From positions 248,001 to 312,000 of the forward strand of contig NZ_AP024651.1 in the NCBI RefSeq assembly GCF_019977295.1: a stretch of 64,000 bases of DNA. Reading direction: 5' to 3'. Position numbers and translations under genes: made by a program. The DNA is from Arthrobacter sp. StoSoilB20. Its GTDB lineage: Bacteria > Actinomycetota > Actinomycetes > Actinomycetales > Micrococcaceae. This document shows, one piece after another, positions 1-64,000 of the stretch; the first letter of the stretch is position 1, and each line of letters begins with the position of its first letter. The notes under the pieces were generated by a model, which worked only from the letters and a program-made list of their open reading frames with translations, did no database searches and was not told the DNA's origin.

Positions 1-23
1 TTAATCCACTCAATGGGGGAACT

Positions 24-758
24 ATGCGTCTCAATAATGTTGTAAAAATCACCAGCATCGCAGCAGCTGGACTGCTCGCGCTCAGTGCCTGCGGCACCAC
101 CACGGCGGGCTCGACGACGGGTGGTTCCGGATCGTCTTCTCCTTCTTCGTCGGCGTCGGCGCCATCCTCGTCGTCGTCGGCCTCGCCGTCCGGAGCTTCT
201 TCGGAGGGTGCCGGTACTTCCTCGGGTGAGTACACTGCGGCGGCCTGGGCGCTCCCCATTTCAGATGCCGGCGAGAAGCTCGGGAACTTCAAGGGCGAGA
301 GCTTCAGTGTGGACGTTTACCAGGTGGCCACGGATGTGGCGTCCAAGGACAGCATGTTCGTGGACAAGGAAACCAAGGAGAACCTGCTGAAGAAGGGTGA
401 TCCGGTGGTGTACCTGAACTACGTGGTCACCAACACTTCCTCGGCCGATATTCCCCTGAGCCATTCCCTGATTACTCCGTCGGCAAAGTACACCGACTGG
501 AAGTACCTTGGCGGTATGCCCTCGGATTCCAGCAGCGACGGTTTTAAGAAGCATGGGCTCTCCAGCAGCGGGACCAAGCTGAAGGAAGAGGCCCCGTTCG
601 TGCTGAAGCCGGGGGAGTCGTTCAACATTGCCGAGAACTTTGCCTACACAGCGGGCAAGGAAACGGAGATCGCGGCGACCATGACTCCTGCCGGCGCTGA
701 CGGCAAGCTGGACCACGCCAAGAAGGAAAAGGCAGAAACCACCGTCACGCTGAAGTAG
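24..758 (+). CDS. Ser-rich secreted lipoprotein, function unknown
   Basis: This 244-aa protein begins with a lipoprotein signal peptide: a short basic N-terminus, a hydrophobic stretch at residues 8-20 and a lipobox LSAC with the lipidated Cys at 23. A strongly Ser/Gly/Pro-rich low-complexity linker follows (about residues 28-70), then a folded domain of about 170 residues with alternating beta-strand character and the phrase VVYLNYVVTNTS. That layout resembles the extracellular immunoglobulin-like domains (DUF4352-type) found on many actinobacterial lipoproteins; this family assignment is tentative. The start is supported by a GGGGGAA ribosome binding site about 6 bases upstream. It is probably anchored on the outer face of the membrane. 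No neighbour suggests a specific role, and the gene lies alone at the window edge. Confidence 0.8.
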   Translation: MRLNNVVKITSIAAAGLLALSACGTTTAGSTTGGSGSSSPSSSASAPSSSSSASPSGASSEGAGTSSGEYTAAAWALPISDAGEKLGNFKGESFSVDVYQVATDVASKDSMFVDKETKENLLKKGDPVVYLNYVVTNTSSADIPLSHSLITPSAKYTDWKYLGGMPSDSSSDGFKKHGLSSSGTKLKEEAPFVLKPGESFNIAENFAYTAGKETEIAATMTPAGADGKLDHAKKEKAETTVTLK

Positions 759-992
759 TTCCTTGCGGCTTCGCCCGGGTCTGCCCCAGTGCCGGCCCGG
801 GCATTCTGCGTTTGGGCATTAAAATGGTGCCGAACCGGATACGCCTCTCGGCGGTAGGCCGCTCGAAGCGGCTATAAGTTGAAGCCCGGGGGTTTCGCGG
901 TTCGACACCAGTTTTAGTTTTCACCGTCCGGCGGCCTAAGTCAACATTGACAGTCCGGCGCCGGCGTGGGTACGTTTCGCCCTGTTTGCCCG

Positions 993-1652
993 CTAGTCCA
1001 GCTCGCCCAGCCGCCACGCGTTGGCCGCGTGCTCAAGGTCCTCGGCCGTTTTGACCAGCTGGTGCGAGTTGCGGGTCAGCTTGCTCGCATGGCCTTCATT
1101 GCTGTGCTCCGCCCCGTCCGCCAGGGTCGCCTGGCCGAGTGCTACTACGCGGCAGAAAGCAGCGGAACGTTCCAGCGCGACGTCGAACTCGCCGTCGAAC
1201 GCACCGGACAAAATGGCGTCAGCCATGGTCTTCATTTCGTCTGCTCCGGGCGGCTCCGCGGCACCTGCCACCACATTGGCAACCTGCGCCGTATCGCGTC
1301 CGGCCCGGAAATAGACGGAGATTCTTTCAGGGTTCTGGATGGTGGCGGCGCGGAGGGCATAGAGCCGCCACAGCGCGCCCGGGAGGCTCCGTGCCGGGCT
1401 CTCGGCCCACATCTCAGCGATGGCTTCCAAGCCCTGTTCGTCGGCCAGTTTCACCAGGCGGTGGGTGACCTTGGGGTCGTCGCTGTCGCGCCCCCGCCGC
1501 ACCAATGCCTGTGCAGCAAGGTGGGCTGCCTCGGAAACCCGAGCGGGATCCGCCCCGCCGGCGAACGGTTCGAAATCGATCGGGGCAAAAGGCTTGGGCT
1601 TGTGGTGCCTGTTTGCTCCGCCGTACGCGCGTGGTCCTGGCTGTTCGCTCAT
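993..1652 (-). CDS. Conserved actinobacterial hypothetical protein
   Basis: This is a 219-aa, mostly helical soluble protein without signal peptide or membrane segment. The first 45 residues are basic and proline-rich and look disordered. The remainder is rich in Ala, Glu and Arg with helix-forming segments around residues 38-130 and 165-219. I recognise no catalytic motif and assign no function. Codon use is that of a normal high-GC gene, and it is the only plausible reading of this stretch. It is transcribed away from the tRNA-Lys gene, so the roughly 240 bp between them probably carries both promoters. The 759-992 stretch downstream holds no gene that I can support. Confidence 0.7.
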   Translation of the reverse strand: MSEQPGPRAYGGANRHHKPKPFAPIDFEPFAGGADPARVSEAAHLAAQALVRRGRDSDDPKVTHRLVKLADEQGLEAIAEMWAESPARSLPGALWRLYALRAATIQNPERISVYFRAGRDTAQVANVVAGAAEPPGADEMKTMADAILSGAFDGEFDVALERSAAFCRVVALGQATLADGAEHSNEGHASKLTRNSHQLVKTAEDLEHAANAWRLGELD

Positions 1653-1890
1653 GAGTTCACCGTACTCCTGTGCTCTGGTGGGGTCGAGTAACGGTTGCCG
1701 GGCTGCGCCCTTGCCGGCGCTGTGCCTTCACCACCCACTTTGCCCCCGTCCCGGGCCCTACACGCCTCGGCCGCCCCACGCCGCCGTCGAACGTTCACCC
1801 AAAGAAGGTGACGACGGCGCGTGTCCGGTTGAGTTCCTCGTCTGCCGTGACGTTGGGGTACAGTATTCATGGCTGTTTCTACAGCTGGAG

Positions 1891-1963
1891 GGGCCTTTAG
1901 CTCAGTTGGTAGAGCATCGGACTTTTAATCCGTGGGTCGTGGGTTCGATCCCCACAGGGCCCA
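1891..1963 (+). tRNA. tRNA-Lys (anticodon TTT)
   Basis: The sequence folds as a full cloverleaf. The acceptor stem pairs GGGCCTT with AGGGCCC. The D arm is GCTC/GAGC. The anticodon loop CTTTTAA places TTT at 1924-1926, and the T arm carries GGTTCGATCC. The anticodon stem has one terminal T-T mismatch. The discriminator base is A at 1963, and the CCA end is not encoded. The gene stands alone and is followed directly by a strong terminator. Confidence 0.96.
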
Positions 1964-1972
1964 CCCTCCAAG

Positions 1973-2009
1973 ACAGGCCGGAGACCTTGAGTCTCCGGCC
2001 TGTTTTTAT
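1973..2009 (+). terminator. Intrinsic terminator of tRNA-Lys
   Basis: A 13-bp perfect stem (ACAGGCCGGAGAC pairing with its complement) with a 5-base loop CTTGA is followed by a T-rich tract. It starts ten bases after the tRNA 3' end and is a textbook Rho-independent terminator. Confidence 0.9.
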
Positions 2010-2088
2010 TTTCCCGGTCACGTCCCACGCTGCGATTCCATCGGTTATGCTATTCGATGGATTAACTGTTCAAGCGAGGGGGCCAGGC

Positions 2089-4107
2089 GTGGGGATCTTT
2101 GATACGGCGGTGGAGATTGCGTTCGACGATGGTGCCGCCGACGCTCTGATCAACGCTGCTGATTCCGCGGATCAGACCCTGCGCTCCGAGGGTAGCTTCG
2201 TTGGTGTCGCCACGGGTTACGCGATGGAGGACTTCAAGGGCGGCTATGCGACCTTGTTCAACAACGCTCTGGCCGTCCGGGCCGATGACCGGGGCCGGCT
2301 TGCCGGTGTCCTTGCGGCGTTGGCGGAGGACGTCAGGCAAGCAAAGGTCAAGGCACGGGAAGAGAAGTCCCGGCTGAAGGAACTTGCTGCGTGGCAGCAA
2401 CGCGCCGATTTCCGTGAACAACACTTTCAGACTTTCCAGAGCGTGGCGATCGATCCGATGCCCATGGAATGGCCGGTCGCTGCACCGACGATTTCAGCGG
2501 TGTTCTCGGCGAGGGACCGGGCCCGGTTCGCCGGCGGAGCGGGGGGCGCAACCAGCTCAGCTGATCCTGGAAAACTGCGCGAATTTGTGTCCCAATCCCG
2601 CGCCTTCACGAACATCCTGAACGCGGAGCTGGGGAGAATCCGAAACGCGTGGAGCGGTTTCACCTCCGCGTGTTCTTGGGTGAATAGCGGCAGTGTCACG
2701 TTCGTGTCCGGATTCGAGCAACTGCTGACTGAGAACGCCGCTGACGCGACGTGGCTTGAACAGATCGCCGCGGCATTCGAAACAGCCGGCAGCGGCTCCA
2801 TGGCCGACACCATGCTCAACAGCGCCCTCATACAGTACGCACCACCGGGGCAAGTCGGTTTGAACGACATCGGGGCCCTAAACGCCGATCAATTGAAAGC
2901 CTGGCTCGCCGCACCTGCGAACAAGGACCGACTTCAGGGGCTGCTTGAACAACCAGGGCAGGACCCCGTGGTGATAGCAAAGTGGTGGGCTGGGTTCGGC
3001 CAGACAGCCGCTGGCGGGACACTTGAACCCGGCGAGGCCCAGTTGCTCCTGATCGAGGCCATCCCCGGAGTCATCGGGAATCTGAACGGAATCACCGCGA
3101 CCGCCCGGAACCTCGCCAACCGCAAACGCCTCATCACCGAGCAGGAACGCATCAACGCCGAACTGGCCAGAACGCCACAACTACTGCCCGCCAGCCAGGG
3201 CATGTCCATGACCAACCCGGCTTGGACCCGGCTGCAAACGCAGCAGAAAGCGCTGGATGGCATCACCGAGGCACTGAGGAACGCGGGCGGAATCAACGCT
3301 GTCCTGCTGGGTTTCGATCTGACTCACGGCTCACCGAAGGCACAGGTCTCTGCGGGTAATCCCGATACGGCTGACAACGTTACCTACGCTGTGTCCGGCA
3401 TGCTCATCACACCTCAAAGCGGTTTCAACGACTGGGCGAAAAACGCCGCGAACCTCCAGCGGCACCAGCAGTTGCTTTCCGAGAACGAGACCTTCGCTGT
3501 GGTGGCGTGGATCAACTATGAACCGCCCACGGTTCCGACTGTGAACAGCGGCGATGCAGCACGGGCAGGCGCCGACCGGTTCATCGTTGACCTGCAAGGT
3601 TTCAACGCCGTCAGGGAAGGCTTGGGCAACAGGACCCCGGAGACCTTAAACGTACTGGCCCATTCCTACGGCACCACCGTGACGTCCAACGCCCTTGCCG
3701 CCGCGGCATTGAACGTCGCCTCTTTCACGATGCTCGGCTCGGCCGGGATAGAGAAAGAGATCCGGAACGCCGGAGATCTCCACGTCCCTGCCGGGCAGGT
3801 CTACGCCACCGAAGCCGCCGGCGACGGCCTGGCCCAATTGGGCCGCTTCCAACGCCAGGATCCGCGCATGGAATCATTCGGCGCAAAAGTCTTCTCCTCG
3901 GAAGAGGCCACGATCGACGGGACCCAGTACCAAGGCACCACAGAACACAACACACTGGTACACAAAGATGCCCGCGATGGCTACGGATACCTCGATCGGG
4001 ACACCACGGCCCTGCATGAAGCTGCCCTAACAACAACCGGTAACGGAGACCAGATCCTGCCAGCCGCACGACCCCTATCACCGCCGGCGGGATTTGCTGG
4101 CCGTTGA
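2089..4107 (+). CDS. DUF1023-type alpha/beta hydrolase with ESX-like helical N-terminus
   Basis: The open frame extends far upstream, through the tRNA, so the start must be internal. I chose GTG at 2089 because AGGGGG lies 6 bases before it; ATG at 2047 is an alternative. The product is 672 aa with no signal peptide. Residues about 1-110 are helical, ending in a charged coiled-coil, and contain the phrase EDFKGGYATLF, similar to WXG100/LXG-like regions in front of actinobacterial exported proteins. The middle is long and helical. The C-terminus (about 380-672) is an alpha/beta hydrolase of the DUF1023 kind, with nucleophile elbow HSYGT (Ser at about 526), the strand FTMLGSAG, and candidate Asp and His further on. 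It is followed 23 bp later by four related lipoproteins, possibly one operon. It may be a type VII-secreted lipase/esterase. That is an inference, because no ESX machinery is present here. Confidence 0.75.
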   Translation: MGIFDTAVEIAFDDGAADALINAADSADQTLRSEGSFVGVATGYAMEDFKGGYATLFNNALAVRADDRGRLAGVLAALAEDVRQAKVKAREEKSRLKELAAWQQRADFREQHFQTFQSVAIDPMPMEWPVAAPTISAVFSARDRARFAGGAGGATSSADPGKLREFVSQSRAFTNILNAELGRIRNAWSGFTSACSWVNSGSVTFVSGFEQLLTENAADATWLEQIAAAFETAGSGSMADTMLNSALIQYAPPGQVGLNDIGALNADQLKAWLAAPANKDRLQGLLEQPGQDPVVIAKWWAGFGQTAAGGTLEPGEAQLLLIEAIPGVIGNLNGITATARNLANRKRLITEQERINAELARTPQLLPASQGMSMTNPAWTRLQTQQKALDGITEALRNAGGINAVLLGFDLTHGSPKAQVSAGNPDTADNVTYAVSGMLITPQSGFNDWAKNAANLQRHQQLLSENETFAVVAWINYEPPTVPTVNSGDAARAGADRFIVDLQGFNAVREGLGNRTPETLNVLAHSYGTTVTSNALAAAALNVASFTMLGSAGIEKEIRNAGDLHVPAGQVYATEAAGDGLAQLGRFQRQDPRMESFGAKVFSSEEATIDGTQYQGTTEHNTLVHKDARDGYGYLDRDTTALHEAALTTTGNGDQILPAARPLSPPAGFAGR

Positions 4108-4130
4108 ACAACTCAGGAAGAGTGAACCAT

Positions 4131-4721
4131 ATGCCCCATGAACCCAAGGCCCGCATAAAGACCAGTCGCATACTCGCCGCGTTAGTCTGCGCGGCCGTTG
4201 CACTGAGCGCCTGCACACCCACCACGGAGAACCCTATGACCGGCTCAGCCAATCCCAGCGACCCTGCGACCGTCAAAGCCCAGGTTGAAGAGCTCAAACA
4301 AGCCCTCGCGGATCTCCACGCCTTCAAAACCGAAACCCAACAAGCCATCGGACCCCAAAAATGGGTCGATAAGGGCACTCGTAACATGGATTGCAGAACC
4401 TCCGACGGGCAAGACGGCGTGAACTACAGCATCCTGACCCAAACGCCTGACCCCGTGGACCTGGAAGCATCAGTAAGCGTGGTCAGAGCGTTCTGGGAAT
4501 CCAAGGGCTTCACCACCCGTACCGAAACCAACCCCCGAGAACCGGGCCTTATCCGCCTCTACGCCAACGAGAATGGCGGACACCTCGTGTCCTACTTCGC
4601 AAACATCAAAGGCTCCGGCCTGGAAATGAACAGCGCCTGCGTCGCCGGAGACCTCAGCGCAATCTACAAAGAGCTGGACAGGCAGGAAGCAAGCGACAGC
4701 CCCTCACCGACTGCAGAGTAG
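4131..4721 (+). CDS. Tandem paralogous lipoprotein, copy 1
   Basis: This 196-aa lipoprotein has a basic start, a hydrophobic core and lipobox LSAC with Cys28. After a Thr/Ser/Pro linker comes a predicted helix (VEELKQALADL) and then a compact domain with two conserved Cys (RNMDC and NSACVAG) that could form a disulfide. The core phrase FWESKGFTTR is shared by all four copies. The start ATG at 4131 lies 10 bases after AGGAAG. A longer reading beginning with TTG at 4104 would overlap the hydrolase stop, but the first residues would be unlike those of the other copies. It is the closest of the four to the hydrolase gene, with a gap of 23 bases. Function is unknown. Immunity to, or chaperoning of, the upstream hydrolase is a hypothesis based only on position. 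Confidence 0.82.
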   Translation: MPHEPKARIKTSRILAALVCAAVALSACTPTTENPMTGSANPSDPATVKAQVEELKQALADLHAFKTETQQAIGPQKWVDKGTRNMDCRTSDGQDGVNYSILTQTPDPVDLEASVSVVRAFWESKGFTTRTETNPREPGLIRLYANENGGHLVSYFANIKGSGLEMNSACVAGDLSAIYKELDRQEASDSPSPTAE

Positions 4722-4814
4722 AGGCGTTGCGGCGTGATGCCTTCCGGGAGAGGGGCCAGTCCTGCCTCCTGCCGGTGTGTGGGCTGTGGAACAGTTTCAG
4801 GAAGAGTGAATCGC

Positions 4815-5420
4815 ATGTCTTATGAACCTAAGACGCGTACGGTGACTAGCTGCATCCTCGGTGCGTTGGTCGGCGCGGCCATGGCGATGAGCGCCTGCAT
4901 GCCCGCTACCACGGAGAATCCCATGAACGGCTCAAACAGTTCCAGTGACCCTGCAACTGTCAAAGCCCAGGTAGAAGAACTAAAACAAGCCCTCAAGGAT
5001 CTCCACGCGTTCAAAACCGAAACCCAGAAAGCCATCGGACCCCAGAAATGGGTCGATAAAGGCACCCGAAACAGCGCCTGCAATGCAGGTGATGGAAGGG
5101 AGGGCGCGAATTACAGCGTCATGAGCCAAACCTCTGATCCCGTCGACCTGGAAGCATCAGTCAACGTCGTCAAAATGTTCTGGGAATCGAAGGGCTTTAC
5201 CACCCGCGTCGAAACCAACCCGTTGGACCCTGGTCTCATCCGTCTCTACGCCAATCAGAACGGCGGAAACCTCATATCCTTCACCGCGAATGTCAAAGGC
5301 TCCGGCCTGGAAATGGACACTGTCTGCGTCGCCGGAGACCAGACCGCAATCTACAAGGAGCTGTATCCCGAAATTTACGGGACCCCTTCTAGCCCCAGCT
5401 CCTCTCCGTCTGCTAACTAG
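4815..5420 (+). CDS. Tandem paralogous lipoprotein, copy 2
   Basis: This 201-aa paralog of the preceding gene has the same architecture: N-terminus MSYEPKT, lipobox MSAC with Cys28, linker, helix VEELKQALKDL, and a C-terminal domain with the paired Cys in NSAC and TVCVAGD. Met at the -3 lipobox position is less common than Leu but tolerated. The C-terminus has a Ser/Pro tail that differs from copy 1. The leader GGAAGAGTGAATCGC in front of the ATG is almost the same as in the other copies, so the duplications included the ribosome binding site. Upstream in-frame starts exist but would spoil the signal peptide. Confidence 0.82.
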   Translation: MSYEPKTRTVTSCILGALVGAAMAMSACMPATTENPMNGSNSSSDPATVKAQVEELKQALKDLHAFKTETQKAIGPQKWVDKGTRNSACNAGDGREGANYSVMSQTSDPVDLEASVNVVKMFWESKGFTTRVETNPLDPGLIRLYANQNGGNLISFTANVKGSGLEMDTVCVAGDQTAIYKELYPEIYGTPSSPSSSPSAN

Positions 5421-5505
5421 GCTGTCTGGTGCGCCAAAAGAGCCTGCCAATGTCGCCTCGTGCTGGCTTTTGGCCTGTGGAACGGCTTCAGGAAGTGTGA
5501 ACCAC

Positions 5506-6108
5506 ATGTCCTATGAATCCAAGGCCCGACTAAAGGCCAGTCGCATACTCGCTGGACTGTTCTGCGCGACCATTGCATTGAGCGCTTGCACGCCCGCTAC
5601 CACGGAGAATCCCATGAACGGCTCAAATAGTTCCAGTGACCCTGCAACTGTCAAAGCAGAGGTTGAAGAACTCAAGCAAGCCCTCGCCGACCTCCAGGCC
5701 TTCAAAACCGCAACCCAACAAGCCATCGGAAGCCAGCAGTGGGCCGATACCGACAACCCGGTTAACAGTGCCTGCACCACATCCGACGGGCAAAGCGGCG
5801 TGAACTACAGCATCCTGAGCCAGACTTCCGACCCTGTTGAACTGGAGGCATCAGTAAGCGTGGTCAGAGCGTTCTGGGAATCCAAGGGCTTCACTACCCG
5901 CACCGAAACCAACCCCCGGGACCCGGGCCTCATCCGCCTCTACGCGAACGAGAGCGGCGGACACCTTCTGTCCTACTACGCAAACATCAAAGGCTCCACC
6001 CTGGAAATGGACACCGTCTGCATCGCCGGGAATCAGCATGAAATCTACAAGGAATTGGACAGGCAGAAAGCGAGTGCCAGTCCCTCGCCGAGTACCAAGG
6101 AGAGCTGA
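5506..6108 (+). CDS. Tandem paralogous lipoprotein, copy 3
   Basis: This is a 200-aa lipoprotein, again with N-terminus MSYESKA and lipobox LSAC at Cys28. The mature part matches copy 1 most closely over residues 100-190 (the VVRAFWESKGFTTRTETN block). It diverges around residues 70-85, where the other copies share QKWVDKGTRN or a close variant. The two mature Cys residues are retained. The start is the ATG directly after GGAAGTGTGAACCAC, equivalent to the other copies; a longer reading from 5290 would overlap copy 2. The segmental pattern of similarity suggests gene conversion between copies. Confidence 0.82.
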   Translation: MSYESKARLKASRILAGLFCATIALSACTPATTENPMNGSNSSSDPATVKAEVEELKQALADLQAFKTATQQAIGSQQWADTDNPVNSACTTSDGQSGVNYSILSQTSDPVELEASVSVVRAFWESKGFTTRTETNPRDPGLIRLYANESGGHLLSYYANIKGSTLEMDTVCIAGNQHEIYKELDRQKASASPSPSTKES

Positions 6109-6191
6109 CGCAGAGTGCTGGCTTCTGGGGTGTCCTGTCCTGCCTCATGCTGGCGCGTGAGTCTGGAACGATTTCAGGAAGAGTGAACCGT

Positions 6192-6791
6192 ATGTCCTAT
6201 GAATCCCGGGCCCGACTAAAGGCCCGCGGTATTCTTGCCGCCTTGTTTTGTGCCGGTATTGCACTCAGCGCCTGCACGCCGGCCACTACGGAGATCCCCA
6301 TGACCGGCTCAAGCAACCCCAGCGACCCCGCAACCGTCAAAGCCCAGGTAGAAGAGCTCAAACAAGCCCTCGCGGATCTCCACGCCTTCAAAAGCGAAAC
6401 CCAACAAGCCATCGGACCCCAGAAATGGGCGGATAAAAGCCTCCGAAACATGGACTGCAGCACCCCTAAGGGAGAAGAGGGCGTGAACTACAGCGTCATG
6501 AGTCAGACCCTTGAAACCCTCGACATGGAATCGTCGGTCAACGTTGTCAAGACGTTTTGGGAATCCAAAGGCTTCACCACCTGCGTCGAATCAAATCCAA
6601 AGGACCCAGGAAACATCCGTCTCTATGCCAATAAGAACGGCGGACATCTCGTATCCTTCACCGCTACCACTAAAGGCTTCAGCTTAGAGATGAACAGCGC
6701 CTGCGTCGCTGGGAATCAGCATGAAATCTACGAGGAATTGGACAGGCAGGAAGCGAGTGCCAGTCCCTCGCCGAGTACCAAGGAGAGCTGA
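6192..6791 (+). CDS. Tandem paralogous lipoprotein, copy 4
   Basis: This 199-aa last member of the array has lipobox LSAC with Cys28, helix VEELKQALADL, the FWESKGFTT block and both conserved mature Cys. One extra Cys replaces Arg in FTTCVES. The final 25 residues are nearly identical to those of copy 3 (RQEASASPSPSTKES). The ATG follows GGAAGAGTGAACCGT. The array ends here, and the next gene is on the opposite strand 61 bases away. No clear terminator is visible in that gap. Confidence 0.82.
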   Translation: MSYESRARLKARGILAALFCAGIALSACTPATTEIPMTGSSNPSDPATVKAQVEELKQALADLHAFKSETQQAIGPQKWADKSLRNMDCSTPKGEEGVNYSVMSQTLETLDMESSVNVVKTFWESKGFTTCVESNPKDPGNIRLYANKNGGHLVSFTATTKGFSLEMNSACVAGNQHEIYEELDRQEASASPSPSTKES

Positions 6792-6852
6792 CGAGCCCTG
6801 GCCCCTTGTTGACTCTGGGCTGGTGCACAGAAATCAATGCGCGTAGGTGCGT

Positions 6853-7473
6853 TCAGCCAACGCGGCCGGGAGTGAGCAGCCGTTGCGCGACGATGGCCGC
6901 GTGGGGACGCGCTCCGGGGTCGGCGCGGGAGTGCGTGCTGACAATGCTGAAACCGGCTTCCTGCAGCAGTGCTGATATTTCCTCCACTGACCAAAAGTAG
7001 GCGGGCGTTACTGCATGCGGGAATGACTCACCGGCCGGGCCATCGAAGAAACCGATCAGGAGGCCACCGCCGGGAGCGAGGCAGCGGGCAAACTCGTCCA
7101 AAACCCGGCTGATCCCAGCCGGGGGAGTGTGAATCAGGGAGTACCAAGCGAGGATTCCAGCCAATGAGTCATCCGGCGCAGGCAGCCGTTGAAGTGACCC
7201 GACAGAGAACCGAGCCTCCGGACAGAACCGCTTGGCCGTTTCAATGAACTCCGGTACCAGGTCCACGCCTTGGACGTCCACCCCGGCGGAGTGCAGAAAG
7301 GCTGTCCATTGCCCAGGCCCGCAGCCGGCATCGAGGACTTTCCCGGACAATCCCTGGGCCCATGACAACACCAGCTCCCTATCGACCGGATGCGTGCTGC
7401 TGATGGACCCGAACAATGAGGTGTACTCGTCGGAACGCGCAGAATAGGCGGCTCTCACTGCTCCAAAGGACAT
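6853..7473 (-). CDS. SAM-dependent class I methyltransferase
   Basis: This 206-aa Rossmann methyltransferase has motif I VLDAGCGPGQWT at about residues 47-58, a following acidic residue (GVDLV) typical of SAM ribose binding, and a motif II/III region VGSLQRLPAPDDSLAGILAWYSLIH. The layout matches the small methyltransferase_11/25 families, but the substrate cannot be read from sequence. It faces the lipoprotein array and runs convergently with it. It looks monocistronic. Confidence 0.85.
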   Translation of the reverse strand: MSFGAVRAAYSARSDEYTSLFGSISSTHPVDRELVLSWAQGLSGKVLDAGCGPGQWTAFLHSAGVDVQGVDLVPEFIETAKRFCPEARFSVGSLQRLPAPDDSLAGILAWYSLIHTPPAGISRVLDEFARCLAPGGGLLIGFFDGPAGESFPHAVTPAYFWSVEEISALLQEAGFSIVSTHSRADPGARPHAAIVAQRLLTPGRVG

Positions 7474-7618
7474 GCGTCTCAGCCTAGAGGCAGTTAGCGC
7501 CCGAGCATGTTCGAATCACCGGCCGCACAACGGTGGGCCCGGCTAACAACGGCGGGAAGGAAGCGTTCCGGCAAGAAATCCCTTGACTCCAGCACCCGCA
7601 CCACGTCAGCATAGTTTC

Positions 7619-7630
7619 TATAACGTTGTA
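7619..7630. promoter_or_regulatory. Candidate LacI-type operator upstream of GH51 gene
   Basis: TATAACGTTGTA is an imperfect palindrome centred on CG, the usual form of LacI-family operators. It lies about 45 bp before the arabinofuranosidase start. A weak -35 (TTGACT at 7583-7588) is upstream, without a convincing -10. No regulator gene is adjacent. Confidence 0.35.
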
Positions 7631-7676
7631 AATCGGCAGGCAGAACCACCAGAACCAGCAGACAAGGACCCGCCCT

Positions 7677-9203
7677 TTGGGAAACCAAGACAACCCCACG
7701 GCCAAAATCACCATCGACCCCGCGTTCGTCGTAGGCCCCGTCAGGAGGAAGACCTTCGGCGCCTTCGTTGAGCACCTCGGACGCTGCGTCTATACGGGCA
7801 TTTTCGAGCCTGAGCACCCGAAAGCGGACGACGACGGCTTCCGCACCGACGTCCTCGACCTCACCAAGGAACTCGGCGTCTCCACCGTCAGGTACCCCGG
7901 AGGAAACTTCGTGTCCGGCTACCGCTGGGAAGACGGAGTGGGACCCAAGGAGGACCGCCCAACAAGGCTCGACCTCGCCTGGCACTCCAGCGATCCCAAC
8001 CTGGTGGGCGTGGACGAGTTCGCCAAGTGGTCGGAGAAGGCCGGGGTTGAACCCATGATGGCCGTGAACCTGGGCACCAGGGGGACCCAGGAAGCGCTGG
8101 ACCTGCTGGAGTACTCCAACATCAAGGGTGGAACGGCCCTTTCCGAACAGCGCAAGGCGAATGGCGCCGTCGAGCCTCACAACATCACCATGTGGTGCCT
8201 CGGGAACGAGATGGACGGCTTCTGGCAGATCGGCCACAAGAAGGCGGACGAGTACGCGCGGGTTGCCGCCGAAACGGCGCGGGCGATGCGCATGGTCAAC
8301 CCGGACCTGGAACTGGTGGCCTGTGGAAGTTCCGGACCCACCATGCCCACGTTCGGCGAATGGGAGCGCGTGGTCCTCAATGAGACGTACGAATTGGTGG
8401 ACCTGATCTCGGCGCATCAGTACTTTGAGGATTTCGGTGACCTGCAGGAGCACCTGTCAGCCGGGCACCGGATGGAGGCGTTCATCAAGGACTTGGTCTC
8501 CCACATCGACCACGTGAAGTCGGCCAAAAAGTCTGGGAAGCAGATCAATATTTCCTTCGATGAGTGGAACGTGTGGCACATGTCCCGCGACGAATCCAAG
8601 GCGCCCACAGGAGATGATTGGCCCGTGGCGCCGGTGCTGCTGGAGGACCGCTACACCGTTGCCGACGCCGTGGTGGTGGGGGATCTCCTCATCACGTTGC
8701 TGCGCAATACGGACCGCGTCCACTCCGCGAGCCTCGCACAATTGGTCAACGTGATTGCCCCCATCATGACCGAGCCGGGCGGCCGCGCCTGGAAGCAGAC
8801 AACGTTCCACCCGTTCGCGCTCACCTCGCAAAATGCCTCCGGTACGGTGCTGAACCTCGCCGTCGAATCCCCGCTGCTGGAGACCGAAAAGACGGCAGGT
8901 TTCACAGCCTTGTCGGCCGTCGCGACCTACGACGCAGAAGCCAAGGAGTCCGTGGTTTTTGCTGTGAACCGTTCGGCAACGGACGCGCTGACGTTGGATG
9001 CCGCCGTCGGGAGCCTCAACGCCGGCAAGGTCATTGAGGCCGTCACTTACACCAACAAGGATCCGTACTGGCAGGCCACTGCCGACGATTCGACATCGGT
9101 CCTGCCCACTGAGAACGTCAGTGTAAAGCTCGACGGCGGTCGCCTCACCGCCGGTCTTCCGGCCGTGAGCTGGACCATGATCCGGTTGTCGCTGGAGTCG
9201 TAG
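7677..9203 (+). CDS. abfA: Alpha-N-arabinofuranosidase (GH51)
   Basis: This 508-aa intracellular enzyme removes terminal alpha-L-arabinofuranosyl units from arabinan or arabinoxylan fragments. The N-terminal (beta/alpha)8 barrel shows the GH51 hallmarks: FGAFVEHLGRCVYTGIFEP near the start, VRYPGGNFVSGY at 71-82, general acid/base Glu178 in CLGNEMDGFW and nucleophile Glu296 in FDEWNVWH. The C-terminal third is the beta-sandwich usual for the family. There is no signal peptide, so it should act on imported oligosaccharides. The start appears to be TTG at 7677, with AAGGA about 8 bases before it. Length is normal for the family (about 500). It is monocistronic here. Confidence 0.93.
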   Translation: MGNQDNPTAKITIDPAFVVGPVRRKTFGAFVEHLGRCVYTGIFEPEHPKADDDGFRTDVLDLTKELGVSTVRYPGGNFVSGYRWEDGVGPKEDRPTRLDLAWHSSDPNLVGVDEFAKWSEKAGVEPMMAVNLGTRGTQEALDLLEYSNIKGGTALSEQRKANGAVEPHNITMWCLGNEMDGFWQIGHKKADEYARVAAETARAMRMVNPDLELVACGSSGPTMPTFGEWERVVLNETYELVDLISAHQYFEDFGDLQEHLSAGHRMEAFIKDLVSHIDHVKSAKKSGKQINISFDEWNVWHMSRDESKAPTGDDWPVAPVLLEDRYTVADAVVVGDLLITLLRNTDRVHSASLAQLVNVIAPIMTEPGGRAWKQTTFHPFALTSQNASGTVLNLAVESPLLETEKTAGFTALSAVATYDAEAKESVVFAVNRSATDALTLDAAVGSLNAGKVIEAVTYTNKDPYWQATADDSTSVLPTENVSVKLDGGRLTAGLPAVSWTMIRLSLES

Positions 9204-9216
9204 TCCTTCCGAAGCG

Positions 9217-9591
9217 CTACGCGATCTGCTGCGTGCCGTCGTGGAACATGGGGTACGCGGAGATCGGTGTGACTGTTGCGGACAGGGTTGGTTCCGGTGC
9301 CTGCGGTGCGGGCGCCGGGGCCGGCTGGTCGACGGTCACGATTTCCATGGACTCCATGTCCAGGAGCCGGCGGCTTCCGGTATCGTCCGTGAGCCAGAAA
9401 AGGTCCGTGCCGGCAACGGTTTTCACCACGCTGCCGCGGTGGTAGAGGCGGCCGTTGTGCCAGGCCTCGATGTAATCACCCGGACTTAGTGGATGCGGTT
9501 CTTCCTTGCTTCCAGGCATGGCGCCAAATGCCTGCGCCAGGCTGGCTTGGGTCTTCAGTGCCTGGAAAAGATCCCTGTTTGCAATGCTCAT
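9217..9591 (-). CDS. Small hypothetical protein
   Basis: This is a 124-aa soluble protein. Residues 35-80 (PGDYIEAWHNGRLYHRGSV, then LFWLTDDTGSRRLLDM) look like a small beta-barrel. It is followed by a Pro/Ala-rich tail from about residue 88. I do not recognise the family. It is transcribed in the same direction as the next small gene and the GAF-ANTAR genes, but a gap of about 120 bp suggests a separate unit. Confidence 0.6.
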   Translation of the reverse strand: MSIANRDLFQALKTQASLAQAFGAMPGSKEEPHPLSPGDYIEAWHNGRLYHRGSVVKTVAGTDLFWLTDDTGSRRLLDMESMEIVTVDQPAPAPAPQAPEPTLSATVTPISAYPMFHDGTQQIA

Positions 9592-9708
9592 GTCTGCTCC
9601 CCTCGGCTCGCTTCGCTGTCTGGTTGCCGTCAGCTGTGTGCTGGTTGACTACAGCTTTGCCCATGTTTGTTGCAGGCTCGTTGCACGGGGATGAGCGGTG
9701 TGTGACGC

Positions 9709-10026
9709 CTACCGGGGGTCGTCGCCGTCGTCGGGCAATTCGCCTTCCGCGGGACGAGGCGTTTCGTCCAGGGGAAGCTCGTCGGCGTACGGCGCGTGCG
9801 GTCCGGGTCCGCTGTTGGAAAGCTCGTTTGCGGCCATGGCCAGGAGGTCGCGTTCCAATTCGGGGAGGGAAAGCATGCCCTGCAGGTACGCCTCAACCTC
9901 GTACTCACCCACCGATCCACCGATGCTGAAGTACTGCAGCCATAAAGTGCCTGTGGTGACACCCGCGCCCGAGAGTGCCGCATGGAGTCTGCGGCGTTGC
10001 TCGGGTTCGTTGTTGTCGAAGCCCAT
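9709..10026 (-). CDS. Small acidic hypothetical protein beside GAF-ANTAR genes
   Basis: This 105-aa acidic protein has a helical N-terminal two thirds (RRRLHAALSGAG, LWLQYFSIGG, then VEAYLQGMLSLPELERDLLAMAANEL) and a disordered Pro/Asp-rich tail. It begins 11 bases after the stop of the first GAF-ANTAR gene on the same strand, so the two are probably co-transcribed. No known motif is visible. The position suggests an accessory to the GAF-ANTAR signalling proteins, which is inference only. Confidence 0.65.
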   Translation of the reverse strand: MGFDNNEPEQRRRLHAALSGAGVTTGTLWLQYFSIGGSVGEYEVEAYLQGMLSLPELERDLLAMAANELSNSGPGPHAPYADELPLDETPRPAEGELPDDGDDPR

Positions 10027-10037
10027 GTCCTGCGGCC

Positions 10038-10760
10038 TTAGTTCCCGTTTGCCGGTATCCCGGCTACGAGTTCCGCACTGACTTCCTGCAGGCTTTGGTT
10101 CTTGTCGCGCGATTGCAGGATGAGTTGTTGGAGGGCCCGCTCGTGGGTAGTTTTGTGGCGTTCCATGAGGATTCCGCAGGCACGGTTGACTACGTCCCGG
10201 CTGTAAAGTGCGGCCTGAAGCCCTTCGGAGATGCGTCGGGGTGTCTCGGCGCTCTGGATATGGGAGAGGAGCGTGGCGGCCGGGGAAGCAAAAAGCTCCA
10301 TGAGGTACGTGGAAGAAGCATCGAAAACATCAGTCTCGGATGCGTAGACCTTGATGGCGCCGATGCTGTGACCATTGGCCATGAGCGGCGCACTGACCAC
10401 CGATCGGATGGGCAGGGCGCTGACGGCGTCGCTCCACTCCGGCCAGCGGGTATCTGTGCGGACATCGGTGAGGAGGACGGATTCCTCGGAGGCCCACGCA
10501 GTCAGGCAAGGGCCTTGGCCCAGGTCATATTGCAGGTGGTCCACTTGCTCCACGATGCTGTCCGTGAAGCCGGTACTGGTCCTGCGGCCCTGGGAATCCA
10601 GGATGGAAACGCCGGCCCCGATTGACCCCGGCACGGATTCCTTGATGGCCTGGGAAAGGCTCTGGACGGCCTGGTCCACCTTTTCCTCGGTGAGGAGCAG
10701 GCCCAATATCCTGCCGATGGCACCCGAGAGTTCGTCAAGAGGAAGCTGCTTCTTCGTCAT
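10038..10760 (-). CDS. GAF-ANTAR transcription antitermination regulator 1
   Basis: This 240-aa protein has a GAF sensor domain (about residues 25-165; phrases GAGVSILDSQG, LQYDLGQGPCLTAW, IRSVVSAPL) and a C-terminal ANTAR RNA-binding domain (about 175-232; LYSRDVVNRACGILMERHKTTHERALQQLI). ANTAR domains bind paired hairpins in nascent mRNA and prevent termination. The GAF ligand here is unknown. It is the first of three consecutive GAF-ANTAR genes on the same strand, separated from the next by about 125 bp, and probably forms a unit with the 105-aa gene downstream. Confidence 0.9.
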   Translation of the reverse strand: MTKKQLPLDELSGAIGRILGLLLTEEKVDQAVQSLSQAIKESVPGSIGAGVSILDSQGRRTSTGFTDSIVEQVDHLQYDLGQGPCLTAWASEESVLLTDVRTDTRWPEWSDAVSALPIRSVVSAPLMANGHSIGAIKVYASETDVFDASSTYLMELFASPAATLLSHIQSAETPRRISEGLQAALYSRDVVNRACGILMERHKTTHERALQQLILQSRDKNQSLQEVSAELVAGIPANGN

Positions 10761-10885
10761 GGTCTTCTCCCCGGCTCTTCATGTCGGCTGGCCGACACGG
10801 ACATCCTGTGAATCACTGCACTCCTACGTTGCATTTCAAGCCTAATGCCCTTCCTGCTTCATGCCTCAACCCGTCATCCCCATTG

Positions 10886-11668
10886 CTACTCCTCAAAGGC
10901 GGCCGAGATGTTTCGATCCCCGGCCACATGGGCAATGACGTTTTCCGCTACAACGCGCAGTTTGATGTTGCGGTGGCTTGAAGCGTTGACCAGAATTTGG
11001 AAGGCAGCGTCCCTGCTGCAGCGGTTCTGGGCCATGATAATTCCGACGGCGGTATCGATCGCCGTGCGTGAATCCAGGGCAGCCGCGAGATTTTCCCGCG
11101 CATCCCTGAGTTGGGCGATCCTTAGTGCCAAATACAGAGCTTTCGCCCCGGTGGCTGTCACCCGCTCAGCCGCAACCACGTCGTCATGGGAGAAGCCATG
11201 GCTGCGGGTCGAGTAGAGGTTGACCACAGCCTCTGCGGTGCTGTTCAACTCCATGGGCAAAGCCAGAATGGAGCCCACGTCGGTGCAGGCAGCGGCTTCC
11301 ATATAGTCCCGCCATCTGTCCTCGTGCCGGACATCGGGGACATGGGTGATGGTTCGCGTCCGAAGCGCCGTAAGGCATGGTCCGTCCCCGAAGCTGTTCT
11401 GGATATCGTCCAGTTTGCGGGCCATGGGATCGCTGTCCGCCACGGCAACAGGTTTCTTTTGCCGGATGACTGTCACCCCGCAAGCAATCGTGTTCCCGGG
11501 TTTAGTCAGTTCGCGGGCAGTCAGCTCGGCCAGATCCTGAAGGAATTCGCGGATGTCCGCATTATTCGCGAGGAGATCCTGCAAGTGCACCAGGAAGTCC
11601 GTCAGATCGACGTGGTCCTCCAATGGGCCAGCGGTGGGGATCTGCTCCGATGGCTGGGTCTCAGTCAT
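10886..11668 (-). CDS. GAF-ANTAR transcription antitermination regulator 2
   Basis: This 260-aa GAF-ANTAR protein has a GAF domain at about residues 35-185 (AVADSDPMARKLDDIQNSFG, DGPCLTAL, GSILALPM) and an ANTAR domain at 195-250 (DSRTAIDTAVGIIMAQNRCSRDAAFQILV). It shares the DGPCLTALR phrase with the third copy and is closer to that copy than to the first. It starts with ATG and has no membrane segment. It should act on target RNAs in the cytoplasm after a signal reaches the GAF pocket. The signal cannot be deduced. Confidence 0.9.
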   Translation of the reverse strand: MTETQPSEQIPTAGPLEDHVDLTDFLVHLQDLLANNADIREFLQDLAELTARELTKPGNTIACGVTVIRQKKPVAVADSDPMARKLDDIQNSFGDGPCLTALRTRTITHVPDVRHEDRWRDYMEAAACTDVGSILALPMELNSTAEAVVNLYSTRSHGFSHDDVVAAERVTATGAKALYLALRIAQLRDARENLAAALDSRTAIDTAVGIIMAQNRCSRDAAFQILVNASSHRNIKLRVVAENVIAHVAGDRNISAAFEE

Positions 11669-11760
11669 GGTTATTCCTTACTACTGCCGTGCAGCCTGCA
11701 GAGGTTGATCAAGTTCTCCATGCTCTTTCCACATCCAAAAAAGACCTGCATTCATCGACA

Positions 11761-12480
11761 CTACCTGCCCCCCTGATCTCTGTGTCCGGCCCTATCCAGG
11801 ATGTCGCCGGCTATCTCATGCAGCCGTTTATTACTGTTGCGGGACGCCAGCTGGATGAGTCGCAGCGCCGATTCGCGGTTGCAATGGTTTTGCACCATGA
11901 TCAGCGAAATAGCGGCGTCCACAATCGCCCGTGACTTCAAGGCTGAACGCAAATGCCCGGGGTACGGTTCCTCCGCGTGCAGCCGCAGTGCCAGCCGCAG
12001 AATCCGCGAAAGGGAGTCCGCGTGCTGTTTTACCAATTCCACCGTGTCCGGGGTGAACGTCCGCAGTTCCGTGGAGTAACAGTTCAGGGCCGCCCTTGAG
12101 CCGTTGTCAGTGGCGATGGGGACGGCCAGCACGCTCCGGATGCCCTCGTCGGCGATAGCGGCGGCATAGTGCCGCCACTGGTGATCCGTCAGAAGGTCAG
12201 GGATGAGGACGGTACGTTGCTGCCGGAGCGCCGTGAGGCATGGGCCGTCGTCGAACTCGTATTGCTTTTCATCCAGGCGCCGGGCAGCGTCACTGCTGCT
12301 GGCCACTGTGGAGGGGCCGCCGTCGCGCTCCACTGTGATGGCGCAGAGCATTGGCGCTTCTCCGCCCAACAGCGATGCCGAAATCGTGGTGAGGCCGAGG
12401 AGGAATTCCGTGAAGCCGGGGCTCTCCAACAGCAGGTCCTGCAACTGCTCAGCTGTTGGTACTGCATCGTTCAGGGCCAT
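11761..12480 (-). CDS. GAF-ANTAR transcription antitermination regulator 3
   Basis: This is the third GAF-ANTAR protein. The frame is open further upstream to a TTG at 12564, but I chose the ATG at 12480 because a GAGG sequence lies 5 bases before it and the resulting 239 aa match the lengths of the other copies. The GAF domain (EFDDGPCLTALRQQRTVLIPD, GIRSVLAVPI) is followed by ANTAR (LKSRAIVDAAISLIMVQNHCNRESALRLIQ). It is divergent from the ridA-like gene, with about 200 bp between them. Confidence 0.87.
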   Translation of the reverse strand: MALNDAVPTAEQLQDLLLESPGFTEFLLGLTTISASLLGGEAPMLCAITVERDGGPSTVASSSDAARRLDEKQYEFDDGPCLTALRQQRTVLIPDLLTDHQWRHYAAAIADEGIRSVLAVPIATDNGSRAALNCYSTELRTFTPDTVELVKQHADSLSRILRLALRLHAEEPYPGHLRSALKSRAIVDAAISLIMVQNHCNRESALRLIQLASRNSNKRLHEIAGDILDRAGHRDQGGR

Positions 12481-12682
12481 AAAGGCCTCATTCCCGGGTA
12501 TGCCGGGCGTGTGAGTCCGGCTGGCGGCAGTGCGCTCGTGTTCGCGCACGGCCCGGATATTCAACTCCGGACCTTGTGCTTCACCCGAAATCTCCTACTC
12601 CCGACACTACGCCGTTGCCCTGGAACATGACAGGGCGAGGGCCCGTGATGGGATGTACTGACGCTACAAACAAAGGATGCCC

Positions 12683-13090
12683 ATGACCAGTGCCGTGACG
12701 CTCATTCGTTCCAACCTGCTCAGCTCTGCTGCAGAGTATGCCTATGCCGCGACCGCCCCAGCCGGTGCCAGGCTGATCTTCCTGGCGGGGTCCTGCCCGC
12801 TGAATGAGGACGGGACCACTGCAGGTATTGGTGACTATCAAGCCCAAGCCAGGAAGGCGGTGGAGAACATGCGCCTGGCCTTGGAAGCAGCCGGAGCAGG
12901 AATCGCGGACGTCATCTCCACCCGCGTCCTGGTTGCCTCTTCCAAGCAGTCCGACCTGGTGGCCTCCTGGGAGGTGGTGCGCGAGGCGTTCGGTGAGCAT
13001 GACGTCCCGAGCACCCTCATGGGCGTCACCGTCCTCGGCTACGACCATCAGCTGGTGGAGATCGAGGCAGTCGCCGCTGTCATGGACTAA
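12683..13090 (+). CDS. RidA/YjgF-family enamine/imine deaminase
   Basis: This 135-aa protein has a chorismate-mutase-like RidA fold: FLAGSCPLNEDG, QARKAVENMRLALEAAGAGIADVISTRVLVA with the conserved Arg, and a C-terminal VEIEAVAAV. Members of the family hydrolyse reactive enamines/imines released by PLP enzymes. ATG at 12683 lies 5 bases after AAAGGA; an ATG 6 bases earlier overlaps that ribosome binding site. It heads a three-gene set with a LacI regulator and a PLP-dependent D-amino-acid enzyme, whose product could be its substrate. Confidence 0.88.
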   Translation: MTSAVTLIRSNLLSSAAEYAYAATAPAGARLIFLAGSCPLNEDGTTAGIGDYQAQARKAVENMRLALEAAGAGIADVISTRVLVASSKQSDLVASWEVVREAFGEHDVPSTLMGVTVLGYDHQLVEIEAVAAVMD

Positions 13091-13147
13091 GCCCGCAACG
13101 CCCTGGTCTGCAACGATGTATGCCAACAGGACAAAAGGAGCACCTTG

Positions 13148-14152
13148 ATGGCCGTCACCATGAACGACGTCGCGCGCGTTGCCGGGGTCTCTTTGAAGAC
13201 GGTTTCCAACGTGATCAACAACTACGAGTTCATCCGGCCCGCCACCAAACAGCGCGTCCTGGATGCCATTGACGAGCTGGGCTACGAGGCCAACCTGACA
13301 GCCCGCAGCCTCCGCTCAGGCAAGACCAGCATGATCGGCTTGGTGTTGGCCGACCTCTCCATTCCGTATTACGCGGAGTTGGCATCGGACATCATGAAAG
13401 CGGCATGGGCGCGGGGCTACCGTGTTCTGGTGGAGCAGTCCGGGAATGGGCCCGGGCACGAGAAAGCGGCGCTCCAAGGCCAGTTCCGGACCCTCACCGA
13501 TGGCCTCCTTTTCATCCCCCTGGCCTTGGATGCGGAACAGATCATGGAGGCCGCCGGCAAGAAGCCCCTGGTTCTGCTCGGTGAATACGTGCAGGATCCC
13601 CGGCTGAATATGGTCCTCATCCAAAACCACCGGGCGGCGGCAGCGGTCACCGCGCACCTGCTGGCGGGCGGCCGCCGTCGTATAGCCGTTTTGGGCGCGC
13701 ACGACGGCGACACGACAGGCAGCAACGGCCTCCGCCTTGAGGGGTACAAGGCTGCGCTCGCTGACGCCGGCGTTGCCTACGATCCCGCTTTGGTGATTGA
13801 TTGCGACTGGCGGCGCGACGGCGGTGCTGAGGGGACCGCGAGGTTGCTGGACAGCGGCGTGGAATTCGACGCCGTTTTCGGCCTCAACGACGCCCTCGCC
13901 CTGGGTGCGCTTCACGAGCTTTTGGTCCGTGGCAGGAAGGTCCCGGAGGAGATCGCCGTTGCTGGTTTTGATGACATTGACGAGGCGAAGTTTGCCTCGC
14001 CGTCACTGACCACGGTGGCGCCGGGGCGTGCGGAAATTGCGGAGCGCGCCGTCGAACTCCTTATTAACCGCATCGAGAACAAGGACGCCCCGCTTCACGT
14101 GCAGCAGCCGCAGGCGGCCTTCGAGCTGCGGATCAGGCAGTCGGCGCCCTGA
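13148..14152 (+). CDS. LacI-family transcriptional regulator
   Basis: This 334-aa LacI repressor has an N-terminal HTH (MNDVARVAGVSLKTVSNVIN), hinge helix (ANLTARSLRSGKT) and a periplasmic-binding-protein-like effector domain ending in VAGFDDIDEAKFASPSLTTV. The ATG at 13148 has AAAGGAG 7 bases upstream. It sits between ridA and a D-threonine-aldolase-like gene and likely controls that set. Sugar-type LacI regulators are also known beside amino-acid catabolic genes, so the effector is uncertain. Confidence 0.92.
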   Translation: MAVTMNDVARVAGVSLKTVSNVINNYEFIRPATKQRVLDAIDELGYEANLTARSLRSGKTSMIGLVLADLSIPYYAELASDIMKAAWARGYRVLVEQSGNGPGHEKAALQGQFRTLTDGLLFIPLALDAEQIMEAAGKKPLVLLGEYVQDPRLNMVLIQNHRAAAAVTAHLLAGGRRRIAVLGAHDGDTTGSNGLRLEGYKAALADAGVAYDPALVIDCDWRRDGGAEGTARLLDSGVEFDAVFGLNDALALGALHELLVRGRKVPEEIAVAGFDDIDEAKFASPSLTTVAPGRAEIAERAVELLINRIENKDAPLHVQQPQAAFELRIRQSAP

Positions 14153-14197
14153 CCGCCGCTGCCGGTGCCCGGGGCCGTTAGTGTTTGAGGAATGAAC

Positions 14198-15292
14198 GTG
14201 ATTCCCGCTGAAGTTGTGACCCCTGCTGTCCTGATTGACGTCGATGTCCTGGACCGGAACATCGAACGCATGGCGGCCAGCATGCTCGGCAGGGGACTGA
14301 AGCTCCGGCCGCATGTGAAAACGCACAAGACCTTGGAGATCGCGCGGAAACAGTTGGCGGCCGGTGCCGTGGGGATCACCGTGGCCACAATCGGCGAGGC
14401 CGAGGTCTTCGCCGCGGACGGCGTCAAGGATATTTTCATCGCCTATCCGCTCTGGGTGGAGGCCCCGCATGCTGACCGGCTCCGCGCCCTGGCAGCGGCG
14501 TGCCGCCTGGCAGTCGGTGTGGATTCGGCTGAAAGTGCGACGACGATGGGCCGCCAACTTGGGGCGGATGCCGGCAGCATTGAGGTGCTGATCGAAGTGG
14601 ACAGCGGTCATCACCGCAGCGGCGTTTTACCCTCTGAAGTGGTGGAGGTGGCCAAGGCTGCGGCCGCCACGGGGCTGACCGTATCCGGGGTCTTTACGTT
14701 CCCCGGACACAGCTACAGGCCAGGGATGCCCACCGGCGCGGCCGGCAACGAGAACGATGCTTTGGGGCTGGCCGCGGCGGCATTGACTGGGGCGGGTTTC
14801 GAGGTCACCACCATCAGCGGCGGATCCACGCCCACGGCCCTGATCTCCGGGGAATCGGCAGCAACCGAACTGCGCCCGGGCGTCTACGTGTTCGGCGACG
14901 CCCAGCAGCTGGAACTCGAACGGTGCTCGTGGGACGAGATCGCGCTGACGGTTGCGGCCACCGTGGTCAGCAGGCACGAAGCTGCAGGTGGGAACGTCCG
15001 CCGGGTTGTCCTGGACTCCGGCAGCAAGATCCTGGGCAGCGACCGGCCGGATTGGGCCACAGGGTTTGCGCGACTGCCTGAATACCCCGAAGCCAAGGTC
15101 ACTGCCTTGTCAGAGCATCATGCCACTGTTGTTTGGCCGGACTCCTCGGAGTTGCCGCCACTGGGTACCAGGCTCCGCGTGATCCCCAACCACGTGTGCC
15201 TGACCATGAACCTGGTGGACCAGGTGACTGTGGTGCGCGGTGGGACCGTGGTGGAGCAGTGGGCCGTGGCGGCGCGGGGGAGGAACAACTAG
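14198..15292 (+). CDS. D-threonine aldolase / D-serine dehydratase-like PLP enzyme (DSD1 family)
   Basis: This is a fold-type III PLP enzyme of about 364 aa. The N-terminal alanine-racemase-like barrel has the PLP lysine in RPHVKTHK, the phosphate-binding region GVFTFPGH and SGGSTPT. The C-terminal D-serine dehydratase-like domain carries the metal ligands His and Cys in PNHVCLTMN. Relatives cleave D-threonine to glycine and acetaldehyde or dehydrate D-serine; substrate cannot be decided. GTG at 14198 has GAGGA 6 bases upstream and is preferred over ATG at 14192. It is followed immediately by a toxin-antitoxin remnant. Confidence 0.86.
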   Translation: MIPAEVVTPAVLIDVDVLDRNIERMAASMLGRGLKLRPHVKTHKTLEIARKQLAAGAVGITVATIGEAEVFAADGVKDIFIAYPLWVEAPHADRLRALAAACRLAVGVDSAESATTMGRQLGADAGSIEVLIEVDSGHHRSGVLPSEVVEVAKAAAATGLTVSGVFTFPGHSYRPGMPTGAAGNENDALGLAAAALTGAGFEVTTISGGSTPTALISGESAATELRPGVYVFGDAQQLELERCSWDEIALTVAATVVSRHEAAGGNVRRVVLDSGSKILGSDRPDWATGFARLPEYPEAKVTALSEHHATVVWPDSSELPPLGTRLRVIPNHVCLTMNLVDQVTVVRGGTVVEQWAVAARGRNN

Positions 15293-15308
15293 GTACCGCT
15301 TTGGTACC
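15292..15308. promoter_or_regulatory. Tandem GGTACC operator-like sites
   Basis: Two GGTACC palindromes begin at 15292 and 15303, an 11-bp period (one helical turn), just upstream of a ribbon-helix-helix antitoxin-like ORF. This spacing suits autoregulation by a dimeric RHH protein. The first site overlaps the stop codon of the PLP enzyme. Confidence 0.4.
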
Positions 15309-15316
15309 GTCGCTGC

Positions 15317-15475
15317 ATGGCAATGAATCGGCGCGTTCCTGAAGACCTTGATCGTCGGCTGGGGAAAGCAGAGTTGGTTCTGCAGCGCCATGCGCGGCGA
15401 CGTGAGATCAGCGAGGGGCTGGATTTCGTCCTGAGTCACGATGCCGAGTTGCTGACGCGCCTTGAGGATGCGTGA
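15317..15475 (+). pseudogene. Shortened ribbon-helix-helix antitoxin remnant
   Basis: The ORF encodes 52 aa starting MAMNRRVPEDLDRRL and ending LSHDAELLTRLEDA. The two ends match what one expects of actinobacterial RHH/CopG-like antitoxins that accompany Doc-type toxins (a beta strand plus first helix, then a C-terminal toxin-binding helix). However, the middle is about 15-20 residues too short: after RRLGKAELVL it jumps into the second helix. An internal in-frame deletion is the simplest reading. No toxin gene follows, and the next gene is on the opposite strand. It may still be expressed as a small protein. The family call rests on memory of the fold, not on a search. Confidence 0.45.
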
Positions 15476-15500
15476 CAGGGTACCTGGGGGCGCGGCGAGG

Positions 15501-16022
15501 TCAGCCAACCGCCTGCGCGCTGCGGAACAGGGTGTGGAACTCCCGGTCGTGGTAAACCAGTGGAGCCGAGCCGCCAAGGTTGGGCCTGATGTCGAGGACT
15601 GTCGCGGCCAGCAGGACCGAACCACCCAGCGGCGCCCGGTGGACAATTTCGCAGCGCAACGCCCATTGAGCCTCCCTGAGCAATGGCTCGCCGGTGGGAA
15701 GCAACTCCCAGTCCATGTCCTGCGTGAACCGCGGGGCAGCAGGATCGGCGAACGCGCGTGCCAGCTCCAACTGATCGGCGCCGATGAGGTGCACCACGAT
15801 TCTCTCCGCAGCGGCGATGTGCGAGGCCGAACGGCCGCTGGTCACAGAGAACGCAAGCGTTGGCGGATCCACGGCCACGGACGCTACCGAGGACGCGGTC
15901 AGGCCTACTGCGCCATCCGGCCCCTGCGCGGTGATAATGGCGACTCCCGCCGGATGGGAACGGAATGCGGCCCTGAAAAGATCGCCGACTGGTTCGGACT
16001 GCAAGGGCTGGGGGTAGGTCAT
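15501..16022 (-). CDS. Flavin reductase (FMN-binding split-barrel)
   Basis: This protein of about 173 aa has the flavin-reductase domain: AFRSHPAGVAIITA near the N-terminus, LTASSVASVAVDPPTLAFSV, and late WALRCEIVHRAPLGG and VYHDREFH. Such enzymes reduce FMN/FAD with NAD(P)H and supply monooxygenases or other flavin users. An upstream ATG at 16079 would precede the transcription start predicted from the SoxR-type promoter, so I prefer the ATG at 16022. It is not linked to an oxygenase gene. The promoter suggests a role in redox-cycling stress. Confidence 0.85.
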   Translation of the reverse strand: MTYPQPLQSEPVGDLFRAAFRSHPAGVAIITAQGPDGAVGLTASSVASVAVDPPTLAFSVTSGRSASHIAAAERIVVHLIGADQLELARAFADPAAPRFTQDMDWELLPTGEPLLREAQWALRCEIVHRAPLGGSVLLAATVLDIRPNLGGSAPLVYHDREFHTLFRSAQAVG

Positions 16023-16081
16023 TAACGCACTTTCATGGGACTGGCCAGGGCTGGCGGCCTTGATGGACGCACACCTCACTG

Positions 16082-16112
16082 ATGCTAGGACCTCAACTTA
16101 ACTTGAGGTCAA
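16082..16112 (-). promoter_or_regulatory. SoxR-type promoter with 19-bp spacer
   Basis: On the minus strand TTGACC (-35) and TAGCAT (-10) are separated by exactly 19 bp, the overlong spacer typical of MerR/SoxR-controlled promoters. The spacer holds a dyad with arms CCTCAA and TTGAGG around 6 bases, differing from the enterobacterial SoxR box at one central base. It points at the flavin reductase gene. No soxR gene is in the window. Confidence 0.7.
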
Positions 16113-16219
16113 TTCGGGTAATCCGACCCCCGACTGAGACGAATTGGAAACGTAGCCGAAACTTCCGCTCCTTACGCTGAACACAATCTGTCCAAGTGCC
16201 CGGCGTCCAAGGAGTAACC

Positions 16220-16522
16220 ATGCATCTACTGCCCCGCGAGCAGGAGAAACTCATGATCGTGGTGGCCGCCGATCTCGCGCGGCGCCGCCAGGCACGGGGA
16301 CTGAAGCTGAACTATCCCGAGTCTGTGGCGATCATCAGCTACGAACTCATCGAAGGCGCCCGGGACGGCAGGACAGTGGCCGAACTCATGAGCTACGGAA
16401 CCACCATCCTCCGCCGCGAAGATGTGATGGAAGGCGTGCCGGAGATGATCCACGACGTCCAGATCGAAGCCACGTTCCCCGACGGCACCAAGCTCGTCAC
16501 CGTCCACCACCCCATCCGATAG
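16220..16522 (+). CDS. ureA: Urease subunit gamma
   Basis: This 100-aa UreA is one of three structural subunits of the nickel urease that hydrolyses urea to ammonia and carbamate. Typical features are the start [13 protein letters not shown], the [18 protein letters not shown] block and the [23 protein letters not shown]-terminus. The ATG at 16220 is preceded by AAGGAG; the frame extends a few codons further without a ribosome binding site. It starts the operon ureABCEFGD, followed by ureB after 8 bases. Confidence 0.97.
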
Positions 16523-16530
16523 GAGCCACC

Positions 16531-16884
16531 ATGATCCCCGGCGAATACAGGCTCCAGCCCGGTTCGATCACCTGCAATGACGGCCGTGACGCAATCGGCG
16601 TCGAGGTTGTCAACCGCGGTGACCGTCCGGTCCAAGTCGGCTCGCACTACCACTTCGCCGAGGCAAACCGTGCCCTCGAGTTCGACCGCGGCGCCGCTTA
16701 CGGCCGTCGCCTGGACATCCCGGCCGGCACGGCCGCGCGCTTCGAGCCGGGCGATCGAAAGACCGTTCAACTGATTGCGATTGCCGGGAGGCGTGAAGTT
16801 TTCGGGCTCAGTAACGCGGTGAATGGAACGCTCGACGGCGGCACCCGCCAGGGTGGTCCGGCTTCCGAAGGAGACGCCAAATGA
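16531..16884 (+). CDS. ureB: Urease subunit beta
   Basis: This 117-aa UreB has a beta-barrel with [30 protein letters not shown], the [18 protein letters not shown] segment and [10 protein letters not shown]. Length is normal for a separate beta subunit. It overlaps ureC by four bases (ATGA), which favours coupled translation. It assembles with UreA and UreC in the cytoplasm. Confidence 0.97.
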
Positions 16885-18611
16885 GCTTCGACATTCCCCG
16901 CAAACAGTACGCCGAGCTGTACGGGCCAACCACCGGCGACGCCATCCGGCTGGCGGACACCGAACTGTTCCTTGAAATCGAGAAGGACTACACAGCTTAC
17001 GGCGAAGAGGTGGTGTTCGGCGGTGGCAAAGTCATCCGCGACGGCATGGGCCAGAACGGACAACTGACCCGCTCGGAGGACATCCCGGACACGGTGATAA
17101 CCAACGTGATCGTCCTGGACTACACCGGGATCTACAAGGCCGATATTGCCCTGAGGGACGGGTACATCTTCAAAATCGGCAAGGCAGGCAACCCGCAGAT
17201 CACCGACGATGTGGACATCGTAATTGGCGCCGGCACGGAGATCATCGCCGGTGAACGGAAGATCCTCACAGCCGGCGGCATCGACACCCACATCCACTTC
17301 ATCTCCCCGGAACAGGTCCCGGCCGCGCTCTGCAATGGCATCACCACCATGGTGGGCGGCGGCACCGGTCCGGCCGAAGGAACCAAAGCCACCACGGTCA
17401 CCCCCGGAGCTTGGCACATCTCCCGGATGCTGCAGGCCGCCGAAGGCCTCCCCGTCAACATCGGCCTCTTCGGCAAAGGCCACGCATCCGCCGTCGAGCC
17501 CCTCGCAGAGCAGATCCGCGCCGGCGCTGTAGGGCTGAAGGTGCATGAAGACTGGGGCTCCACCACCTCGTCCATCGACATGTCCCTGCGCGTGGCCGAC
17601 GAATACGACGTCCAAGTGGCCATCCACACCGACACCCTCAACGAGTGCGGCTTTGTGGAAGACACCATCCGGGCCATCGACGGCCGCGTCATCCACACCT
17701 TCCACACCGAAGGTGCAGGTGGTGGTCACGCCCCGGACATCATCAAGATCGCCGGGCTGCCCAACGTGCTCCCAGCCTCCACCAACCCCACGCTGCCGTA
17801 CACCCGCAACACCATCGAAGAGCATCTGGACATGCTCATGGTCTGCCACCACCTCAACCCGGACATCCCCGAAGACGTGGCCTTCGCAGACTCCCGCATC
17901 CGGGCCGAAACCATCGCCGCCGAAGACGTCCTGCACGACCTCGGCATCTTCGCCATCACCTCCTCCGACTCGCAAGCCATGGGCCGTGTCGGCGAAGTAG
18001 TCACCCGCACCTGGCAGGTAGCCGACGCCATGAAACGGCAACGAGGCGTGTTGAAGGATCCCTCCGGCACCACCCACGGCTCCGCCGAATCCGACAACTT
18101 CCGGCTCAAACGCTACGTGGCCAAATACACTATCAACGCCGCCATCGCCCAAGGCATGGCAGATGTCATCGGTTCCGTGGAAGAAGGCAAATTCGCGGAC
18201 CTGGTGCTCTGGGACCCCGCGTTCTTCGGCGTGAAACCCGAACTCGTCATCAAAGGCGGACAGATCGCCTACGCCCTCATGGGCGACGCCAACGCCTCCA
18301 TCCCCACACCCCAGCCCCGCACCATGCGCCCCATGTTTGCCACGTACGGCAAGGCCTTGCAGCAGACGTCCATCACGTTCCTGTCCAAAGCAGCCATCGA
18401 CGCCGGAGTGCCCGCCGAACTCGGCCTCGAACGCATCATCAAACCCGTCACCGGCATCCGCAACCTCACCAAAGCGGACCTCAAATACAACGGCGAAACG
18501 CCGGAGATCGCCGTCGACCCCGAAACCTACAAAGTGAGCGTCGACGGCGTCGAAGTCACCTCCCAGCCCTCCGACGTGCTGCCCATGGCGCAGCGCTACT
18601 TCCTCTTCTAA
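16881..18611 (+). CDS. ureC: Urease subunit alpha (catalytic)
   Basis: This 576-aa catalytic subunit has all active-site positions in place: nickel ligands His137 and His139 in GIDTHIHF, the carbamylated Lys220 in [10 protein letters not shown] with His222, His249 in VAIHTD, His275 in IHTFHTEG, the mobile-flap [11 protein letters not shown] region with its Cys, and Asp in [11 protein letters not shown]. The protein is of standard length and appears intact. Codons end almost only in C or G, with C favoured, in contrast to ureF and ureD further along. It is 16 bases from ureE. Confidence 0.98.
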
Positions 18612-18627
18612 GCCGCTTAGGAATCAC

Positions 18628-19101
18628 ATGATCATCGAAAAAATCCTCGGCAACCTCCACGAACAGCCCAACGACTTTGAGGGCCGGCACAAAGAAAAAG
18701 TGGTACTCCCGAGCTCCCTGCTGGTCAAACGCATCCAACGCGTCACCACCGACCACGGCAAAGAACTCGGCATCCGCCTCCCCGCCGGCACCGGCGACCT
18801 CCGCGACGGCGACATCCTCGCCGTCGAACCCGGCAACGTCATCGTCATCTCCGTGCTGCCCACCGACGTCCTGGTGATCGGGGCGCGGACAATCCACGAG
18901 ATGGGGATCGTGGCGCATTCGCTCGGCAACCGGCATTTGCAGGCGCAATTCTTCGATGCCGCTTCCGAGTACGGAGCCGAAGTCATGGTTTGTCAGTATG
19001 ACCACACGGTCGAAGATTATCTGAAGAGCGTTGGCGTCCCCTACGACAGGCAAGAGCGGGTCATGCCGGTGCCCTTCCGCCATGCTGAGCATTCGCACTA
19101 G
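18628..19101 (+). CDS. ureE: Urease accessory protein UreE (nickel metallochaperone)
   Basis: This 157-aa UreE has the N-terminal domain EKVVLPSSLLVKRIQRV, LRDGDILAVEPG, and the metal-binding domain with IVAHSLGNRHLQAQF (metal-binding His), MVCQYDHTVEDYL, and a short His-containing tail HAEHSH. It delivers nickel to the UreFGD-apourease complex. It lacks the long polyhistidine tail of some enterobacterial homologs. The stop is followed by a REP-like element that separates it from ureF. Confidence 0.95.
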   Translation: MIIEKILGNLHEQPNDFEGRHKEKVVLPSSLLVKRIQRVTTDHGKELGIRLPAGTGDLRDGDILAVEPGNVIVISVLPTDVLVIGARTIHEMGIVAHSLGNRHLQAQFFDAASEYGAEVMVCQYDHTVEDYLKSVGVPYDRQERVMPVPFRHAEHSH

Positions 19102-19131
19102 GCGGATACGGGTGCTGGCTTTCGGGGTTGG

Positions 19132-19212
19132 CAAGCCTCCGGCGGGTGATAGGGGCCGTGCCCGCTTCGCGGTGCCCTCCACACCGCGGCCCCTATCACC
19201 CGCCTCCGCTTG
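19132..19212. repeat. REP-like inverted repeat, copy 1 (ureE-ureF)
   Basis: Arms of about 26 bases containing GCGGGTGATAGGGGCCG pair with their complement, with a loop of about 28 bases beginning TGCCCGCTTCGCGG. A second copy with the same arm core lies between ureG and ureD. It can fold into a strong hairpin and could attenuate or process the urease mRNA. Confidence 0.8.
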
Positions 19213-19239
19213 TCGAGCCCGGTTCCAGCGCGGTGCGCT

Positions 19240-19911
19240 TTGAGTGCGACATATCAGCTGGCTCTTCAACAGTTGACTGACTCTGCGTTGCCTACGGGGG
19301 CGTTTGCTCATTCTTTGGGGTTTGAGAGCTATGTGCATCGTGGGTTGGTTTGGGATGAGGGGTCTTTTGGGGAGTGGTTGGGGGCTTTTGTGGGGCAGCA
19401 GCTGACCTATTCGGATGGGTTGGCTCTGCGGTTCTTGTATGACGGGGTGGATGTTTGTTTGTTGGATTCTGTTCTTTCTGCGCAATTGTTGGCTCGGGAG
19501 GTGCGGGAGGCTTCGCTCAAGATGGGTGGGCGGTTGTTGGAGATCGGCGGGGAGGTGTTTCCTTCGGCGGAGTTGGCAGCGTACCGGGAGTTGGTTCGTG
19601 GGGGTGGGGCCGGGGGGCATCAGCCCTTGGCTTTTGGGGTGATTGCACGGTCACTGGGTGTTCCGTTTGAGGCCGCGCTCTCTGCCTATTTGTTTGCTGC
19701 AGTGACTTCCCTGACCCAGAACGCAGTGCGCGCCATTCCGCTCGGGCAGAACGCCGGCCAGCGGGTACTGCGCCACGCGCACGACGCCGTAGCTGCCGCC
19801 GTCGAGGATGTAGCACAGCTGTGCTGGGACGACTTTGGGGCCGTCAGCCCCGGACTTGAAATTTCACAAATGCGGCACGAACGGCAACGCGCCCGCATGT
19901 TCATGAGCTAG
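19240..19911 (+). CDS. ureF: Urease accessory protein UreF
   Basis: This UreF of about 223 aa has LQQLTDSALPTGAFAHSLGFE at the start, LQ/Gln-rich helices, and LFAAVTSLTQNAVRAIPLGQNAGQRVL near the end. It acts with UreD and UreG as activating GTPase complex. The start is uncertain: TTG at 19240 gives the family-like N-terminus MSATYQLALQQ, but no good ribosome binding site is visible, and the REP-like repeat ends 28 bases before. The first two thirds (to about 19680) use G- and T-ending codons unlike ureC and ureE; the end returns to the C/G-ending style. The gene is complete. Confidence 0.93.
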   Translation: MSATYQLALQQLTDSALPTGAFAHSLGFESYVHRGLVWDEGSFGEWLGAFVGQQLTYSDGLALRFLYDGVDVCLLDSVLSAQLLAREVREASLKMGGRLLEIGGEVFPSAELAAYRELVRGGGAGGHQPLAFGVIARSLGVPFEAALSAYLFAAVTSLTQNAVRAIPLGQNAGQRVLRHAHDAVAAAVEDVAQLCWDDFGAVSPGLEISQMRHERQRARMFMS

Positions 19912-19932
19912 TTGGAGCAAAGGACAGAAAAC

Positions 19933-20550
19933 ATGACTGAACCCATCAAAATCGGCGTCGGCGGACCCGTCGGAGCCGGCAAGACCCAGTTGGTGGAACG
20001 CATCACCCGGCACATGTGCAGGGACATCTCCATGGCCGCCATTACCAACGACATCTACACGATCGAAGACGCCAAAATCCTCGCGGCCAACGGCATCCTC
20101 CCCGAAGACCGCATCATCGGCGTCGAAACCGGCGGCTGCCCGCATACAGCCATCCGCGAAGACACCTCCATGAACACCGCGGCCATCGAAGAACTCAAAG
20201 CCAGGCACCCCGATCTGCAGGTCATCTTTGTCGAATCAGGCGGCGACAACCTCTCCGCCACCTTCAGCCCCGAACTCGTCGACTTCTCCATCTACATCAT
20301 CGACGTAGCCCAAGGCGAAAAAATCCCCCGCAAAGCCGGCCAAGGGATGATCAAATCCGACCTGTTCATTATCAACAAGACCGATTTGGCGCCACATGTT
20401 GGGGCGGACCTGGCCGTCATGGAGAGGGATTCCAAGGAGTTCCGCGGCAGTAAGCCGTTTTGCTTCACGAACCTCAAGACGGACGAAGGGTTGGACGAGG
20501 TCCTCAACTGGATCCGGCGCGACGTCCTGATGCTCGACTTGGCGCAATGA
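19933..20550 (+). CDS. ureG: Urease accessory GTPase UreG
   Basis: This 205-aa SIMIBI GTPase has P-loop GPVGAGKT at residues 11-18, [12 protein letters not shown], the nickel-binding [15 protein letters not shown] (Cys-Pro-His), [15 protein letters not shown], and the guanine motif NKTD. It drives nickel insertion into urease. The ATG at 19933 is supported by AAAGGA; the frame extends back to the ureF stop. The gene is intact, and its first 60% is C-rich like ureC. Confidence 0.97.
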
Positions 20551-20577
20551 CCGTGCTCATGCCCGGGCGGGGACCGG

Positions 20578-20712
20578 CGGCTTCGCCGGGTGATAGGGGC
20601 CGTGCCCGTCCCCAGCCGCTCCCAACTCTCGCAAGCTCGAGTCGGGGCCCTCGCGGCAGTGGGCCCCCCACGTGGCCCACCACGCCGCGGCCCCTATCAC
20701 CCGGCTCCGCGG
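20578..20712. repeat. REP-like inverted repeat, copy 2 (ureG-ureD)
   Basis: The core arms CCGGGTGATAGGGGCCG (20586-20602) and complement (20688-20704) match copy 1 at 16 of 17 positions, and the bases following arm one (TGCCCG) are also shared. The loop is longer (about 85 bases). The 313-bp gap 20551-20863 holds this element and GC-rich sequence with no supportable gene. Confidence 0.8.
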
Positions 20713-20863
20713 ATCGCCCCGCCCCAACTGCCGCCGCGGCCCGGCGGCCCCTTTTCTCCGGCTGCGCCGCCTCCGCCGTTTGGTCGCCGGCCATTCGGCT
20801 GGCGTTCACGGCCGGCCCAGGCTGCAACGTCGCGACGTTCGGGGCGTCCTCCGGGGGTGGCTT

Positions 20864-21820
20864 GTGAGCACGCGTGTAATGGGCTCGGGCGTCGATGCTG
20901 GTCCTTGGGGGGACGTGGAGCCGGGCGCTCGGTTGGCCTTTGGGAATGTTGAGCCGGGCGCTGGGTTGGCCTTGGGGGAGCGGGGTGTGCGGGGGCGGTT
21001 GGAGTTGGGCGTTGGGGTGCGCGGGGGGCGGTCTGTTGCTTTGCGGCAGTTCCATGAGGGCGCTTTGCGGGTGCTTAGGCCGCATTATCTGGATGGGTCC
21101 GGGCAGGTTTGCTATGTCATGGTCAATCCGGGTGGGGCGTATCTGGGGGCCGATCTGTTCGTTGTTGACGTGGAGGTTGGGGCTGGGGCTGAGCTGTTGT
21201 TGACCACGCAGTCGGCCACCAAGGTTTATCGGACACCGGGGTCGTTTGCTGAGCAGCGGATGAGTGTCCGGCTGGCGGAGGGCTCGCGGTTGGAGCTGAT
21301 GCCCGATCAGTTGATTGCGTATCGGGAGGCGAGCTATCGGCAGAATTCGCACATCAGCCTCCACCCGACGTCGAGCCTTGTCATGGCCGAAGTCATCACG
21401 CCGGGGTGGTCCCCTGACGGCGCGTCCTTTAAATATGAAGAGGTGCGGCTGCGCAATGAGATCTGGATCGAGGGCGGGAACGGAGCGAAACTGCTGGCGC
21501 TCGACAACCTCCTGATCCGGCCGCCCCTCAACGACGTGACCGGGATGGGTTTCATGGAGGGCTTCAGCCATCTGGGGTCGTTGGTGGTGGTGGATCCGCG
21601 GGTGGATCAAGGGCTTGCTGACGAGCTGGACAGGACAGTCAAGGATTTTGCCGCTTTCACGGGTATTTCCTTGACCACGACTATTGCCGGGAGTACCGGG
21701 ATTGTGCTGCGATCGTTGTCCAACAGCACCGAGGAACTCAACACGTTGCTGGGTGCCTGCACCGGCCTCCTGCGGGAACGCTGGTACGGGCAGGAACCCT
21801 TGAATTTGAGGAAGTACTAA
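20864..21820 (+). CDS. ureD: Urease accessory protein UreD (UreH)
   Basis: This 318-aa UreD has GALRVLRPHYLDGSGQVCYVMVNPGGAYLGAD, LLLTTQSATKVYRTP, YREASYRQNSHISLHPTSSLV and the C-terminal LLRERWYGQEPLN. It is the scaffold for the UreFG complex on apourease. GTG at 20864 has GGGGGTGG 4 bases before. Residues about 14-34 contain an imperfect duplicated unit, VEPGA-LA-G, from a roughly 33-bp tandem duplication. The first half is G/T-rich, as in ureF. The order ureABCEFG-D is typical of actinobacteria. Confidence 0.93.
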   Translation: MSTRVMGSGVDAGPWGDVEPGARLAFGNVEPGAGLALGERGVRGRLELGVGVRGGRSVALRQFHEGALRVLRPHYLDGSGQVCYVMVNPGGAYLGADLFVVDVEVGAGAELLLTTQSATKVYRTPGSFAEQRMSVRLAEGSRLELMPDQLIAYREASYRQNSHISLHPTSSLVMAEVITPGWSPDGASFKYEEVRLRNEIWIEGGNGAKLLALDNLLIRPPLNDVTGMGFMEGFSHLGSLVVVDPRVDQGLADELDRTVKDFAAFTGISLTTTIAGSTGIVLRSLSNSTEELNTLLGACTGLLRERWYGQEPLNLRKY

Positions 21821-22860
21821 TGACTGCCCTGACCGGGTTCGCCACCATGTACCGGGAGCGGGAGGCCTTGCCCCTGCGGACCCGGTTGCTTTTCACTTTC
21901 GGTGCCGTCGCCGCATTGCACCTCGCCGCCGTCGTGCTCCTGTTGGTCGGTGCGGCCGGCGCCGCGCAGCCCCTGGCGCTCGGGCTGGTGGTCACGGCCT
22001 ACGTTGCCGGCATCAAGCACAGCTACGACTGGGACCACATTGCGGCAATCGACAACTCCACCAGAAAGTTCGTGGCACAGCGCAAAGATCCTGTGAGCGT
22101 GGGGTTCGCGTTCAGCCTGGGGCACAGTTCCGTGGTGATCGCGGCGGGCCTGTTGGTGGTGGTGGGTGCATCCATGATCGGGCAGTTCATGGAGGACGGC
22201 ACCACGGGCAACAAGGTGCTGGGGCTGATTGGCGCCGGTGTTTCCGGGCTGTTCCTGCTGGCGATGGGCCTGTTCAACGGATCGGCGTTCGTCCGTGCCA
22301 CACAGGCGTACCGGAAGGTGCGGGCCGGCGGCGAGGTGCGGCACGAGGACCTGGAGGCCAAGGGCTTCGTGGCCCGGCTCCTGGCCAAACCCCTGTCCAA
22401 AGTGCAGCGGCCACGGAACATCTACGTCATCGGATTCCTTTTCGGCCTGGGATTCGACACCGCCACCACCATTGGGCTGCTGGTCATCACCACGACGGCG
22501 TCACTCGCCGGAGTTTCTCCGCTCGCCCTGCTTGTCCTCCCGCTTGCGTTCACGGCGGCTATGACACTGTGCGATTCAATCAATGGCGTAGCCATGATGA
22601 AGATGTACACCTCAGCCATTCACAACCCGCAGCGCAAGCTTCGATTCAACGCCGTCATCACCGGAATCTCCGCTGTTTCGGCGCTCTTCATTGCGGTCAT
22701 CACGTTGGGTGGGTTCGTGAATTCGGCGTTCGAACTCGAGGACCCGCTGACCACCTGGCTGGGCAGCATTGACCTGGGCGATGCCGGCCTGATCCTGGTG
22801 GGCTTGTTCGTGCTCTTGTGGGCAGTATCGGCGGTGCGCAGCAGGAAGATCAGCGTCTAG
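21820..22860 (+). CDS. Nickel/cobalt permease (NiCoT family)
   Basis: This 346-aa integral membrane protein has about eight hydrophobic segments. The signature HX4DH of nickel/cobalt permeases is present as His67...Asp72-His73 in KHSYDWDHI, although the flanking residues differ from the common RHALDADHI. FGLGFDTATT and a Thr-rich TM follow as in the family. It overlaps the ureD stop by one base, so it is part of the urease operon and almost certainly imports nickel for urease. Its end overlaps the end of the convergent serine hydrolase gene by four bases. Confidence 0.93.
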   Translation: MTALTGFATMYREREALPLRTRLLFTFGAVAALHLAAVVLLLVGAAGAAQPLALGLVVTAYVAGIKHSYDWDHIAAIDNSTRKFVAQRKDPVSVGFAFSLGHSSVVIAAGLLVVVGASMIGQFMEDGTTGNKVLGLIGAGVSGLFLLAMGLFNGSAFVRATQAYRKVRAGGEVRHEDLEAKGFVARLLAKPLSKVQRPRNIYVIGFLFGLGFDTATTIGLLVITTTASLAGVSPLALLVLPLAFTAAMTLCDSINGVAMMKMYTSAIHNPQRKLRFNAVITGISAVSALFIAVITLGGFVNSAFELEDPLTTWLGSIDLGDAGLILVGLFVLLWAVSAVRSRKISV

Positions 22861-23834
22861 GAAGCTGCCACAGCGTTGAAGAGCTCGTTGGTGTCTACGC
22901 CCGTGTCCGGCGCGTCCAGCACATTCGTCAGGAACACCACGCACCTGTCCTGCTCCGGGAACATCCACCATTCTGTCCCGGACCAGCCAGGGTGGCCGTA
23001 GATCCCCTTGGCCAGGAGCTCGGACTCATTGGCGGGCAGTTGGAAGCCCAATCCCGTGTGCCTCAGCGGGGTGGGGCGGGTGGTGATGTGTGAAACCTCC
23101 GTGGTGCGGGGGCGGCGCATGGCCGCAAGGGTTGCGGGCTTGACTGCCTTCCCGGAATGTCGCAGGAGTTCCGAGCCCAGGTTGAGCAGGTCCGTGGCTG
23201 TGCCAAACAAGCCCGCTCCGGGATGGCGGTTCTTATACATGGCCTGCACATTCAGGCCCGCGGCTTCGGTGCCATGGACGGTGTGCGGGTTGCAGCTTGC
23301 ATCAAAGGTAAGGGATGCCGCGCCGGTGTCACGGGCCAGAGAAAGCAACTGCTCCTCGAACGGGCGCCCATCGGCCCACTCGGCCATGGCGGCGGCTCCC
23401 TCAAAAGCTATGTTGCAGTACTGGACCAGGCTTCCCGCGTAGAAGGCTTGGTCCGCTTTGGTGAGGGCCTCGCGGAGGGGAGTGCCGGCGTCGAGCGCTG
23501 GATCGGCAATCCCGGAACGGTGGCTGAGCAGCTGTTCCAAAGTCACGCTGTCCGTGCGGCGGGCACCGAAGGCGGGGACGGCGGCGCTAAGAGGTGCCCC
23601 CAAGGACAACTTCCCCTGCTCCACCTGCCGCATCACGGTCAGGGCACTGATCGGCTTGGAAACGGAGAAGAGTGCGAAGTGGTCTTCGGGAGTTGCCTGC
23701 CTGCCGGCGTCGGTCCCGAACGCCACGACGTCCTCGATGCCACGGCTGGACGCAATTCCCAACACCGCGACGGGAACGCGCCCCAGGTCTACCTGCTTGC
23801 GGGCCCAGTCTGCGGAGGGTCCTGTTTCCACCAT
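22857..23834 (-). CDS. Class C beta-lactamase-like serine hydrolase
   Basis: This 325-aa protein of the serine-beta-lactamase/esterase superfamily has the SxxK motif SVSK (Ser57, Lys60), a YxN-like Tyr139-Cys-Asn141, and a late GHPGWSGTEWW that may replace the third motif. There is no signal peptide, so an intracellular esterase/amidase is more likely than an antibiotic resistance enzyme. Start ATG at 23834. It is convergent with the nickel permease, with overlapping stop codons. Confidence 0.85.
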   Translation of the reverse strand: MVETGPSADWARKQVDLGRVPVAVLGIASSRGIEDVVAFGTDAGRQATPEDHFALFSVSKPISALTVMRQVEQGKLSLGAPLSAAVPAFGARRTDSVTLEQLLSHRSGIADPALDAGTPLREALTKADQAFYAGSLVQYCNIAFEGAAAMAEWADGRPFEEQLLSLARDTGAASLTFDASCNPHTVHGTEAAGLNVQAMYKNRHPGAGLFGTATDLLNLGSELLRHSGKAVKPATLAAMRRPRTTEVSHITTRPTPLRHTGLGFQLPANESELLAKGIYGHPGWSGTEWWMFPEQDRCVVFLTNVLDAPDTGVDTNELFNAVAAS

Positions 23835-23939
23835 GGTTGTTCCACGCTCTCGTTAGGTTTCGGTGCAGTCGAATCTACCGTGGAAACAGGATCCCGGCCC
23901 GAAAAACGCACCTGTGCAGGTCAAGCACAGTAATGACAA

Positions 23940-23949
23940 GTCATATGAC
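23940..23949. promoter_or_regulatory. Palindrome upstream of TasA-like gene
   Basis: GTCATATGAC is a perfect 10-bp palindrome in an AT-richer 260-bp intergenic region between the divergent serine hydrolase and the TasA-like gene. A half-site-like GCATGAC follows 15 bases later. It could be an operator. No clear -10/-35 pair is evident. Confidence 0.3.
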
Positions 23950-24095
23950 AAACTTCAGCAATTGCATGACTAACTTGTAGATAGGTTCCCTATATTCGCG
24001 TAGCCTGAACATGTCGTTGCGCAGAAATGGGGTGCCTGGTTTCGATGCTTCCCTGCGTGCGGTCATTCAGTGGTCTCAAGCAAAGGATGTCAGCC

Positions 24096-24719
24096 ATGAA
24101 AACCCCCTCTTCCCGAACCAGGGCCATAGCCGGGTTCACAGCCGGGCCCATAGCGGTCATCATTGCCGGTGCAATGGTTTGGCAAGGATCCCAGGCCGCA
24201 TTCACGGCCACCACGCGCAACTCCGGCAGCTCCTGGAGCGCAGGCAACGTCACATTGACTGATGACGACCTCGGTGCGGCAGCATTCACGGTGGAAAACA
24301 TCGTTCCCGGCCAAACGGGCCAAAAGTGCATCGTAGTGACGTCCAATTCCAATGTTCCCGGCGAAGTACGGGCCTATACGCAAAACCTGATCACGGACCG
24401 CGGACTGGAAGACCGCATCTACTTTGATTTGGAACAGGGAACCGGCGGGTCATTCAATGACTGCACCGGTTTCACGCCCACGGCCAACACCGTCCCGGAG
24501 CTGCCTTTGTCCACACTGGCCACATCCAACAGGGACTACGCAACAGGCGGATCATCCTGGGACACTGCCGGTACCCCGGGAGAGACCCAAAGTTACCGGG
24601 GTACCTGGCGTTTCAACACCACGGGACTCACCCAGGAACAAGTGAACGCACTCCAGGGCGCCAGGGTCAGCATCGACCTCGTCTGGGAACTGCAGTCGGA
24701 CACCGCGCCTACTCCGTAG
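24096..24719 (+). CDS. TasA/camelysin-like secreted protein
   Basis: This is a 207-aa exported protein. Residues 10-32 form a signal-anchor (AIAGFTAGPIAVIIAGAMVW) followed by QAAFTATTRNSGSSWSAGNV, the pattern of substrates cleaved by SipW-type signal peptidases. The mature part is a beta-rich domain with two Cys, ending in a TWRFNTTGLTQEQVNALQGA-like segment. ATG at 24096 has AAAGGA 8 bases upstream; earlier starts lack it. It lies 24 bases before a signal peptidase gene of the matching type, as in the Bacillus tasA-sipW arrangement. A role in surface filaments is inferred. Confidence 0.78.
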   Translation: MKTPSSRTRAIAGFTAGPIAVIIAGAMVWQGSQAAFTATTRNSGSSWSAGNVTLTDDDLGAAAFTVENIVPGQTGQKCIVVTSNSNVPGEVRAYTQNLITDRGLEDRIYFDLEQGTGGSFNDCTGFTPTANTVPELPLSTLATSNRDYATGGSSWDTAGTPGETQSYRGTWRFNTTGLTQEQVNALQGARVSIDLVWELQSDTAPTP

Positions 24720-24743
24720 GCTGAAGGGATCCAACGCAGCGTC

Positions 24744-27251
24744 GTGAGCCTGGAATACAAGGACAGCGCCAGAACAGCCCTGTTCTCCGCTGAGGGATGG
24801 GTGCCGTTTGTGGTGGCGCTCCTGGCCCGCGTTTATCTGGGCATCTCATTGACGCTGGCGGTTATCGCGCTGTTTCCAGCTGTGCTGGGCTGGAGCGGGA
24901 GCGTGGTGCAAAGCGGTTCCATGGAACCCCACATCAGCCCCGGCGACGTCGTCCTTTCCTCGGGGCTTCCGGATGACCGCCCGGTCCCGGTGGGGGGCGT
25001 GGTGGAGTTCCTCAGTCCCGCAGAAGCCGAGCCCGACGGGAAAGAGAAGACCCGGCTTCACCGCATTGTCGGAGCCAACGACGACGGAACCTACATCACC
25101 GCCGGCGACGCCAATGTGGAGACCGACAGCACCCCCATGAAGCGGGAGCAGATCACGGGCCAGGCCCGCCTCTTGGTGCCCATGGTGGGCTTGCCAGGAT
25201 TATGGATAGCCCACGGCACCCTTCCTCAATTGGCCATATGGTCCGTGGGAACGTTGCTTGCGGTGGTGTGCGCCATTTACCTGGGCAGCTCCACACCCGG
25301 CGGCGGGACGCGGAGGATCCCCGCCGCCGCCGCTACCGCCGCCGCCGCTACCACCGCCGTCGCTACCACCGCCGTCGCTACCGCCGCCGCTACCACCACC
25401 GCCGCTGTTCCCGGCCGCATCCCCCCACTGTGGGCGAGCCCGCGTACCAAGGCGGTGGCCGCCTTCCTGCTCGCGGCCCTCATCGCCGTATTGGTAATCC
25501 TTGGTGCGACGGCCGGGACAACAGCGGCAGCCTTCACCTCGGTCACCTCAAATACCGGGAACACCTTCGGCGCGGCCCCGGACTGGAACCCGCCCACGGT
25601 CACCCTCGCGGACCCCGGTGTCTCCATCAGGGATACCGCCACCATCTCAGCCACCGCCCAGGACGCCGAGTCCGGGATCAGGAGCATCGACGTCGAGTAC
25701 CTCCGGGACGGCTCGTCCACGTGGACCAATCTCTGTACGGCTTCCACCGCCACTGCCACGTGCCAGTGGAACACCAAAGCAGTGCCCGACGGCGGTTACA
25801 GCCTCCGCGCGCGGGCCACGGACAACGCCGGACTCACCTCAGTGACCCCGGTCCGCAGCACTACGATTGCCAACAGTTTCACTGTGGTCCTGGCGAGCCC
25901 CGCCGAAGCGGTGCGCGGGAACGTGCCCTTGTCCACTACCCTCCTGGGTGCAGGTACCACCATTTACAGCGTGCGCGTGGAGTACTCGTTGGCAGGGGCG
26001 AACAAGTGGAACACGTTGTGCCTGAACCTGGTCAGTCCCTATAACTGCACGTGGAACACTGCGCTCTTCACGAATGAAACATACGATCTCCGCGCCGTGG
26101 CCGTCGCTGGACTGACCACGACCTACTCCGCTGTGGTTACCGACATCATCGTGGACAACCTTGCCCCCACCGTGGCATTGACGGACCCGGGCACTCCCCT
26201 GAGCGGGACCCGCACGTTGGCTGCCACCTCAACGGACACCCACTCCGGCGTCTCACAACTGAGCCTTCAATATGCCAAGACCGGCACCAGCACCTGGTCC
26301 ACAGCGTGCACGGTCACTGAGACTCCCTATTCCTGCCGCTTTGACACCACCACCGTGTCCGATGGCGCCTATTCCTTCCGGGCCGTCAGCGTCGACGCTG
26401 CGGGAAATATCGCCACCACTGCGGCCACCAGCAGGACAGTGGATAACACCATTGCCTCAATTTCCCTTGAAGACCCGGGAGCCTACCTCACCGGCACCGT
26501 ACCCCTGTCCGCCGCCGCCAATTCAACCGCCGGGGTGGCTTCAGTCAGGATCCAGTCGGCACCTTCGGGAGCAGCCACGTGGACCACGCTCTGCACGCCG
26601 GTCGCCGTACCTTATGGCTGCAACTGGAACACCAGCGCCTATGCCGACGGCGCTTACGACCTCAGGGCGGTCCTCACTGACCGCACTGGCAAAGAGACCA
26701 TCTCAGCCACGGTGGCTTCAAGGAGGGTGGACAACAGCCCGCTCCGGGCAGCCGACATCAGGACAGCCAACGGTGGAGGCACCCAAAGCAGGCTCGAAAG
26801 CGGTGACTCCATGAGCTTCGTCTACAGCCAGCAAGTCAACCTGGCCAGCGTCACACCCGGTTGGTCCGGTGCGGCGCTTCCGGTGACGGTGCGCCTGAGG
26901 GACGGCAACCTTGCCGGCCTGGGCAACTCCACGGATGTCCTTGACGTCCAGAGAACCGGCAGCAGCGTCAACCTCGGCTCGGTCAACCTCAAACAGAACT
27001 ACGCCAAGAGCCGCAAGACAGTCCTTTTCAACGCCATCATGACCGCCGCCACCGAAACCGTGGGCGGAATTCCGCGGACAGTGGTGACCGTAACCCTCGG
27101 CAGTGCAGCCAGCGGCGGCTCCGGTGTGAGGACGGCAGGTGCGGCTGCAAACATGGTCTGGACACCGACGTCGGCCGTCACCGGCCTGACAGGCGTCGCT
27201 TGCTCGCTGGCGCCCCTCACCGAAGCGGGTGTCCTGGACCGGGACTTCTAA
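24744..27251 (+). CDS. ER-type (SipW-like) signal peptidase I fused to substrate-like segment and four Ig-like repeats
   Basis: This 835-aa protein starts with a membrane signal peptidase. There is a TM at about 20-47, and the catalytic Ser59 is in SGSMEP. His106 in RLHRIVG stands where Lys is found in ordinary bacterial enzymes, hence the ER/SipW type. A second TM is at about 162-180. A low-complexity Ala/Thr linker (194-222) leads to a third hydrophobic segment (about 237-259) followed by TTAAAFTSVTSNTGNTF, which looks like a SipW-type substrate cleavage site. Four Ig-like repeats follow (about 283-665), each with a Cys pair and a WNT...DGxYxLRA motif, then a C-terminal beta domain. The frame is continuous. 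GTG at 24744 has a distant AAGGGA. If cleaved at the internal site, the enzyme would release its own C-terminal region. Confidence 0.82.
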   Translation: MSLEYKDSARTALFSAEGWVPFVVALLARVYLGISLTLAVIALFPAVLGWSGSVVQSGSMEPHISPGDVVLSSGLPDDRPVPVGGVVEFLSPAEAEPDGKEKTRLHRIVGANDDGTYITAGDANVETDSTPMKREQITGQARLLVPMVGLPGLWIAHGTLPQLAIWSVGTLLAVVCAIYLGSSTPGGGTRRIPAAAATAAAATTAVATTAVATAAATTTAAVPGRIPPLWASPRTKAVAAFLLAALIAVLVILGATAGTTAAAFTSVTSNTGNTFGAAPDWNPPTVTLADPGVSIRDTATISATAQDAESGIRSIDVEYLRDGSSTWTNLCTASTATATCQWNTKAVPDGGYSLRARATDNAGLTSVTPVRSTTIANSFTVVLASPAEAVRGNVPLSTTLLGAGTTIYSVRVEYSLAGANKWNTLCLNLVSPYNCTWNTALFTNETYDLRAVAVAGLTTTYSAVVTDIIVDNLAPTVALTDPGTPLSGTRTLAATSTDTHSGVSQLSLQYAKTGTSTWSTACTVTETPYSCRFDTTTVSDGAYSFRAVSVDAAGNIATTAATSRTVDNTIASISLEDPGAYLTGTVPLSAAANSTAGVASVRIQSAPSGAATWTTLCTPVAVPYGCNWNTSAYADGAYDLRAVLTDRTGKETISATVASRRVDNSPLRAADIRTANGGGTQSRLESGDSMSFVYSQQVNLASVTPGWSGAALPVTVRLRDGNLAGLGNSTDVLDVQRTGSSVNLGSVNLKQNYAKSRKTVLFNAIMTAATETVGGIPRTVVTVTLGSAASGGSGVRTAGAAANMVWTPTSAVTGLTGVACSLAPLTEAGVLDRDF
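25318..25407 (+). repeat. CCG/GCTACC low-complexity repeat in coding sequence
   Basis: Units of 12 and 15 bases built from GCTACC(A)CCGCCG(T)C repeat across the linker between the peptidase and substrate parts of the fusion gene. They encode Ala/Thr. All units are multiples of three, so length variation would keep the frame. Confidence 0.75.
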
Positions 27252-27363
27252 CCGGGCAACTGCAGCTTCCGGAAGATTTTCCGGGACTCTGTAACCGTGG
27301 CGTCCCGGCCGGAAACTATACAAGTATCCTGCAGTTCAGGGCTCTATATCAGGGGGAACAATC

Positions 27364-27873
27364 GTGCTTTCCGAGCGCGAATTGGCGTTCATCGCCATTC
27401 ACAAAGACAGCTACCCATCCGTCTTCAAATTCGTCTGCCGGCGCGTCGAATCCGCTGAGGCGGCGGAGGAGATCGCCGCCGACGTCTTTCGCATCGTCTG
27501 GCAAAAGTGGAGCGACGACTCGCGCCCGGAACTCCCGTACCTATTGACGGTTGCCCGGAACCTGGTGGGGAACGCCTACAGGAGCCGCGACCGGCGGCTG
27601 GCATTGCAGGAAAAGCTCCGGACGACGGCGGTGGAGCGGTTTGGCGAGGAGTCCGAAAACGTCGTGGTCCAGGACGCCATGATGCGGTTGCGTGAACAGG
27701 ACCGGGACATCCTCCAACTGGCCTACTGGGACGACTTGAGCACCGCAGAAATAGCAGGCGTGCTGCAGTGCAGTGAATCGGCGGCCAAAGTCCGCCTCCA
27801 CCGGGCCCGAACGGCGTTCCGGAAACAGATGCCTGCAGGGGCCGAAACCACCACACACAAGATGGGGGTCTGA
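27364..27873 (+). CDS. ECF-type RNA polymerase sigma factor
   Basis: This 169-aa sigma-70 family protein has region 2 (SYPSVFKFVCRRVESAEAAEEIAADVFRIVWQKW) and region 4 (DRDILQLAYWDDLSTAEIAGVLQCSESAAKVRLHRAR). GTG at 27364 is preceded by AGGGGGAA. It is followed after 5 bases by a single-pass membrane protein, the usual arrangement of an ECF sigma factor with its regulator. It probably controls the surface-protein genes just upstream, which is inference. Confidence 0.93.
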   Translation: MLSERELAFIAIHKDSYPSVFKFVCRRVESAEAAEEIAADVFRIVWQKWSDDSRPELPYLLTVARNLVGNAYRSRDRRLALQEKLRTTAVERFGEESENVVVQDAMMRLREQDRDILQLAYWDDLSTAEIAGVLQCSESAAKVRLHRARTAFRKQMPAGAETTTHKMGV

Positions 27874-27878
27874 AGACA

Positions 27879-28904
27879 ATGGATCCGATCAAGAACCAGA
27901 TTTCAGCGATTGACCCGCTCACAGTCGATCCAATTGCCGAGCCCAATGGGGAAGAAGCGCTGCACAGGATCCTCTCCGGCTCCACGGTGTTCAGCGACAG
28001 CCACCCGGCGGCGGCAGTGACGTCCCTTGACCAGCGCAGGCGCCGTAAGGCCCAGATCGCCGGAGGGCTGTTGCTCGCAGCTGCGGCCGTCACTGCGGGA
28101 GTGCTGGTCGCCGCCAACCTTGGATCAGTGAGCTCCGCGCCGGCACCTGCTGTCACGGTCACCTCCACTGAAGCGACACCCACGCCCAGCGTTTCGGTCA
28201 CGCCAACTCCCACGGCCACGCCGTCGGCCACGCCCACGGTGGCCGCACCGGCAACCACCCCGCCCGTGGCTCCCGCGGTCCCGATCCCAGAGCCCACACC
28301 AATTTCGACAACGACCCTGCCGCACGCTGTAGTGCCGACTTACACCTTCCCGGACGGGCATTTGTCCTTCACCTATCCGGTGGGCTGGAGTATCCGGGTG
28401 GAACAAGGACCATTCGATCCTCCCGGGACTGCGGAAGCCTCGCGCATTGTGACTGTCTTCGATGCCGCTGGGGCAGAGGTGGCCCGCGTGTTCAATGGCA
28501 ACTACGCCGATGGTACGGGCGGCTGGGTGAAGAGAACCGTCTATGACCGAGCCGTAGTACCTGGTGTTGTGTCCTCGACGTCGCCCAACGACCCGGTGCA
28601 GTTCGGGTTCTTTGCCCACCAGTCGGCCCTCATGACGCACCCGGGAGAGGAAGCTCCGGCCACGCCGCTGGACGAGACTCCCACGTACATCATGGACGTT
28701 CGCCTGGCCTCGGAGATGCAAGCCGGTGAGACAGGTTCAGGCATCAATCAGATCCGCGTACCTAATGGCATTATGAGTGCTTACGCGATTTTCGATCCCG
28801 CCAAGCAGCCCGCCTTCGCCACCCCGGAAGCGGCCAAGGCCTGGATGAATACTACGCAGTACGCCCAGCTGAAGGCGATGTTCCTGAGCCTGAGCTACAA
28901 ATAG
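27879..28904 (+). CDS. Single-pass membrane protein, putative anti-sigma partner
   Basis: This 341-aa protein has a cytoplasmic N-terminus (1-57) ending in QRRRRK, a TM helix at about 58-80, a Thr/Pro/Val-rich extracellular linker (about 85-145) and a C-terminal extracellular domain (146-341) rich in beta structure. The topology and the position five bases behind the ECF sigma gene fit an anti-sigma or signal-sensing partner. The N-terminus lacks a zinc-binding HxxxCxxC motif, so it would not be a ZAS-type anti-sigma factor. Confidence 0.75.
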   Translation: MDPIKNQISAIDPLTVDPIAEPNGEEALHRILSGSTVFSDSHPAAAVTSLDQRRRRKAQIAGGLLLAAAAVTAGVLVAANLGSVSSAPAPAVTVTSTEATPTPSVSVTPTPTATPSATPTVAAPATTPPVAPAVPIPEPTPISTTTLPHAVVPTYTFPDGHLSFTYPVGWSIRVEQGPFDPPGTAEASRIVTVFDAAGAEVARVFNGNYADGTGGWVKRTVYDRAVVPGVVSSTSPNDPVQFGFFAHQSALMTHPGEEAPATPLDETPTYIMDVRLASEMQAGETGSGINQIRVPNGIMSAYAIFDPAKQPAFATPEAAKAWMNTTQYAQLKAMFLSLSYK

Positions 28905-28919
28905 CCACATCCGGGTAGG

Positions 28920-28957
28920 AGGAAACGTCGCTATGGGCTCCCATAGCGACGTTTCCT
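28920..28957 (+). terminator. Perfect 18-bp stem hairpin downstream of sigma/anti-sigma operon
   Basis: An 18-base arm starting AGGAAACGTCGC pairs perfectly with its complement across a CT loop, 16 bases after the stop codon. It lacks a following T-tract, so it may be an mRNA end stabiliser or a weak terminator. Farther on, GCATTTGC and GCTATGC motifs repeat in both orientations up to about 29080. The 28905-29145 gap holds no gene that I can support. Confidence 0.6.
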
Positions 28958-29145
28958 GCCCCCTGCGTGGGTTAAAGTGCGACGGGCGCTGATCCCCTTC
29001 GGAATGCCACTGTGCATTTGCATAGCCACATCACGGGACGCTATGCATTTGCCTATAACCAAGCAGGTAGGACTTGCATAGGGTTGAAGAGATCTGCTTC
29101 ACACCACGCAGTGCCCCGATCTACCCCCAAGGATGAGTTTCAACG

Positions 29146-29343
29146 ATGAAGAGCATCGCCCTCCTGCGCGAACGAGCCACCCGCACCATGCCAACCGGGT
29201 CCCACTGCCCGGCATCGGGCCTGTGGAGCCCGGACTCCGATCCGGACGCCGTCCAGGTTTTCCCCGAGGGTCACGTGCTTCCCGCCCACAATGGCGAGGC
29301 AACTCTGTGGCGGCGCCGCACTGCTGCCGAAGTATCAGCGTGA
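29146..29343 (+). CDS. Small conserved-looking protein (65 aa)
   Basis: The 65-aa ORF has the phrase MPTGSHCPASGLW and LPAHNGEATLW, which reads like a small actinobacterial family that seems to carry a short Cys/His-containing knuckle. I do not know a function. AAGGA is present 12 bases before the ATG. Its stop overlaps the GTG start of the next small ORF (GTGA), so translation is probably coupled. Confidence 0.55.
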   Translation: MKSIALLRERATRTMPTGSHCPASGLWSPDSDPDAVQVFPEGHVLPAHNGEATLWRRRTAAEVSA

Positions 29344-29570
29344 CCAGCTCCATCCTGAACCGGCCGGCAGACTACCGGCACGTTCCCGCGGCAGAATGGT
29401 CCGAGCTCAGTTCCGGCGATCCTGTGTGGATCTACGACGTCGCCTGGGGTGCCGGCACGGGCCGTGTGGACGACGTCTCAAAGCATCAGGAACTGCTGTG
29501 GGTCATCCTTGAACCCACTGGCCGCAAACTGATCTGCGGCACCGACGACGTCCAGGTCTGGTCCGCCTGA
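29340..29570 (+). CDS. Small hypothetical protein (76 aa)
   Basis: Starting at GTG 29340, which overlaps the previous stop by four bases, this ORF encodes 76 aa: PADYRHVPAAEWSELSSGD, then VWIYDVAWGAGTGRVDDVS and VILEPTGRKLICGTDDVQVW. It looks like a small beta-barrel (SH3-like). The frame extends upstream, but that part runs antiparallel in style and overlaps the coupled gene. Function unknown. Confidence 0.6.
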   Translation: MTSSILNRPADYRHVPAAEWSELSSGDPVWIYDVAWGAGTGRVDDVSKHQELLWVILEPTGRKLICGTDDVQVWSA

Positions 29571-29578
29571 AAAGCCCG

Positions 29579-29637
29579 CCGAGGTGGCGCTTAATACCAA
29601 TGTCTGAGCGGATCATGGGTATTGAGTGCCACCTCGG
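29579..29637. terminator. Bidirectional terminator-like hairpin
   Basis: Arms of 21 bases (CCGAGGTGGC... and ...GCCACCTCGG) pair at 18 positions around a 17-base loop between the convergent small ORF and lactonase genes. Confidence 0.7.
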
Positions 29638-29643
29638 TGTCAG

Positions 29644-30687
29644 TTAACCGGCGGGGACCAGCACGCTGGGGGAACCCGTTTCCACCCGGCCCGCGGGACC
29701 GTCCGGCAATCCTGTGCCCGGGTCCAGCCTGAAACTCACGACGTCGTCCGAGCCTTCGTTGGCGACGTACAGCCAGCCTTCGCGGACCAGGTGGTGCCGG
29801 GGCCAGGCGCCGCCGCAGGGAATGTCGGCGATGGGCTCAAGTTCAGTGCCGTCGTGGCTCACTTTCAGCACGCAGATGCGGTCCGACCCACGCACCCCCA
29901 CATAAGCGAATCGGCCATCCGGTGACAACGCAATCTCCGCTCCGGCGTCGCCGTCTTTGACCCCCGAAGCAGTCGCCGGAACCACGGCCGTGAGCTCGTA
30001 GGTACCGTCCGGTTCCATTCGGATCGCGGCGACTTCCACGGAGTATTCGGTATCCACAAAAACGGTCCCGCTGTGATGGCGTGCCATGTGCCGCGGGCCG
30101 GAGCCCTTGGGCAAAACCACCTGATGGTCCAGTTGCAGCCCCTCGCCGGGAACGTATTTCCACACCCGGACCAGGTCATGCCCAAGATCGGTGGTCATCA
30201 CGCGTCCGTCCGGGAGCATCAGGCTTGAATGCCCGCGGCTTGGCCGCTGCCCGTCCGGGGACGTTGCAGTGTGGGGATCGACGGCGGCTGCCGCGCTGGT
30301 GCGCGAGGTGATGGCGCCGTCGTCGTCCAATTCGTACAGGATGACCTGGCCATCGCCCCAACACGTAGCCACAATAAAGCGTCCTTGCGGGTCCGCGGCA
30401 ACATGGCACGTGGCCTCACCGGCCGTCCACGGCTCGCCGAACTCCTCCAGCCCGGAGCCGCCCGTGCGGCGGTAAGCGCGGACGGTCCTTGCTTCCTCGG
30501 CCACCGCATAAACCACCGGCAGCGTTGGATGCACCGCAAGGAACGACGGTGAATCTGCAGCCACAGCCAAGCCGAGTGAGCTCAGTTGGCCGTCATCGCC
30601 GGCCGATAGGGCGGTGATGCCCTTGCCGTTGGCGTTCCTGTCGGCGGTGTAGGAACCCACCCAGATCAGTGTGTTTTCGTTGGCCAT
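29644..30687 (-). CDS. YbhE-type beta-propeller lactonase
   Basis: This 347-aa seven-bladed propeller of the 6-phosphogluconolactonase (YbhE) family has IWVGSYTADRNANGKGI at the start, SFLAVHPTLPVVYAV, FIVATCWGDGQV, RGHSSLMLPDGRVMTTDLGHDLVRVWKY, GSGPRHMARH and the last blade WPRHHLVREGWLYVANEGSDDV. It hydrolyses sugar lactones. It is the last gene of a five-gene minus-strand operon; the AKR gene upstream ends 2 bases before its start. In this context it may act on aldonolactones made by the co-encoded reductases/dehydrogenases. Confidence 0.88.
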   Translation of the reverse strand: MANENTLIWVGSYTADRNANGKGITALSAGDDGQLSSLGLAVAADSPSFLAVHPTLPVVYAVAEEARTVRAYRRTGGSGLEEFGEPWTAGEATCHVAADPQGRFIVATCWGDGQVILYELDDDGAITSRTSAAAAVDPHTATSPDGQRPSRGHSSLMLPDGRVMTTDLGHDLVRVWKYVPGEGLQLDHQVVLPKGSGPRHMARHHSGTVFVDTEYSVEVAAIRMEPDGTYELTAVVPATASGVKDGDAGAEIALSPDGRFAYVGVRGSDRICVLKVSHDGTELEPIADIPCGGAWPRHHLVREGWLYVANEGSDDVVSFRLDPGTGLPDGPAGRVETGSPSVLVPAG

Positions 30688-30689
30688 GG

Positions 30690-31520
30690 TCAGTGCCCCT
30701 GTACGTCCGAGTCGACGCCTGCGTCAGGACCGGCGTCGAGGGTTTGCAGTTTGGAAAGGTCCTCCTGGTCCAGTTCGAAATCGAACACCTCCAGGTTCTC
30801 CTTCATCCGTTCCGGATTAGCGGTCTTGGGGATGGCAACCAGCCCCTGCTGGACATGCCACCGCAGCACCACCTGGCCCGGCGTCTTCCCATACTTCCCG
30901 CCGATGCCGGCAAGCACCGGGGCGTTGAGCAGATCGCTGCTGGCACCCAGCGGACTGTAAGACTCGGTGACGATCCCATGCCGTTCGTTGTAGGCCCGGG
31001 CTGCCGGACGGGGAATGGAAGGGCTGACCTGGATTTGGTTCACCGCCGGCACCACGTCAGTTTCCCGGAACAACTGGTCCAGGTGTCCGGGCTTGAAATT
31101 GGAGACGCCAATAGAGCGGGCTTTGCCCGAGGCCTGGAGCTCCTCGAAGGTCTTCCAGGTGGAAACGAACTCGCCCCGCCGGGGGAGCGGCCAGTGGATC
31201 AGGAGCAGGTCAAGGTATTCCAGCCCCAGCCGTTCCAGCGATCCTTCCAGTCCCGCAACAGCCTTGCCGGAGCCCTGGAACTCCCCATCCAGCTTGGTGG
31301 TGATGAAGAGTTCTTCGCGGCCCACTCCACACGCACGGATGCCGTTGCCGACGCCCTTCTCATTGCCGTACTTTTTGGCCGTATCCACATGCCGGTAGCC
31401 GTGCGACACCGCTTCCACCACGGCGTCGGCCACCTCGGCGTCATTCAGGGGCCAGGTGCCCAGTCCCAACTGCGGGATCCTCTGGCCGTCGTTGAGTTCA
31501 ATGAGTGGGGCAAGTGTCAT
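30690..31520 (-). CDS. Aldo/keto reductase (DKG-reductase-like) 1
   Basis: This 276-aa NADPH-dependent reductase has the AKR tetrad recognisable as Asp and Tyr in HVDTAKKYGNE, Lys in ITTKLD and His in LIHWPLP. VSNF and the C-terminal cofactor segment AIPKTANPERMKEN are present. It is of normal length for AKR5-like enzymes. The second AKR of the same subtype (33625-34446) is clearly related. It is in the AKR-epimerase-lactonase operon, after a 60-base gap. Confidence 0.92.
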   Translation of the reverse strand: MTLAPLIELNDGQRIPQLGLGTWPLNDAEVADAVVEAVSHGYRHVDTAKKYGNEKGVGNGIRACGVGREELFITTKLDGEFQGSGKAVAGLEGSLERLGLEYLDLLLIHWPLPRRGEFVSTWKTFEELQASGKARSIGVSNFKPGHLDQLFRETDVVPAVNQIQVSPSIPRPAARAYNERHGIVTESYSPLGASSDLLNAPVLAGIGGKYGKTPGQVVLRWHVQQGLVAIPKTANPERMKENLEVFDFELDQEDLSKLQTLDAGPDAGVDSDVQGH

Positions 31521-31580
31521 GGGCTTGGTCTCCTCCGGGTTTCTCTGTTTCTACGCTGGACGGCAGCTGCTTGGCAACAG

Positions 31581-32618
31581 CTACCGCCGCGACCACTCAT
31601 GGAGCCGGTCGCTCAGCTCCATGAAATCCTCCTTCACCACCTGAAGTTCAGGATGGGTGTCATACCAGTCGACGATCTCCCGGGCACCGTCCGCGAAAGG
31701 AATCGTGGCCCTGTAGTCCGGAACCAGCGCCTTGATCTTGGAGTTGTCGAACACCACGGAATGGGAGCGGTCGCCCAGCAGGTTGGGGCCAAGCTCCGGG
31801 CTGTGGGCGGCGATGGTCTCGGAGGCAACGTGGAACAGGCGTGGTTCCGCCACACCGGCCGCCCTCGCGAAAAGGGCATAGACCTGGTTCCACGGCAGGA
31901 ACTCGTCAGAAGTAATCGTGTAGCTCTCACCGATGGCCTGGGGCCTTCCCAACAGGCCGACGAAGGCCTTGGCGAAATCCCTGCTGTGCGTCAAAGTCCA
32001 CAACGATGTTCCATCCCCATGAACCAGGATGGGCAGCCCCGCGCGCATGCGGTGAATGTCGGTCCACCCGCCCACCATCGCAATCTTGGTGCGGTCATAA
32101 GTATGGGATGGACGGACCACCGTCACCGGAAAGTCCTGCTCGCGGTAGGCCTGGAACAGCAACTCCTCGCAGGCGATCTTGTCCCTGGAGTACTGCCAGA
32201 ACGGATTCTTCAGCGGGGTCGATTCCTTGATGGGCAGTGTTGTCGGCGGTTTTTGGTACGCCGAGGCGGAACTGATGAACACGTACTGGCCGGTCCGCCC
32301 ACGGAACAATTCCGTGCCGGCCCGCGCCTGGTCCGGGGTGAAGGAGATAAAGTCCGCAACGGCGTCGAACTCCCTTCCTTGCAGTACCTCCCGCACGGCG
32401 TCGGCGTCGCGGACATCCGCGTGGAGGACCTCAGCCCCGTCCGGTACCGGCCGCCCGGCTGACCGTCCCCTGTTGAGGATGGTCAGCCGGTGGCCCAATG
32501 CGACGGCGCGTTCAGCCGCCGCCGCACTGATGACCCCGGTCCCGCCAATGAACAGGATGTTCCGTGGCGAGACGGTGTCCGCTGCCAACCCGAGGCTGTG
32601 GGACGACAGATCGCTCAC
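31581..32618 (-). CDS. NAD-dependent epimerase/dehydratase (extended SDR)
   Basis: This is a 345-aa extended SDR. The N-terminal nucleotide-binding motif is LFIGGTGVISAAAAE, and YVFISSASAYQKPP with a downstream YSRDKIACEEL provides the Tyr/Lys pair. It resembles the isoflavone-reductase/UDP-sugar-epimerase-like proteins of actinobacteria. The frame is open upstream, but the start is GTG at 32618, overlapping the stop of the upstream AKR gene (GTGA). The substrate is probably a sugar or nucleotide sugar. Confidence 0.86.
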   Translation of the reverse strand: MSDLSSHSLGLAADTVSPRNILFIGGTGVISAAAAERAVALGHRLTILNRGRSAGRPVPDGAEVLHADVRDADAVREVLQGREFDAVADFISFTPDQARAGTELFRGRTGQYVFISSASAYQKPPTTLPIKESTPLKNPFWQYSRDKIACEELLFQAYREQDFPVTVVRPSHTYDRTKIAMVGGWTDIHRMRAGLPILVHGDGTSLWTLTHSRDFAKAFVGLLGRPQAIGESYTITSDEFLPWNQVYALFARAAGVAEPRLFHVASETIAAHSPELGPNLLGDRSHSVVFDNSKIKALVPDYRATIPFADGAREIVDWYDTHPELQVVKEDFMELSDRLHEWSRR

Positions 32619-33586
32619 CAGGCGTAATCCTCCGGCGCGGTGCGGTGGCCCGGGAAAATATCGTCCAAGCGCTTGAGGGCGTCCTCGTTCAAGGTGACGT
32701 CCAGCGCCCGGATGGCCGCATCCAGTTGTTCCTGCGTGCGTGGCCCAACAATCGGCGCCGTGACGGCCGGCTGGTGCAGCAGCCAGGCCAGGGCGACGTC
32801 GCCGGGTGCGTGGCCCAGCTCGTCCGCGAAATCCTCGTACCGGCGGATCTGGTCCTCGTGCTTCTTGAGGGTCTCCAGTGCGCGGCCCTCGGCGCGGCGT
32901 ACCCCCTGTTCTTCCTTCTTGAGCACGCCACCCAACAGCCCTCCCTGCAGCGGCGACCACGGGATCAGGCCCAAGCCATATTGTTGGGCCGCCGGAATGA
33001 CCTCAAGCTCAAGTTCGCGCCGGAACAGGTTGTAAATGGACTGCTCGCTGACCAGGCCCGTGTAATTCCGCCTCCGGGCAGCTTCCTGCGCCTGGGCGAT
33101 ATGCCAACCCGCAAAGTTGCTGCTGCCCGAGTACAGAATCTTGCCCTGCTGGACGGCAACCTCGATCGCCTGCCAGATTTCGTCCCACGGGGTCTCGCGA
33201 TCAATGTGGTGGAACTGGTGGATGTCGATGTAATCCGTCTGCAAACGCTTCAGGCTCGCGTCCAGTGCACGGCGGATGTTCAATGCGGACAGCTTGGACT
33301 CGTTGGGCCGGTCCGTCATGGTGCCGTACAACTTGGTGGCCAGGACCGTGCGCTCGCGGCGCTCGCCGCCCTTCGCGAACCAGCGGCCGATGATTTCCTC
33401 GGTCCAGCCCCGGTGCTCCACGCCGCCATAGACGTTGGCGGTGTCGAAGAAGTTGATGCCGGAATCCAGCGCAGAATCCATGATCGAGTGGGCTGTCGCT
33501 TCGTCCGTCTGGGGGCCGAAATTCATGGTGCCCAGGCAGAGGCGGGATACTTTCAGGCCGGAACGGCCAAGATGGGTGTACTGCAT
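32615..33586 (-). CDS. Aldo/keto reductase (YajO/YccK-like) 2
   Basis: This 323-aa AKR of the longer type has MQYTHLGRSGLKVSRLCLGT at the start, FFDTANVYGG (Asp, Tyr), VLATKLYG (Lys), IHQFHHIDRETPWDE (His), and a C-terminal QLDAAIRALD helix. It may act on sugars or aldehydes. It starts 38 bases after the stop of the other upstream AKR gene and overlaps the epimerase start, so it belongs to the same transcript. Confidence 0.92.
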   Translation of the reverse strand: MQYTHLGRSGLKVSRLCLGTMNFGPQTDEATAHSIMDSALDSGINFFDTANVYGGVEHRGWTEEIIGRWFAKGGERRERTVLATKLYGTMTDRPNESKLSALNIRRALDASLKRLQTDYIDIHQFHHIDRETPWDEIWQAIEVAVQQGKILYSGSSNFAGWHIAQAQEAARRRNYTGLVSEQSIYNLFRRELELEVIPAAQQYGLGLIPWSPLQGGLLGGVLKKEEQGVRRAEGRALETLKKHEDQIRRYEDFADELGHAPGDVALAWLLHQPAVTAPIVGPRTQEQLDAAIRALDVTLNEDALKRLDDIFPGHRTAPEDYAW

Positions 33587-33624
33587 GTTCGTCCTTAGTT
33601 GTTAGGGCTGGGTGAAAGCGGTTC

Positions 33625-34446
33625 CTAGAGCTGGGTGAAAGCGGCGACGGCGGGATCGGAACCGATGCGGGCGCCCGCCTCAAGTGCCGTAACGGCTGCC
33701 AGTTCTGATTCGGTGAGGGAAAGGTCTGCTGCGCCGAAGTTCTCGCGCATGCGTGCGGAGTCCGCAGACTTGGGGATCACGATGGTCCCCTGCGCCAGGT
33801 GCCAGGCCAGGATTACCTGTGCAGGAGTGGTGCCATGTGCCGCGGCCACCAATGCCACCTGCTCGGCGTTAAGGTCCTTGCCTTGGCCCAGCGGGCTGTA
33901 CGCCTCCACCGCGATGCTCAGGTCGCGGCACTTGTTGGCCAGCCCGCCCTGCTGGTAGGTGGGGTGGACCTCGATCTGGTTCACTGCCGGGACCACGTCT
34001 GCCTCGCGAAGAAGCGTGTCCAGGTGCTCGGACAGGAAATTGGAGACGCCGATCGCCCGGATCTGCTTGTCCTGGTAGAGCTTCTCCATCTCTTTCCAAG
34101 CCTGCGTGTAAAGGCCCTGCGACGGGACCGGCCAGTGGATCAGGTAGAGGTCAATGACTTCCAGGCCCAAGGCATCACGGCTTCGCTGGAAGGCATCGTA
34201 GGCCTCGCCCTGTTCGCCGTTGCGAAGCTTGGTGGTGATGAAGAGTTCCTCGCGGGCAATCCCTGAAGCTGCAATGGCAGCGCCGACTCCTGCCTCATTG
34301 CGGTACGCGGCAGCGGTGTCGATATGGCGGTAGCCGGCTTCAAAGGCGTCTTCCACTACCTTCTGCGTTTCCTCAGCAGGTACCTGGAAGACACCGAATC
34401 CGAGCTGGGGAATGGTGACGCCGTTGTTCAATGTCAGCTCTGGCAT
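33625..34446 (-). CDS. Aldo/keto reductase (DKG-reductase-like) 3
   Basis: This 273-aa AKR has NNGVTIPQLGFGVFQVP, HIDTAAAYRNE (Asp, Tyr), ITTKLRNG (Lys), LIHWPVPSQG (His), VSNFLSEHL and IPKSADSARMREN. This subtype reduces 2,5-diketo-D-gluconate and other carbonyls. It is the first gene of the five-gene operon and is divergent from the HTH regulator, with about 186 bp in between carrying promoters for both. Confidence 0.93.
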   Translation of the reverse strand: MPELTLNNGVTIPQLGFGVFQVPAEETQKVVEDAFEAGYRHIDTAAAYRNEAGVGAAIAASGIAREELFITTKLRNGEQGEAYDAFQRSRDALGLEVIDLYLIHWPVPSQGLYTQAWKEMEKLYQDKQIRAIGVSNFLSEHLDTLLREADVVPAVNQIEVHPTYQQGGLANKCRDLSIAVEAYSPLGQGKDLNAEQVALVAAAHGTTPAQVILAWHLAQGTIVIPKSADSARMRENFGAADLSLTESELAAVTALEAGARIGSDPAVAAFTQL

Positions 34447-34632
34447 GACGGTCTCCTTCGACGGGATGATGATGGTGGTGACACTCCAGAAAGCGTTTTC
34501 GGAGGCTCTGTACCGAGCCTATGCACTTTTGGCTGCAGAGTCAGCAATCCAACCTGATCCTGTTTTTCCTAGGTCTGGTAGTCCTACCCACAAAGGTGGT
34601 CTTTCACACGTTCCAAACGGCAGAATGGACGA

Positions 34633-35520
34633 ATGGGTCAAAGCGCCGAGTTCGGAAAATTCCTCAAAGTCATGCGTGCCCGCCTCACACCCGAAGACGC
34701 CGGAACCCTGGAATCCAGTGGTTCGCGCCGGGTGCCCGGCCTCCGCCGCGAGGAAGTGGCACGCCTGTCCGGAGTGAGCACGGACTACTACACGCGCCTT
34801 GAGCAAGGCCGCAACATCCACCCCTCCAAGGCTGTGCTGGAATCCGTGGCCCGCGCACTTCGGCTGGACGCAGGGGAGCAGGCGCACATGATGGACCTGC
34901 TGGAGCACTGCGCCGGCTCGGCTGGAACTCCCGGCCCCGTCCAGAAGGTGCGGCCCGCGGTGCGGCAGCTGCTGGACGCCGTCGGGGATGTTCCTGCCTT
35001 GGTGTTGGGGCGCCGTGCCGACGTCCTGGCCGGAAACCGCCTGGCCCATTTGTTGTTCACCGACTTCACGGCGTTGCCCGCAGGGGAGCGGAACCTCACG
35101 CGTTGGATCATCCTTGATCCCGCAGCAGGGTTGCTGTTCAGGGACTGGAAGACCGTGGCGGCTGAGGCCGTGGGGGCGCTGCGCATGGACGTAGGCCGGC
35201 ATCCCAATGATCCCCAGACCAACCAACTCGTGGGGGAGCTTGCCGTCCACAGTGAACATTTCCGTCAGTGGTGGGCCGGGCACCGGGTCACGTCGAGGTC
35301 CGCGGGAACCATTCGGCTGCACCACCCCGTGGTGGGGGACCTGGAACTGAACTTTGAAACCCTCAGTCTCCCGGACGACCCCGACCAGATGCTGAGGGTG
35401 TATTCCGCGAAGGCCGGTTCGCCGTCGTCGGACGCTTTGACGCTGCTCAACATCGGCGACGTCGGCACCAGCGCCAACCCATCGGCTGTGCCCGAACCCT
35501 CTCGCCGAGATGCCAGTTGA
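34633..35520 (+). CDS. HTH regulator with MmyB-like ligand-binding domain
   Basis: This 295-aa protein has an N-terminal XRE-type HTH (RVPGLRREEVARLSGVSTDYYTRLEQGRN) and a PAS-like MmyB domain ending in LRVYSAKAGSPSSDALTLL. This family is common in actinobacteria and often represses a divergently transcribed oxidoreductase gene, so the AKR operon is the obvious target. The start ATG at 34633 has no strong ribosome binding site. Confidence 0.9.
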   Translation: MGQSAEFGKFLKVMRARLTPEDAGTLESSGSRRVPGLRREEVARLSGVSTDYYTRLEQGRNIHPSKAVLESVARALRLDAGEQAHMMDLLEHCAGSAGTPGPVQKVRPAVRQLLDAVGDVPALVLGRRADVLAGNRLAHLLFTDFTALPAGERNLTRWIILDPAAGLLFRDWKTVAAEAVGALRMDVGRHPNDPQTNQLVGELAVHSEHFRQWWAGHRVTSRSAGTIRLHHPVVGDLELNFETLSLPDDPDQMLRVYSAKAGSPSSDALTLLNIGDVGTSANPSAVPEPSRRDAS

Positions 35521-35574
35521 TGACAATCCCGAGCCCCGGAACTGTCAGCAACTGCCATCTGGCGGAGGGGTGGG

Positions 35575-35784
35575 TCAGCGCTCCAAGCGGAAACCGAGCT
35601 TGATGGTGACCTGCCAGTCGGCAACTGCGCCGTCCTCGAGGTGGCCGCGGATTTCCTTGACCTCAAACCAGTCGAGGTTCCGCAAGGTTTCGGACGCGGT
35701 GGCGATCCCGTTCTTGATGGCGTCGTCAACGCCCTCCGTGGAAGTTCCTACAATTTCGGAAACGCTATAGGTGTGGCCAGCCAT
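35575..35784 (-). CDS. Dodecin family flavin-binding protein
   Basis: This is a 69-aa protein starting MAGHTYSVSEIVGTSTEGVD, with the conserved WFEVKEIRGHLEDG and a beta strand VADWQVTIKLGFRLE. Dodecins are hollow dodecamers that store or buffer flavins. The open frame extends upstream to 35913, but GAGGAGC lies directly before the ATG at 35784 and the length is exactly that of dodecins. It is a single gene. Confidence 0.93.
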   Translation of the reverse strand: MAGHTYSVSEIVGTSTEGVDDAIKNGIATASETLRNLDWFEVKEIRGHLEDGAVADWQVTIKLGFRLER

Positions 35785-35897
35785 GGTGCTCCTCATCAAC
35801 GTCTTACGAATCTCTGGAAAGGTAAATCCGGCCCGCCGGGCAGGCCGTTTATGCAGACTAGCCCACGGATCACCGCGCGGCCAGAGCCTGCAGCGGC

Positions 35898-36704
35898 CTA
35901 GCTTTCGCGCCAATCATTGCTGGTGATGTGCGAGCCCGCCTGCGGCCCCATCTGCAGCATTCCGCCGTCCACCGGCCACGATGCGCCGTTGACGTAGCTC
36001 GAATCCGGGGACGCCAGGAATGCGATCACCGCTGCGATCTCGCGGGCGTCACCGGGACGGCCAACAGGCACGCCGGGACGTTCCTTGCCCTTGGGGTCCT
36101 CGTCTTCCTGGCCGGTCATGGGGGTTGCGATCTCACCCGGTGCCACATTGTTGGCGGTAATCCCGTGTTCAGCGAGTTCCAGGGCCATGGTCTTGATGAG
36201 GCCACCCAGACCGTGCTTGGAAGCGTCGTAGGCCGAGGCCCCAACACGTGGTTGGAACTCATGGACGCTGGTGACTGCGATGATCCGCCCGCCGCGGCCG
36301 GCCTTCACCATCCGCTTGGCAGCTGTTTGCATGGCCACGAAGGCGCCGTTGAGGTTGGTGTCCAAGGTGGACATCCAGGTGTCGTAGTCCAACTCAAGGA
36401 ACTTGGTGCCATCGCCGGTGCCGGAGTTGTTGACGAATACATCCACCCCGCCAAGTTCCTCCGCCAGATCCTCGATGGCGGCAGCTGTTCCGCGGACATC
36501 CGTGGTGTCCAGTTGATGGACCACTGCTTTCCGGCCGAGACCGCGGACTTCCTCGGCTGTTTCCTCCGCGCCCTGCTGGTCTGAGTGCCACGTGATGCCA
36601 ACGTCCATGCCGGCTTTGGCCAACGCCACCGCAGTGGCCTTTCCGATGCCTGAATCCGATCCTGTGACGATGGCGGTCTGCGGAGAAAATGGTGCGCTGC
36701 TCAT
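35898..36704 (-). CDS. SDR family oxidoreductase
   Basis: This 268-aa classical SDR has the TGxxxGIG motif VTGSDSGIGKAT, NNSGTGDG, the catalytic Ser in IIAVTSVHEF, the YDASKHG motif (Tyr, Lys) and a C-terminal PVDGGMLQMGP. The frame is open to 36851, but the ATG at 36704 has AGGA upstream and the N-terminus begins immediately before the nucleotide-binding strand. The substrate is unknown; sequences of this type include glucose dehydrogenases and general-stress SDRs. Confidence 0.88.
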   Translation of the reverse strand: MSSAPFSPQTAIVTGSDSGIGKATAVALAKAGMDVGITWHSDQQGAEETAEEVRGLGRKAVVHQLDTTDVRGTAAAIEDLAEELGGVDVFVNNSGTGDGTKFLELDYDTWMSTLDTNLNGAFVAMQTAAKRMVKAGRGGRIIAVTSVHEFQPRVGASAYDASKHGLGGLIKTMALELAEHGITANNVAPGEIATPMTGQEDEDPKGKERPGVPVGRPGDAREIAAVIAFLASPDSSYVNGASWPVDGGMLQMGPQAGSHITSNDWRES

Positions 36705-36865
36705 GGTCCTGCCTTTCGGTCGTGTGATCGTTCCGATAGTTGTATCCCTACCCAGTGACACCGGCCGTAAACACTCCCGGTTCAAAGGGTTATCCCGGCC
36801 GAAGGTGATCGAGTGTAGATTTTCTTGCAGCAGCACCCAGTGAATCCCCACAACCAGGAGTACTC

Positions 36866-37297
36866 ATGTCAGAAGTTATTGTGGTCGGCGTTGACAGCAG
36901 CTAGACGGCCAAACGGGCAGCCGTGGCAGCAGCGAAGCTCGCCACCGCACTCGGCGCCGAACTGCACGTAATCAGCGGCTTCTCCGATGACCGGATCGAA
37001 GAATTCGGCAGCGGCAGCGACCGCATCACAGTGTCCTCGGCCGACTCAGCGGAATACGTTGCCCGCAAGGTTTCCGAGGAGCTGGACGTCCCCGCAGGCA
37101 ACATCAAGTACTTCGCGGCCCGCGGAACACCGGCCAACGCCCTCATCAACTACGCCGAGACCAACAACGCCTCGCTGATCGTGGTGGGCAACAAGCGCAT
37201 GAGGGGCTTGGGCCGCGTCCTGGGCAGCATCGCCAACAGCGTGGCACACGGTGCACCGTGCGACGTGTACATCGTGAACACGGACGTAGACGCGTAG
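36866..37297 (+). pseudogene. Universal stress protein (UspA) with in-frame amber codon
   Basis: The ATG at 36866 starts MSEVIVVGVDSS, the expected first strand of a UspA protein, then TAG at 36902-36904 interrupts, and the same frame continues intact as TAKRAAVAAAKLATALGAE to the stop at 37297. The rest has the ATP-binding motif GNKRMRGLGRVLGSIANSVAH. The stop most likely replaces CAG (one C to T change). An internal GTG at 36923 could start a 124-aa fragment, but that would lack the first strand. It could be a real nonsense mutation, or a sequencing error. A good terminator follows. Confidence 0.85.
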
Positions 37298-37313
37298 CCA
37301 ACCAAAGTACCTG

Positions 37314-37349
37314 GCAGAGGCCGTTGTGGAAGTTCACAACGGCCTCTGC
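37314..37349 (+). terminator. Terminator of universal stress protein gene
   Basis: A perfect 15-bp stem (GCAGAGGCCGTTGTG with its complement) and a 6-base loop GAAGTT follow 16 bases after the stop. Only a short T-rich stretch follows. Confidence 0.75.
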
Positions 37350-37385
37350 TGTTACTCAGTTGGGTTCCGGGCGGCGTAGCTGGGC

Positions 37386-37964
37386 TTAGCGGCGGGTCTT
37401 ACGGGTGGCCTTCGTGATGCCCTTGAGGGCCAGGACCACACCGGTGCCCACCAGCAGCCACGGCCCGGCGACGATGATCGGGTCCATCCACTGGTGCTTG
37501 GTATCCGCCCGCTTCCTTCCCCACCGTGAAGCGATGCCGCGGTTCTTGAACTCGCTCAGCACCCCGGTTTCGGTGATCGGGTTGTCCGGGTGCAGTGTGC
37601 CAAAGGACCGCAGGTGGCTTTCCCAGGCATCAACCCGGTCACCCGCGATCAGGAGCAGCCAGTGCGCGGCCCGTCCTACGCTGTACTTATAGGCGTACTT
37701 CCGGATGGCACCTGAAACGCCCTTTGGAGGGGTGGATGTTCCAAAAACAGGCGTCAGGAATTTGTGTTCAACAGAGCGTTCCCGGGGCCACTTCTCTTCC
37801 TGGCGCTCAGGGAAGTCCCAGTGCGCACCGGTGGGAATCCCGCGCTGCTCGCGTGGGAAAGACGGCCGGTCCTTGGGGTCCAGATCGACGCCCCACCCCG
37901 GAATTTTGGCCCGCAGTTCTTCAGGCGTTGGCCGCGGGATCGGCCTTTCTGCTGTGTACGGCAT
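37386..37964 (-). CDS. Hypothetical protein with C-terminal membrane segment
   Basis: This 192-aa protein has a basic, Pro-rich N-terminal part (about 1-95) with PGWGVDLDPKDRPSFPRE, a helical middle (YSVGRAAHWLLLIAGDRVDAWESHL) and one likely TM helix near the end (about 162-182, IIVAGPWLLVGTGVVLALKG). I do not recognise a function. It is transcribed in the same direction as the broken dehydrogenase, which ends 33 bases upstream. Confidence 0.7.
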   Translation of the reverse strand: MPYTAERPIPRPTPEELRAKIPGWGVDLDPKDRPSFPREQRGIPTGAHWDFPERQEEKWPRERSVEHKFLTPVFGTSTPPKGVSGAIRKYAYKYSVGRAAHWLLLIAGDRVDAWESHLRSFGTLHPDNPITETGVLSEFKNRGIASRWGRKRADTKHQWMDPIIVAGPWLLVGTGVVLALKGITKATRKTRR

Positions 37965-37997
37965 GATGTTCCTCCTTGCTATGCCTGATCCGGACGC

Positions 37998-39139
37998 CTA
38001 GACAGTGGTCACGATCGGCTTGATGCAGTCATCCAGCTTGGCCGAGAAGATGTGATACCCCTCGGCGATGTGTTCCAGCGGAATCCGATGCGTAATGATG
38101 TCGCTGGGCTTCAGGTGGCCGTTCTGAATGTGCTCGAACAGCCGTGGCCACTGCCGCTTCACGGGACATTGGTTCATTCGCAGCGTCAGCCCCTTGTTCA
38201 TGGCATCTCCGAACTTCACGGCGCTGAACATCGGCCCATAAGCGCCCACCACCGACACCGTTCCGCCTTTGCGGACCGAATCGATGGCCCAGTTCAAGGC
38301 AACGGGCGAACCGCCTTGCAGCTTGAACTTGGACGATGTGATGTGTTGGGTGAGGTTGCCGTCAGCTTCGGCTCCGACGGCGTCAATCACCACGTCTGCG
38401 CCAAGATGGTCCGTGGCCTTCTTCATTTCCACCACAATGTCGTCGTATTCATTGAAGTTGTACGTTTCGGCGTGGGCAAACTCCCGGGCCTTCTCCAAGC
38501 GGTACTCCAGGTGGTCAATGACGATCACGCGCCCCGCGCCCATCAACCACGACGACTTCGCGGCGTACAGCCCCACCGGTCCGGCACCAAAAACCACACC
38601 GTGTCGCCCTGTTCAATGTCTCCCAACTGGGCCCCGAAGTAGCCGGTGGGGAGGGCGTCGGTGAGCATTACCGCGTCCTCCTGGTCCATCCATTCGGGGA
38701 TCTTGCCGGGCCCGACGTCGGCGAACGGCACCCGCACGAACTCCGCCTGGCCGCCGTCGTAACCGCCGGTGGTGTGGGAGTAGCCGTAAATGCCGCCCAC
38801 CGCCGTCGCGTTCGGGTTGACGTTGTGGCAGTTGGAATACAGTCCGCGGGCGCAGAAGAAGCACGACCCGCAGTACACATTGAAGGGAACCATGACGCGG
38901 TCGCCCACCTTCAGGTTCTCCACGGACGGGCCGACTTGGTGGACCTCGCCCACGAATTCATGCCCGAACGTCATCCCCACCCGCGTATCGGGCATCATGC
39001 CGTGATACAGGTGAAGATCCGAGCCGCAGATCGCGGCTCCCGTCACCCGGACTATGGCGTCATTGGGATGCTCGATCCGGGGGATATCTTTTTCTTCGAC
39101 CCTGACTTTATAAGGGCCGCGGTACACCATTGCTCGCAT
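37998..39139 (-). pseudogene. Zinc alcohol dehydrogenase (formaldehyde dehydrogenase-like), frameshifted
   Basis: The N-terminal half (from ATG 39139, preceded by GGAGG) reads MRAMVYRGPYKVRVEEKDIP, AAICGSDLHLYHG and GHEFVGEV (catalytic zinc ligands), and a four-Cys structural zinc loop (CGSCFFCARGLYSNC). It leaves frame near 38596: after GDTVW it runs into a wrong frame. The other frame continues with FGAGPVGLYAA, SIDSVRKGGTVSVVGAY and the end, complete to 37998. Loss of one base near the run GTGTGGTTTTT explains both halves. As read, only an N-terminal fragment of about 200 aa would be made. The family is the glutathione-independent formaldehyde/threonine-dehydrogenase group of MDR enzymes. 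Confidence 0.85.
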
Positions 39140-39232
39140 TTTTGCCGCCTCCAACAGCTGGCCTTCGATATACGGTAAAAATGCTAAGGCTACTTATTAA
39201 TGATGTCCACCCTTGACATATCTACCCGGCAT

Positions 39233-40741
39233 CTACCCGGCCGCACCGTCGAGCACCGTACCATTGAGCACCGTGACGTTGGAGCGGGTGACGTCCCTTC
39301 CCGTGGACAGCAGCACTGGGCCCGGCTGCGGGGTATCGGAAGTGACGGTGAGGTCCCGCAGCGTGGAACCGTCCGCCGCCACCAGGAGCGTGACACCTTC
39401 GCTGTTGGTCAGGATCACGTCCGGGGCGTTCCCCGTCGCCCCGGCCAGGGTGATGTTGCGGCGGTCGCCCCAAATCACCGACGGCTCGTGATAAATACCG
39501 GGCTGCAGGAGCACAGTGACAGGGCGGGAGTTGTTGGCGGGAATGGCGCCGATCGCCGCGCGGATACTGGCATAATCGCCCGTGCCATCCAGCGCCACGG
39601 TCAACACTTCCCGGAGCGCAGGCGTGGTCCCGCCCAACGGCCCGCCGAAAGCACGCACCAGGGCAGGGAGCGCTTTGGGCGGAGTCAGCTCGTAGGAATA
39701 TGGCGGCACGAACGCAGTACCCCGTTCCTCTCCGGTGTTCCCCGTGCAGTCGTCAAAGACGTTGTTGCGGGCCATCAGTTCGCCGCCGGGACCTTGGTGG
39801 TGCAGGGGGTTCCGGACGTCCCGGAAATAGTTTCCCTCCACCACCAACAGGGCAGCGTTCCGCCCCAACATCCCATAACTGGAGATGTCCTCCAGATAGT
39901 TGTTGAAGACGTGGGAGGCCGCAGTGTTGTCCAGGCTGGCGTTGCGCTGGTGGGTGTTCCGGATCCAGTTGTGATGCAGTGTCAGCCGGGTGACCACGTT
40001 CTGGGTCCACCCCTCGCCCAGGGCCTTGTTGTGGTCCGAGAAGACGTTCCAGGACAGCGTGACGTTGTCGCAGTCCTTGCGGATGTCCACCAGGCCGTCG
40101 CCCAAGCGGGTGAAGTGCATGTGGTCCACCCAGACGTGCGTGCTGGTGTCCATCTGGATCCCGTCCCTGTCATTGTCAGGACGCTTTCCCACAAAATCTC
40201 CGGGAATGTAGGAATCCCGGACAGTGAAGTTGCGGAACACCACGTTGGCCACGTTCACCAGCTTGAACCCGGCATTGACCACCGCCGCTCCTTCGCCTGC
40301 ACCGAGGAAGGATTTGTTGGATGTCACTGTCAGTTTTTCGTACTGCGGGAAGACCAGCTCTCCGTGCAGGATCACCACCAGTGCTTCGGTGCTCTTGGCG
40401 AACCCGCGGAGCTGATCCGGCGTGCCTGCGTGGACCACCCTGCCGCCGGCCCCGCCAGTGGTGCCGTCCCTGCCATGCGCAGCGATGCCGGCGAACCCGG
40501 TGGGTGCCACGGTCCAGGCGCCGCCTTGCCCGTGGTTGATGGGCCCGTGGTTGATGGGCCCGCGCTCGACAGGCAGTCCCGCTTCCCTGAACCCGTTGGA
40601 ACCAAAGCCCGGCAGCACGTCTTCAGCCGCGGCAGCCCGCGTAGCCGCTCCCAGCAGGCCCGTGGAGGCCAAGGTACCGGCGGCAAGCCCGGCGGAAAGA
40701 AGCGTTCGACGTCGGATGGCCGGGTTGTGTGCGTTCGTCAT
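39233..40741 (-). CDS. Pectate lyase (PL1) with truncated pectin methylesterase domain
   Basis: This 502-aa secreted protein has a twin-arginine signal (RRRTLLSAGLAAG). The pectate lyase beta-helix spans about 85-350 with VWVDHMHFTRLGDGLVDIRKD, WNVFSDHNKALGEG and HHNWIRNTHQRN. The C-terminal part (about 378-502) starts as a pectin methylesterase (DGTGDYASIRAAIGAIPA, PGIYHE) but stops after about 120 residues, before the catalytic QDT, DFxYG and RPW motifs. The gene is a duplicate of its upstream neighbour, which has the complete esterase. A 15-bp tandem duplication gives GPINHGPINHG. The ATG at 40741 is one base after the previous stop, so the two are co-expressed. Confidence 0.88.
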   Translation of the reverse strand: MTNAHNPAIRRRTLLSAGLAAGTLASTGLLGAATRAAAAEDVLPGFGSNGFREAGLPVERGPINHGPINHGQGGAWTVAPTGFAGIAAHGRDGTTGGAGGRVVHAGTPDQLRGFAKSTEALVVILHGELVFPQYEKLTVTSNKSFLGAGEGAAVVNAGFKLVNVANVVFRNFTVRDSYIPGDFVGKRPDNDRDGIQMDTSTHVWVDHMHFTRLGDGLVDIRKDCDNVTLSWNVFSDHNKALGEGWTQNVVTRLTLHHNWIRNTHQRNASLDNTAASHVFNNYLEDISSYGMLGRNAALLVVEGNYFRDVRNPLHHQGPGGELMARNNVFDDCTGNTGEERGTAFVPPYSYELTPPKALPALVRAFGGPLGGTTPALREVLTVALDGTGDYASIRAAIGAIPANNSRPVTVLLQPGIYHEPSVIWGDRRNITLAGATGNAPDVILTNSEGVTLLVAADGSTLRDLTVTSDTPQPGPVLLSTGRDVTRSNVTVLNGTVLDGAAG

Positions 40742-40742
40742 C

Positions 40743-42725
40743 TCAAGCACCTGCCGCCGGAGTCCAGTCACCCAGGAATGTTTCCTTGGTGAACTTGAGG
40801 GCGTCTGTGGGCGTGAGCTGCGGATGGAACCCGTTGACGTAAGCCCCTGGCCCCGTGTTGTTGTACTCGGCAAACCGGCCCTCGGTCCACGCATGCCCGC
40901 TCATGTCCGACCAACCCTGCACCGCGATGTGGCTGCCCAGCTGTGACTCGCGGATGACGGCCATGGGGTGGGCTTCGGGATCGCTGCTGGCAAACCAGGG
41001 CCGGCCCAGGCTAACGGTCCCGGGAGCGGCATCGGAGGTGAGGGTGCTGTTGACGATCAGGAAGCCGTACGGGTTGGAGTTCTTGGTGCTCGGAGCCACG
41101 ATGTAGCCGTTGTTGGTGTCGCTTCCGCGGTCCAGGGAGTGGATGGTGCAAGCGTCAAAGACAGCGGTGCCCCGGCCGTAGAGGAAGTCCACGTCGCCTT
41201 CGATGTAGCAGTCCTTCAGGTAGGTCCGCGCGGTCGCGTCCCGGCCGGCAGTGTCGGCGAGGTAGGTGTCTTGGTTTCCCAGGAACCTGGTGTTTTCGAA
41301 GAGTACGCGGTCCGCCACGGTCCTGACCGCGAGGGCCTGGCTTCCACCGTTGACGGCTTCGTCGTAGGCGTTCTCCACGGTGAGGTTGCGGACGGTAGTG
41401 TCCTGCGCCAGGACGTTGAGTGTGGCGCTGCCCGCTGCGCCCCACGTGCCGCCGAAGAACTTGGCACCGTTGGCGGGGGTGTCGTAGGAGATCACGACGT
41501 CGGACGGGTTACCTGTTGATCCTTGCAGCGTCACGTTGGGCCGGTCAGCCCAAATGTTGACCGCTTCCCTGTAGAAGCCCGGCTTGATAGTGATGGTCCG
41601 GGGTTCGGTATTGCCCACGGGAATCGAGCCGATGGCGGCTTGGACGCTGCCGAAGTCGCCGGTGCCGTCCAGCGCGACGGTGACTTCCGTCGTCGTGCTT
41701 GATGCCTTGTTTCCGCGTGGTCCGGCGCTCGAAGTGACCAGGCGTGGCACGTTGGTGGCCTCGTCCTTGGCGTAGGCGTAGGACTGCGTGGGGTCGAAGG
41801 CGGTGCCGATGTTGTCCTTGCGGCCGCGGGTGGCATCGAAGACGTTGTCGCGGTTGACGATCTCCGTTGCCGGGTCCTTGGCCACGACGGGATCAGCAAC
41901 AGCGGTGAAGTAGTTGCCTTCCAGGACCACCTTGGCGGCGTTGCGGCCCATCATTCCGTACTGCCCGATGTCCTGCAGGTAGTTGTTGTAAACGTGGGCT
42001 GCCGCGGTGTTGTCCAGGCTGAAGTTCCGTTGGACGGTGTTGCGGATCCAGTTGTGGTGGATGGTCATTTTGGTGACGGCATTGCTGGTCCAGCCCACAC
42101 CGAGTGCCTTGTTGTTGTCCGCGAAAATGTTCCACGAGTACGTGAGGTAATCGGAGTCCTTGCGGGTGTCGATCATGCCGTCACCCATGCGCTCAAACTT
42201 CATGTGGTCCACCCACACGTGGTGCGAGGTATCGAGCTGGATCCCGTCGCGGTCGTTGTCCGGGCGCTTTCCATCCCAGTCACCTGGAATGTAGGAGTCA
42301 CGGACTGTGAAGTTCCGGAAGATCACGTTGGAGACATTGATGAGTTTGAACCCGGCATTGACCAGTTCCACGCCTGCGCCGGTGCCAATGAAACTCTTGT
42401 TGGAGGAGACCGGAATCTTGACGTAGTCCGCGGCGGTGATGCTGCCCTTGACGAAGATGACCAGAGGCTCCTCAGCCGCGGCATAGGTTTTCAGCTCTTC
42501 CAGTGAAGAAGCGCTGACGTGCCGCCCGGCCTGGCCACCGGTGGTCCCCTCCAGTCCATTGCCGGGCAAGGACGCGAATCCGTCCGGCCGCTGCTTCCAT
42601 AATGCGGCGGCTTCGGTCGACGCGTCGGTTCCGCCGGGCTGGGACTCTGCCCTGGCGGGCACAGCGGTAAGGCTTCCAAGAATGACGACGGCGGTCACCG
42701 CGCCGAGCAGGCGTCGCAGGCGCAT
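40743..42725 (-). CDS. Bifunctional pectate lyase (PL1) - pectin methylesterase (CE8) fusion
   Basis: This 660-aa secreted enzyme has a Sec signal (about 1-26, LRRLLGAVTAVVILGSLTAVPARA). A PL1 pectate lyase domain follows (about 40-300: VWVDHMKFERMGDGMIDTRKD, HHNWIRNTVQRN), then a complete pectin methylesterase (about 335-650). The latter shows VALDGTGDFGSVQAAIG, RFLGNQDTYLAD (catalytic Gln/Asp), DVDFLYGRGTAVFD (Asp) and SLGRPWF (Arg). The esterase would remove methyl groups and so make substrate for the lyase. ATG at 42725 has AAAGGAG. It is third from the end of a five-gene pectin uptake and degradation transcript. Confidence 0.92.
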   Translation of the reverse strand: MRLRRLLGAVTAVVILGSLTAVPARAESQPGGTDASTEAAALWKQRPDGFASLPGNGLEGTTGGQAGRHVSASSLEELKTYAAAEEPLVIFVKGSITAADYVKIPVSSNKSFIGTGAGVELVNAGFKLINVSNVIFRNFTVRDSYIPGDWDGKRPDNDRDGIQLDTSHHVWVDHMKFERMGDGMIDTRKDSDYLTYSWNIFADNNKALGVGWTSNAVTKMTIHHNWIRNTVQRNFSLDNTAAAHVYNNYLQDIGQYGMMGRNAAKVVLEGNYFTAVADPVVAKDPATEIVNRDNVFDATRGRKDNIGTAFDPTQSYAYAKDEATNVPRLVTSSAGPRGNKASSTTTEVTVALDGTGDFGSVQAAIGSIPVGNTEPRTITIKPGFYREAVNIWADRPNVTLQGSTGNPSDVVISYDTPANGAKFFGGTWGAAGSATLNVLAQDTTVRNLTVENAYDEAVNGGSQALAVRTVADRVLFENTRFLGNQDTYLADTAGRDATARTYLKDCYIEGDVDFLYGRGTAVFDACTIHSLDRGSDTNNGYIVAPSTKNSNPYGFLIVNSTLTSDAAPGTVSLGRPWFASSDPEAHPMAVIRESQLGSHIAVQGWSDMSGHAWTEGRFAEYNNTGPGAYVNGFHPQLTPTDALKFTKETFLGDWTPAAGA

Positions 42726-42793
42726 GCAAAACTCCTTTGTCTTGTCAGTGTTGATCTGTCTGTAGTGGTCTTGCTGGCCCCGTGGTGGAGGGC

Positions 42794-43690
42794 CTACTTA
42801 AGCCCCGTGGTGGCAATGCCGTTGATCAAGTACTTCTGCCCGGCGATGAAGAAACCGATAATCGGTGCAATGGACACCACGGACATCGCAAACATGGGAC
42901 CCCACATGCTCTGGCCTTCGGAATCCATGAACGCGCGCAGGGCCAGGGGAACGGTGTACAAATCCTGGTTCTGGATATAAAGGAGCGGCCCGAAGAACTC
43001 GTTCCAGGTGGAGATGAACGTAAAGATCGCCGTGGTGGCCATGGCCGGAACACACAGCGGCAGGATCACCCGGATGAAGGTCCGGAAGGGGCCACAGCCG
43101 TCAATCTGCGCGGCGTCGTCCAGTTCCTTGGGCAGCGACTTCATGAACTGCACCATCAGGAAGATGAAGAAGGCATTGGTGGCCATGAAGTTGGGGACGA
43201 TCAGCGGGAGGTAGGTGTCCAGCCATCCCAGTTGGGAGAAAATGATGTACTGCGGAACCAACAGAACGTGGCCCGGCAACATCAGGGTTCCCAGCATGAG
43301 GGCAAAGAACAGTTTCCGACCGGTGAACTCCATCCGGGCGAAGGCGTAGGCTGCCAGCGCGCAGGAGAAGATATTGCCGATGATGGAGAAGACCACGATC
43401 ACCATCGAGTTGATCAGGTACACGTGGAAGGGCTGGTCCAGGGCGGTCCAACCCTGGGCGTAGTTGGAGAAGTCCCAGTTTTCCGGCCACAGTCCCAGCT
43501 GCCGGAAGATATCGTTGCTGGGCTTCAGCGAACTGGAGATCAGCCACAGCAGGGGATAGAGCATCACCAGCCCCACCAGGCAGAGGATCAGGTGCCGCGA
43601 AAAGCGGGAAGCCGGCGTGCCTGTCAGGGCATCTTCGGGCTGTTCCTGCTTGGCCAACTTGCGCTTGAGGGGTAGATCAAGGAGTGCCAT
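42794..43690 (-). CDS. ABC transporter permease, MalG type
   Basis: This 298-aa inner-membrane permease has six TM segments. The EAA-like cytoplasmic loop for the ATPase partner is in LPKELDDAAQIDGCGPFRTFIRV, and it has the MalG C-terminus (FFIAGQKYLINGIATTGLK). Together with the MalF-type gene and the binding protein upstream it forms a CUT1 importer, presumably for pectin oligosaccharides given the adjacent lyase genes. The ATPase is missing here, as usual for shared MsiK-type ATPases in actinobacteria. Confidence 0.94.
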   Translation of the reverse strand: MALLDLPLKRKLAKQEQPEDALTGTPASRFSRHLILCLVGLVMLYPLLWLISSSLKPSNDIFRQLGLWPENWDFSNYAQGWTALDQPFHVYLINSMVIVVFSIIGNIFSCALAAYAFARMEFTGRKLFFALMLGTLMLPGHVLLVPQYIIFSQLGWLDTYLPLIVPNFMATNAFFIFLMVQFMKSLPKELDDAAQIDGCGPFRTFIRVILPLCVPAMATTAIFTFISTWNEFFGPLLYIQNQDLYTVPLALRAFMDSEGQSMWGPMFAMSVVSIAPIIGFFIAGQKYLINGIATTGLK

Positions 43691-43699
43691 GAGGTTGCC

Positions 43700-44650
43700 T
43701 TAATTGTCGTAGAAGACCCAGAACTTGGATGCGATGAAATTGATGGCGGTGAAAATCGCGATGATCATCAACAGCAGCCAGGCCATGGCCGAGGCATACC
43801 CCATCTCGAACTCGGTGAAGCCCTTTTGGTACAGGTACAGGTTGTAGAACAGCGTTGAATCAGCCGGACCACCCGTACCACCACTCATCACGTAGCCCTG
43901 GGTGAACGTCTGGAACGAGCCGATGAGCTGCATGATGAGGTTGAAGAAGATGATGGGGCTGATCAGCGGCAGGGTAATGCTCCGGAACTGCCGCCACTTG
44001 GAGGCACCGTCAATGGATGCCGCCTCGTAGTACATGCCCGGCACCTGCCGCAGGCCCGCGAGGAAAATCACCATGGGAGAGCCGAAGGTCCACACGTTCA
44101 GCACAATCAGGGTGCTCAGTGAGAACTGCGGGTCGGTGACCCATGCCGGACCCTGGATCCCGAACAATCCGAGGAACCCGTTGACGATCCCGTCATTGCC
44201 GAAGATGTAGCGCCACAGCATCACGATCGCCACGCTCCCGCCCAGCAGGGAAGGAAGGTAGTACACCGAGCGGTAGATGGACAGGCCTTGGAGTCCCCGG
44301 TTCAGCACCAAAGCCACCAGCAACGCAACGGCCAGGGATATCGGCACGGACACGAACGTGTAAATGAAGGTGACCTTCAGCGACTGAAGGAGCCGGGGGT
44401 CCTCGAACATCGCCTGGAAGTTGGCGAGCCCCACAAAGTTCGGCTCGGTGAAGAGGTTGTAGTCCGTGAAGGCCAGGTACAGCGAGGCGAAGAACGGAAT
44501 GACAGTGAACAGCATCCCCAGGAACCAGGGGAGCAGGAACAGATATCCGGACCGCTGCTTTTTCCGCCGGGAAGGCCGGATGCGGGGCTTGCCGTTTCCT
44601 GTCAAAGCCGGGGCGGAAGAGCCGGCCGGCTGTTTGGTCAGAACCGACAT
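43700..44650 (-). CDS. ABC transporter permease, MalF type
   Basis: This 316-aa permease has six TM helices (the first after RPSRRKKQRSGYLFLLPWFLG) and the EAA loop PGMYYEAASIDGASKWRQFRSITLPLI. It pairs with the MalG-type permease, whose gene starts nine bases after its stop. Confidence 0.94.
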   Translation of the reverse strand: MSVLTKQPAGSSAPALTGNGKPRIRPSRRKKQRSGYLFLLPWFLGMLFTVIPFFASLYLAFTDYNLFTEPNFVGLANFQAMFEDPRLLQSLKVTFIYTFVSVPISLAVALLVALVLNRGLQGLSIYRSVYYLPSLLGGSVAIVMLWRYIFGNDGIVNGFLGLFGIQGPAWVTDPQFSLSTLIVLNVWTFGSPMVIFLAGLRQVPGMYYEAASIDGASKWRQFRSITLPLISPIIFFNLIMQLIGSFQTFTQGYVMSGGTGGPADSTLFYNLYLYQKGFTEFEMGYASAMAWLLLMIIAIFTAINFIASKFWVFYDN

Positions 44651-44683
44651 GGTGCCACCGTCCCCTCGGGAGTGGATCCGGAG

Positions 44684-45994
44684 CTACTTGTTGATGGCTG
44701 CATTGCTCTTCTCCATGAAGGTCTTCGCGGCATCGGCGGGACTTACACGGCCGAACTCCACTTCAGTGGTCAACTGCTTGAGGGTGTCGGCCACAACGCT
44801 GGCGCCCTTCGGATACACGTAGGCAGCAGGGAGTTCGTCTTCCTGGATGGCGGCCATCATGTCCACGAACGTCTTGTCATCGGCACTCAACTTGGGGGTG
44901 ATGGCCTCGGCCACCTCCGGGTTGATGGGGACGCCGCGCTGGGTAAGGACCTCGGCGGCGCCCTCGGCATCGTTGGTCAGGAAGTCCACCAACTTGGCTG
45001 CTTCCTTGGGGTGCTTGGACTTGGCAGCGATGGACCACAACATGGTGGGGTCCGCGGAGTAGCCCCGGCGCTCGCCGGTGGTTTCGCCCGGAATACGCAG
45101 CAGGACCACTTCACCTTCAACAGCCTCGTTGTAGCCCCGGAAGTTGTTGATGGGGATGATCTGGGAAGCCACAGTGCCCTTGGCCAGGTAGGACTGGGCG
45201 GGGGAACCGCCTATTTGTTCGAAGAACCCGGCGGGTGGGTAGCCCCCGGCTTTGCGGAGGTCCACGCTGTACTGGAACCAGTCCTCGATGGTTTTTGCGC
45301 TGACACCCAGCTTGTTGTCCTTGGTGTAGAAGTCTTCGCCGCGTTGGCGGGCCAGGATGATGGGTCCCGTTTCGGTGGCGACGTCGTAACCGGCCCCGTA
45401 GACTTTTCCGCCGGTCTTTTCGGTGACTTCGGTGGCGAACTTGGCGTAGTCCTCCCAGCTCCAGGTCTTGTCATCCGGGATGGTCACCCCTGCCTGGTCC
45501 GTGATGGTTTTGTTGACCACCATGCCAATGGTGGTGACGCCGGTGGCCAGGCCGTAGAGCTTGCCGTCCACCTCGCCGCGGCTCAGCGTGGTTTCGGGAA
45601 CCTTGTCCAGGTTCAGCTCGGGGAACGATTTGAGATCGGCCAGGGTGCCGCGTTGGGCGTATTCCAGGAGGCTTCGGTTGGCCATGGCCAGGACATCGGG
45701 CGGGTTGCCGCCGGCGAACCGGGTGGCGAGCTTGTCGGCGTAGGGGCCGCTGTCCTGGTATTCGGTCTTGACGGTGATGCCGGGGTTCTTCTTCTCAAAG
45801 ATCCGCAGGGCCGCTTCGGTCATTTTGGCACGGTTTGCATCGCCCCAGAACACGAAGTTCAACTCGACGTTTCCACCGCTGCCGGCCTGTGCGCCACCAC
45901 CTCCTCCGCAACCGGCGAGGGCCAAGCCGGCCGCGACCACTGCAGCCCCCAGGACCATCCTGCGTGGGATGGGAGTGCTTGCTGTCTTCTTCAT
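44684..45994 (-). CDS. Sugar ABC transporter substrate-binding lipoprotein
   Basis: This 436-aa lipoprotein has RRMVLGAAVVAAGLALAGC with Cys29 lipidated and a Gly-rich linker. The binding domain shows VELNFVFWGDANRAKMTEAALRIFEKKNPGITVKTEYQD, FAGGNPPDVLAM and GGKVYGAGYD. It is a CUT1 sugar-binding protein, likely for galacturonate-type oligomers released by the co-encoded pectinases. It is the first gene of the five-gene operon. Two GAAACTTTC-type palindromes upstream suggest LacI control. Confidence 0.94.
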   Translation of the reverse strand: MKKTASTPIPRRMVLGAAVVAAGLALAGCGGGGGAQAGSGGNVELNFVFWGDANRAKMTEAALRIFEKKNPGITVKTEYQDSGPYADKLATRFAGGNPPDVLAMANRSLLEYAQRGTLADLKSFPELNLDKVPETTLSRGEVDGKLYGLATGVTTIGMVVNKTITDQAGVTIPDDKTWSWEDYAKFATEVTEKTGGKVYGAGYDVATETGPIILARQRGEDFYTKDNKLGVSAKTIEDWFQYSVDLRKAGGYPPAGFFEQIGGSPAQSYLAKGTVASQIIPINNFRGYNEAVEGEVVLLRIPGETTGERRGYSADPTMLWSIAAKSKHPKEAAKLVDFLTNDAEGAAEVLTQRGVPINPEVAEAITPKLSADDKTFVDMMAAIQEDELPAAYVYPKGASVVADTLKQLTTEVEFGRVSPADAAKTFMEKSNAAINK

Positions 45995-46054
45995 TGAATG
46001 ACGCCTTTCTGATGTTCATGAGCAGAGGTGAATGATGACTTTCCAGCCGCATGA

Positions 46055-46073
46055 GTGCAGAAACTTTCTGCAC
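46055..46073. promoter_or_regulatory. LacI-type operator candidate, site 1
   Basis: GTGCAGAAACTTTCTGCAC is a 19-bp palindrome with a single central base, 61 bp before the binding-protein start. The GAAACTTTC core is like the operators of several actinobacterial LacI regulators of xylan and xyloside genes. The 45995-46318 gap holds these sites and both divergent promoters, and no gene. Confidence 0.65.
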
Positions 46074-46207
46074 TGAAAATTGATAGTGAGCCAAGCAACT
46101 GGCGCGAGTGGTGAGTTTCGGGAGGTGAAAAGTAGTGAGTAAACGATTTCTAGCAAGGAATTGCTGTGACTGTCAACACATCGAGGGAGCTCGGGAGAAA
46201 TTTATAT

Positions 46208-46220
46208 AAGAAACTTTCTT
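46208..46220. promoter_or_regulatory. LacI-type operator candidate, site 2
   Basis: AAGAAACTTTCTT is a 13-bp palindrome sharing the AGAAACTTTCT core of site 1. It lies about 100 bp before the DUF6807 gene in an AT-rich stretch. Together the two sites fit control of both divergent operons by the local LacI protein. Confidence 0.6.
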
Positions 46221-46318
46221 TACATGTTGCCGAACTCTTTCTGTCGTGTTTATGCTGATGTCCACAACTGCCACAGCTGCCCCAGCTGCACAATCCAACA
46301 CATCCCGAAGGGGGCCGA

Positions 46319-47200
46319 ATGGAAAGCTTCCACCTCAACGGAGCGTGCGTGATGCAGGAGAACGCCGGGCAGGACCTGCCGGGGATCGTTGCTCCCAGGC
46401 CCTACCTTCACCCCATCCGGACGATGACCGGAGTGGGCCTTACCGAGGCCGCACCGGAAGACCACCCACACCACTTGGGCTTGTCCCTGGCGTTCTCCGA
46501 CCTGAACGGAAGCAATTTCTGGGGAGGGTCAACGTACACGCAGAACGGCCCGGAGATCCTCCCCAACCATGGGCGCCAGATCGCCTCTGGCTGGGAGCAC
46601 AGAGCAGGCCAGACGGAAGCCGGCAGCGCAGAAGGAACCATTACCTGGATCAGCCACAGCAACGAGGCAGTGGCCAGCGAACAGCGGAGCTACCTTTACG
46701 GGGAGCACCCGGCCCCTAACACGTGGAGTCTTTCCTTTACCTCGGTGATCCGCCCCGCCGGTTCCGTGGAGCAACTGTCCGTATCGTCGTCGGCCGTTAA
46801 GGGACGTGCGGGAGCCGGCTACGGCGGCATCTTTTGGCGGTTTCCCGTCGGCGACGCACCGTCGCATGTGCTCTGTTCCTCAGGGGCAGGCGCCGGGGCA
46901 GCGCACGGTTCCCTGTCACCATGGCTCGTGGTGGGACTCCGGCACCAAGGCCAGGATGCCAGCGTGATCCTCGCCCAGGACTCCAGCCAGCTGCGTCCAT
47001 GGTTCGTGAGGACCGAGGGGTACATCGGCGCGGGCCCTGCCGTCGCGTGGGACAAGGCAGCATCGGCGGACCGGGACAATCCACTGATCCTCAGCCTCCA
47101 CGCAGTGATCCATGACGGCGCAGTGTCCACCAGCAGTCACGCCCAGGAACTCCTTCAGCAGCACTTTCACTTCAGCAACTCACCCGACAGGACACCATGA
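46319..47200 (+). CDS. DUF6807 (PmoA-like) protein
   Basis: This 293-aa beta-rich protein has HPIRTMTGVGLTEAAPEDHPHHLGLSLAFSDLNG near the start and GGIFWRFP, the pattern of the DUF6807/PmoA-like family often encoded beside glycosidases. No signal peptide. ATG at 46319 has AAGGGGG. The function in sugar catabolism is unproven. It overlaps the GH43 gene by four bases (ATGA), and the two probably share one transcript. Confidence 0.82.
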   Translation: MESFHLNGACVMQENAGQDLPGIVAPRPYLHPIRTMTGVGLTEAAPEDHPHHLGLSLAFSDLNGSNFWGGSTYTQNGPEILPNHGRQIASGWEHRAGQTEAGSAEGTITWISHSNEAVASEQRSYLYGEHPAPNTWSLSFTSVIRPAGSVEQLSVSSSAVKGRAGAGYGGIFWRFPVGDAPSHVLCSSGAGAGAAHGSLSPWLVVGLRHQGQDASVILAQDSSQLRPWFVRTEGYIGAGPAVAWDKAASADRDNPLILSLHAVIHDGAVSTSSHAQELLQQHFHFSNSPDRTP

Positions 47201-48786
47201 CCACCATGGGAAATCGACACCGCACGCGCGAATACAGCAACCCCATCCTCAACGCCGACTGGCCGGACCCGGACGCCGTCCAGGTTGGGGGCACCTATTA
47301 CCTGATTGCCTCCAGCTTCAACCGGGTCCCTGGCCTGCCCGTTCTGCGCTCCACCAACCTGGTGGATTGGGAACACATCGGGCATGCCCTCGCGGAACTT
47401 CCACAAACAAGCCACTACTCCCTGGTGCGCCACGGAAGCGGCGTATGGGCTCCCGCACTCCGCTATCACGACGGGAAGTTCTGGATCTTCTACCCGGACC
47501 CGGACCATGGAATCTTCGTCCTGAGCGCGGACAAAGCCGAAGGGCCGTGGAGCGCGCCGCACCTTTTGTACGCAGGCCGTGGCCTGATAGATCCGTGCCC
47601 GCTGTGGGACGACGACGGGCAGGCGTACCTCGTGCACGGCTGGGCAAAAAGCCGCATCGGGGTGAAGAACCGGCTGACAGTCCACCGGATGAGCCCCGAC
47701 GCCACACGATTGCTGGACCACGGGACGCACGTCATCAACGGCGAAGACCTGCCCGGATTCACCACGCTGGAGGGCCCCAAGTTCTACAAGCGCGATGACT
47801 GGTACTGGATCTTCGCGCCCGCCGGCGGGGTCTCCACCGGGTGGCAGTCGGTGTTCCGTTCCCGCTCGCCGTTCGGGCCTTATCAGGAACGCCGGGTGCT
47901 GGAGCAGGGCGATTCGCCGGTGAACGGCCCCCACCAGGGCGCCTGGGTCACCACTCCCGAGGGCCAGGATTGGTTCCTGCACTTCCAGGACCGCGGAGCT
48001 TACGGCCGGGTTGTCCATCTCCAACCCATGGGTTGGGACGCGGACGGCTGGCCATGGATGGGCAAAACAGCGGACGACGGCGGACCGGGAACCCCGGTTT
48101 TGACCCACCCCTATCCGGCGGGTACTTCGCCCGAAGCCGTGGCACCTCCAGCCAGCGACAATTTCACCACTCCCGGACTGGGGCCGCAGTGGCACTGGCA
48201 GGCCAACCCCCGCAAGGAGTGGTTTTCCACCTGTGGAGGAGGGCACCTGGTCCTGCGTCCGCAGGCCAACGATCCCATCAACCTCAGGGAGCTCCCCAAC
48301 GTCCTGGGCCAGATCCTCCCCGGCGTTCCGTCCACCTTCACTACCACCCTGGAACTTGACGATGTCCCGGCAGGCACCAGGGCCGGCGTCGTGGTTCTTG
48401 GCCAGCGGTACGCCTGGTTGGGGATCGTGCGGACGGGCGACGGGTACGTCCTGGGCAGCGGCACCGGCAGCGAAGGTCCCCACGAGCTTCCCGTCGGGCG
48501 GGCCGTGGACCTTCCCGGGCCACGGATCGAACTGCAGATCCGCACGGACCAGACCCCCCGGGCATCGTTTGCCTGGCGGGTGGGTCCCACGGATCCCTGG
48601 CAGATTCCGCTCTGGGATTTTGATGTGGTGGAGGGACGCTGGATCGGGGCTGAGCTGGGGATTTTCACGGCTTTACCGCTGGGTTCGCGCGAAAGTGGCA
48701 GTGTTATCGTTGGACCCGTGCGGGTCGAAACTTCGCCGGTCCGCCGGTCGACCGCTCCGCGCATTGCCGCCGCAGTTTCCCCATGA
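47197..48786 (+). CDS. Glycoside hydrolase family 43 (beta-xylosidase/arabinofuranosidase type)
   Basis: This 529-aa intracellular enzyme has NPILNADWPDPDAVQVGGTYYLIASSF (catalytic base Asp) and HGSGVWAPALRYHDGKFWIFYPDP. DPCPLWDDDGQAYLVHGWA, with the pKa-modulating Asp, and EGPKFYKRDDWYWIFAPAGG, with the acid Glu, follow. The C-terminal beta-sandwich (about 315-529) is DNFTTPGLGPQWHWQANPRKEW. It hydrolyses arabino- or xylo-oligosaccharides, here possibly the side chains of pectin. It overlaps both neighbours by four bases. Confidence 0.92.
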   Translation: MTTMGNRHRTREYSNPILNADWPDPDAVQVGGTYYLIASSFNRVPGLPVLRSTNLVDWEHIGHALAELPQTSHYSLVRHGSGVWAPALRYHDGKFWIFYPDPDHGIFVLSADKAEGPWSAPHLLYAGRGLIDPCPLWDDDGQAYLVHGWAKSRIGVKNRLTVHRMSPDATRLLDHGTHVINGEDLPGFTTLEGPKFYKRDDWYWIFAPAGGVSTGWQSVFRSRSPFGPYQERRVLEQGDSPVNGPHQGAWVTTPEGQDWFLHFQDRGAYGRVVHLQPMGWDADGWPWMGKTADDGGPGTPVLTHPYPAGTSPEAVAPPASDNFTTPGLGPQWHWQANPRKEWFSTCGGGHLVLRPQANDPINLRELPNVLGQILPGVPSTFTTTLELDDVPAGTRAGVVVLGQRYAWLGIVRTGDGYVLGSGTGSEGPHELPVGRAVDLPGPRIELQIRTDQTPRASFAWRVGPTDPWQIPLWDFDVVEGRWIGAELGIFTALPLGSRESGSVIVGPVRVETSPVRRSTAPRIAAAVSP

Positions 48787-49814
48787 GTTCAAGGACCGCC
48801 CCGTTGACCGCCACCCCACGCCCCAGGATTGCTGATGTGGCTGCGGCTGCGGGTGTCTCCGTACCCACTGTTTCCAAAGTGCTGAACGGCCGATCCCACG
48901 TCTCCGAAGCCACGCGCGCACGCGTCCGGAAGGCGTTGGAGGAGCTCGACTACACCAAGCGGAACACCGTCACGGAGCCCGGCCTGCTGCAACTTGTGGT
49001 GAACAACTTCGATTCCCCCTGGGTCCTGGAAACCATGGAAGGGGTGGAAGCGGCCGCTGCGCGGCTCGGATATACCGTGGCGTACACGCGGGCCGTGAAT
49101 GCCACAGTGGAGAACTGGCAGAAACTCCGGGAGCCCTCCAGCAACCGCCTTGACGGGGTGATGCTGCTGGCGCCGCGCCAAGGGTCGGCGCTGGTGGACC
49201 AAGCCCGGGCGTTGAACATTCCTGCCGTCGCCATCGATCCCGAGGGGTCGGAGGGGCTGCAGATTCCCAGCGTCAGCCCGGCGTCGTTCTCCGGAGCACT
49301 GGCAGCGGTGTCCCATCTGTTGAGCCTGGGCCATCAGCGCATCGGCATCATTACGGGCCGGGTACACAGCCCCGGCCATGGCCGCGCCCGCTACGCTGCC
49401 TACGCCGCCGCCTTGCACGAAGCCGGGCTGCCGGTATTGCCGGAGTTCGTGCGCGACGGCGACTTCAGCATCGAGTCCGGCCTTCGCCTGGGCGGCGAGC
49501 TCCTTGACCTTCCCGAGCGGCCCACCGCGATCTTCACGGGCAGCGACCTGCAGGCGCTGGGCGTCATGAACGCTGCAGCACAGCGGTCCTTGCGCATTCC
49601 GGCAGACCTCAGTGTTGTGGGCTTTGACGACATCGCCCAAGCGGCGCTGACTTCACCACCCCTGACCACGGTCCGGCAGCCCCTGGCCCAATTGGCGTCG
49701 ATGGCCGTGGGCATTCTGGCGGACCAGATCGAGCAGCCGGACCTTGGTTCCTCAGCAGCCCTTGAGGTGGCCACGGAGCTGGTAGTTCGCGCCAGCACCG
49801 CCCCGCCTAACTAG
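48783..49814 (+). CDS. LacI-family regulator of the pectin locus
   Basis: This 343-aa LacI protein has HTH RIADVAAAAGVSVPTVSKVLNG, hinge YTKRNTV and effector domain ending in VVGFDDIAQAALTSPPLTTVRQPL. Translation is coupled to GH43 through an ATGA overlap. It most likely binds the GAAACTTTC palindromes upstream. Its stop overlaps that of the convergent ThDP gene (CTAG). Confidence 0.92.
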   Translation: MSSRTAPLTATPRPRIADVAAAAGVSVPTVSKVLNGRSHVSEATRARVRKALEELDYTKRNTVTEPGLLQLVVNNFDSPWVLETMEGVEAAAARLGYTVAYTRAVNATVENWQKLREPSSNRLDGVMLLAPRQGSALVDQARALNIPAVAIDPEGSEGLQIPSVSPASFSGALAAVSHLLSLGHQRIGIITGRVHSPGHGRARYAAYAAALHEAGLPVLPEFVRDGDFSIESGLRLGGELLDLPERPTAIFTGSDLQALGVMNAAAQRSLRIPADLSVVGFDDIAQAALTSPPLTTVRQPLAQLASMAVGILADQIEQPDLGSSAALEVATELVVRASTAPPN

Positions 49815-51487
49815 TGGCCCTGGAACGCCTCCGCCAGCCACCACGATCCGCCGTCCGAGGCGATTTTCGCATCGATCACCAGCGGCCGGTCCTGTGTCCC
49901 GGCTTGGTAGGCCGCGATCCAGGGTCGGATGGCTTCCAGGTCTGCCACGGTCCGGACGGTCACGCCTTCGGCCCCGAATCCGCGGGCAATCGCGGCGATG
50001 TCCGTTTCCGGGAACACGACGCTGGCAAGCTCGTCCTCGGTGTGCTCCGGCGCGAAATGGTGGACTTCGGCACCGTAGGCGGCGTCGTTGTACACGATGC
50101 AGACCAGGGGCAGTTTCAGGCGGGCGGCGGTTTCGAGTTCGCTGATGCCCATGAGGAAGCCACCGTCTCCGGCGCCCAGCACGGGCAGCCGGTGTGGTTG
50201 GGCCAGGGCCGCGCCGATCGCTGTGTAGAGGCCCAGCCCGATTGCCTGGAACGCTTGGGTGAAGCAGAACCCGAACTCGTCGGGCACGGCGAGGTATTGG
50301 CTGGGGTAGCCCATGAAGTTGCCCGAGTCCACGGCCACGATCCGCTCTGTGGGGAGCAGGGTGTCGAGTTCGCGGGTGAGGACGCGGGGATCGATGGCTG
50401 TTTCGGTGGACAGGTCCTCGGTGTCCACGTCCCGCCACCTGGAGCCCTGCTTGATGGCCAGGGCGGTGGCTTCAGTGCGGTACTTTTCGACGGGCTCGGA
50501 CTCCACGGAACGCAGGGCCTCCAACGCATCCACTGCGGTCAGGGCCGTGTCACCCAGGAGCCCGAGGGTGATGGGCCGGTTGGCGCCGAGCGCGGAATCT
50601 TCGACGTCGATCTGCACGACTTTGGTGCCGGTGGAGATCAGTCTCCCGTGCCGCATGGTCCACATGTTCAGCGCGCATCCCCAGCCCACAATCAGGTCCG
50701 CGCTGCTGATGAGCTCCGCGGTGGTGGGTGAGGAGAATCCGCCGGAGATGCCGAGGTTGTGGGAGTCGCCATTGAACAGGCCGCTGGCCACGGCCGAGGT
50801 TGCCACCAGCGCACCGGCGTGCCGGGCCAACTCCAGGATCTCTTCCCTTGCGCCCCTGCCGCCACGTCCGGCGACGAACACGGGCCGTTCCGCGGCGACG
50901 ATCAACTCCACCAGTTGCTGCACTCCGGCAGTATCCGGGCGGACCTTCAAGGGTTCAGGCACGACGACGGCACCCACCTCGTCCGCCGAACTGGCACCTT
51001 GGATATCCAACGGCAGGCTCAGGACCACCGTGCGGCGCTCGTTCACCGCCGTCCGGAAAGCCCTGACAGTGTCCGCAACAGCGCTTTCGGGGGAGTGGAT
51101 CCGCTCAGCCACGGCGCCGACGCTCCGGGCCAGGGCGTCCTGGTCGATCTTGAAGTTGGACCTGGTGGCTGCGGCCTGGGTATCGGCGGTGAGCACGATC
51201 ATCGGCGTCCGGCTTTTCGCTGCTTCCCCGATCCCGGTGATGGCGTTGCTTAGCCCGCAGCCCTGATGCGTGGTCACCACACCCACTTTGCTGGACATCC
51301 GGGAGTAAGCATCCGCCATGGTCGCCGCGCCGCCCTCGTGCCGGGCCGCGGTGAAAGGGATGCCTTCGGCCATGAGGGTGCCGGTGACATCGAAGTTGCC
51401 GCTGCCAACCACCCCGAAAACATGCCCGACGCCGAGCTTCGCCAGCGTCCTGCCCACCAGCGTGGAAACCCGTATTTGCCCGCTCAT
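49811..51487 (-). CDS. Thiamine diphosphate-dependent decarboxylase-like enzyme
   Basis: This 558-aa ThDP enzyme has FGVVGSGNFDVTGTLMAEG at the start, the cofactor-activating Glu in ARHEGGAA, the central dinucleotide-like domain, and the ThDP-binding motif GAGDGGFLMGISELETA...IVYNDAAYG. It resembles acetolactate synthase and benzoylformate decarboxylase. It overlaps the cyclase gene by ATGA, so the two act together. Decarboxylation of isatinate (2-aminobenzoylformate) made by the cyclase is a good hypothesis. It is the last gene of the six-gene operon. Confidence 0.85.
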   Translation of the reverse strand: MSGQIRVSTLVGRTLAKLGVGHVFGVVGSGNFDVTGTLMAEGIPFTAARHEGGAATMADAYSRMSSKVGVVTTHQGCGLSNAITGIGEAAKSRTPMIVLTADTQAAATRSNFKIDQDALARSVGAVAERIHSPESAVADTVRAFRTAVNERRTVVLSLPLDIQGASSADEVGAVVVPEPLKVRPDTAGVQQLVELIVAAERPVFVAGRGGRGAREEILELARHAGALVATSAVASGLFNGDSHNLGISGGFSSPTTAELISSADLIVGWGCALNMWTMRHGRLISTGTKVVQIDVEDSALGANRPITLGLLGDTALTAVDALEALRSVESEPVEKYRTEATALAIKQGSRWRDVDTEDLSTETAIDPRVLTRELDTLLPTERIVAVDSGNFMGYPSQYLAVPDEFGFCFTQAFQAIGLGLYTAIGAALAQPHRLPVLGAGDGGFLMGISELETAARLKLPLVCIVYNDAAYGAEVHHFAPEHTEDELASVVFPETDIAAIARGFGAEGVTVRTVADLEAIRPWIAAYQAGTQDRPLVIDAKIASDGGSWWLAEAFQGH

Positions 51488-52260
51488 GCTTTTTCAACCA
51501 GCGCGTACACGCGGCTGGGGCTTCCCGTGCCGCCCACGATCGGCAGCGGCGCTACCACCAGGGTGGCGCCGGTGACGGGGAGCCGGTCCACGTTCCGCAG
51601 CGAGGTCACGCCGTACTTGTCCGCTCCCAGGAGGAACGAATGCACGGGGAACATCGGATCCAACGAACCGGCCTGGCCGGCGTCGATCCCCACCGTTTCT
51701 ACACCGAAACCGCTGATCGAGGCGTTCCCGGCGAGCCACTTGGCGCCCGCGGCAGAGACCCCGGGAGTGTGGGGTCCGGCGTCGTCCGCGTTGACGAAAG
51801 CCGCCGGGTCCGTGCCGCGGGCAGCCCAACCGGTCCGGAAAATGATCCAGCAGTTCTCCGGGAAAGAGCCGTGTTCCTCCTGCCACTGCTCAAAATGTTC
51901 CGGTTCCAGCAGGAAATCCGGGTCCGCGGCAACCTCGGCGGTCTTATCGATCACCGCAACCGGACCCATCAGGCGGTGCGGTTCGATCTGGTCCACTGAC
52001 TTGCCGTCCTTGCCGGTGATCCAGTGCACCGGCGCGTCCAGGTGCGTCCCGGCGTGTTCGCCCACGGTGACGTCGTTCCACGCCCAAGCCGGGCCGGCGT
52101 CGTCGAAATTACTGACCGGCGAGACCGACAAACCCACCGTGTTCGCGAACGGCTGCGGCAGGTTCAGGATGGGGGTTTCAGAACTCAGGGGCGTGGTGAG
52201 ATCGATGATTTCCACCGAACCACTCGAAAGGGCTGCAGTGAGCCCGGCCAGAACAGACAT
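51484..52260 (-). CDS. Cyclase-family metal hydrolase (isatin hydrolase / kynurenine formamidase-like)
   Basis: This 258-aa enzyme has the metal-binding motif HAGTHLDAPVH at residues 69-79 (HxGTHxDxPxH), a WIIFRTGWAARG strand, and VETVGIDAGQAGSLDPMFPVHSFLLG. The family includes isatin hydrolase, kynurenine formamidase and IifC-like proteins of indole catabolism. AGGAGA precedes the ATG. Its position in an operon with StyA-type oxygenases and an SDR makes isatin or a related indole-derived lactam the likely substrate. It overlaps the ThDP gene by four bases. Confidence 0.85.
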   Translation of the reverse strand: MSVLAGLTAALSSGSVEIIDLTTPLSSETPILNLPQPFANTVGLSVSPVSNFDDAGPAWAWNDVTVGEHAGTHLDAPVHWITGKDGKSVDQIEPHRLMGPVAVIDKTAEVAADPDFLLEPEHFEQWQEEHGSFPENCWIIFRTGWAARGTDPAAFVNADDAGPHTPGVSAAGAKWLAGNASISGFGVETVGIDAGQAGSLDPMFPVHSFLLGADKYGVTSLRNVDRLPVTGATLVVAPLPIVGGTGSPSRVYALVEKA

Positions 52261-52267
52261 TGTTCTC

Positions 52268-53920
52268 CTATCGCTTGCTTGGTTTAAGTGCTGCTTGAAG
52301 GCGGGAAAGCCGTGAAGGCGGTGCGGTCAGTTTTTGCGCCACCAGGTGTCCGGAACCGCCGGAAAGTCCAGGGCCGGGATGCGTCGATGCGCCGATGTGC
52401 CAAAGACCGTCGACGGCGGTGCGGTGCCCGGCTGCCGTGGGGAACGGCCGCCACAGAAGGTTCTGGAAGAGCTCAGCGGAACCTCCGTAGGGGTCGCCGT
52501 TCACGGCGTTGGGATTCGCGTCCGCCAGGTCCGTGGGAGCGATGATGTCCGAGGCCAGGACAGTCGCCCTGGTTCCCGGTGCGAACTTCTCCAGGCGTGC
52601 CAGGACCCGTTCCAAGTAGCCCTGTTTCAACTCCTCAGTCCAGCCCTCCGCAACGGTCAACTGGCCCGCCGCATCGCCTACCGGCGTGAACGGGACTTCC
52701 TGCAGTTGCAGCCACAACGTGGCCTTGCCTTCGGGAGCCCGCGATGGATCCAGCACGTATTGCTGCCCCACCACCACCGTGGGTTCGCTGGGAAGCAGGC
52801 CTGCTTCAGCCTGGGCGCACGCAATTCCCGTGCTGTCAGAGCCGCTGCTGATGTGCACCAGCGGGACGGTGTTGAGCCGGGGATCAAGCCACTCCACAGG
52901 CTTATCCAGAGCCAGGTGGATCTGCATGGCGCCCCGGCCGTTCTGGTAGCGGGCTGCTGCGTCGGCAGTGCCGGCCGGTGGCTGGCGAAGGAGCCGGGTG
53001 TACAGGGCCTGGGGGGAAACGTTGGCGAGCACCGTGCCTGCGGAAACCACTCCTTGCGACGTCCGGACGCCGGTGACGGAGCCATCTTTCGTGGAGCCGC
53101 TGCCGGTCCCCACCAGGATCTCCTCCGCCTCAGCGCCCAGCATGATCCGGACGCCGTTGTCGCGCAGCAACGACTCAAACGCCGCGACGAACCTGGAGGC
53201 CCCGCCCTTCACGATCGGCATCCCGAAGCTGTGCATGCTCATGGCCATCACCGGCAACATGACACCGCCGGTTGCATGGTCCGGGCCCAGCCCTGCGTGC
53301 AGGAGCCAGGGTGACCACAGCTGGTCCGCTTCCCACCCGTCAAAGCGGCTGCGGGTGTAGTTCCTGCCGCTCATCACCGAGTCCCTGACGAATGTTTCCG
53401 TCCCCGCAAAACGCCCCCGGCGTACAGCACCAAAGGCAATCTTCGCGACCTCCCCGAAGGACCTGAGTTCCGCCCCGAACGCCCCGAACACCGTGCCGGC
53501 ATTCCGTCCAAGGTCGTCCAGCATTGCCCCATAGGCAGCCTGGTCGCCAGGGGGGGTGAACGCGGCAGCCGTCTCACCCGGATCCCGCTGCGCAATCACC
53601 ACACGATGCTCCCCGGTCACCGGATCCGCGGCAACGCTGGCTGTCACAGCTTCGGTGGTGTTGCAGTACTCCAAGCCCCTGGCATGCAGTTCCTTTCCCA
53701 GCGCCGCGTAGGCACCGCCGGACACGAACAGAGGGTGCCAGGATGAGAAGGAATCATGGATGAAGCCGGGCAGCGTCCGCTCCGCCGAATGAATGAAACC
53801 ACCCAGCCGGTCCGAGCGTTCGATGATGCACACACGCTTACCGGCAAGCGCCAGCTCCGCTGCCGCAACCAGGGAATTGATGCCCGAACCTATGATCGCG
53901 ACGTCAACTGAATCGTCCAT
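52268..53920 (-). CDS. Phytoene-desaturase-like FAD-dependent oxidoreductase
   Basis: This 550-aa flavoprotein has an N-terminal FAD-binding motif VAIIGSGINSLVAAAELALAG and ERSDRLGG, a long substrate domain, and a C-terminal GLWHIGASTHPGPGLSGGSGHLVAQ, the typical amine oxidase/desaturase FAD site. ATG at 53920 (AAAGG upstream) is preferred over 53935. The reaction is unknown; its place between StyA2B and the cyclase suggests it oxidises an intermediate of the pathway. No known indole pathway step is assigned to such an enzyme, to my knowledge. Confidence 0.82.
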   Translation of the reverse strand: MDDSVDVAIIGSGINSLVAAAELALAGKRVCIIERSDRLGGFIHSAERTLPGFIHDSFSSWHPLFVSGGAYAALGKELHARGLEYCNTTEAVTASVAADPVTGEHRVVIAQRDPGETAAAFTPPGDQAAYGAMLDDLGRNAGTVFGAFGAELRSFGEVAKIAFGAVRRGRFAGTETFVRDSVMSGRNYTRSRFDGWEADQLWSPWLLHAGLGPDHATGGVMLPVMAMSMHSFGMPIVKGGASRFVAAFESLLRDNGVRIMLGAEAEEILVGTGSGSTKDGSVTGVRTSQGVVSAGTVLANVSPQALYTRLLRQPPAGTADAAARYQNGRGAMQIHLALDKPVEWLDPRLNTVPLVHISSGSDSTGIACAQAEAGLLPSEPTVVVGQQYVLDPSRAPEGKATLWLQLQEVPFTPVGDAAGQLTVAEGWTEELKQGYLERVLARLEKFAPGTRATVLASDIIAPTDLADANPNAVNGDPYGGSAELFQNLLWRPFPTAAGHRTAVDGLWHIGASTHPGPGLSGGSGHLVAQKLTAPPSRLSRLQAALKPSKR

Positions 53921-53943
53921 GTCCGCACCTTTCAAGGGGGTTG

Positions 53944-55728
53944 CTAGAAGTCCGGGTGGCTGGCTGTGGCGTGGTACTTACCGGCATGGAACACCAGGGG
54001 AGCGCCGCCGTCGTAGTCGTATTTCTCCACTTCACCCACGTAGATGACGTGGTCGCCGGCGTCGTACCTGGACACCGTGCGGCACTGGAAGGTGGCCACC
54101 GCGCCGTCCAGCAGCGGAACCCCTGCGATGCCCTCGGTGGTCCCGGCGCCGGCGAATTTGTCGGTGGCCGGCGTGGCGAACTGGCGGGACAGGACGTGCT
54201 GGTCGCTGGCCAGGATGTTGATGGCAAAGTGGGTGGCGTTTTCGAAGTCGCCCAGGCTGGGTGAGCGTTTGCCTGGGCACCACAGCACCAACGGGGGTTC
54301 CATGGAGACTGACGTGAACGAGTTCGCGGTCATGCCCACCTTTCGGCCGTCTGCAGCAACAGTGGTCACCACGGTAACGCCTGTGGCGAACTGGCCCAAC
54401 GCACCCCTGAAGTCCCGGACGTCGAAAACCGCGGTGTCTTCCTCCTTGCGGGCCTGCATGAAGTCGGCAGCGGCGGTGGGATCGAACCACCAGGGGTAGG
54501 ACGTGCGGGGATCATCAAATCCTGCCGCGATGCCTGCTGCCAAAGCCGGGTGTTCCGCAGCTTCGCTGAGCAGCGTCTTCTGGTGGTCCCGGCGCGGCTT
54601 GAGGAGATCATTGGTCCACTCCACGGCCCACTGGCCCCAGCCTCGCCAGAACTCATCGAACGTCCGCTCCATCCAGTTGCGGTCGAACGGCTGCTGGCCC
54701 CGGCGAATGATCGCGTCGAGGTAATACTTTGCAGCCAGCGTCGCATTGTTTGAGCCTTGGCCGGTGAGGGGATCGTTGAGGACCACAGCGTCGCCGAGCC
54801 CGAACACCAGCTTTCCGTTCCCGAGCTCCCCGACGGCGGACCTCACCGTTGGCGTGATGCGCCCCAGAAGCGTGGCGCCGCTATCGGTCAGTTCGGCTGT
54901 TGCGAAGTTATCGGCCTCGTGCGGGAAGTGCTCGCGCAGGATTTCCAGCGAACGGTCCAGTTGTTCCTGAGGGGTTTCGATGCCGCTCCAGCGGTCCATG
55001 GGACCACCAACCACGCCTTCGAACACCATCATGCGGCACGGTCCGGAAACGGTCAGGCCGGGGAAGGTAAAGAACTCGCCGACGCCGGGGGCCATGGACA
55101 TGCGGATGGCATCGGCGCTGTTGGAGGTGCTGTTGGAGGTGCTGTTGGGGACGCTGTCCGGTGACTCATTGCCGGCGACCGGCACACCGGCATCGGCCGT
55201 GACGTAATTGAGCGCGAGCACCCGTTGCGGCCGGTCGAAGGGCGATTTCGCCTTGTCGCGCGGGAAGATCTGGCCGATCTCACCCTTGCCAGTGCTGACA
55301 ATGACCAGCTCATAATCGCGGGCCAGTTCTTCGAGCATGCGGGGGGTGACCTTCTCAATCCGGAAGTCACCCCCGGCGGCCACGAACGTCTCGATCCAGA
55401 GGGCGCTCTTGATGCGTTGATCAATTGAGCGGGCGGGGCCATCCAAGGGGGCTTCCCACTCTATGGGCTCGTCCGCATCCACACGGAGGCGGATGGAAGT
55501 GATCTCAGGGACGGAGCCGGAGTCATAGAACCCGTTAAGGGAGGTGCCCAGCTGGGCTTCGGCATCCAGGGCGGTGGAAAACATGCACTGGCTGGACATG
55601 ACTTTGCCGGTGCGGATCTGGGCTGCGGAACGGTCGGACAAAAGGGTTACCGCATAGCCGTCCCGTTGCAGTCCGAGCGCCAGCTGGGCGCCCGATTCCC
55701 CTGCCCCAATGATTGCTATTTTTCGCAT
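53944..55728 (-). CDS. styA2B: Self-sufficient flavoprotein monooxygenase StyA2B (oxygenase-reductase fusion)
   Basis: This 594-aa fusion has a group E flavin monooxygenase (1-420) with the GxGxxG motif in IAIIGAGESGAQLALGLQRDG, MSSQCMFSTAL and GLGDAVVLNDPLTGQGSNNA. It is joined to a flavin reductase (about 435-594) with FRGALGQFATGVTVVTT, GMTANSFTSVSMEPPLVLW and HFAINILASDQHVLSRQFA. The fusion is known as StyA2B from Rhodococcus opacus and related actinobacteria, where it works with StyA1 in epoxidation of styrene-like substrates and indole. A 12-bp repeat inserts NSTSNSTSNS into the oxygenase (about residues 193-204). AAAGGA precedes the ATG. Confidence 0.92.
   Translation of the reverse strand: MRKIAIIGAGESGAQLALGLQRDGYAVTLLSDRSAAQIRTGKVMSSQCMFSTALDAEAQLGTSLNGFYDSGSVPEITSIRLRVDADEPIEWEAPLDGPARSIDQRIKSALWIETFVAAGGDFRIEKVTPRMLEELARDYELVIVSTGKGEIGQIFPRDKAKSPFDRPQRVLALNYVTADAGVPVAGNESPDSVPNSTSNSTSNSADAIRMSMAPGVGEFFTFPGLTVSGPCRMMVFEGVVGGPMDRWSGIETPQEQLDRSLEILREHFPHEADNFATAELTDSGATLLGRITPTVRSAVGELGNGKLVFGLGDAVVLNDPLTGQGSNNATLAAKYYLDAIIRRGQQPFDRNWMERTFDEFWRGWGQWAVEWTNDLLKPRRDHQKTLLSEAAEHPALAAGIAAGFDDPRTSYPWWFDPTAAADFMQARKEEDTAVFDVRDFRGALGQFATGVTVVTTVAADGRKVGMTANSFTSVSMEPPLVLWCPGKRSPSLGDFENATHFAINILASDQHVLSRQFATPATDKFAGAGTTEGIAGVPLLDGAVATFQCRTVSRYDAGDHVIYVGEVEKYDYDGGAPLVFHAGKYHATASHPDF
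55117..55150. repeat. 12-bp tandem repeat inside styA2B
   Basis: GCTGTTGGAGGT occurs twice in full and a third time as GCTGTTGGGG. On the coding strand it encodes the repeated Asn-Ser-Thr-Ser of StyA2B. It is a multiple of three, so copy-number change keeps the frame. Confidence 0.8.
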
Positions 55729-55755
55729 GGTTGAGTCCTTTTTAGCAGGGTTGTG

Positions 55756-56997
55756 CTAAGAAACCTTGGCGGCGGAAAGGCCTGCAAGGTAGTCAGCGGC
55801 TTTGTCCGGGTACATGAACCAGTCCTGGAATTCGGGCGGGTGGTTGAAGCCGTTGGCGAAGCGGTGCGCGATGTCCGGCTCGTTGTTCGCGGCGCCAAGG
55901 AGTTCAAGGACGTGGGGCGGCGGCGGAGCCAGGAGGGCATTTGTCCAGTGTGCAACGTGCTGGGCGTAATCCCAATAGCGCTCGAACGTGGCCTGCATGA
56001 AACCGGCATCGAACGTCCCGCTTCCGTGCTGGAGGATGCTTTCCAGGTACGACGCCGCGCACTTGCTGGCGTTGTTGGAGCCTTGCCCGGTGATGGGATC
56101 GTTCAACACCACGACGTCGGCCAGGCCCAGTACCTGCCGTCCGCTGGGCAGCGTAGCAATGGGGTGGCGGACCGTGGGGGCAAAGCGTCCCTGAAGGATG
56201 CCATTGGGGTCGGTCAATTCCACGTCCGTGGCCCGTTCGGCTTCCCACGGCAGGAAGGTGTTGAGGATGTCTTTGGAGTTCTGCAGGTGTTCCTCGGGGG
56301 AGAGGCCCTTCCACGTATCCATGGGTCCGCCTGGAACTCCTTCGAACACCATGATCTCGCAGGGACCCGTGGTGGTCAGGGCCGGGAAGACGAAGTATTC
56401 GCCCACGCCGGGAATGAGGTTGAACGAGACCGCCGAGTACTCTTCGCGGGGTTTCAGGCCCTTGACGTAGGTCAATGCCAAGGCGCGCTGCGGGGCGTCG
56501 TAGGTGCTGCGTTCGGCGTCGCGGGTGAAGAGTTGCGCGATTTCGCCCTTGCCGGCCGCCACAATCACCAGATCCGAGTTCTGCGTGTACTTCTCCAGCT
56601 CGGCTACTCCGGCGTCCTCGAACACCAGTTCGCCGCCCCGTGCCGTGAACTCTTCCATGAATTTAGGGAACTTCACGCGCTGGTCGATGGACTTGGCGTG
56701 GTTGTCCAGGCGGGAAGCCCAGCTGATGGCCTTCTCGCCCGGCAACTCCGGGTGGGGGATGGTGAATGAAATGCCGTCAACGGTGGGCGCGTCCGGCCAG
56801 AAATCCAAGCCCAAGGCCCGCTCGTGCTCCAGGGCGTTGTGGAAAATACATTGGCTGGAGGCTACTTTGCCATCATGGATTTCCTCAGGCGTGCGGTTGG
56901 AGATGGTGGTGACCTGGAACCCGGCGTCGAGGAGGCCGATGCCGAGCTGCAGTCCTGACTGGCCCGCTCCGACGATGGTGATGTGGCGTTGCGTCAT
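55756..56997 (-). CDS. styA1: Group E flavoprotein monooxygenase StyA1-like
   Basis: This 413-aa monooxygenase has ITIVGAGQSGLQLGIGLLDAG, VASSQCIFHNALEHERALGLDFW, GVGEYFVFPALTTTGPCEI and LGLADVVVLNDPITGQGSNNA. It is the single-domain oxygenase companion of StyA2B. As it lacks its own reductase, it should use FADH2 from the StyA2B reductase part or another reductase. ATG at 56997 has AAAAGGG. It lies 27 bases before styA2B and 64 bases after the SDR gene in the same transcript. Confidence 0.9.
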   Translation of the reverse strand: MTQRHITIVGAGQSGLQLGIGLLDAGFQVTTISNRTPEEIHDGKVASSQCIFHNALEHERALGLDFWPDAPTVDGISFTIPHPELPGEKAISWASRLDNHAKSIDQRVKFPKFMEEFTARGGELVFEDAGVAELEKYTQNSDLVIVAAGKGEIAQLFTRDAERSTYDAPQRALALTYVKGLKPREEYSAVSFNLIPGVGEYFVFPALTTTGPCEIMVFEGVPGGPMDTWKGLSPEEHLQNSKDILNTFLPWEAERATDVELTDPNGILQGRFAPTVRHPIATLPSGRQVLGLADVVVLNDPITGQGSNNASKCAASYLESILQHGSGTFDAGFMQATFERYWDYAQHVAHWTNALLAPPPPHVLELLGAANNEPDIAHRFANGFNHPPEFQDWFMYPDKAADYLAGLSAAKVS

Positions 56998-57061
56998 GGT
57001 GTTGCCCTTTTCTCTTGGTCTGTGCGGTCTCTGTTGCTGTTGTGCTTGGCTGTCGCTGTTC

Positions 57062-57850
57062 TCAGTTGGCGGCAAGGAGGGGGATGGTTTCCTCGGCGCG
57101 TTCCGGCCCCAGGGCGGAGTAGCCGCCGTCGACGGCCCAATCCGCGCCGGTCACGAAACTGGCCTGGTCGCCGGCGAGGAACGCGACGACGTCGCCCACC
57201 TCATGCGGGCGGCCAACGCGCTTGAGTGCATGGAACGGGGCGGCCACGGCGTCGGTCTTTTCGAGGTTCCCGTTGCTCAGGGAGTCCATGATGTTGCTCC
57301 ACACCCAACCGGGGCTGACCGAGTTGACCCGAATGCCGTCCGGTGCGAAGTCCACGGCCATGCTGCGGGTGACCTGGACCAGGGCTGCTTTGCTGGCCGG
57401 GTAGAGCCAGCGACCGGTTTGGGCCACTGAGCTGGAGATCGAGGTGAAGTTGATGATGGCACCGTGTCCGGATGCCTTGAGGTAGGGGCGGGCTGCGTTG
57501 CTTGCCACTACCGCGCTGACAAGGTTGACGTTGAGTGCTTCGAGCCAGTCTGCCCGGCCTGATGCTCCGCCGTCGTCCTTGTATGTGCAGGCCAGATTGA
57601 CCAGGATGTCCAGGCTGCCGTGCCGGGCCGCGGTCCCGCTGACCAGCCGGTCCACGGCTGCATCGTCGGTGATATCTGTGTGGGAGTAGTGGACTCCTTC
57701 GCCCAACCCGGCGGCGAGGGAGGCGCCGTCGGGGTCTATATCCGCAACCACCACCACAGCTCCAGCGTCCCGCAAGGCGGTGACCACGCCCTGGCCCACC
57801 TTGGTGGCCCCACCGGTAACTATCGCTGTCCTGCCCTTGAGTGCTGACAT
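57062..57850 (-). CDS. SDR dehydrogenase of the aromatic cluster (IifB-like)
   Basis: This 262-aa classical SDR has VTGGATKVGQGVVTAL (modified TGxxxGxG: TKVG), NLACTYKDDGG, the catalytic Ser in INFTSISSSVAQ and YPASKAAL (Tyr, Lys), ending SFVTGADWAVDGGYS. It is the first structural gene of the operon. In indole-degrading clusters an SDR oxidises the dihydroxylated indole intermediate, so this role is likely but inferred. ATG at 57850 is used, with AAAGGG upstream; a longer reading exists but starts in the control region. Confidence 0.87.
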   Translation of the reverse strand: MSALKGRTAIVTGGATKVGQGVVTALRDAGAVVVVADIDPDGASLAAGLGEGVHYSHTDITDDAAVDRLVSGTAARHGSLDILVNLACTYKDDGGASGRADWLEALNVNLVSAVVASNAARPYLKASGHGAIINFTSISSSVAQTGRWLYPASKAALVQVTRSMAVDFAPDGIRVNSVSPGWVWSNIMDSLSNGNLEKTDAVAAPFHALKRVGRPHEVGDVVAFLAGDQASFVTGADWAVDGGYSALGPERAEETIPLLAAN

Positions 57851-57888
57851 GTGCCAAACCCTTTCCTGCGACGATGATGTTACGGAAA

Positions 57889-57904
57889 TATGACGTGCGT
57901 CATA
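57889..57904. promoter_or_regulatory. TATGACG-CGTCATA palindrome before the SDR gene
   Basis: A 16-bp inverted repeat with arms TATGACG and CGTCATA and a 2-base centre lies about 40 bp before the SDR start and overlaps the duplicated element. Only one arm is present at the second element. Confidence 0.5.
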
Positions 57905-57974
57905 GTTGTCCTGCAAGTGACTCTAGGGAGGCGCGGTCTTTCGGAATATCCATTTGGTGCGGGGATTATCCGAA
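57896..57974 (-). promoter_or_regulatory. Duplicated 79-bp control element, copy A (SDR/styA operon)
   Basis: This stretch matches 58167-58245 at about 62 of 79 bases, counted by eye. Conserved blocks include TGCGTCATA, GACTCTAG, GGAATATCC, GCGGGG and ATCCGAA. It ends 45 bases before the SDR ATG, equal to the geometry at the second copy (42 bases). It probably holds an AraC-type operator and promoter. Confidence 0.65.
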
Positions 57975-58124
57975 TTACGCAGGGTCCTCCTCTTCTTCGT
58001 GCCAGCCAACCCAGGCCGCGGAAGTGAGGTGGGTTTCCCTGGCCCGAAGCTCCGCCGCCCAGAGTTCGAAGTGACTCTGATCCCATTCGTCCCGCCGGTC
58101 ATGCACCAGCTTGATGTTCTTCAC
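57975..58124 (-). CDS. 49-aa small ORF at head of aromatic operon
   Basis: GTG at 58124 is preceded by GAGGTGAGG, an excellent ribosome binding site, and opens a 49-aa frame: MKNIKLVHDRRDEWDQSHFE, then helical LWAAELRARETHLTS, W-rich AAWVGWHEEEED and stop. Composition is like a genuine small soluble protein. It lies between two copies of the 79-bp control element, one of which would be its promoter. Function is unknown; it might be a regulatory or oxygenase-associated subunit. Confidence 0.7.
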   Translation of the reverse strand: MKNIKLVHDRRDEWDQSHFELWAAELRARETHLTSAAWVGWHEEEEDPA

Positions 58125-58166
58125 TTGTCCTCACCTCGCTTCCGTAACTGTTGCAGTTCTGTGAGC

Positions 58167-58245
58167 TGCGTCATACTGGTCCTGAAAGCGACTCTAGAGA
58201 GTCGCTGGACTCCGGAATATCCGCTCGGCGCGGGGACCATCCGAA
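58167..58245 (-). promoter_or_regulatory. Duplicated 79-bp control element, copy B (small ORF and araC-like gene)
   Basis: This is the second copy of the repeat, ending 42 bases before the 49-aa ORF and 48 bp from the start of the divergent AraC gene. It has GACTCTAGAGAGTC, a longer palindrome than in copy A, and the shared GGAATATCC block. Conservation of distance to both minus-strand starts suggests a duplicated operator-promoter unit. The 57851-58292 gap holds no other gene. Confidence 0.65.
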
Positions 58246-58292
58246 AAGCGAAAATGACCCGTGCAGCAGAAAACCGGTGAAGCAGGTGGCGG

Positions 58293-59261
58293 ATGGTGAG
58301 GATTCTTCCTCGTGACGTACTGCGGGGGCGGCCAACCATGGCCACCACCGACGTAGACCAAGCGCACGCCAAAATTGCTGAGCTGTTCTGCAGCCACGAG
58401 CTGGCCCCGAGGACCCGCCAGGCCTCCGTGGACATGAAGCTGCGCTCCCTTCACCGCGGTGATGTGGGAATCGAGTTCCTGGACTACGGCGCGGACGTTC
58501 GGATTGAGCCGGAGGGCCTCCAGGATTTCCACCTGGTGCAGATCCCCTTGGCCGGGCATGCGTCCATGCAAGTGGGTGCCAGCGCCGTGGACTCAAATCC
58601 GGCCATGGCCACCGTTCCTCCGCTGGACAGGCCCTTCTCCATGAGCTGGGACAGCGGCAGTCCGCACATGATTGTGTATGTCAGACGCTCAGCACTGGAG
58701 CGGGTTGCCTGGCAGCTCAACGGCACGGCGCCGGGTGGACTGGGCTACGGCATGGACCTTTCAGGTGCGGCCGGCCGCGCATTCCTGAGGGCCGTCGTCG
58801 AACTTCATGAGGACATGATCAGCCAGCCGCAGTCCACGGCTCCCGCCTTTGTCCAGGGTTTATTGGCGGACAGCATGGTGTCGCGCCTGCTGATGGCGAT
58901 GGAGCCGGCCGTCGGGGAAGCCCGGGACGTGGATTCCGAGAGCCGCCTGGTCCGGGAATGTCGTGAACTGCTGGAAAAGCACGCTTTCGAAGAACTGACT
59001 GTCCCGGACATCGCTGAGTGCCTGGGTGTTTCGGTCCGCACGCTCCAAACCGCGCTGCGGGCGGAAACGGGAGCGACGCCGTCGGACATGCTCCGCAGTA
59101 TCCGCCTGGACCGGGCCCGGGAGATGCTGTTGGAGGCCAGTCCCCGTGAGCAAAGCGTGACGGCGGTTGCGGAGTTGTGCGGTTTCACGCACCAAGGGCG
59201 CTTCTCTGCGCTGTACCTTAAGGCCTTCGGCGAGCTGCCCAGCGAGAGCCTGCGCCGCTAG
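58293..59261 (+). CDS. AraC-family regulator of the aromatic operon
   Basis: This 322-aa protein has an N-terminal cupin-like sensor domain (about 30-185) and a C-terminal double HTH (about 215-320): LTVPDIAECLGVSVRTLQTALRAETGATPSDMLRSIRLDRAREML, AVAELCGFTHQGRFSALYLKAFGELPSE. It belongs to the AraC type common beside aromatic monooxygenases in actinobacteria. ATG at 58293 is taken, with a second ATG at 58338 possible. It is divergent to the operon and likely binds the duplicated 79-bp element. Confidence 0.9.
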   Translation: MVRILPRDVLRGRPTMATTDVDQAHAKIAELFCSHELAPRTRQASVDMKLRSLHRGDVGIEFLDYGADVRIEPEGLQDFHLVQIPLAGHASMQVGASAVDSNPAMATVPPLDRPFSMSWDSGSPHMIVYVRRSALERVAWQLNGTAPGGLGYGMDLSGAAGRAFLRAVVELHEDMISQPQSTAPAFVQGLLADSMVSRLLMAMEPAVGEARDVDSESRLVRECRELLEKHAFEELTVPDIAECLGVSVRTLQTALRAETGATPSDMLRSIRLDRAREMLLEASPREQSVTAVAELCGFTHQGRFSALYLKAFGELPSESLRR

Positions 59262-59276
59262 CTACGCCTGTGCCAG

Positions 59277-59978
59277 TTACGCCTCCAGCACGTACGTCTT
59301 CAGGTCATCCAGCGTCTGTTGCATGTGCGCGTCCATCGCGAGGCGTGCCTCGTTGGGATTGCGTGATTCAAGGGCGGCTGCGATCTTCCGGTGATGCCCG
59401 ATCGCGTGTTCCTGGATCTCCGGGAAAGCCGAGGTCTCCGTGCGGCGGGCTTCGAGGACCCGGTGCAGCGGTTCGAAAAGTACGGCAACAAAGACGTTGC
59501 CGGAGGCGTGCAGAATGACGTCGTGGAAGGCCAGGTCTGCCTCCACGAAGCCTGCGAGGTCGTTGACGTCGTGGGCGGCCTGCATCTTATTGACGTGTTC
59601 GGTCAGGGCCGCGAGTTCGGCATCGGAAATGCGCTCTGCGGCGAGCTCGCATGCGCCTGTTTCGAGCATGCGGCGGAGCTCAATAAGCTGGATCGCCGCG
59701 GCGGCGTCTTTGGTTCCTTCAGAAGCGGCACGGAGTACGGCTTCCAGCGAAGCCCACTGGTTCAGGGGATTGACGAACGTGCCACGGCCGCGCTCCACAC
59801 TGAGAATCCGCTGCGCCTCGAGGGTTTTCATGGCCTCGCGCACGGTCATGCGGCTTACCTCGTGTTTGGCGCTGAGCTCGAGCTCACCGGGGACCACCGT
59901 TCCGGGTGGAAATTCACCCGCGATGATGCGGTCCAGCAACTCATCTGCCACGACGCCCACCAGTGACTTGCGTGCCAT
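59277..59978 (-). CDS. GntR-family regulator (FadR/FCD type)
   Basis: This 233-aa protein has winged-helix HTH (IAGEFPPGTVVPGELELSAKHEVSRMTVREAMKTLEAQRIL) and a C-terminal FCD domain with metal-binding His (ADLAFHDVIL, AIGHHRKIAAAL). It is expected to control the threonate-type cluster to its right. Operator candidates TGTC(A/T)GACATCTTAC lie both upstream of this gene and in front of the DUF1537 gene. Confidence 0.92.
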   Translation of the reverse strand: MARKSLVGVVADELLDRIIAGEFPPGTVVPGELELSAKHEVSRMTVREAMKTLEAQRILSVERGRGTFVNPLNQWASLEAVLRAASEGTKDAAAAIQLIELRRMLETGACELAAERISDAELAALTEHVNKMQAAHDVNDLAGFVEADLAFHDVILHASGNVFVAVLFEPLHRVLEARRTETSAFPEIQEHAIGHHRKIAAALESRNPNEARLAMDAHMQQTLDDLKTYVLEA

Positions 59979-60042
59979 GTATCCCCATTTCCTGTACTTC
60001 AGACCGTCCGGCTCCCCGCGGATTTCCCTTGGGACGGGCGGT

Positions 60043-60057
60043 TGTCAGACATCTTAC
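60043..60057. promoter_or_regulatory. GntR operator candidate 1
   Basis: TGTCAGACATCTTAC, 65 bp before the GntR gene start, differs at one base from the site at 60944-60958. It overlaps the end of the alpha/beta hydrolase gene. Confidence 0.65.
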
Positions 60058-60872
60058 GCTGGCCGTGGCCGGCTTGTTTCCCAAAATCCGGTGAGTGCCT
60101 CTGCGCATTCCCGGGGTCGTTCCCAGTGGACGTTGTGGCCCGCACCGCTGATGGCTTTCAGTTGACGTCCCGGGCCTTCGGCCACGAAGGCGCGCATCTG
60201 TTCCATGGGCCGGACCCGGTCATCAGTTCCGGCGATCACCAGCAGTGGCGCATGGACGCGGCCGGGGACTGAAGGCTCGACGCCGGTCATGGCCGCCAGC
60301 GCGCTGGCGTGCAGAACCGGGAAGGGGGCATCGAAACCGGTGCTGAGCCGCTCCATGTGTTCTGCGGAAAGGTCCCCGTACCAGGCATTCATGAGCTTCG
60401 CTTTGGTCGCGGTGTCGAAGAATCCCTGATTCAGCTGGGTTCTGAGTACGTCCTTGAAGCCCTGGTTTTGCGGAACCGGTGCCATGCCCACCAGCGTCAG
60501 CGAGGCCACCAGGTCGGGGCGGGCTGCCGCAAGGGTCAACGAGACACTGCCGCCCATCGAGTGGCCCACCAAGTGGACCGGTTCCTGCGCGGCGCGGGCT
60601 GGTCTTCGGGCGTCCAGGGCTGCCGCCACGGAAGCTGCTGCCGAGTCCAGCGTCCACACGAAATCCGGAGGCAGGGACTCGCCTGGGTGGTAGCCGGGGA
60701 GGTCCAGGATCCAGACTTCGCGGCCGGCGTCGAGCAGTTTCGCTGCGAGTGGCTCCCAGTACACCGAGCCGGATGCCCAGCCGTGGATCAGCAGCACGGG
60801 AAGCGGCTGACCTGCGGGAATGGCCGGCGTGAGGACTTTCACGAACGGGAGCGGAACAACACTGTCAGCCAT
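60054..60872 (-). CDS. Alpha/beta hydrolase
   Basis: This 272-aa alpha/beta hydrolase has HGWASGSVYWEPLAAKL (oxyanion region), the nucleophile elbow VGHSMGGSVSL (Ser), late GTDDRVRP (Asp) and GAGHNVHWERP (His). No signal peptide. It might be an esterase or lactonase; in the threonate context a lactone hydrolase is possible. It is codirectional with gntR and 75 bp upstream of it. Confidence 0.88.
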   Translation of the reverse strand: MADSVVPLPFVKVLTPAIPAGQPLPVLLIHGWASGSVYWEPLAAKLLDAGREVWILDLPGYHPGESLPPDFVWTLDSAAASVAAALDARRPARAAQEPVHLVGHSMGGSVSLTLAAARPDLVASLTLVGMAPVPQNQGFKDVLRTQLNQGFFDTATKAKLMNAWYGDLSAEHMERLSTGFDAPFPVLHASALAAMTGVEPSVPGRVHAPLLVIAGTDDRVRPMEQMRAFVAEGPGRQLKAISGAGHNVHWERPRECAEALTGFWETSRPRPA

Positions 60873-60943
60873 GGACCCAGCCTAGTGATGCGCAGCACCT
60901 TGCGCCGCGAAGAGCCGTGTGTCACACTAATTCAAATGTTAGA

Positions 60944-60958
60944 TGTCTGACATCTTAC
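60944..60958. promoter_or_regulatory. GntR operator candidate 2
   Basis: TGTCTGACATCTTAC lies within the palindrome GATGTCTGACATC (60942-60954), between the divergent hydrolase and DUF1537 genes. It fits the TNGTnnnACNA form of FadR-type GntR sites. Confidence 0.7.
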
Positions 60959-61001
60959 ATTCACAAAACCGCTACAGAGATTTCCCACGATGGAGTGCAC
61001 A

Positions 61002-62525
61002 GTGACCCTTGAAGCCGACGTTTTGGCCGCTTTCCCGGCGGAAGTCCAGATTCCCGCCCAGTTGGTTGCCGACGCCGTTGCGGCGTCGTCTGCGGCCGCA
61101 CCCAAGATCCTGGTGGTCCTCGACGACGACCCCACGGGCACGCAGTCCGTTGCGGATCTCGCTGTGCTCACCCGCTGGGAAGTTGCAGACTTCACCTGGG
61201 CCTTCACCCACATCCACGAAAACAAGACCAAGCCTGCTGTCTACGTCCTCACCAATACCCGCAGCCTGGACCCGGCCGAAGCCGCCGCGCGGAATGAGGA
61301 GATTGTGCGCAACGCCCTTGCCGCAGCGGCCGGCAATGGGGTTGGTCCTCGGCTGCGCCTGGGTTTCGTCAGCCGCAGCGACTCCACCCTCCGTGGCCAT
61401 TACCCCCTGGAGCCGGACGTCATCGCCGCCACCGTGGCGGCCGAAACCGGTGAAGCTACTGACGGCGTGGTGATCGTTCCAGCATTTCCCGACGCCGGCC
61501 GCGTCACCATCGGCGGCGTCCACTACATGCGCGGGACGGGCGGCAATGCAGGCACCCTCACCCCTGTTGCCGAGACGGAATTCGCCAAGGACGCGAGCTT
61601 CGGCTTCGCCAACTCAGAGATGGCCAAGTATGTGGAGGAGAAGTCGCACGGCCGATTCCCTGCCGCCGACGTGATCGTCCTGGACCTGAACATCATCCGG
61701 GCCGGAGCTTCCGCACAGGATCCCACCATCTCCGCAAAGGCCATCGCCGACGCCCTGGAGCACGCCACCAACTCCACCCCGATCGTGGCCGACATCGTTA
61801 CCGAGAACGACTTCCGCGCCCTCGCCCTGGGTCTAGAAGAAGCCGAACGCCGGGGAAAGAACCTCCTGTACCGTGTGGGCCCGCCCTTCGTGAGGGGCCG
61901 GATCGGACAGGAAATCCGCAGCGCGCTGACCTCGGAGGAAGCCTACGCAGGCAACACTCCCTCCACAGCCGGCGGCCTGATCGTGGTGGGCTCCCATGTG
62001 GGTGTCACCACCCGCCAGCTCAACTCACTGACCGCAGAGCACAGCTCGGCCCGGATCATTGAGATCGACGTCGAGAAACTGATCGCCGGAACCGAAACCG
62101 CGGGCGAAGCAGACGCCGACGCCTACATCGAAACCGTCGTCTCCGACGTCGTCGACGCCCTCCACAAAGGCGACGTCATCGTCCACACCAGCCGCCTGCT
62201 CATCAAGACCGACGATCCCGCAGCGAGCCTGAAGATCGCCCGCACCGTCTCGGCCGCCGTCGTCGCCGTGGTGAACCGGACTCTGAAGACCTTCCCGCCG
62301 CGGTTCGTCATCGCCAAGGGCGGCATCACGTCATCGGACGTGGCCGCGCACGGCCTGGAAATCCGCCACGCCATTGTCCGCGGCCCCATGCTGCCTGGCA
62401 TCGTCTCGCTCTGGGAGCCGGTGGACGGCCCCGCCAAGGGCATCCCGTACATCGTCTTTGCAGGCAACGTGGGCGATGACCAATCCCTCACCGACGTCAC
62501 CCGCAAGCTCAGCGCCACTTTCTAG
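61002..62525 (+). CDS. Four-carbon acid sugar kinase (DUF1537 family)
   Basis: This kinase of about 507 aa has an N-terminal substrate domain starting LVVLDDDPTGTQS and FVSRSDSTLRGHYP and a C-terminal ATP domain (GLIVVGSHVGVTTRQL, RFVIAKGGITSSDVA, VFAGNVGDDQSL). Members phosphorylate threonate, erythronate or related acids at O4. GTG at 61002 has GGAG 7 bases upstream; ATG at 60990 lacks a good site. It starts an operon with the dehydrogenase and GntP permease. Confidence 0.9.
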   Translation: MTLEADVLAAFPAEVQIPAQLVADAVAASSAAAPKILVVLDDDPTGTQSVADLAVLTRWEVADFTWAFTHIHENKTKPAVYVLTNTRSLDPAEAAARNEEIVRNALAAAAGNGVGPRLRLGFVSRSDSTLRGHYPLEPDVIAATVAAETGEATDGVVIVPAFPDAGRVTIGGVHYMRGTGGNAGTLTPVAETEFAKDASFGFANSEMAKYVEEKSHGRFPAADVIVLDLNIIRAGASAQDPTISAKAIADALEHATNSTPIVADIVTENDFRALALGLEEAERRGKNLLYRVGPPFVRGRIGQEIRSALTSEEAYAGNTPSTAGGLIVVGSHVGVTTRQLNSLTAEHSSARIIEIDVEKLIAGTETAGEADADAYIETVVSDVVDALHKGDVIVHTSRLLIKTDDPAASLKIARTVSAAVVAVVNRTLKTFPPRFVIAKGGITSSDVAAHGLEIRHAIVRGPMLPGIVSLWEPVDGPAKGIPYIVFAGNVGDDQSLTDVTRKLSATF

Positions 62526-62560
62526 AACCCCAGCCGCAGAAAAATTCAATGGAGAACACC

Positions 62561-63463
62561 ATGACCAGCAGCAACTACACCGTCACCGTCCTGGGCCTGG
62601 GCGCCATGGGCCTGCCCATGGCAACCCGCCTCGCCTCCGAGCTCACCGTTCACGGCTTCGACATCGCCGAGCCCAGGCTGGAACTCGCAGCAGCAGCCGG
62701 CATCAAGACCTTCGCCTCAGCCCGTGAGGCATCCGATGGCGCCGACGCCCTGCTCCTGGCCGTCCGCAACGGCGAACAACTCAACGACGTCCTCTTCGGT
62801 GAGAACGGCGTCGCTTCGGTGTTGAAGCCGGGCGCTGTAGTGATCCTTGGCAGCACCGTGGGCACCGACGCCATCCCCGCCACAGTGGAGAAGCTTGCAG
62901 AATACGGAGTGGCCCTGGTGGATGCGCCGCTTTCCGGTGGTCCGAAGCGCGCCGGAGAAGGCGACCTGCTGATCGTTGTCGGCGCCGAACCGGAGGCACT
63001 TGAAAAGGCCCGTCCGGCCCTGGAGCTGCTGGCATCCACCCTGAGCATTGTTGGAGACAAGCCCGGCGACGGCCAAGCGCTGAAGACGGTCAACCAGCTC
63101 CTCTGCGGCGTCCACATTGCCGCCGCAGCCGAGGCCATGGCCCTCGCCGATGCCCTGGGCCTGGACCAGGCCACGACCCTCGCGGCCCTCGAAGCCGGGG
63201 CCGCCGGTTCCTTCATGCTTTCCAACCGCGGCCCGCGCATCCTGGAGGCCTACTCCGAAGACGGTGCCGAGGTCCTGAGCCGGCTCGACATCTTCGTCAA
63301 GGACATGGGGATCGTAGGCAAGGCAACACGGGCCGCAGGCCTGGCCGCACCCGTTGCCGCCGCAGCAGAACAGCTTTACCTCCTCGGCCAGGCCCAGGGC
63401 CTCGCCGCCGCCGACGATTCCGCCGTCATCAAGGTTGTTGCGCCCTCAAAGCGCACCGCCTAA
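62561..63463 (+). CDS. NAD-binding threonate/2-hydroxyacid dehydrogenase (HIBADH family, LtnD-like)
   Basis: This 300-aa beta-hydroxyacid dehydrogenase has the Rossmann motif VTVLGLGAMGLPMATRL, substrate loop VDAPLSGGPKRAGEGDL, the catalytic Lys in LKTVNQLLCG and a helical C-terminus. It is next to a DUF1537 kinase, as in L-threonate or erythronate clusters (oxidation then phosphorylation). ATG at 62561 with GGAG 6 bases before is preferred over 62549. Confidence 0.9.
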   Translation: MTSSNYTVTVLGLGAMGLPMATRLASELTVHGFDIAEPRLELAAAAGIKTFASAREASDGADALLLAVRNGEQLNDVLFGENGVASVLKPGAVVILGSTVGTDAIPATVEKLAEYGVALVDAPLSGGPKRAGEGDLLIVVGAEPEALEKARPALELLASTLSIVGDKPGDGQALKTVNQLLCGVHIAAAAEAMALADALGLDQATTLAALEAGAAGSFMLSNRGPRILEAYSEDGAEVLSRLDIFVKDMGIVGKATRAAGLAAPVAAAAEQLYLLGQAQGLAAADDSAVIKVVAPSKRTA

Positions 63464-63564
63464 GCACCCCACCAGAACGCGCGACGACGGCGATCCCCCC
63501 TTCGCCGTCGCCGCCACCTCCCGCCGGTCTTCTTTAGACTGGTTTGTCAAAGGAGACACCCCCA

Positions 63565-64000
63565 ATGAATCCCCTCGTTAACTCCTTGATGGTCCGGGCG
63601 GCCGATGCCCCACCCATCAAACCCGCAGTGGAGCTGGGAACACCCCTTCTGCTGACCATCGCCGCAGCCGGTATTGCCCTGCTGCTGGTGCTGATCATCC
63701 GCTTCAAAATCCAGGCTTTCGTTGCCCTGCTGGCCGTCAGCATTCTGGTAGGCGTCGCAGCCCAGATTCCGCTGAAGGACATCTTCACCGTGGTGACCAC
63801 CGGCGTTGGCAGCACCATGGGCAAGGTCGCATTGCTGATCGCCCTTGGCGCCATCCTCGGCCGAATGATCGAAGTATCGGGAGGGGTGCAATCACTGGCC
63901 ACCCACTTCACCCAGAAGCTCGGCGCCAAGCGCGTCGCTGTCGCGCTGACCGCCGTCGGCTTCCTCGTGGCGATCCCCGTGTTCTTCGAAGTAGGCGTGA
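63565..64000 (+). CDS. GntP-family gluconate/sugar-acid permease (partial, cut by window end)
   Basis: The first 145 residues are visible. TM helices begin at about residue 27 (LLLTIAAAGIALLLVLII) and follow with IQAFVALLAVSILVG, VTTGVGSTMGKVALLIALGAILGRMIEVSGG and FLVAIPVFFEVG, the GntP pattern. ATG at 63565 has AAGGAG. It should import the four-carbon sugar acid used by the upstream genes. Confidence 0.92.
   Translation, partial: MNPLVNSLMVRAADAPPIKPAVELGTPLLLTIAAAGIALLLVLIIRFKIQAFVALLAVSILVGVAAQIPLKDIFTVVTTGVGSTMGKVALLIALGAILGRMIEVSGGVQSLATHFTQKLGAKRVAVALTAVGFLVAIPVFFEVGV

What the first reader, a model, noticed from the sequence alone, without database searches (positions are those of the whole stretch)
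49811..58292. Predicted indole/isatin-type degradation operon with StyA1/StyA2B, cyclase and ThDP enzyme
Six minus-strand genes with overlapping or close junctions encode an SDR, StyA1, StyA2B, an FAD oxidoreductase, a cyclase-family hydrolase and a ThDP decarboxylase-like enzyme, divergent from an AraC regulator. StyA1/StyA2B-type enzymes oxidise indole and styrene. Cyclase-family members include isatin hydrolase and the IifC group of indole catabolism, and the SDR fits IifB. A route indole to dihydroxyindoline, isatin or hydroxyindolinone, isatinate, then decarboxylation by the ThDP enzyme to 2-aminobenzaldehyde is coherent, and the last two genes overlap by ATGA. The ThDP step and the phytoene-desaturase-like enzyme are not part of the iif pathway as I know it, and may be a new variant.
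Basis: partly seen in the sequence, partly recalled or inferred. Interest (0 to 1): 0.78.

Follow-up and report, generated by a model that had tools for sequence, protein, structure and literature searches.

The report
Indole breakdown operon through isatin
A soil bacterium carries a six-gene set that most likely burns indole by way of isatin, using a vitamin-B1 enzyme for a step whose enzyme I could not find described, and part of the set recurs in distantly related bacteria.

Summary
The six minus-strand genes and the divergent AraC gene are there. They encode an SDR, an indole-monooxygenase pair (StyA1/StyA2B), a phytoene-desaturase-like FAD enzyme (FADox), an isatin-hydrolase-like cyclase (IH) and a ThDP enzyme. 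IH and ThDP lie in the cluster in 11 of 11 family-sample genomes with fused StyA2B and in 33 of 35 named loci. In a phylum sample, 19 of 28 IH genes adjoin this ThDP gene, 6 adjoin a split two-subunit ThDP decarboxylase-like pair, 3 neither; a Tsukamurella plasmid has indolepyruvate-oxidoreductase-like ThDP genes there. Different ThDP enzymes beside one cyclase imply that it makes an alpha-keto acid. Ten IH loci carry benzoate/anthranilate-type CoA-ligase genes, nine of them with a 2-aminobenzoyl-CoA-monooxygenase-like gene; locus L200 has these plus all seven cluster genes. Caveats: the cyclase misses one published isatin-hydrolase signature (GVTS, not GLQC/GLAS); nothing was measured; the ThDP product (2-aminobenzaldehyde or anthranilate) and the FADox step are inferred; no aldehyde dehydrogenase gene recurs nearby. 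I judge it a new variant of known indole catabolism.

The parts
58293..59261 (+). AraC/XylS-type regulator, divergent from the operon
   Evidence: AraC_binding_2 and HTH_18; nearest NCBIfam model AndR (anthranilate dioxygenase regulator), 134.7 bits against a cut-off of 350, so below it
58149..58245 (.). Direct repeat copy 2 (97 bp), candidate promoter/operator element
   Evidence: 74% identical to copy 1, spacing 271; a repeat pair (37 to 95 bp reported) with spacing 270-271 also in all 5 relatives put in (L057, L091, L094, L096, L099)
57975..58124 (-). Small ORF, 49 codons, GTG start behind a GAGGTGAGG ribosome-binding site, lying between the two repeats
   Evidence: homologue found by its MKNIK start in 12 of 34 named loci; over the 11 intact ones differences by codon position sum to 33/42/153; no Pfam match; 9 protein clusters, those with a named organism from Paenarthrobacter/Arthrobacter
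57878..57974 (.). Direct repeat copy 1 (97 bp), nearest the SDR gene
57062..57850 (-). Short-chain dehydrogenase (IifB-like role inferred: dihydrodiol to 3-hydroxyindolin-2-one)
   Evidence: nearest solved chain 8eh2, named only 'SDR family oxidoreductase'
55756..56997 (-). StyA1/IndA1, FAD-dependent indole monooxygenase
   Evidence: Smoa_sbd; best solved-structure hit 7z4x E 4.6e-182; fingerprint S and Q kept, Ile at the M50 position, V73 and I76 positions kept
53944..55728 (-). StyA2B/IndA2B, monooxygenase fused to a flavin reductase domain
   Evidence: Smoa_sbd plus Flavin_Reduct; S-x-Q-x-M kept
52268..53935 (-). FAD-dependent oxidoreductase, phytoene-desaturase/amine-oxidase fold (FADox); inferred dioxindole to isatin
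   Evidence: predicted model pLDDT 80.9, best fold match gamma-carotenoid desaturase 4rep
51484..52260 (-). Isatin-hydrolase-like cyclase (IH)
   Evidence: best solved-structure hits 5nmp, 4j0n, 5nnb, 5nna, all isatin hydrolases, E 1.5e-75 to 1.9e-69; HxGTHxDxPxH at 69, WxW at 59, GVTS instead of GLQC/GLAS
49811..51487 (-). ThDP-dependent enzyme, inferred isatinate (2-aminobenzoylformate) decarboxylase
   Evidence: three TPP domains; Glu51 and GDG-x23-YND; best fold match benzaldehyde lyase, which ranks behind BbmA and an ancestral acetolactate synthase by sequence; Ser29 aligns with position 28 of benzaldehyde lyase; overlaps IH by ATGA

Best explanation
An AraC-controlled indole catabolic operon that runs through isatin. 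StyA1, fed with FADH2 by StyA2B, epoxidises indole; the epoxide or dihydrodiol is oxidised by the SDR to 3-hydroxyindolin-2-one (dioxindole); the FAD enzyme oxidises that to isatin; the cyclase hydrolyses isatin to isatinate (2-aminobenzoylformate); the ThDP enzyme splits off the carboxyl group, giving 2-aminobenzaldehyde, or anthranilate if the step is oxidative. Anthranilate then enters a 2-aminobenzoyl-CoA pathway encoded elsewhere in this genome. Shown here: gene content, linkage, sequence motifs, presence of the CoA-pathway-like genes. Inferred: every reaction. The link of cyclase and ThDP enzyme is the firmest inference (about 0.85); the FADox step (about 0.6) and the ThDP product are the weakest.
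For: StyA1/StyA2B match indole monooxygenases (fingerprint from PMC13101512, passage). The cyclase's four best solved hits are isatin hydrolases; residues named as substrate-recognising in isatin hydrolase, Ile32 and Leu34 (PMC10470551, passage), align with Leu32 and Leu34 here. IH and ThDP lie in the cluster in 11 of 11 fused-StyA2B genomes of a 197-genome family sample and 33 of 35 named loci. Of 28 IH places in a 296-genome phylum sample (E at most 1.9e-74, next hit 1.9e-41), 19 adjoin this ThDP type, 6 a sulfopyruvate-decarboxylase-like alpha/beta pair, 3 neither. Tsukamurella L090 has indolepyruvate-oxidoreductase-like genes in that place. In L069 and L090 SDR, FADox and IH are kept while an FMO-family gene stands in for StyA1/StyA2B. 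CoA-ligase genes (51-72% to that of L071) accompany IH in L069, L072, L076, L077, L079, L080, L084, L090 and L200, as in L071 itself; a 2-aminobenzoyl-CoA-monooxygenase-like gene is in all of these but L072, and in L062. The own genome has both, adjacent. Ser29 and His74 of the ThDP enzyme are kept in 81 of 81 IH-linked rows, 61 of them at 86% identity or less, and differ in 9 of 15 unlinked rows.
Against: The cyclase lacks the GLQC/GLAS signature proposed for isatin hydrolases (GVTS), and the WxW motif is broken in several linked relatives: WKH in L060-L066 and L200, WRH in L068, WQH in L090, SYQ in L085. A cyclase-family member 25% identical to isatin hydrolase cleaves a C-C bond in dihydrophloroglucinol (PMC10470551, passages), so the family is not limited to isatin. 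No aldehyde dehydrogenase gene recurs: one ALDH query found only L085. The cyclase of Roseibium aggregatum L089 (which I recall as the new name of Labrenzia aggregata, source of proven enzymes) has no ThDP neighbour. FADox relatives occur without IH in 3 of 13 order-sample genomes. In 14 StyA loci outside the family, taken from 66 genomes with hits, no IH or FADox was found and only 25-28% ThDP-fold hits in two; L200 is an exception found later. A. terricola L109 lacks IH and ThDP nearby. Five unlinked ThDP rows also have Ser29 and His74. No expression or enzyme data.
Confidence: 0.74

Rival explanations
1. Aminomandelate order: the cyclase opens dioxindole to 2-aminomandelate, the FAD enzyme oxidises that to isatinate, and the ThDP enzyme decarboxylates it, like an ortho-amino mandelate pathway. 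Isatin is then not an intermediate.
For: Uses the same six proteins; the triad FADox-IH-ThDP without SDR in L202 fits both orders; the best fold match of the ThDP enzyme is benzaldehyde lyase.
Against: Solved near relatives of the cyclase are isatin hydrolases, and LaIHB is described as strictly specific (PMC6117287 passage). The FAD enzyme is of the desaturase/amine-oxidase fold; mandelate dehydrogenases are, as I recall, FMN enzymes of another fold.
Confidence: 0.12
2. The ThDP step is oxidative and yields anthranilate directly (electrons to FAD or O2, as in pyruvate oxidase) instead of 2-aminobenzaldehyde. This is a sub-variant of the best explanation.
For: No aldehyde dehydrogenase found with the searched clusters except L085; CoA ligases for an aromatic acid are repeatedly linked; the Tsukamurella variant uses an oxidoreductase-type ThDP enzyme.
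Against: Benzaldehyde lyase and 2-hydroxyacyl-CoA lyase rank ahead of pyruvate oxidase as fold matches, though not by much; a decarboxylase-like split enzyme fills the same place in 6 loci.
Confidence: 0.3
3. Ordinary iif-type indole degradation: dioxindole goes to anthranilate by a cofactor-independent oxygenase, and cyclase and ThDP genes are passengers.
For: Monooxygenase, SDR and AraC are shared with iif clusters (PMC4577076, passages; PMC6165268).
Against: None of the seven proteins matches a dienelactone-hydrolase family; cyclase and ThDP are kept across genera in the cluster.
Confidence: 0.05
4. Styrene or sulfide oxidation operon.
For: Relatives epoxidise styrene and sulfoxidise sulfides in vitro (PMC6017014, passages); Rue61a converts styrene cometabolically (PMC3534580, passages).
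Against: No styrene oxide isomerase or phenylacetaldehyde dehydrogenase family among the cluster proteins; Rue61a does not grow on styrene; the Rhodococcus pair is not styrene-induced.
Confidence: 0.03

Closest known systems
iif indole degradation cluster (Acinetobacter)
   Same: Group E indole monooxygenase, SDR, AraC-type regulator; expected end product anthranilate (PMC4577076 and PMC6165268, passages).
   Different: No dienelactone-hydrolase-like IifA; instead FADox, isatin-hydrolase-like cyclase and ThDP enzyme; reductase fused to a second monooxygenase.
StyA1/StyA2B (IndA1/IndA2B) of Rhodococcus opacus 1CP and Variovorax paradoxus EPS
   Same: Same two-protein monooxygenase architecture.
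   Different: Their neighbours were not examined here; the account of such clusters that I read (PMC6165268 section 10 part 1) names SDR and dienelactone hydrolase, and genes for anthranilate, indolepyruvate and others, not isatin hydrolase.
Isatin hydrolases LaIHA, LaIHB, RsIHA
   Same: 45-49% identical over the aligned columns; metal motif, WxW, Asp193 and His207 kept.
   Different: GVTS instead of GLQC/GLAS; tied to ThDP genes, which the Roseibium cyclase of L089 is not.
Dihydrophloroglucinol cyclohydrolase (cyclase family)
   Same: Same Mn-dependent family (PMC10470551, passages).
   Different: 25% identical to isatin hydrolase, with Trp/Tyr at the positions that are Leu32/Leu34 here; cleaves a C-C bond.
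Benzaldehyde lyase / benzoylformate decarboxylase
   Same: ThDP fold and best fold match; Ser at the position that is Ala28 in benzaldehyde lyase and Ser in 3iae.
   Different: About 26% identical; 149 bits against a cut-off of 493 for the NCBIfam benzoylformate decarboxylase model.
2-aminobenzoyl-CoA pathway
   Same: Downstream-type genes in the same genome and next to IH in the loci listed above.
   Different: Not part of this operon in the window's organism.

Membership tests
Group E indole monooxygenase (IMO) | Fingerprint S46-Q48-M50-V/I73-I76-A96 rather than SMO N46-V48-H50-Y73-H76-S96 | tested here: met
   A2B: S45-x-Q47-x-M49, other positions not placed. A1: S47-x-Q49-x-I51, with V and I at the 73/76 positions; one deviation (Ile for Met). 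A96 could not be placed with certainty (fingerprint quoted)
Group E indole monooxygenase (IMO) | Oxidises indole | not testable with these tools
   Needs enzyme assay
IndA1/IndA2B fusion type | C-terminal flavin reductase fused to the second monooxygenase, beside a separate A1 | tested here: met
   PF01613 at residues 445-588, E 8.3e-42
Isatin hydrolase | HxG[T/A]HxDxPxH metal motif | tested here: met
   HAGTHLDAPVH at residue 69
Isatin hydrolase | WXW/FXW pocket motif | tested here: met
   WAW at residue 59; broken in several relatives
Isatin hydrolase | GLQC or GLAS signature | tested here: not met
   GVTS at residues 217-220; hence called isatin-hydrolase-like, not filed as IHA or IHB
Isatin hydrolase | Hydrolyses isatin | not testable with these tools
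   Needs assay
iif indole pathway | Dienelactone-hydrolase-like IifA | tested here: not met
   No such family among the seven proteins; the rest of the genome was not searched for one
ThDP enzyme superfamily (ALS/benzaldehyde-lyase type) | Catalytic Glu and GDG-x(n)-N ThDP motif | tested here: met
   Glu51; GDG at 440-442 with YND at 466-468
Benzoylformate decarboxylase (NCBIfam PRK07092) | Curated score cut-off 493 bits | tested here: not met
   149.4 bits

The most novel reading that the evidence does not exclude
A dedicated isatin branch of indole catabolism exists in Actinomycetota and Deinococcota, in which isatin is a true intermediate and the isatinate step is done by a ThDP enzyme. At least three different kinds of ThDP enzyme (benzaldehyde-lyase-like single chain, split sulfopyruvate-decarboxylase-like pair, indolepyruvate-oxidoreductase-like pair) have been recruited for it, and the first oxygenase is also exchangeable (IndA1/IndA2B, an FMO, perhaps an LLM monooxygenase).
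Probability: 0.62. Interest if true: 0.76.

Novelty: new variant of a known kind. Interest (0 to 1): 0.7.

Why it matters
A 2018 review asks whether isatin takes part in indole degradation at all, since no iif gene handles it and it was proposed to be a dead end or artefact (PMC6221969, passages). An operon that joins an indole monooxygenase to an isatin-hydrolase-like gene and a ThDP gene gives a direct genetic test. It would also put an enzyme on the isatinate step, for which my searches of the held library turned up none (mostly listings seen, passages opened in a few).

Tried and rejected
Styrene operon reading: rejected for lack of styrene oxide isomerase and phenylacetaldehyde dehydrogenase families in the cluster and by literature. 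Search for an aldehyde dehydrogenase neighbour to finish the route: one ALDH query, found only in L085 (L194 and L197-L202 also none; L184-L193, L195 and L196 were not searched). Claim that all isatin-hydrolase-like genes pair with ThDP: rejected by L089, L175, L176, L177. Claim that FADox belongs only to this pathway: rejected by L197-L199. Claim that StyA loci in general carry IH: rejected by L155-L168, 14 of the 66 other genomes with hits. My gene calls in high-GC loci are home-made and rough; the counts rest on the tblastn maps. The ThDP model (pLDDT 74.8) has low-confidence stretches and was used only for the fold. Literature searches for an isatinate-decarboxylating enzyme turned up nothing.
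Full report
What is there. The window is C1:248001-312000 of a single-contig 4.78-Mb genome; close protein hits are Paenarthrobacter. Six minus-strand genes occupy 49811-57850 and an AraC-type gene reads away from them at 58293-59261. Pfam and NCBIfam give, in transcription order, an SDR, StyA1, StyA2B with a fused flavin reductase, a CrtO/CrtI-like FAD oxidoreductase (FADox), a cyclase (IH) and a three-domain ThDP enzyme. IH and ThDP overlap by ATGA.

First enzyme. StyA1's best solved-structure hit is 7z4x (E 4.6e-182), which I recall as the indole monooxygenase VpIndA1. The published fingerprint that separates indole from styrene monooxygenases (PMC13101512, passage) is met by StyA2B at S, Q and M, and by StyA1 at S, Q, V73 and I76 with Ile for Met50; I could not place A96. 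So the pair is of the indole type.

Cyclase. Its four best solved-structure hits are all isatin hydrolases, E 1.5e-75 to 1.9e-69. The metal motif and WxW are met; the GLQC/GLAS signature proposed by PMC6117287 (passages) is not: the protein has GVTS. The cyclases labelled ThDP-linked in that alignment read G-x-T-S, G-x-T-Q or GLAQ, never GLQC or GLAS; L086, with a cyclase and a ThDP gene about 4 kb apart, has GLQC. Several linked relatives also break WxW (WKH in L060-L066 and L200, WRH in L068, WQH in L090, SYQ in L085). A second reported pair of substrate residues, Ile32 and Leu34 of isatin hydrolase (PMC10470551, passage), is Leu32 and Leu34 here. The same paper describes a distant member of the family that cleaves dihydrophloroglucinol, so family alone does not fix the substrate. 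I call the protein isatin-hydrolase-like and a sister group, not a proven member.

Link of cyclase and ThDP enzyme. In a 197-genome family sample the fused StyA2B occurs in 11 genomes, and all 11 have IH and ThDP in the cluster (one has them on the far side of AraC, two have three genes between IH and ThDP; a twelfth genome, G007, has an unfused monooxygenase and neither). Among 35 named loci, 33 have both; A. terricola L109 and the short Sinomonas contig L116 do not. In a 296-genome phylum sample, 28 IH places in 27 genomes stand clear of the next hits (1.9e-74 against 1.9e-41). Of these, 19 lie beside a homologue of this ThDP gene (three of these are fragments), 6 lie beside two small genes instead (L169-L174) and 3 have neither in the stretch fetched (L175-L177). 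The two small genes match sulfopyruvate decarboxylase alpha and beta below cut-off, tested on L172 only. On a Tsukamurella plasmid the place is taken by genes matching indolepyruvate oxidoreductase alpha (below cut-off) and beta (above). Different ThDP enzymes beside the same kind of cyclase is the strongest argument that the cyclase product is an alpha-keto acid, as isatinate is. The Deinococcus records L083 and L084 carry the pair too.

Exchange at the front and the end. L069 (unnamed, same class) and L090 keep SDR (66-67%), FADox (55-57%) and IH (57-63%) but have an FMO-family gene in place of StyA1/StyA2B. CoA-ligase genes lie near IH in L069, L071, L072, L076, L077, L079 and L080, 7 of the 15 loci, and in L084, L090 and L200; against that of L071 the others are 51-72% identical. 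A 2-aminobenzoyl-CoA monooxygenase/reductase-like gene accompanies all but L072 and also lies in the Micrococcaceae locus L062. NCBIfam matches the ligases tested, the own genome's and L069's, to benzoate-CoA ligase below cut-off, and the own genome's monooxygenase to 'bifunctional salicylyl-CoA 5-hydroxylase/oxidoreductase' above cut-off; that they handle anthranilate is inferred from Arthrobacter Rue61a, where anthranilate-CoA ligase activity was measured (PMC3534580, passages). L200 holds ligase, monooxygenase, FADox, StyA2B, StyA1, SDR, AraC, IH and ThDP genes in about 18 kb. The window's own genome has both CoA-pathway genes side by side at 4629295-4633199.

ThDP enzyme. The best fold match is benzaldehyde lyase (model pLDDT 74.8); by sequence BbmA and an ancestral acetolactate synthase score higher, benzaldehyde lyase next. 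Ser29 aligns with position 28 of benzaldehyde lyase, Ala in the wild type and Ser in 3iae, the A28S mutant. I recall, without a call, that A28S brings benzoylformate decarboxylase activity and that benzoylformate decarboxylase has Ser there. Counting alignment rows over 350 residues, Ser29 and His74 are kept in 81 of 81 IH-linked rows (61 at 86% identity or less, about 42 distinct genes) and in 5 of 15 unlinked rows (L041, L053, L054, L087, L088); they differ in 9, all below 40% identity, and one (L044) was partial. Eleven shorter pieces were left out.

FADox. The fold is of the carotenoid-desaturase/amine-oxidase type. In an order sample 13 of 347 genomes have it at E of 1e-120 or less: nine have IH and ThDP in the cluster, three of one family do not, one contig is too short. 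L202 is a bare FADox-IH-ThDP triad and L201 adds an LLM monooxygenase. This fits a role directly before the cyclase, dioxindole to isatin, but is inference.

What speaks against. No aldehyde dehydrogenase recurs in the loci searched, so either a household enzyme acts or the ThDP step is oxidative. The cyclase misses one published signature. Of 66 other genomes with StyA hits in a class sample, the 14 whose surroundings I fetched have no IH or FADox and only 25-28% ThDP-fold hits in two. Nothing was measured.

Literature. A review lists the role of isatin in indole degradation as an open question (PMC6221969, passages). Seven searches of the held library returned nothing that, from the listings and the passages I opened, describes an isatinate-decarboxylating enzyme or an indole-monooxygenase/isatin-hydrolase cluster. 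The library lacks most subscription papers, including two I tried to open on the iif biochemistry and on the Rhodococcus StyA2B. No paper was read whole.

Regulatory leader. Between SDR and AraC lie two 97-bp direct repeats (74% identical, start to start 271 bp); a repeat pair with 270-271 bp spacing recurs in the five relatives tested. Between them lies a 49-codon ORF with a good ribosome-binding site, found by its MKNIK start in 12 of 34 named loci; in the 11 intact ones differences sum to 33/42/153 over codon positions, L111 (7/5/12, reading changed near the end) left out. The counts are not independent events. Two close relatives (L117, L125) lack it.

Noticed in passing
window 57975-58124 (-): Unlisted 49-codon ORF with ribosome-binding site and third-position-biased divergence; homologues found only as 9 clusters, those with a named organism from Paenarthrobacter/Arthrobacter; L102 and L109 have a shorter 28-32 codon relative.
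   Followed up: partly
window 57878-57974 and 58149-58245: Two 97-bp direct repeats 271 bp apart in the regulatory region, spacing kept in the five relatives tested; perhaps paired regulator sites or a duplicated promoter.
   Followed up: partly
L063 3779-6478; L066 13031-15700; L201 8117-9217: A luciferase-like flavin monooxygenase (with a flavin reductase and a second AraC gene in L063 and L066) sits in or beside the IH/ThDP cluster; its role is unknown.
   Followed up: no
L169-L174: Isatin-hydrolase-like genes beside a split ThDP decarboxylase pair that scores below the curated sulfopyruvate decarboxylase cut-offs (tested on L172): perhaps a new subfamily.
   Followed up: partly
L090 3934-7763: Indolepyruvate-oxidoreductase-like genes divergent from IH in Tsukamurella tyrosinosolvens; could make anthraniloyl-CoA directly.
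   Followed up: no
L197, L198, L199: FADox relatives (55-59%) without IH; L198 has small transporter-like genes beside it. Another role is likely.
   Followed up: no
window 49811-49814: The ThDP gene and the LacI-type gene (48783-49814, +) converge and overlap by four bases at their stops.
   Followed up: no
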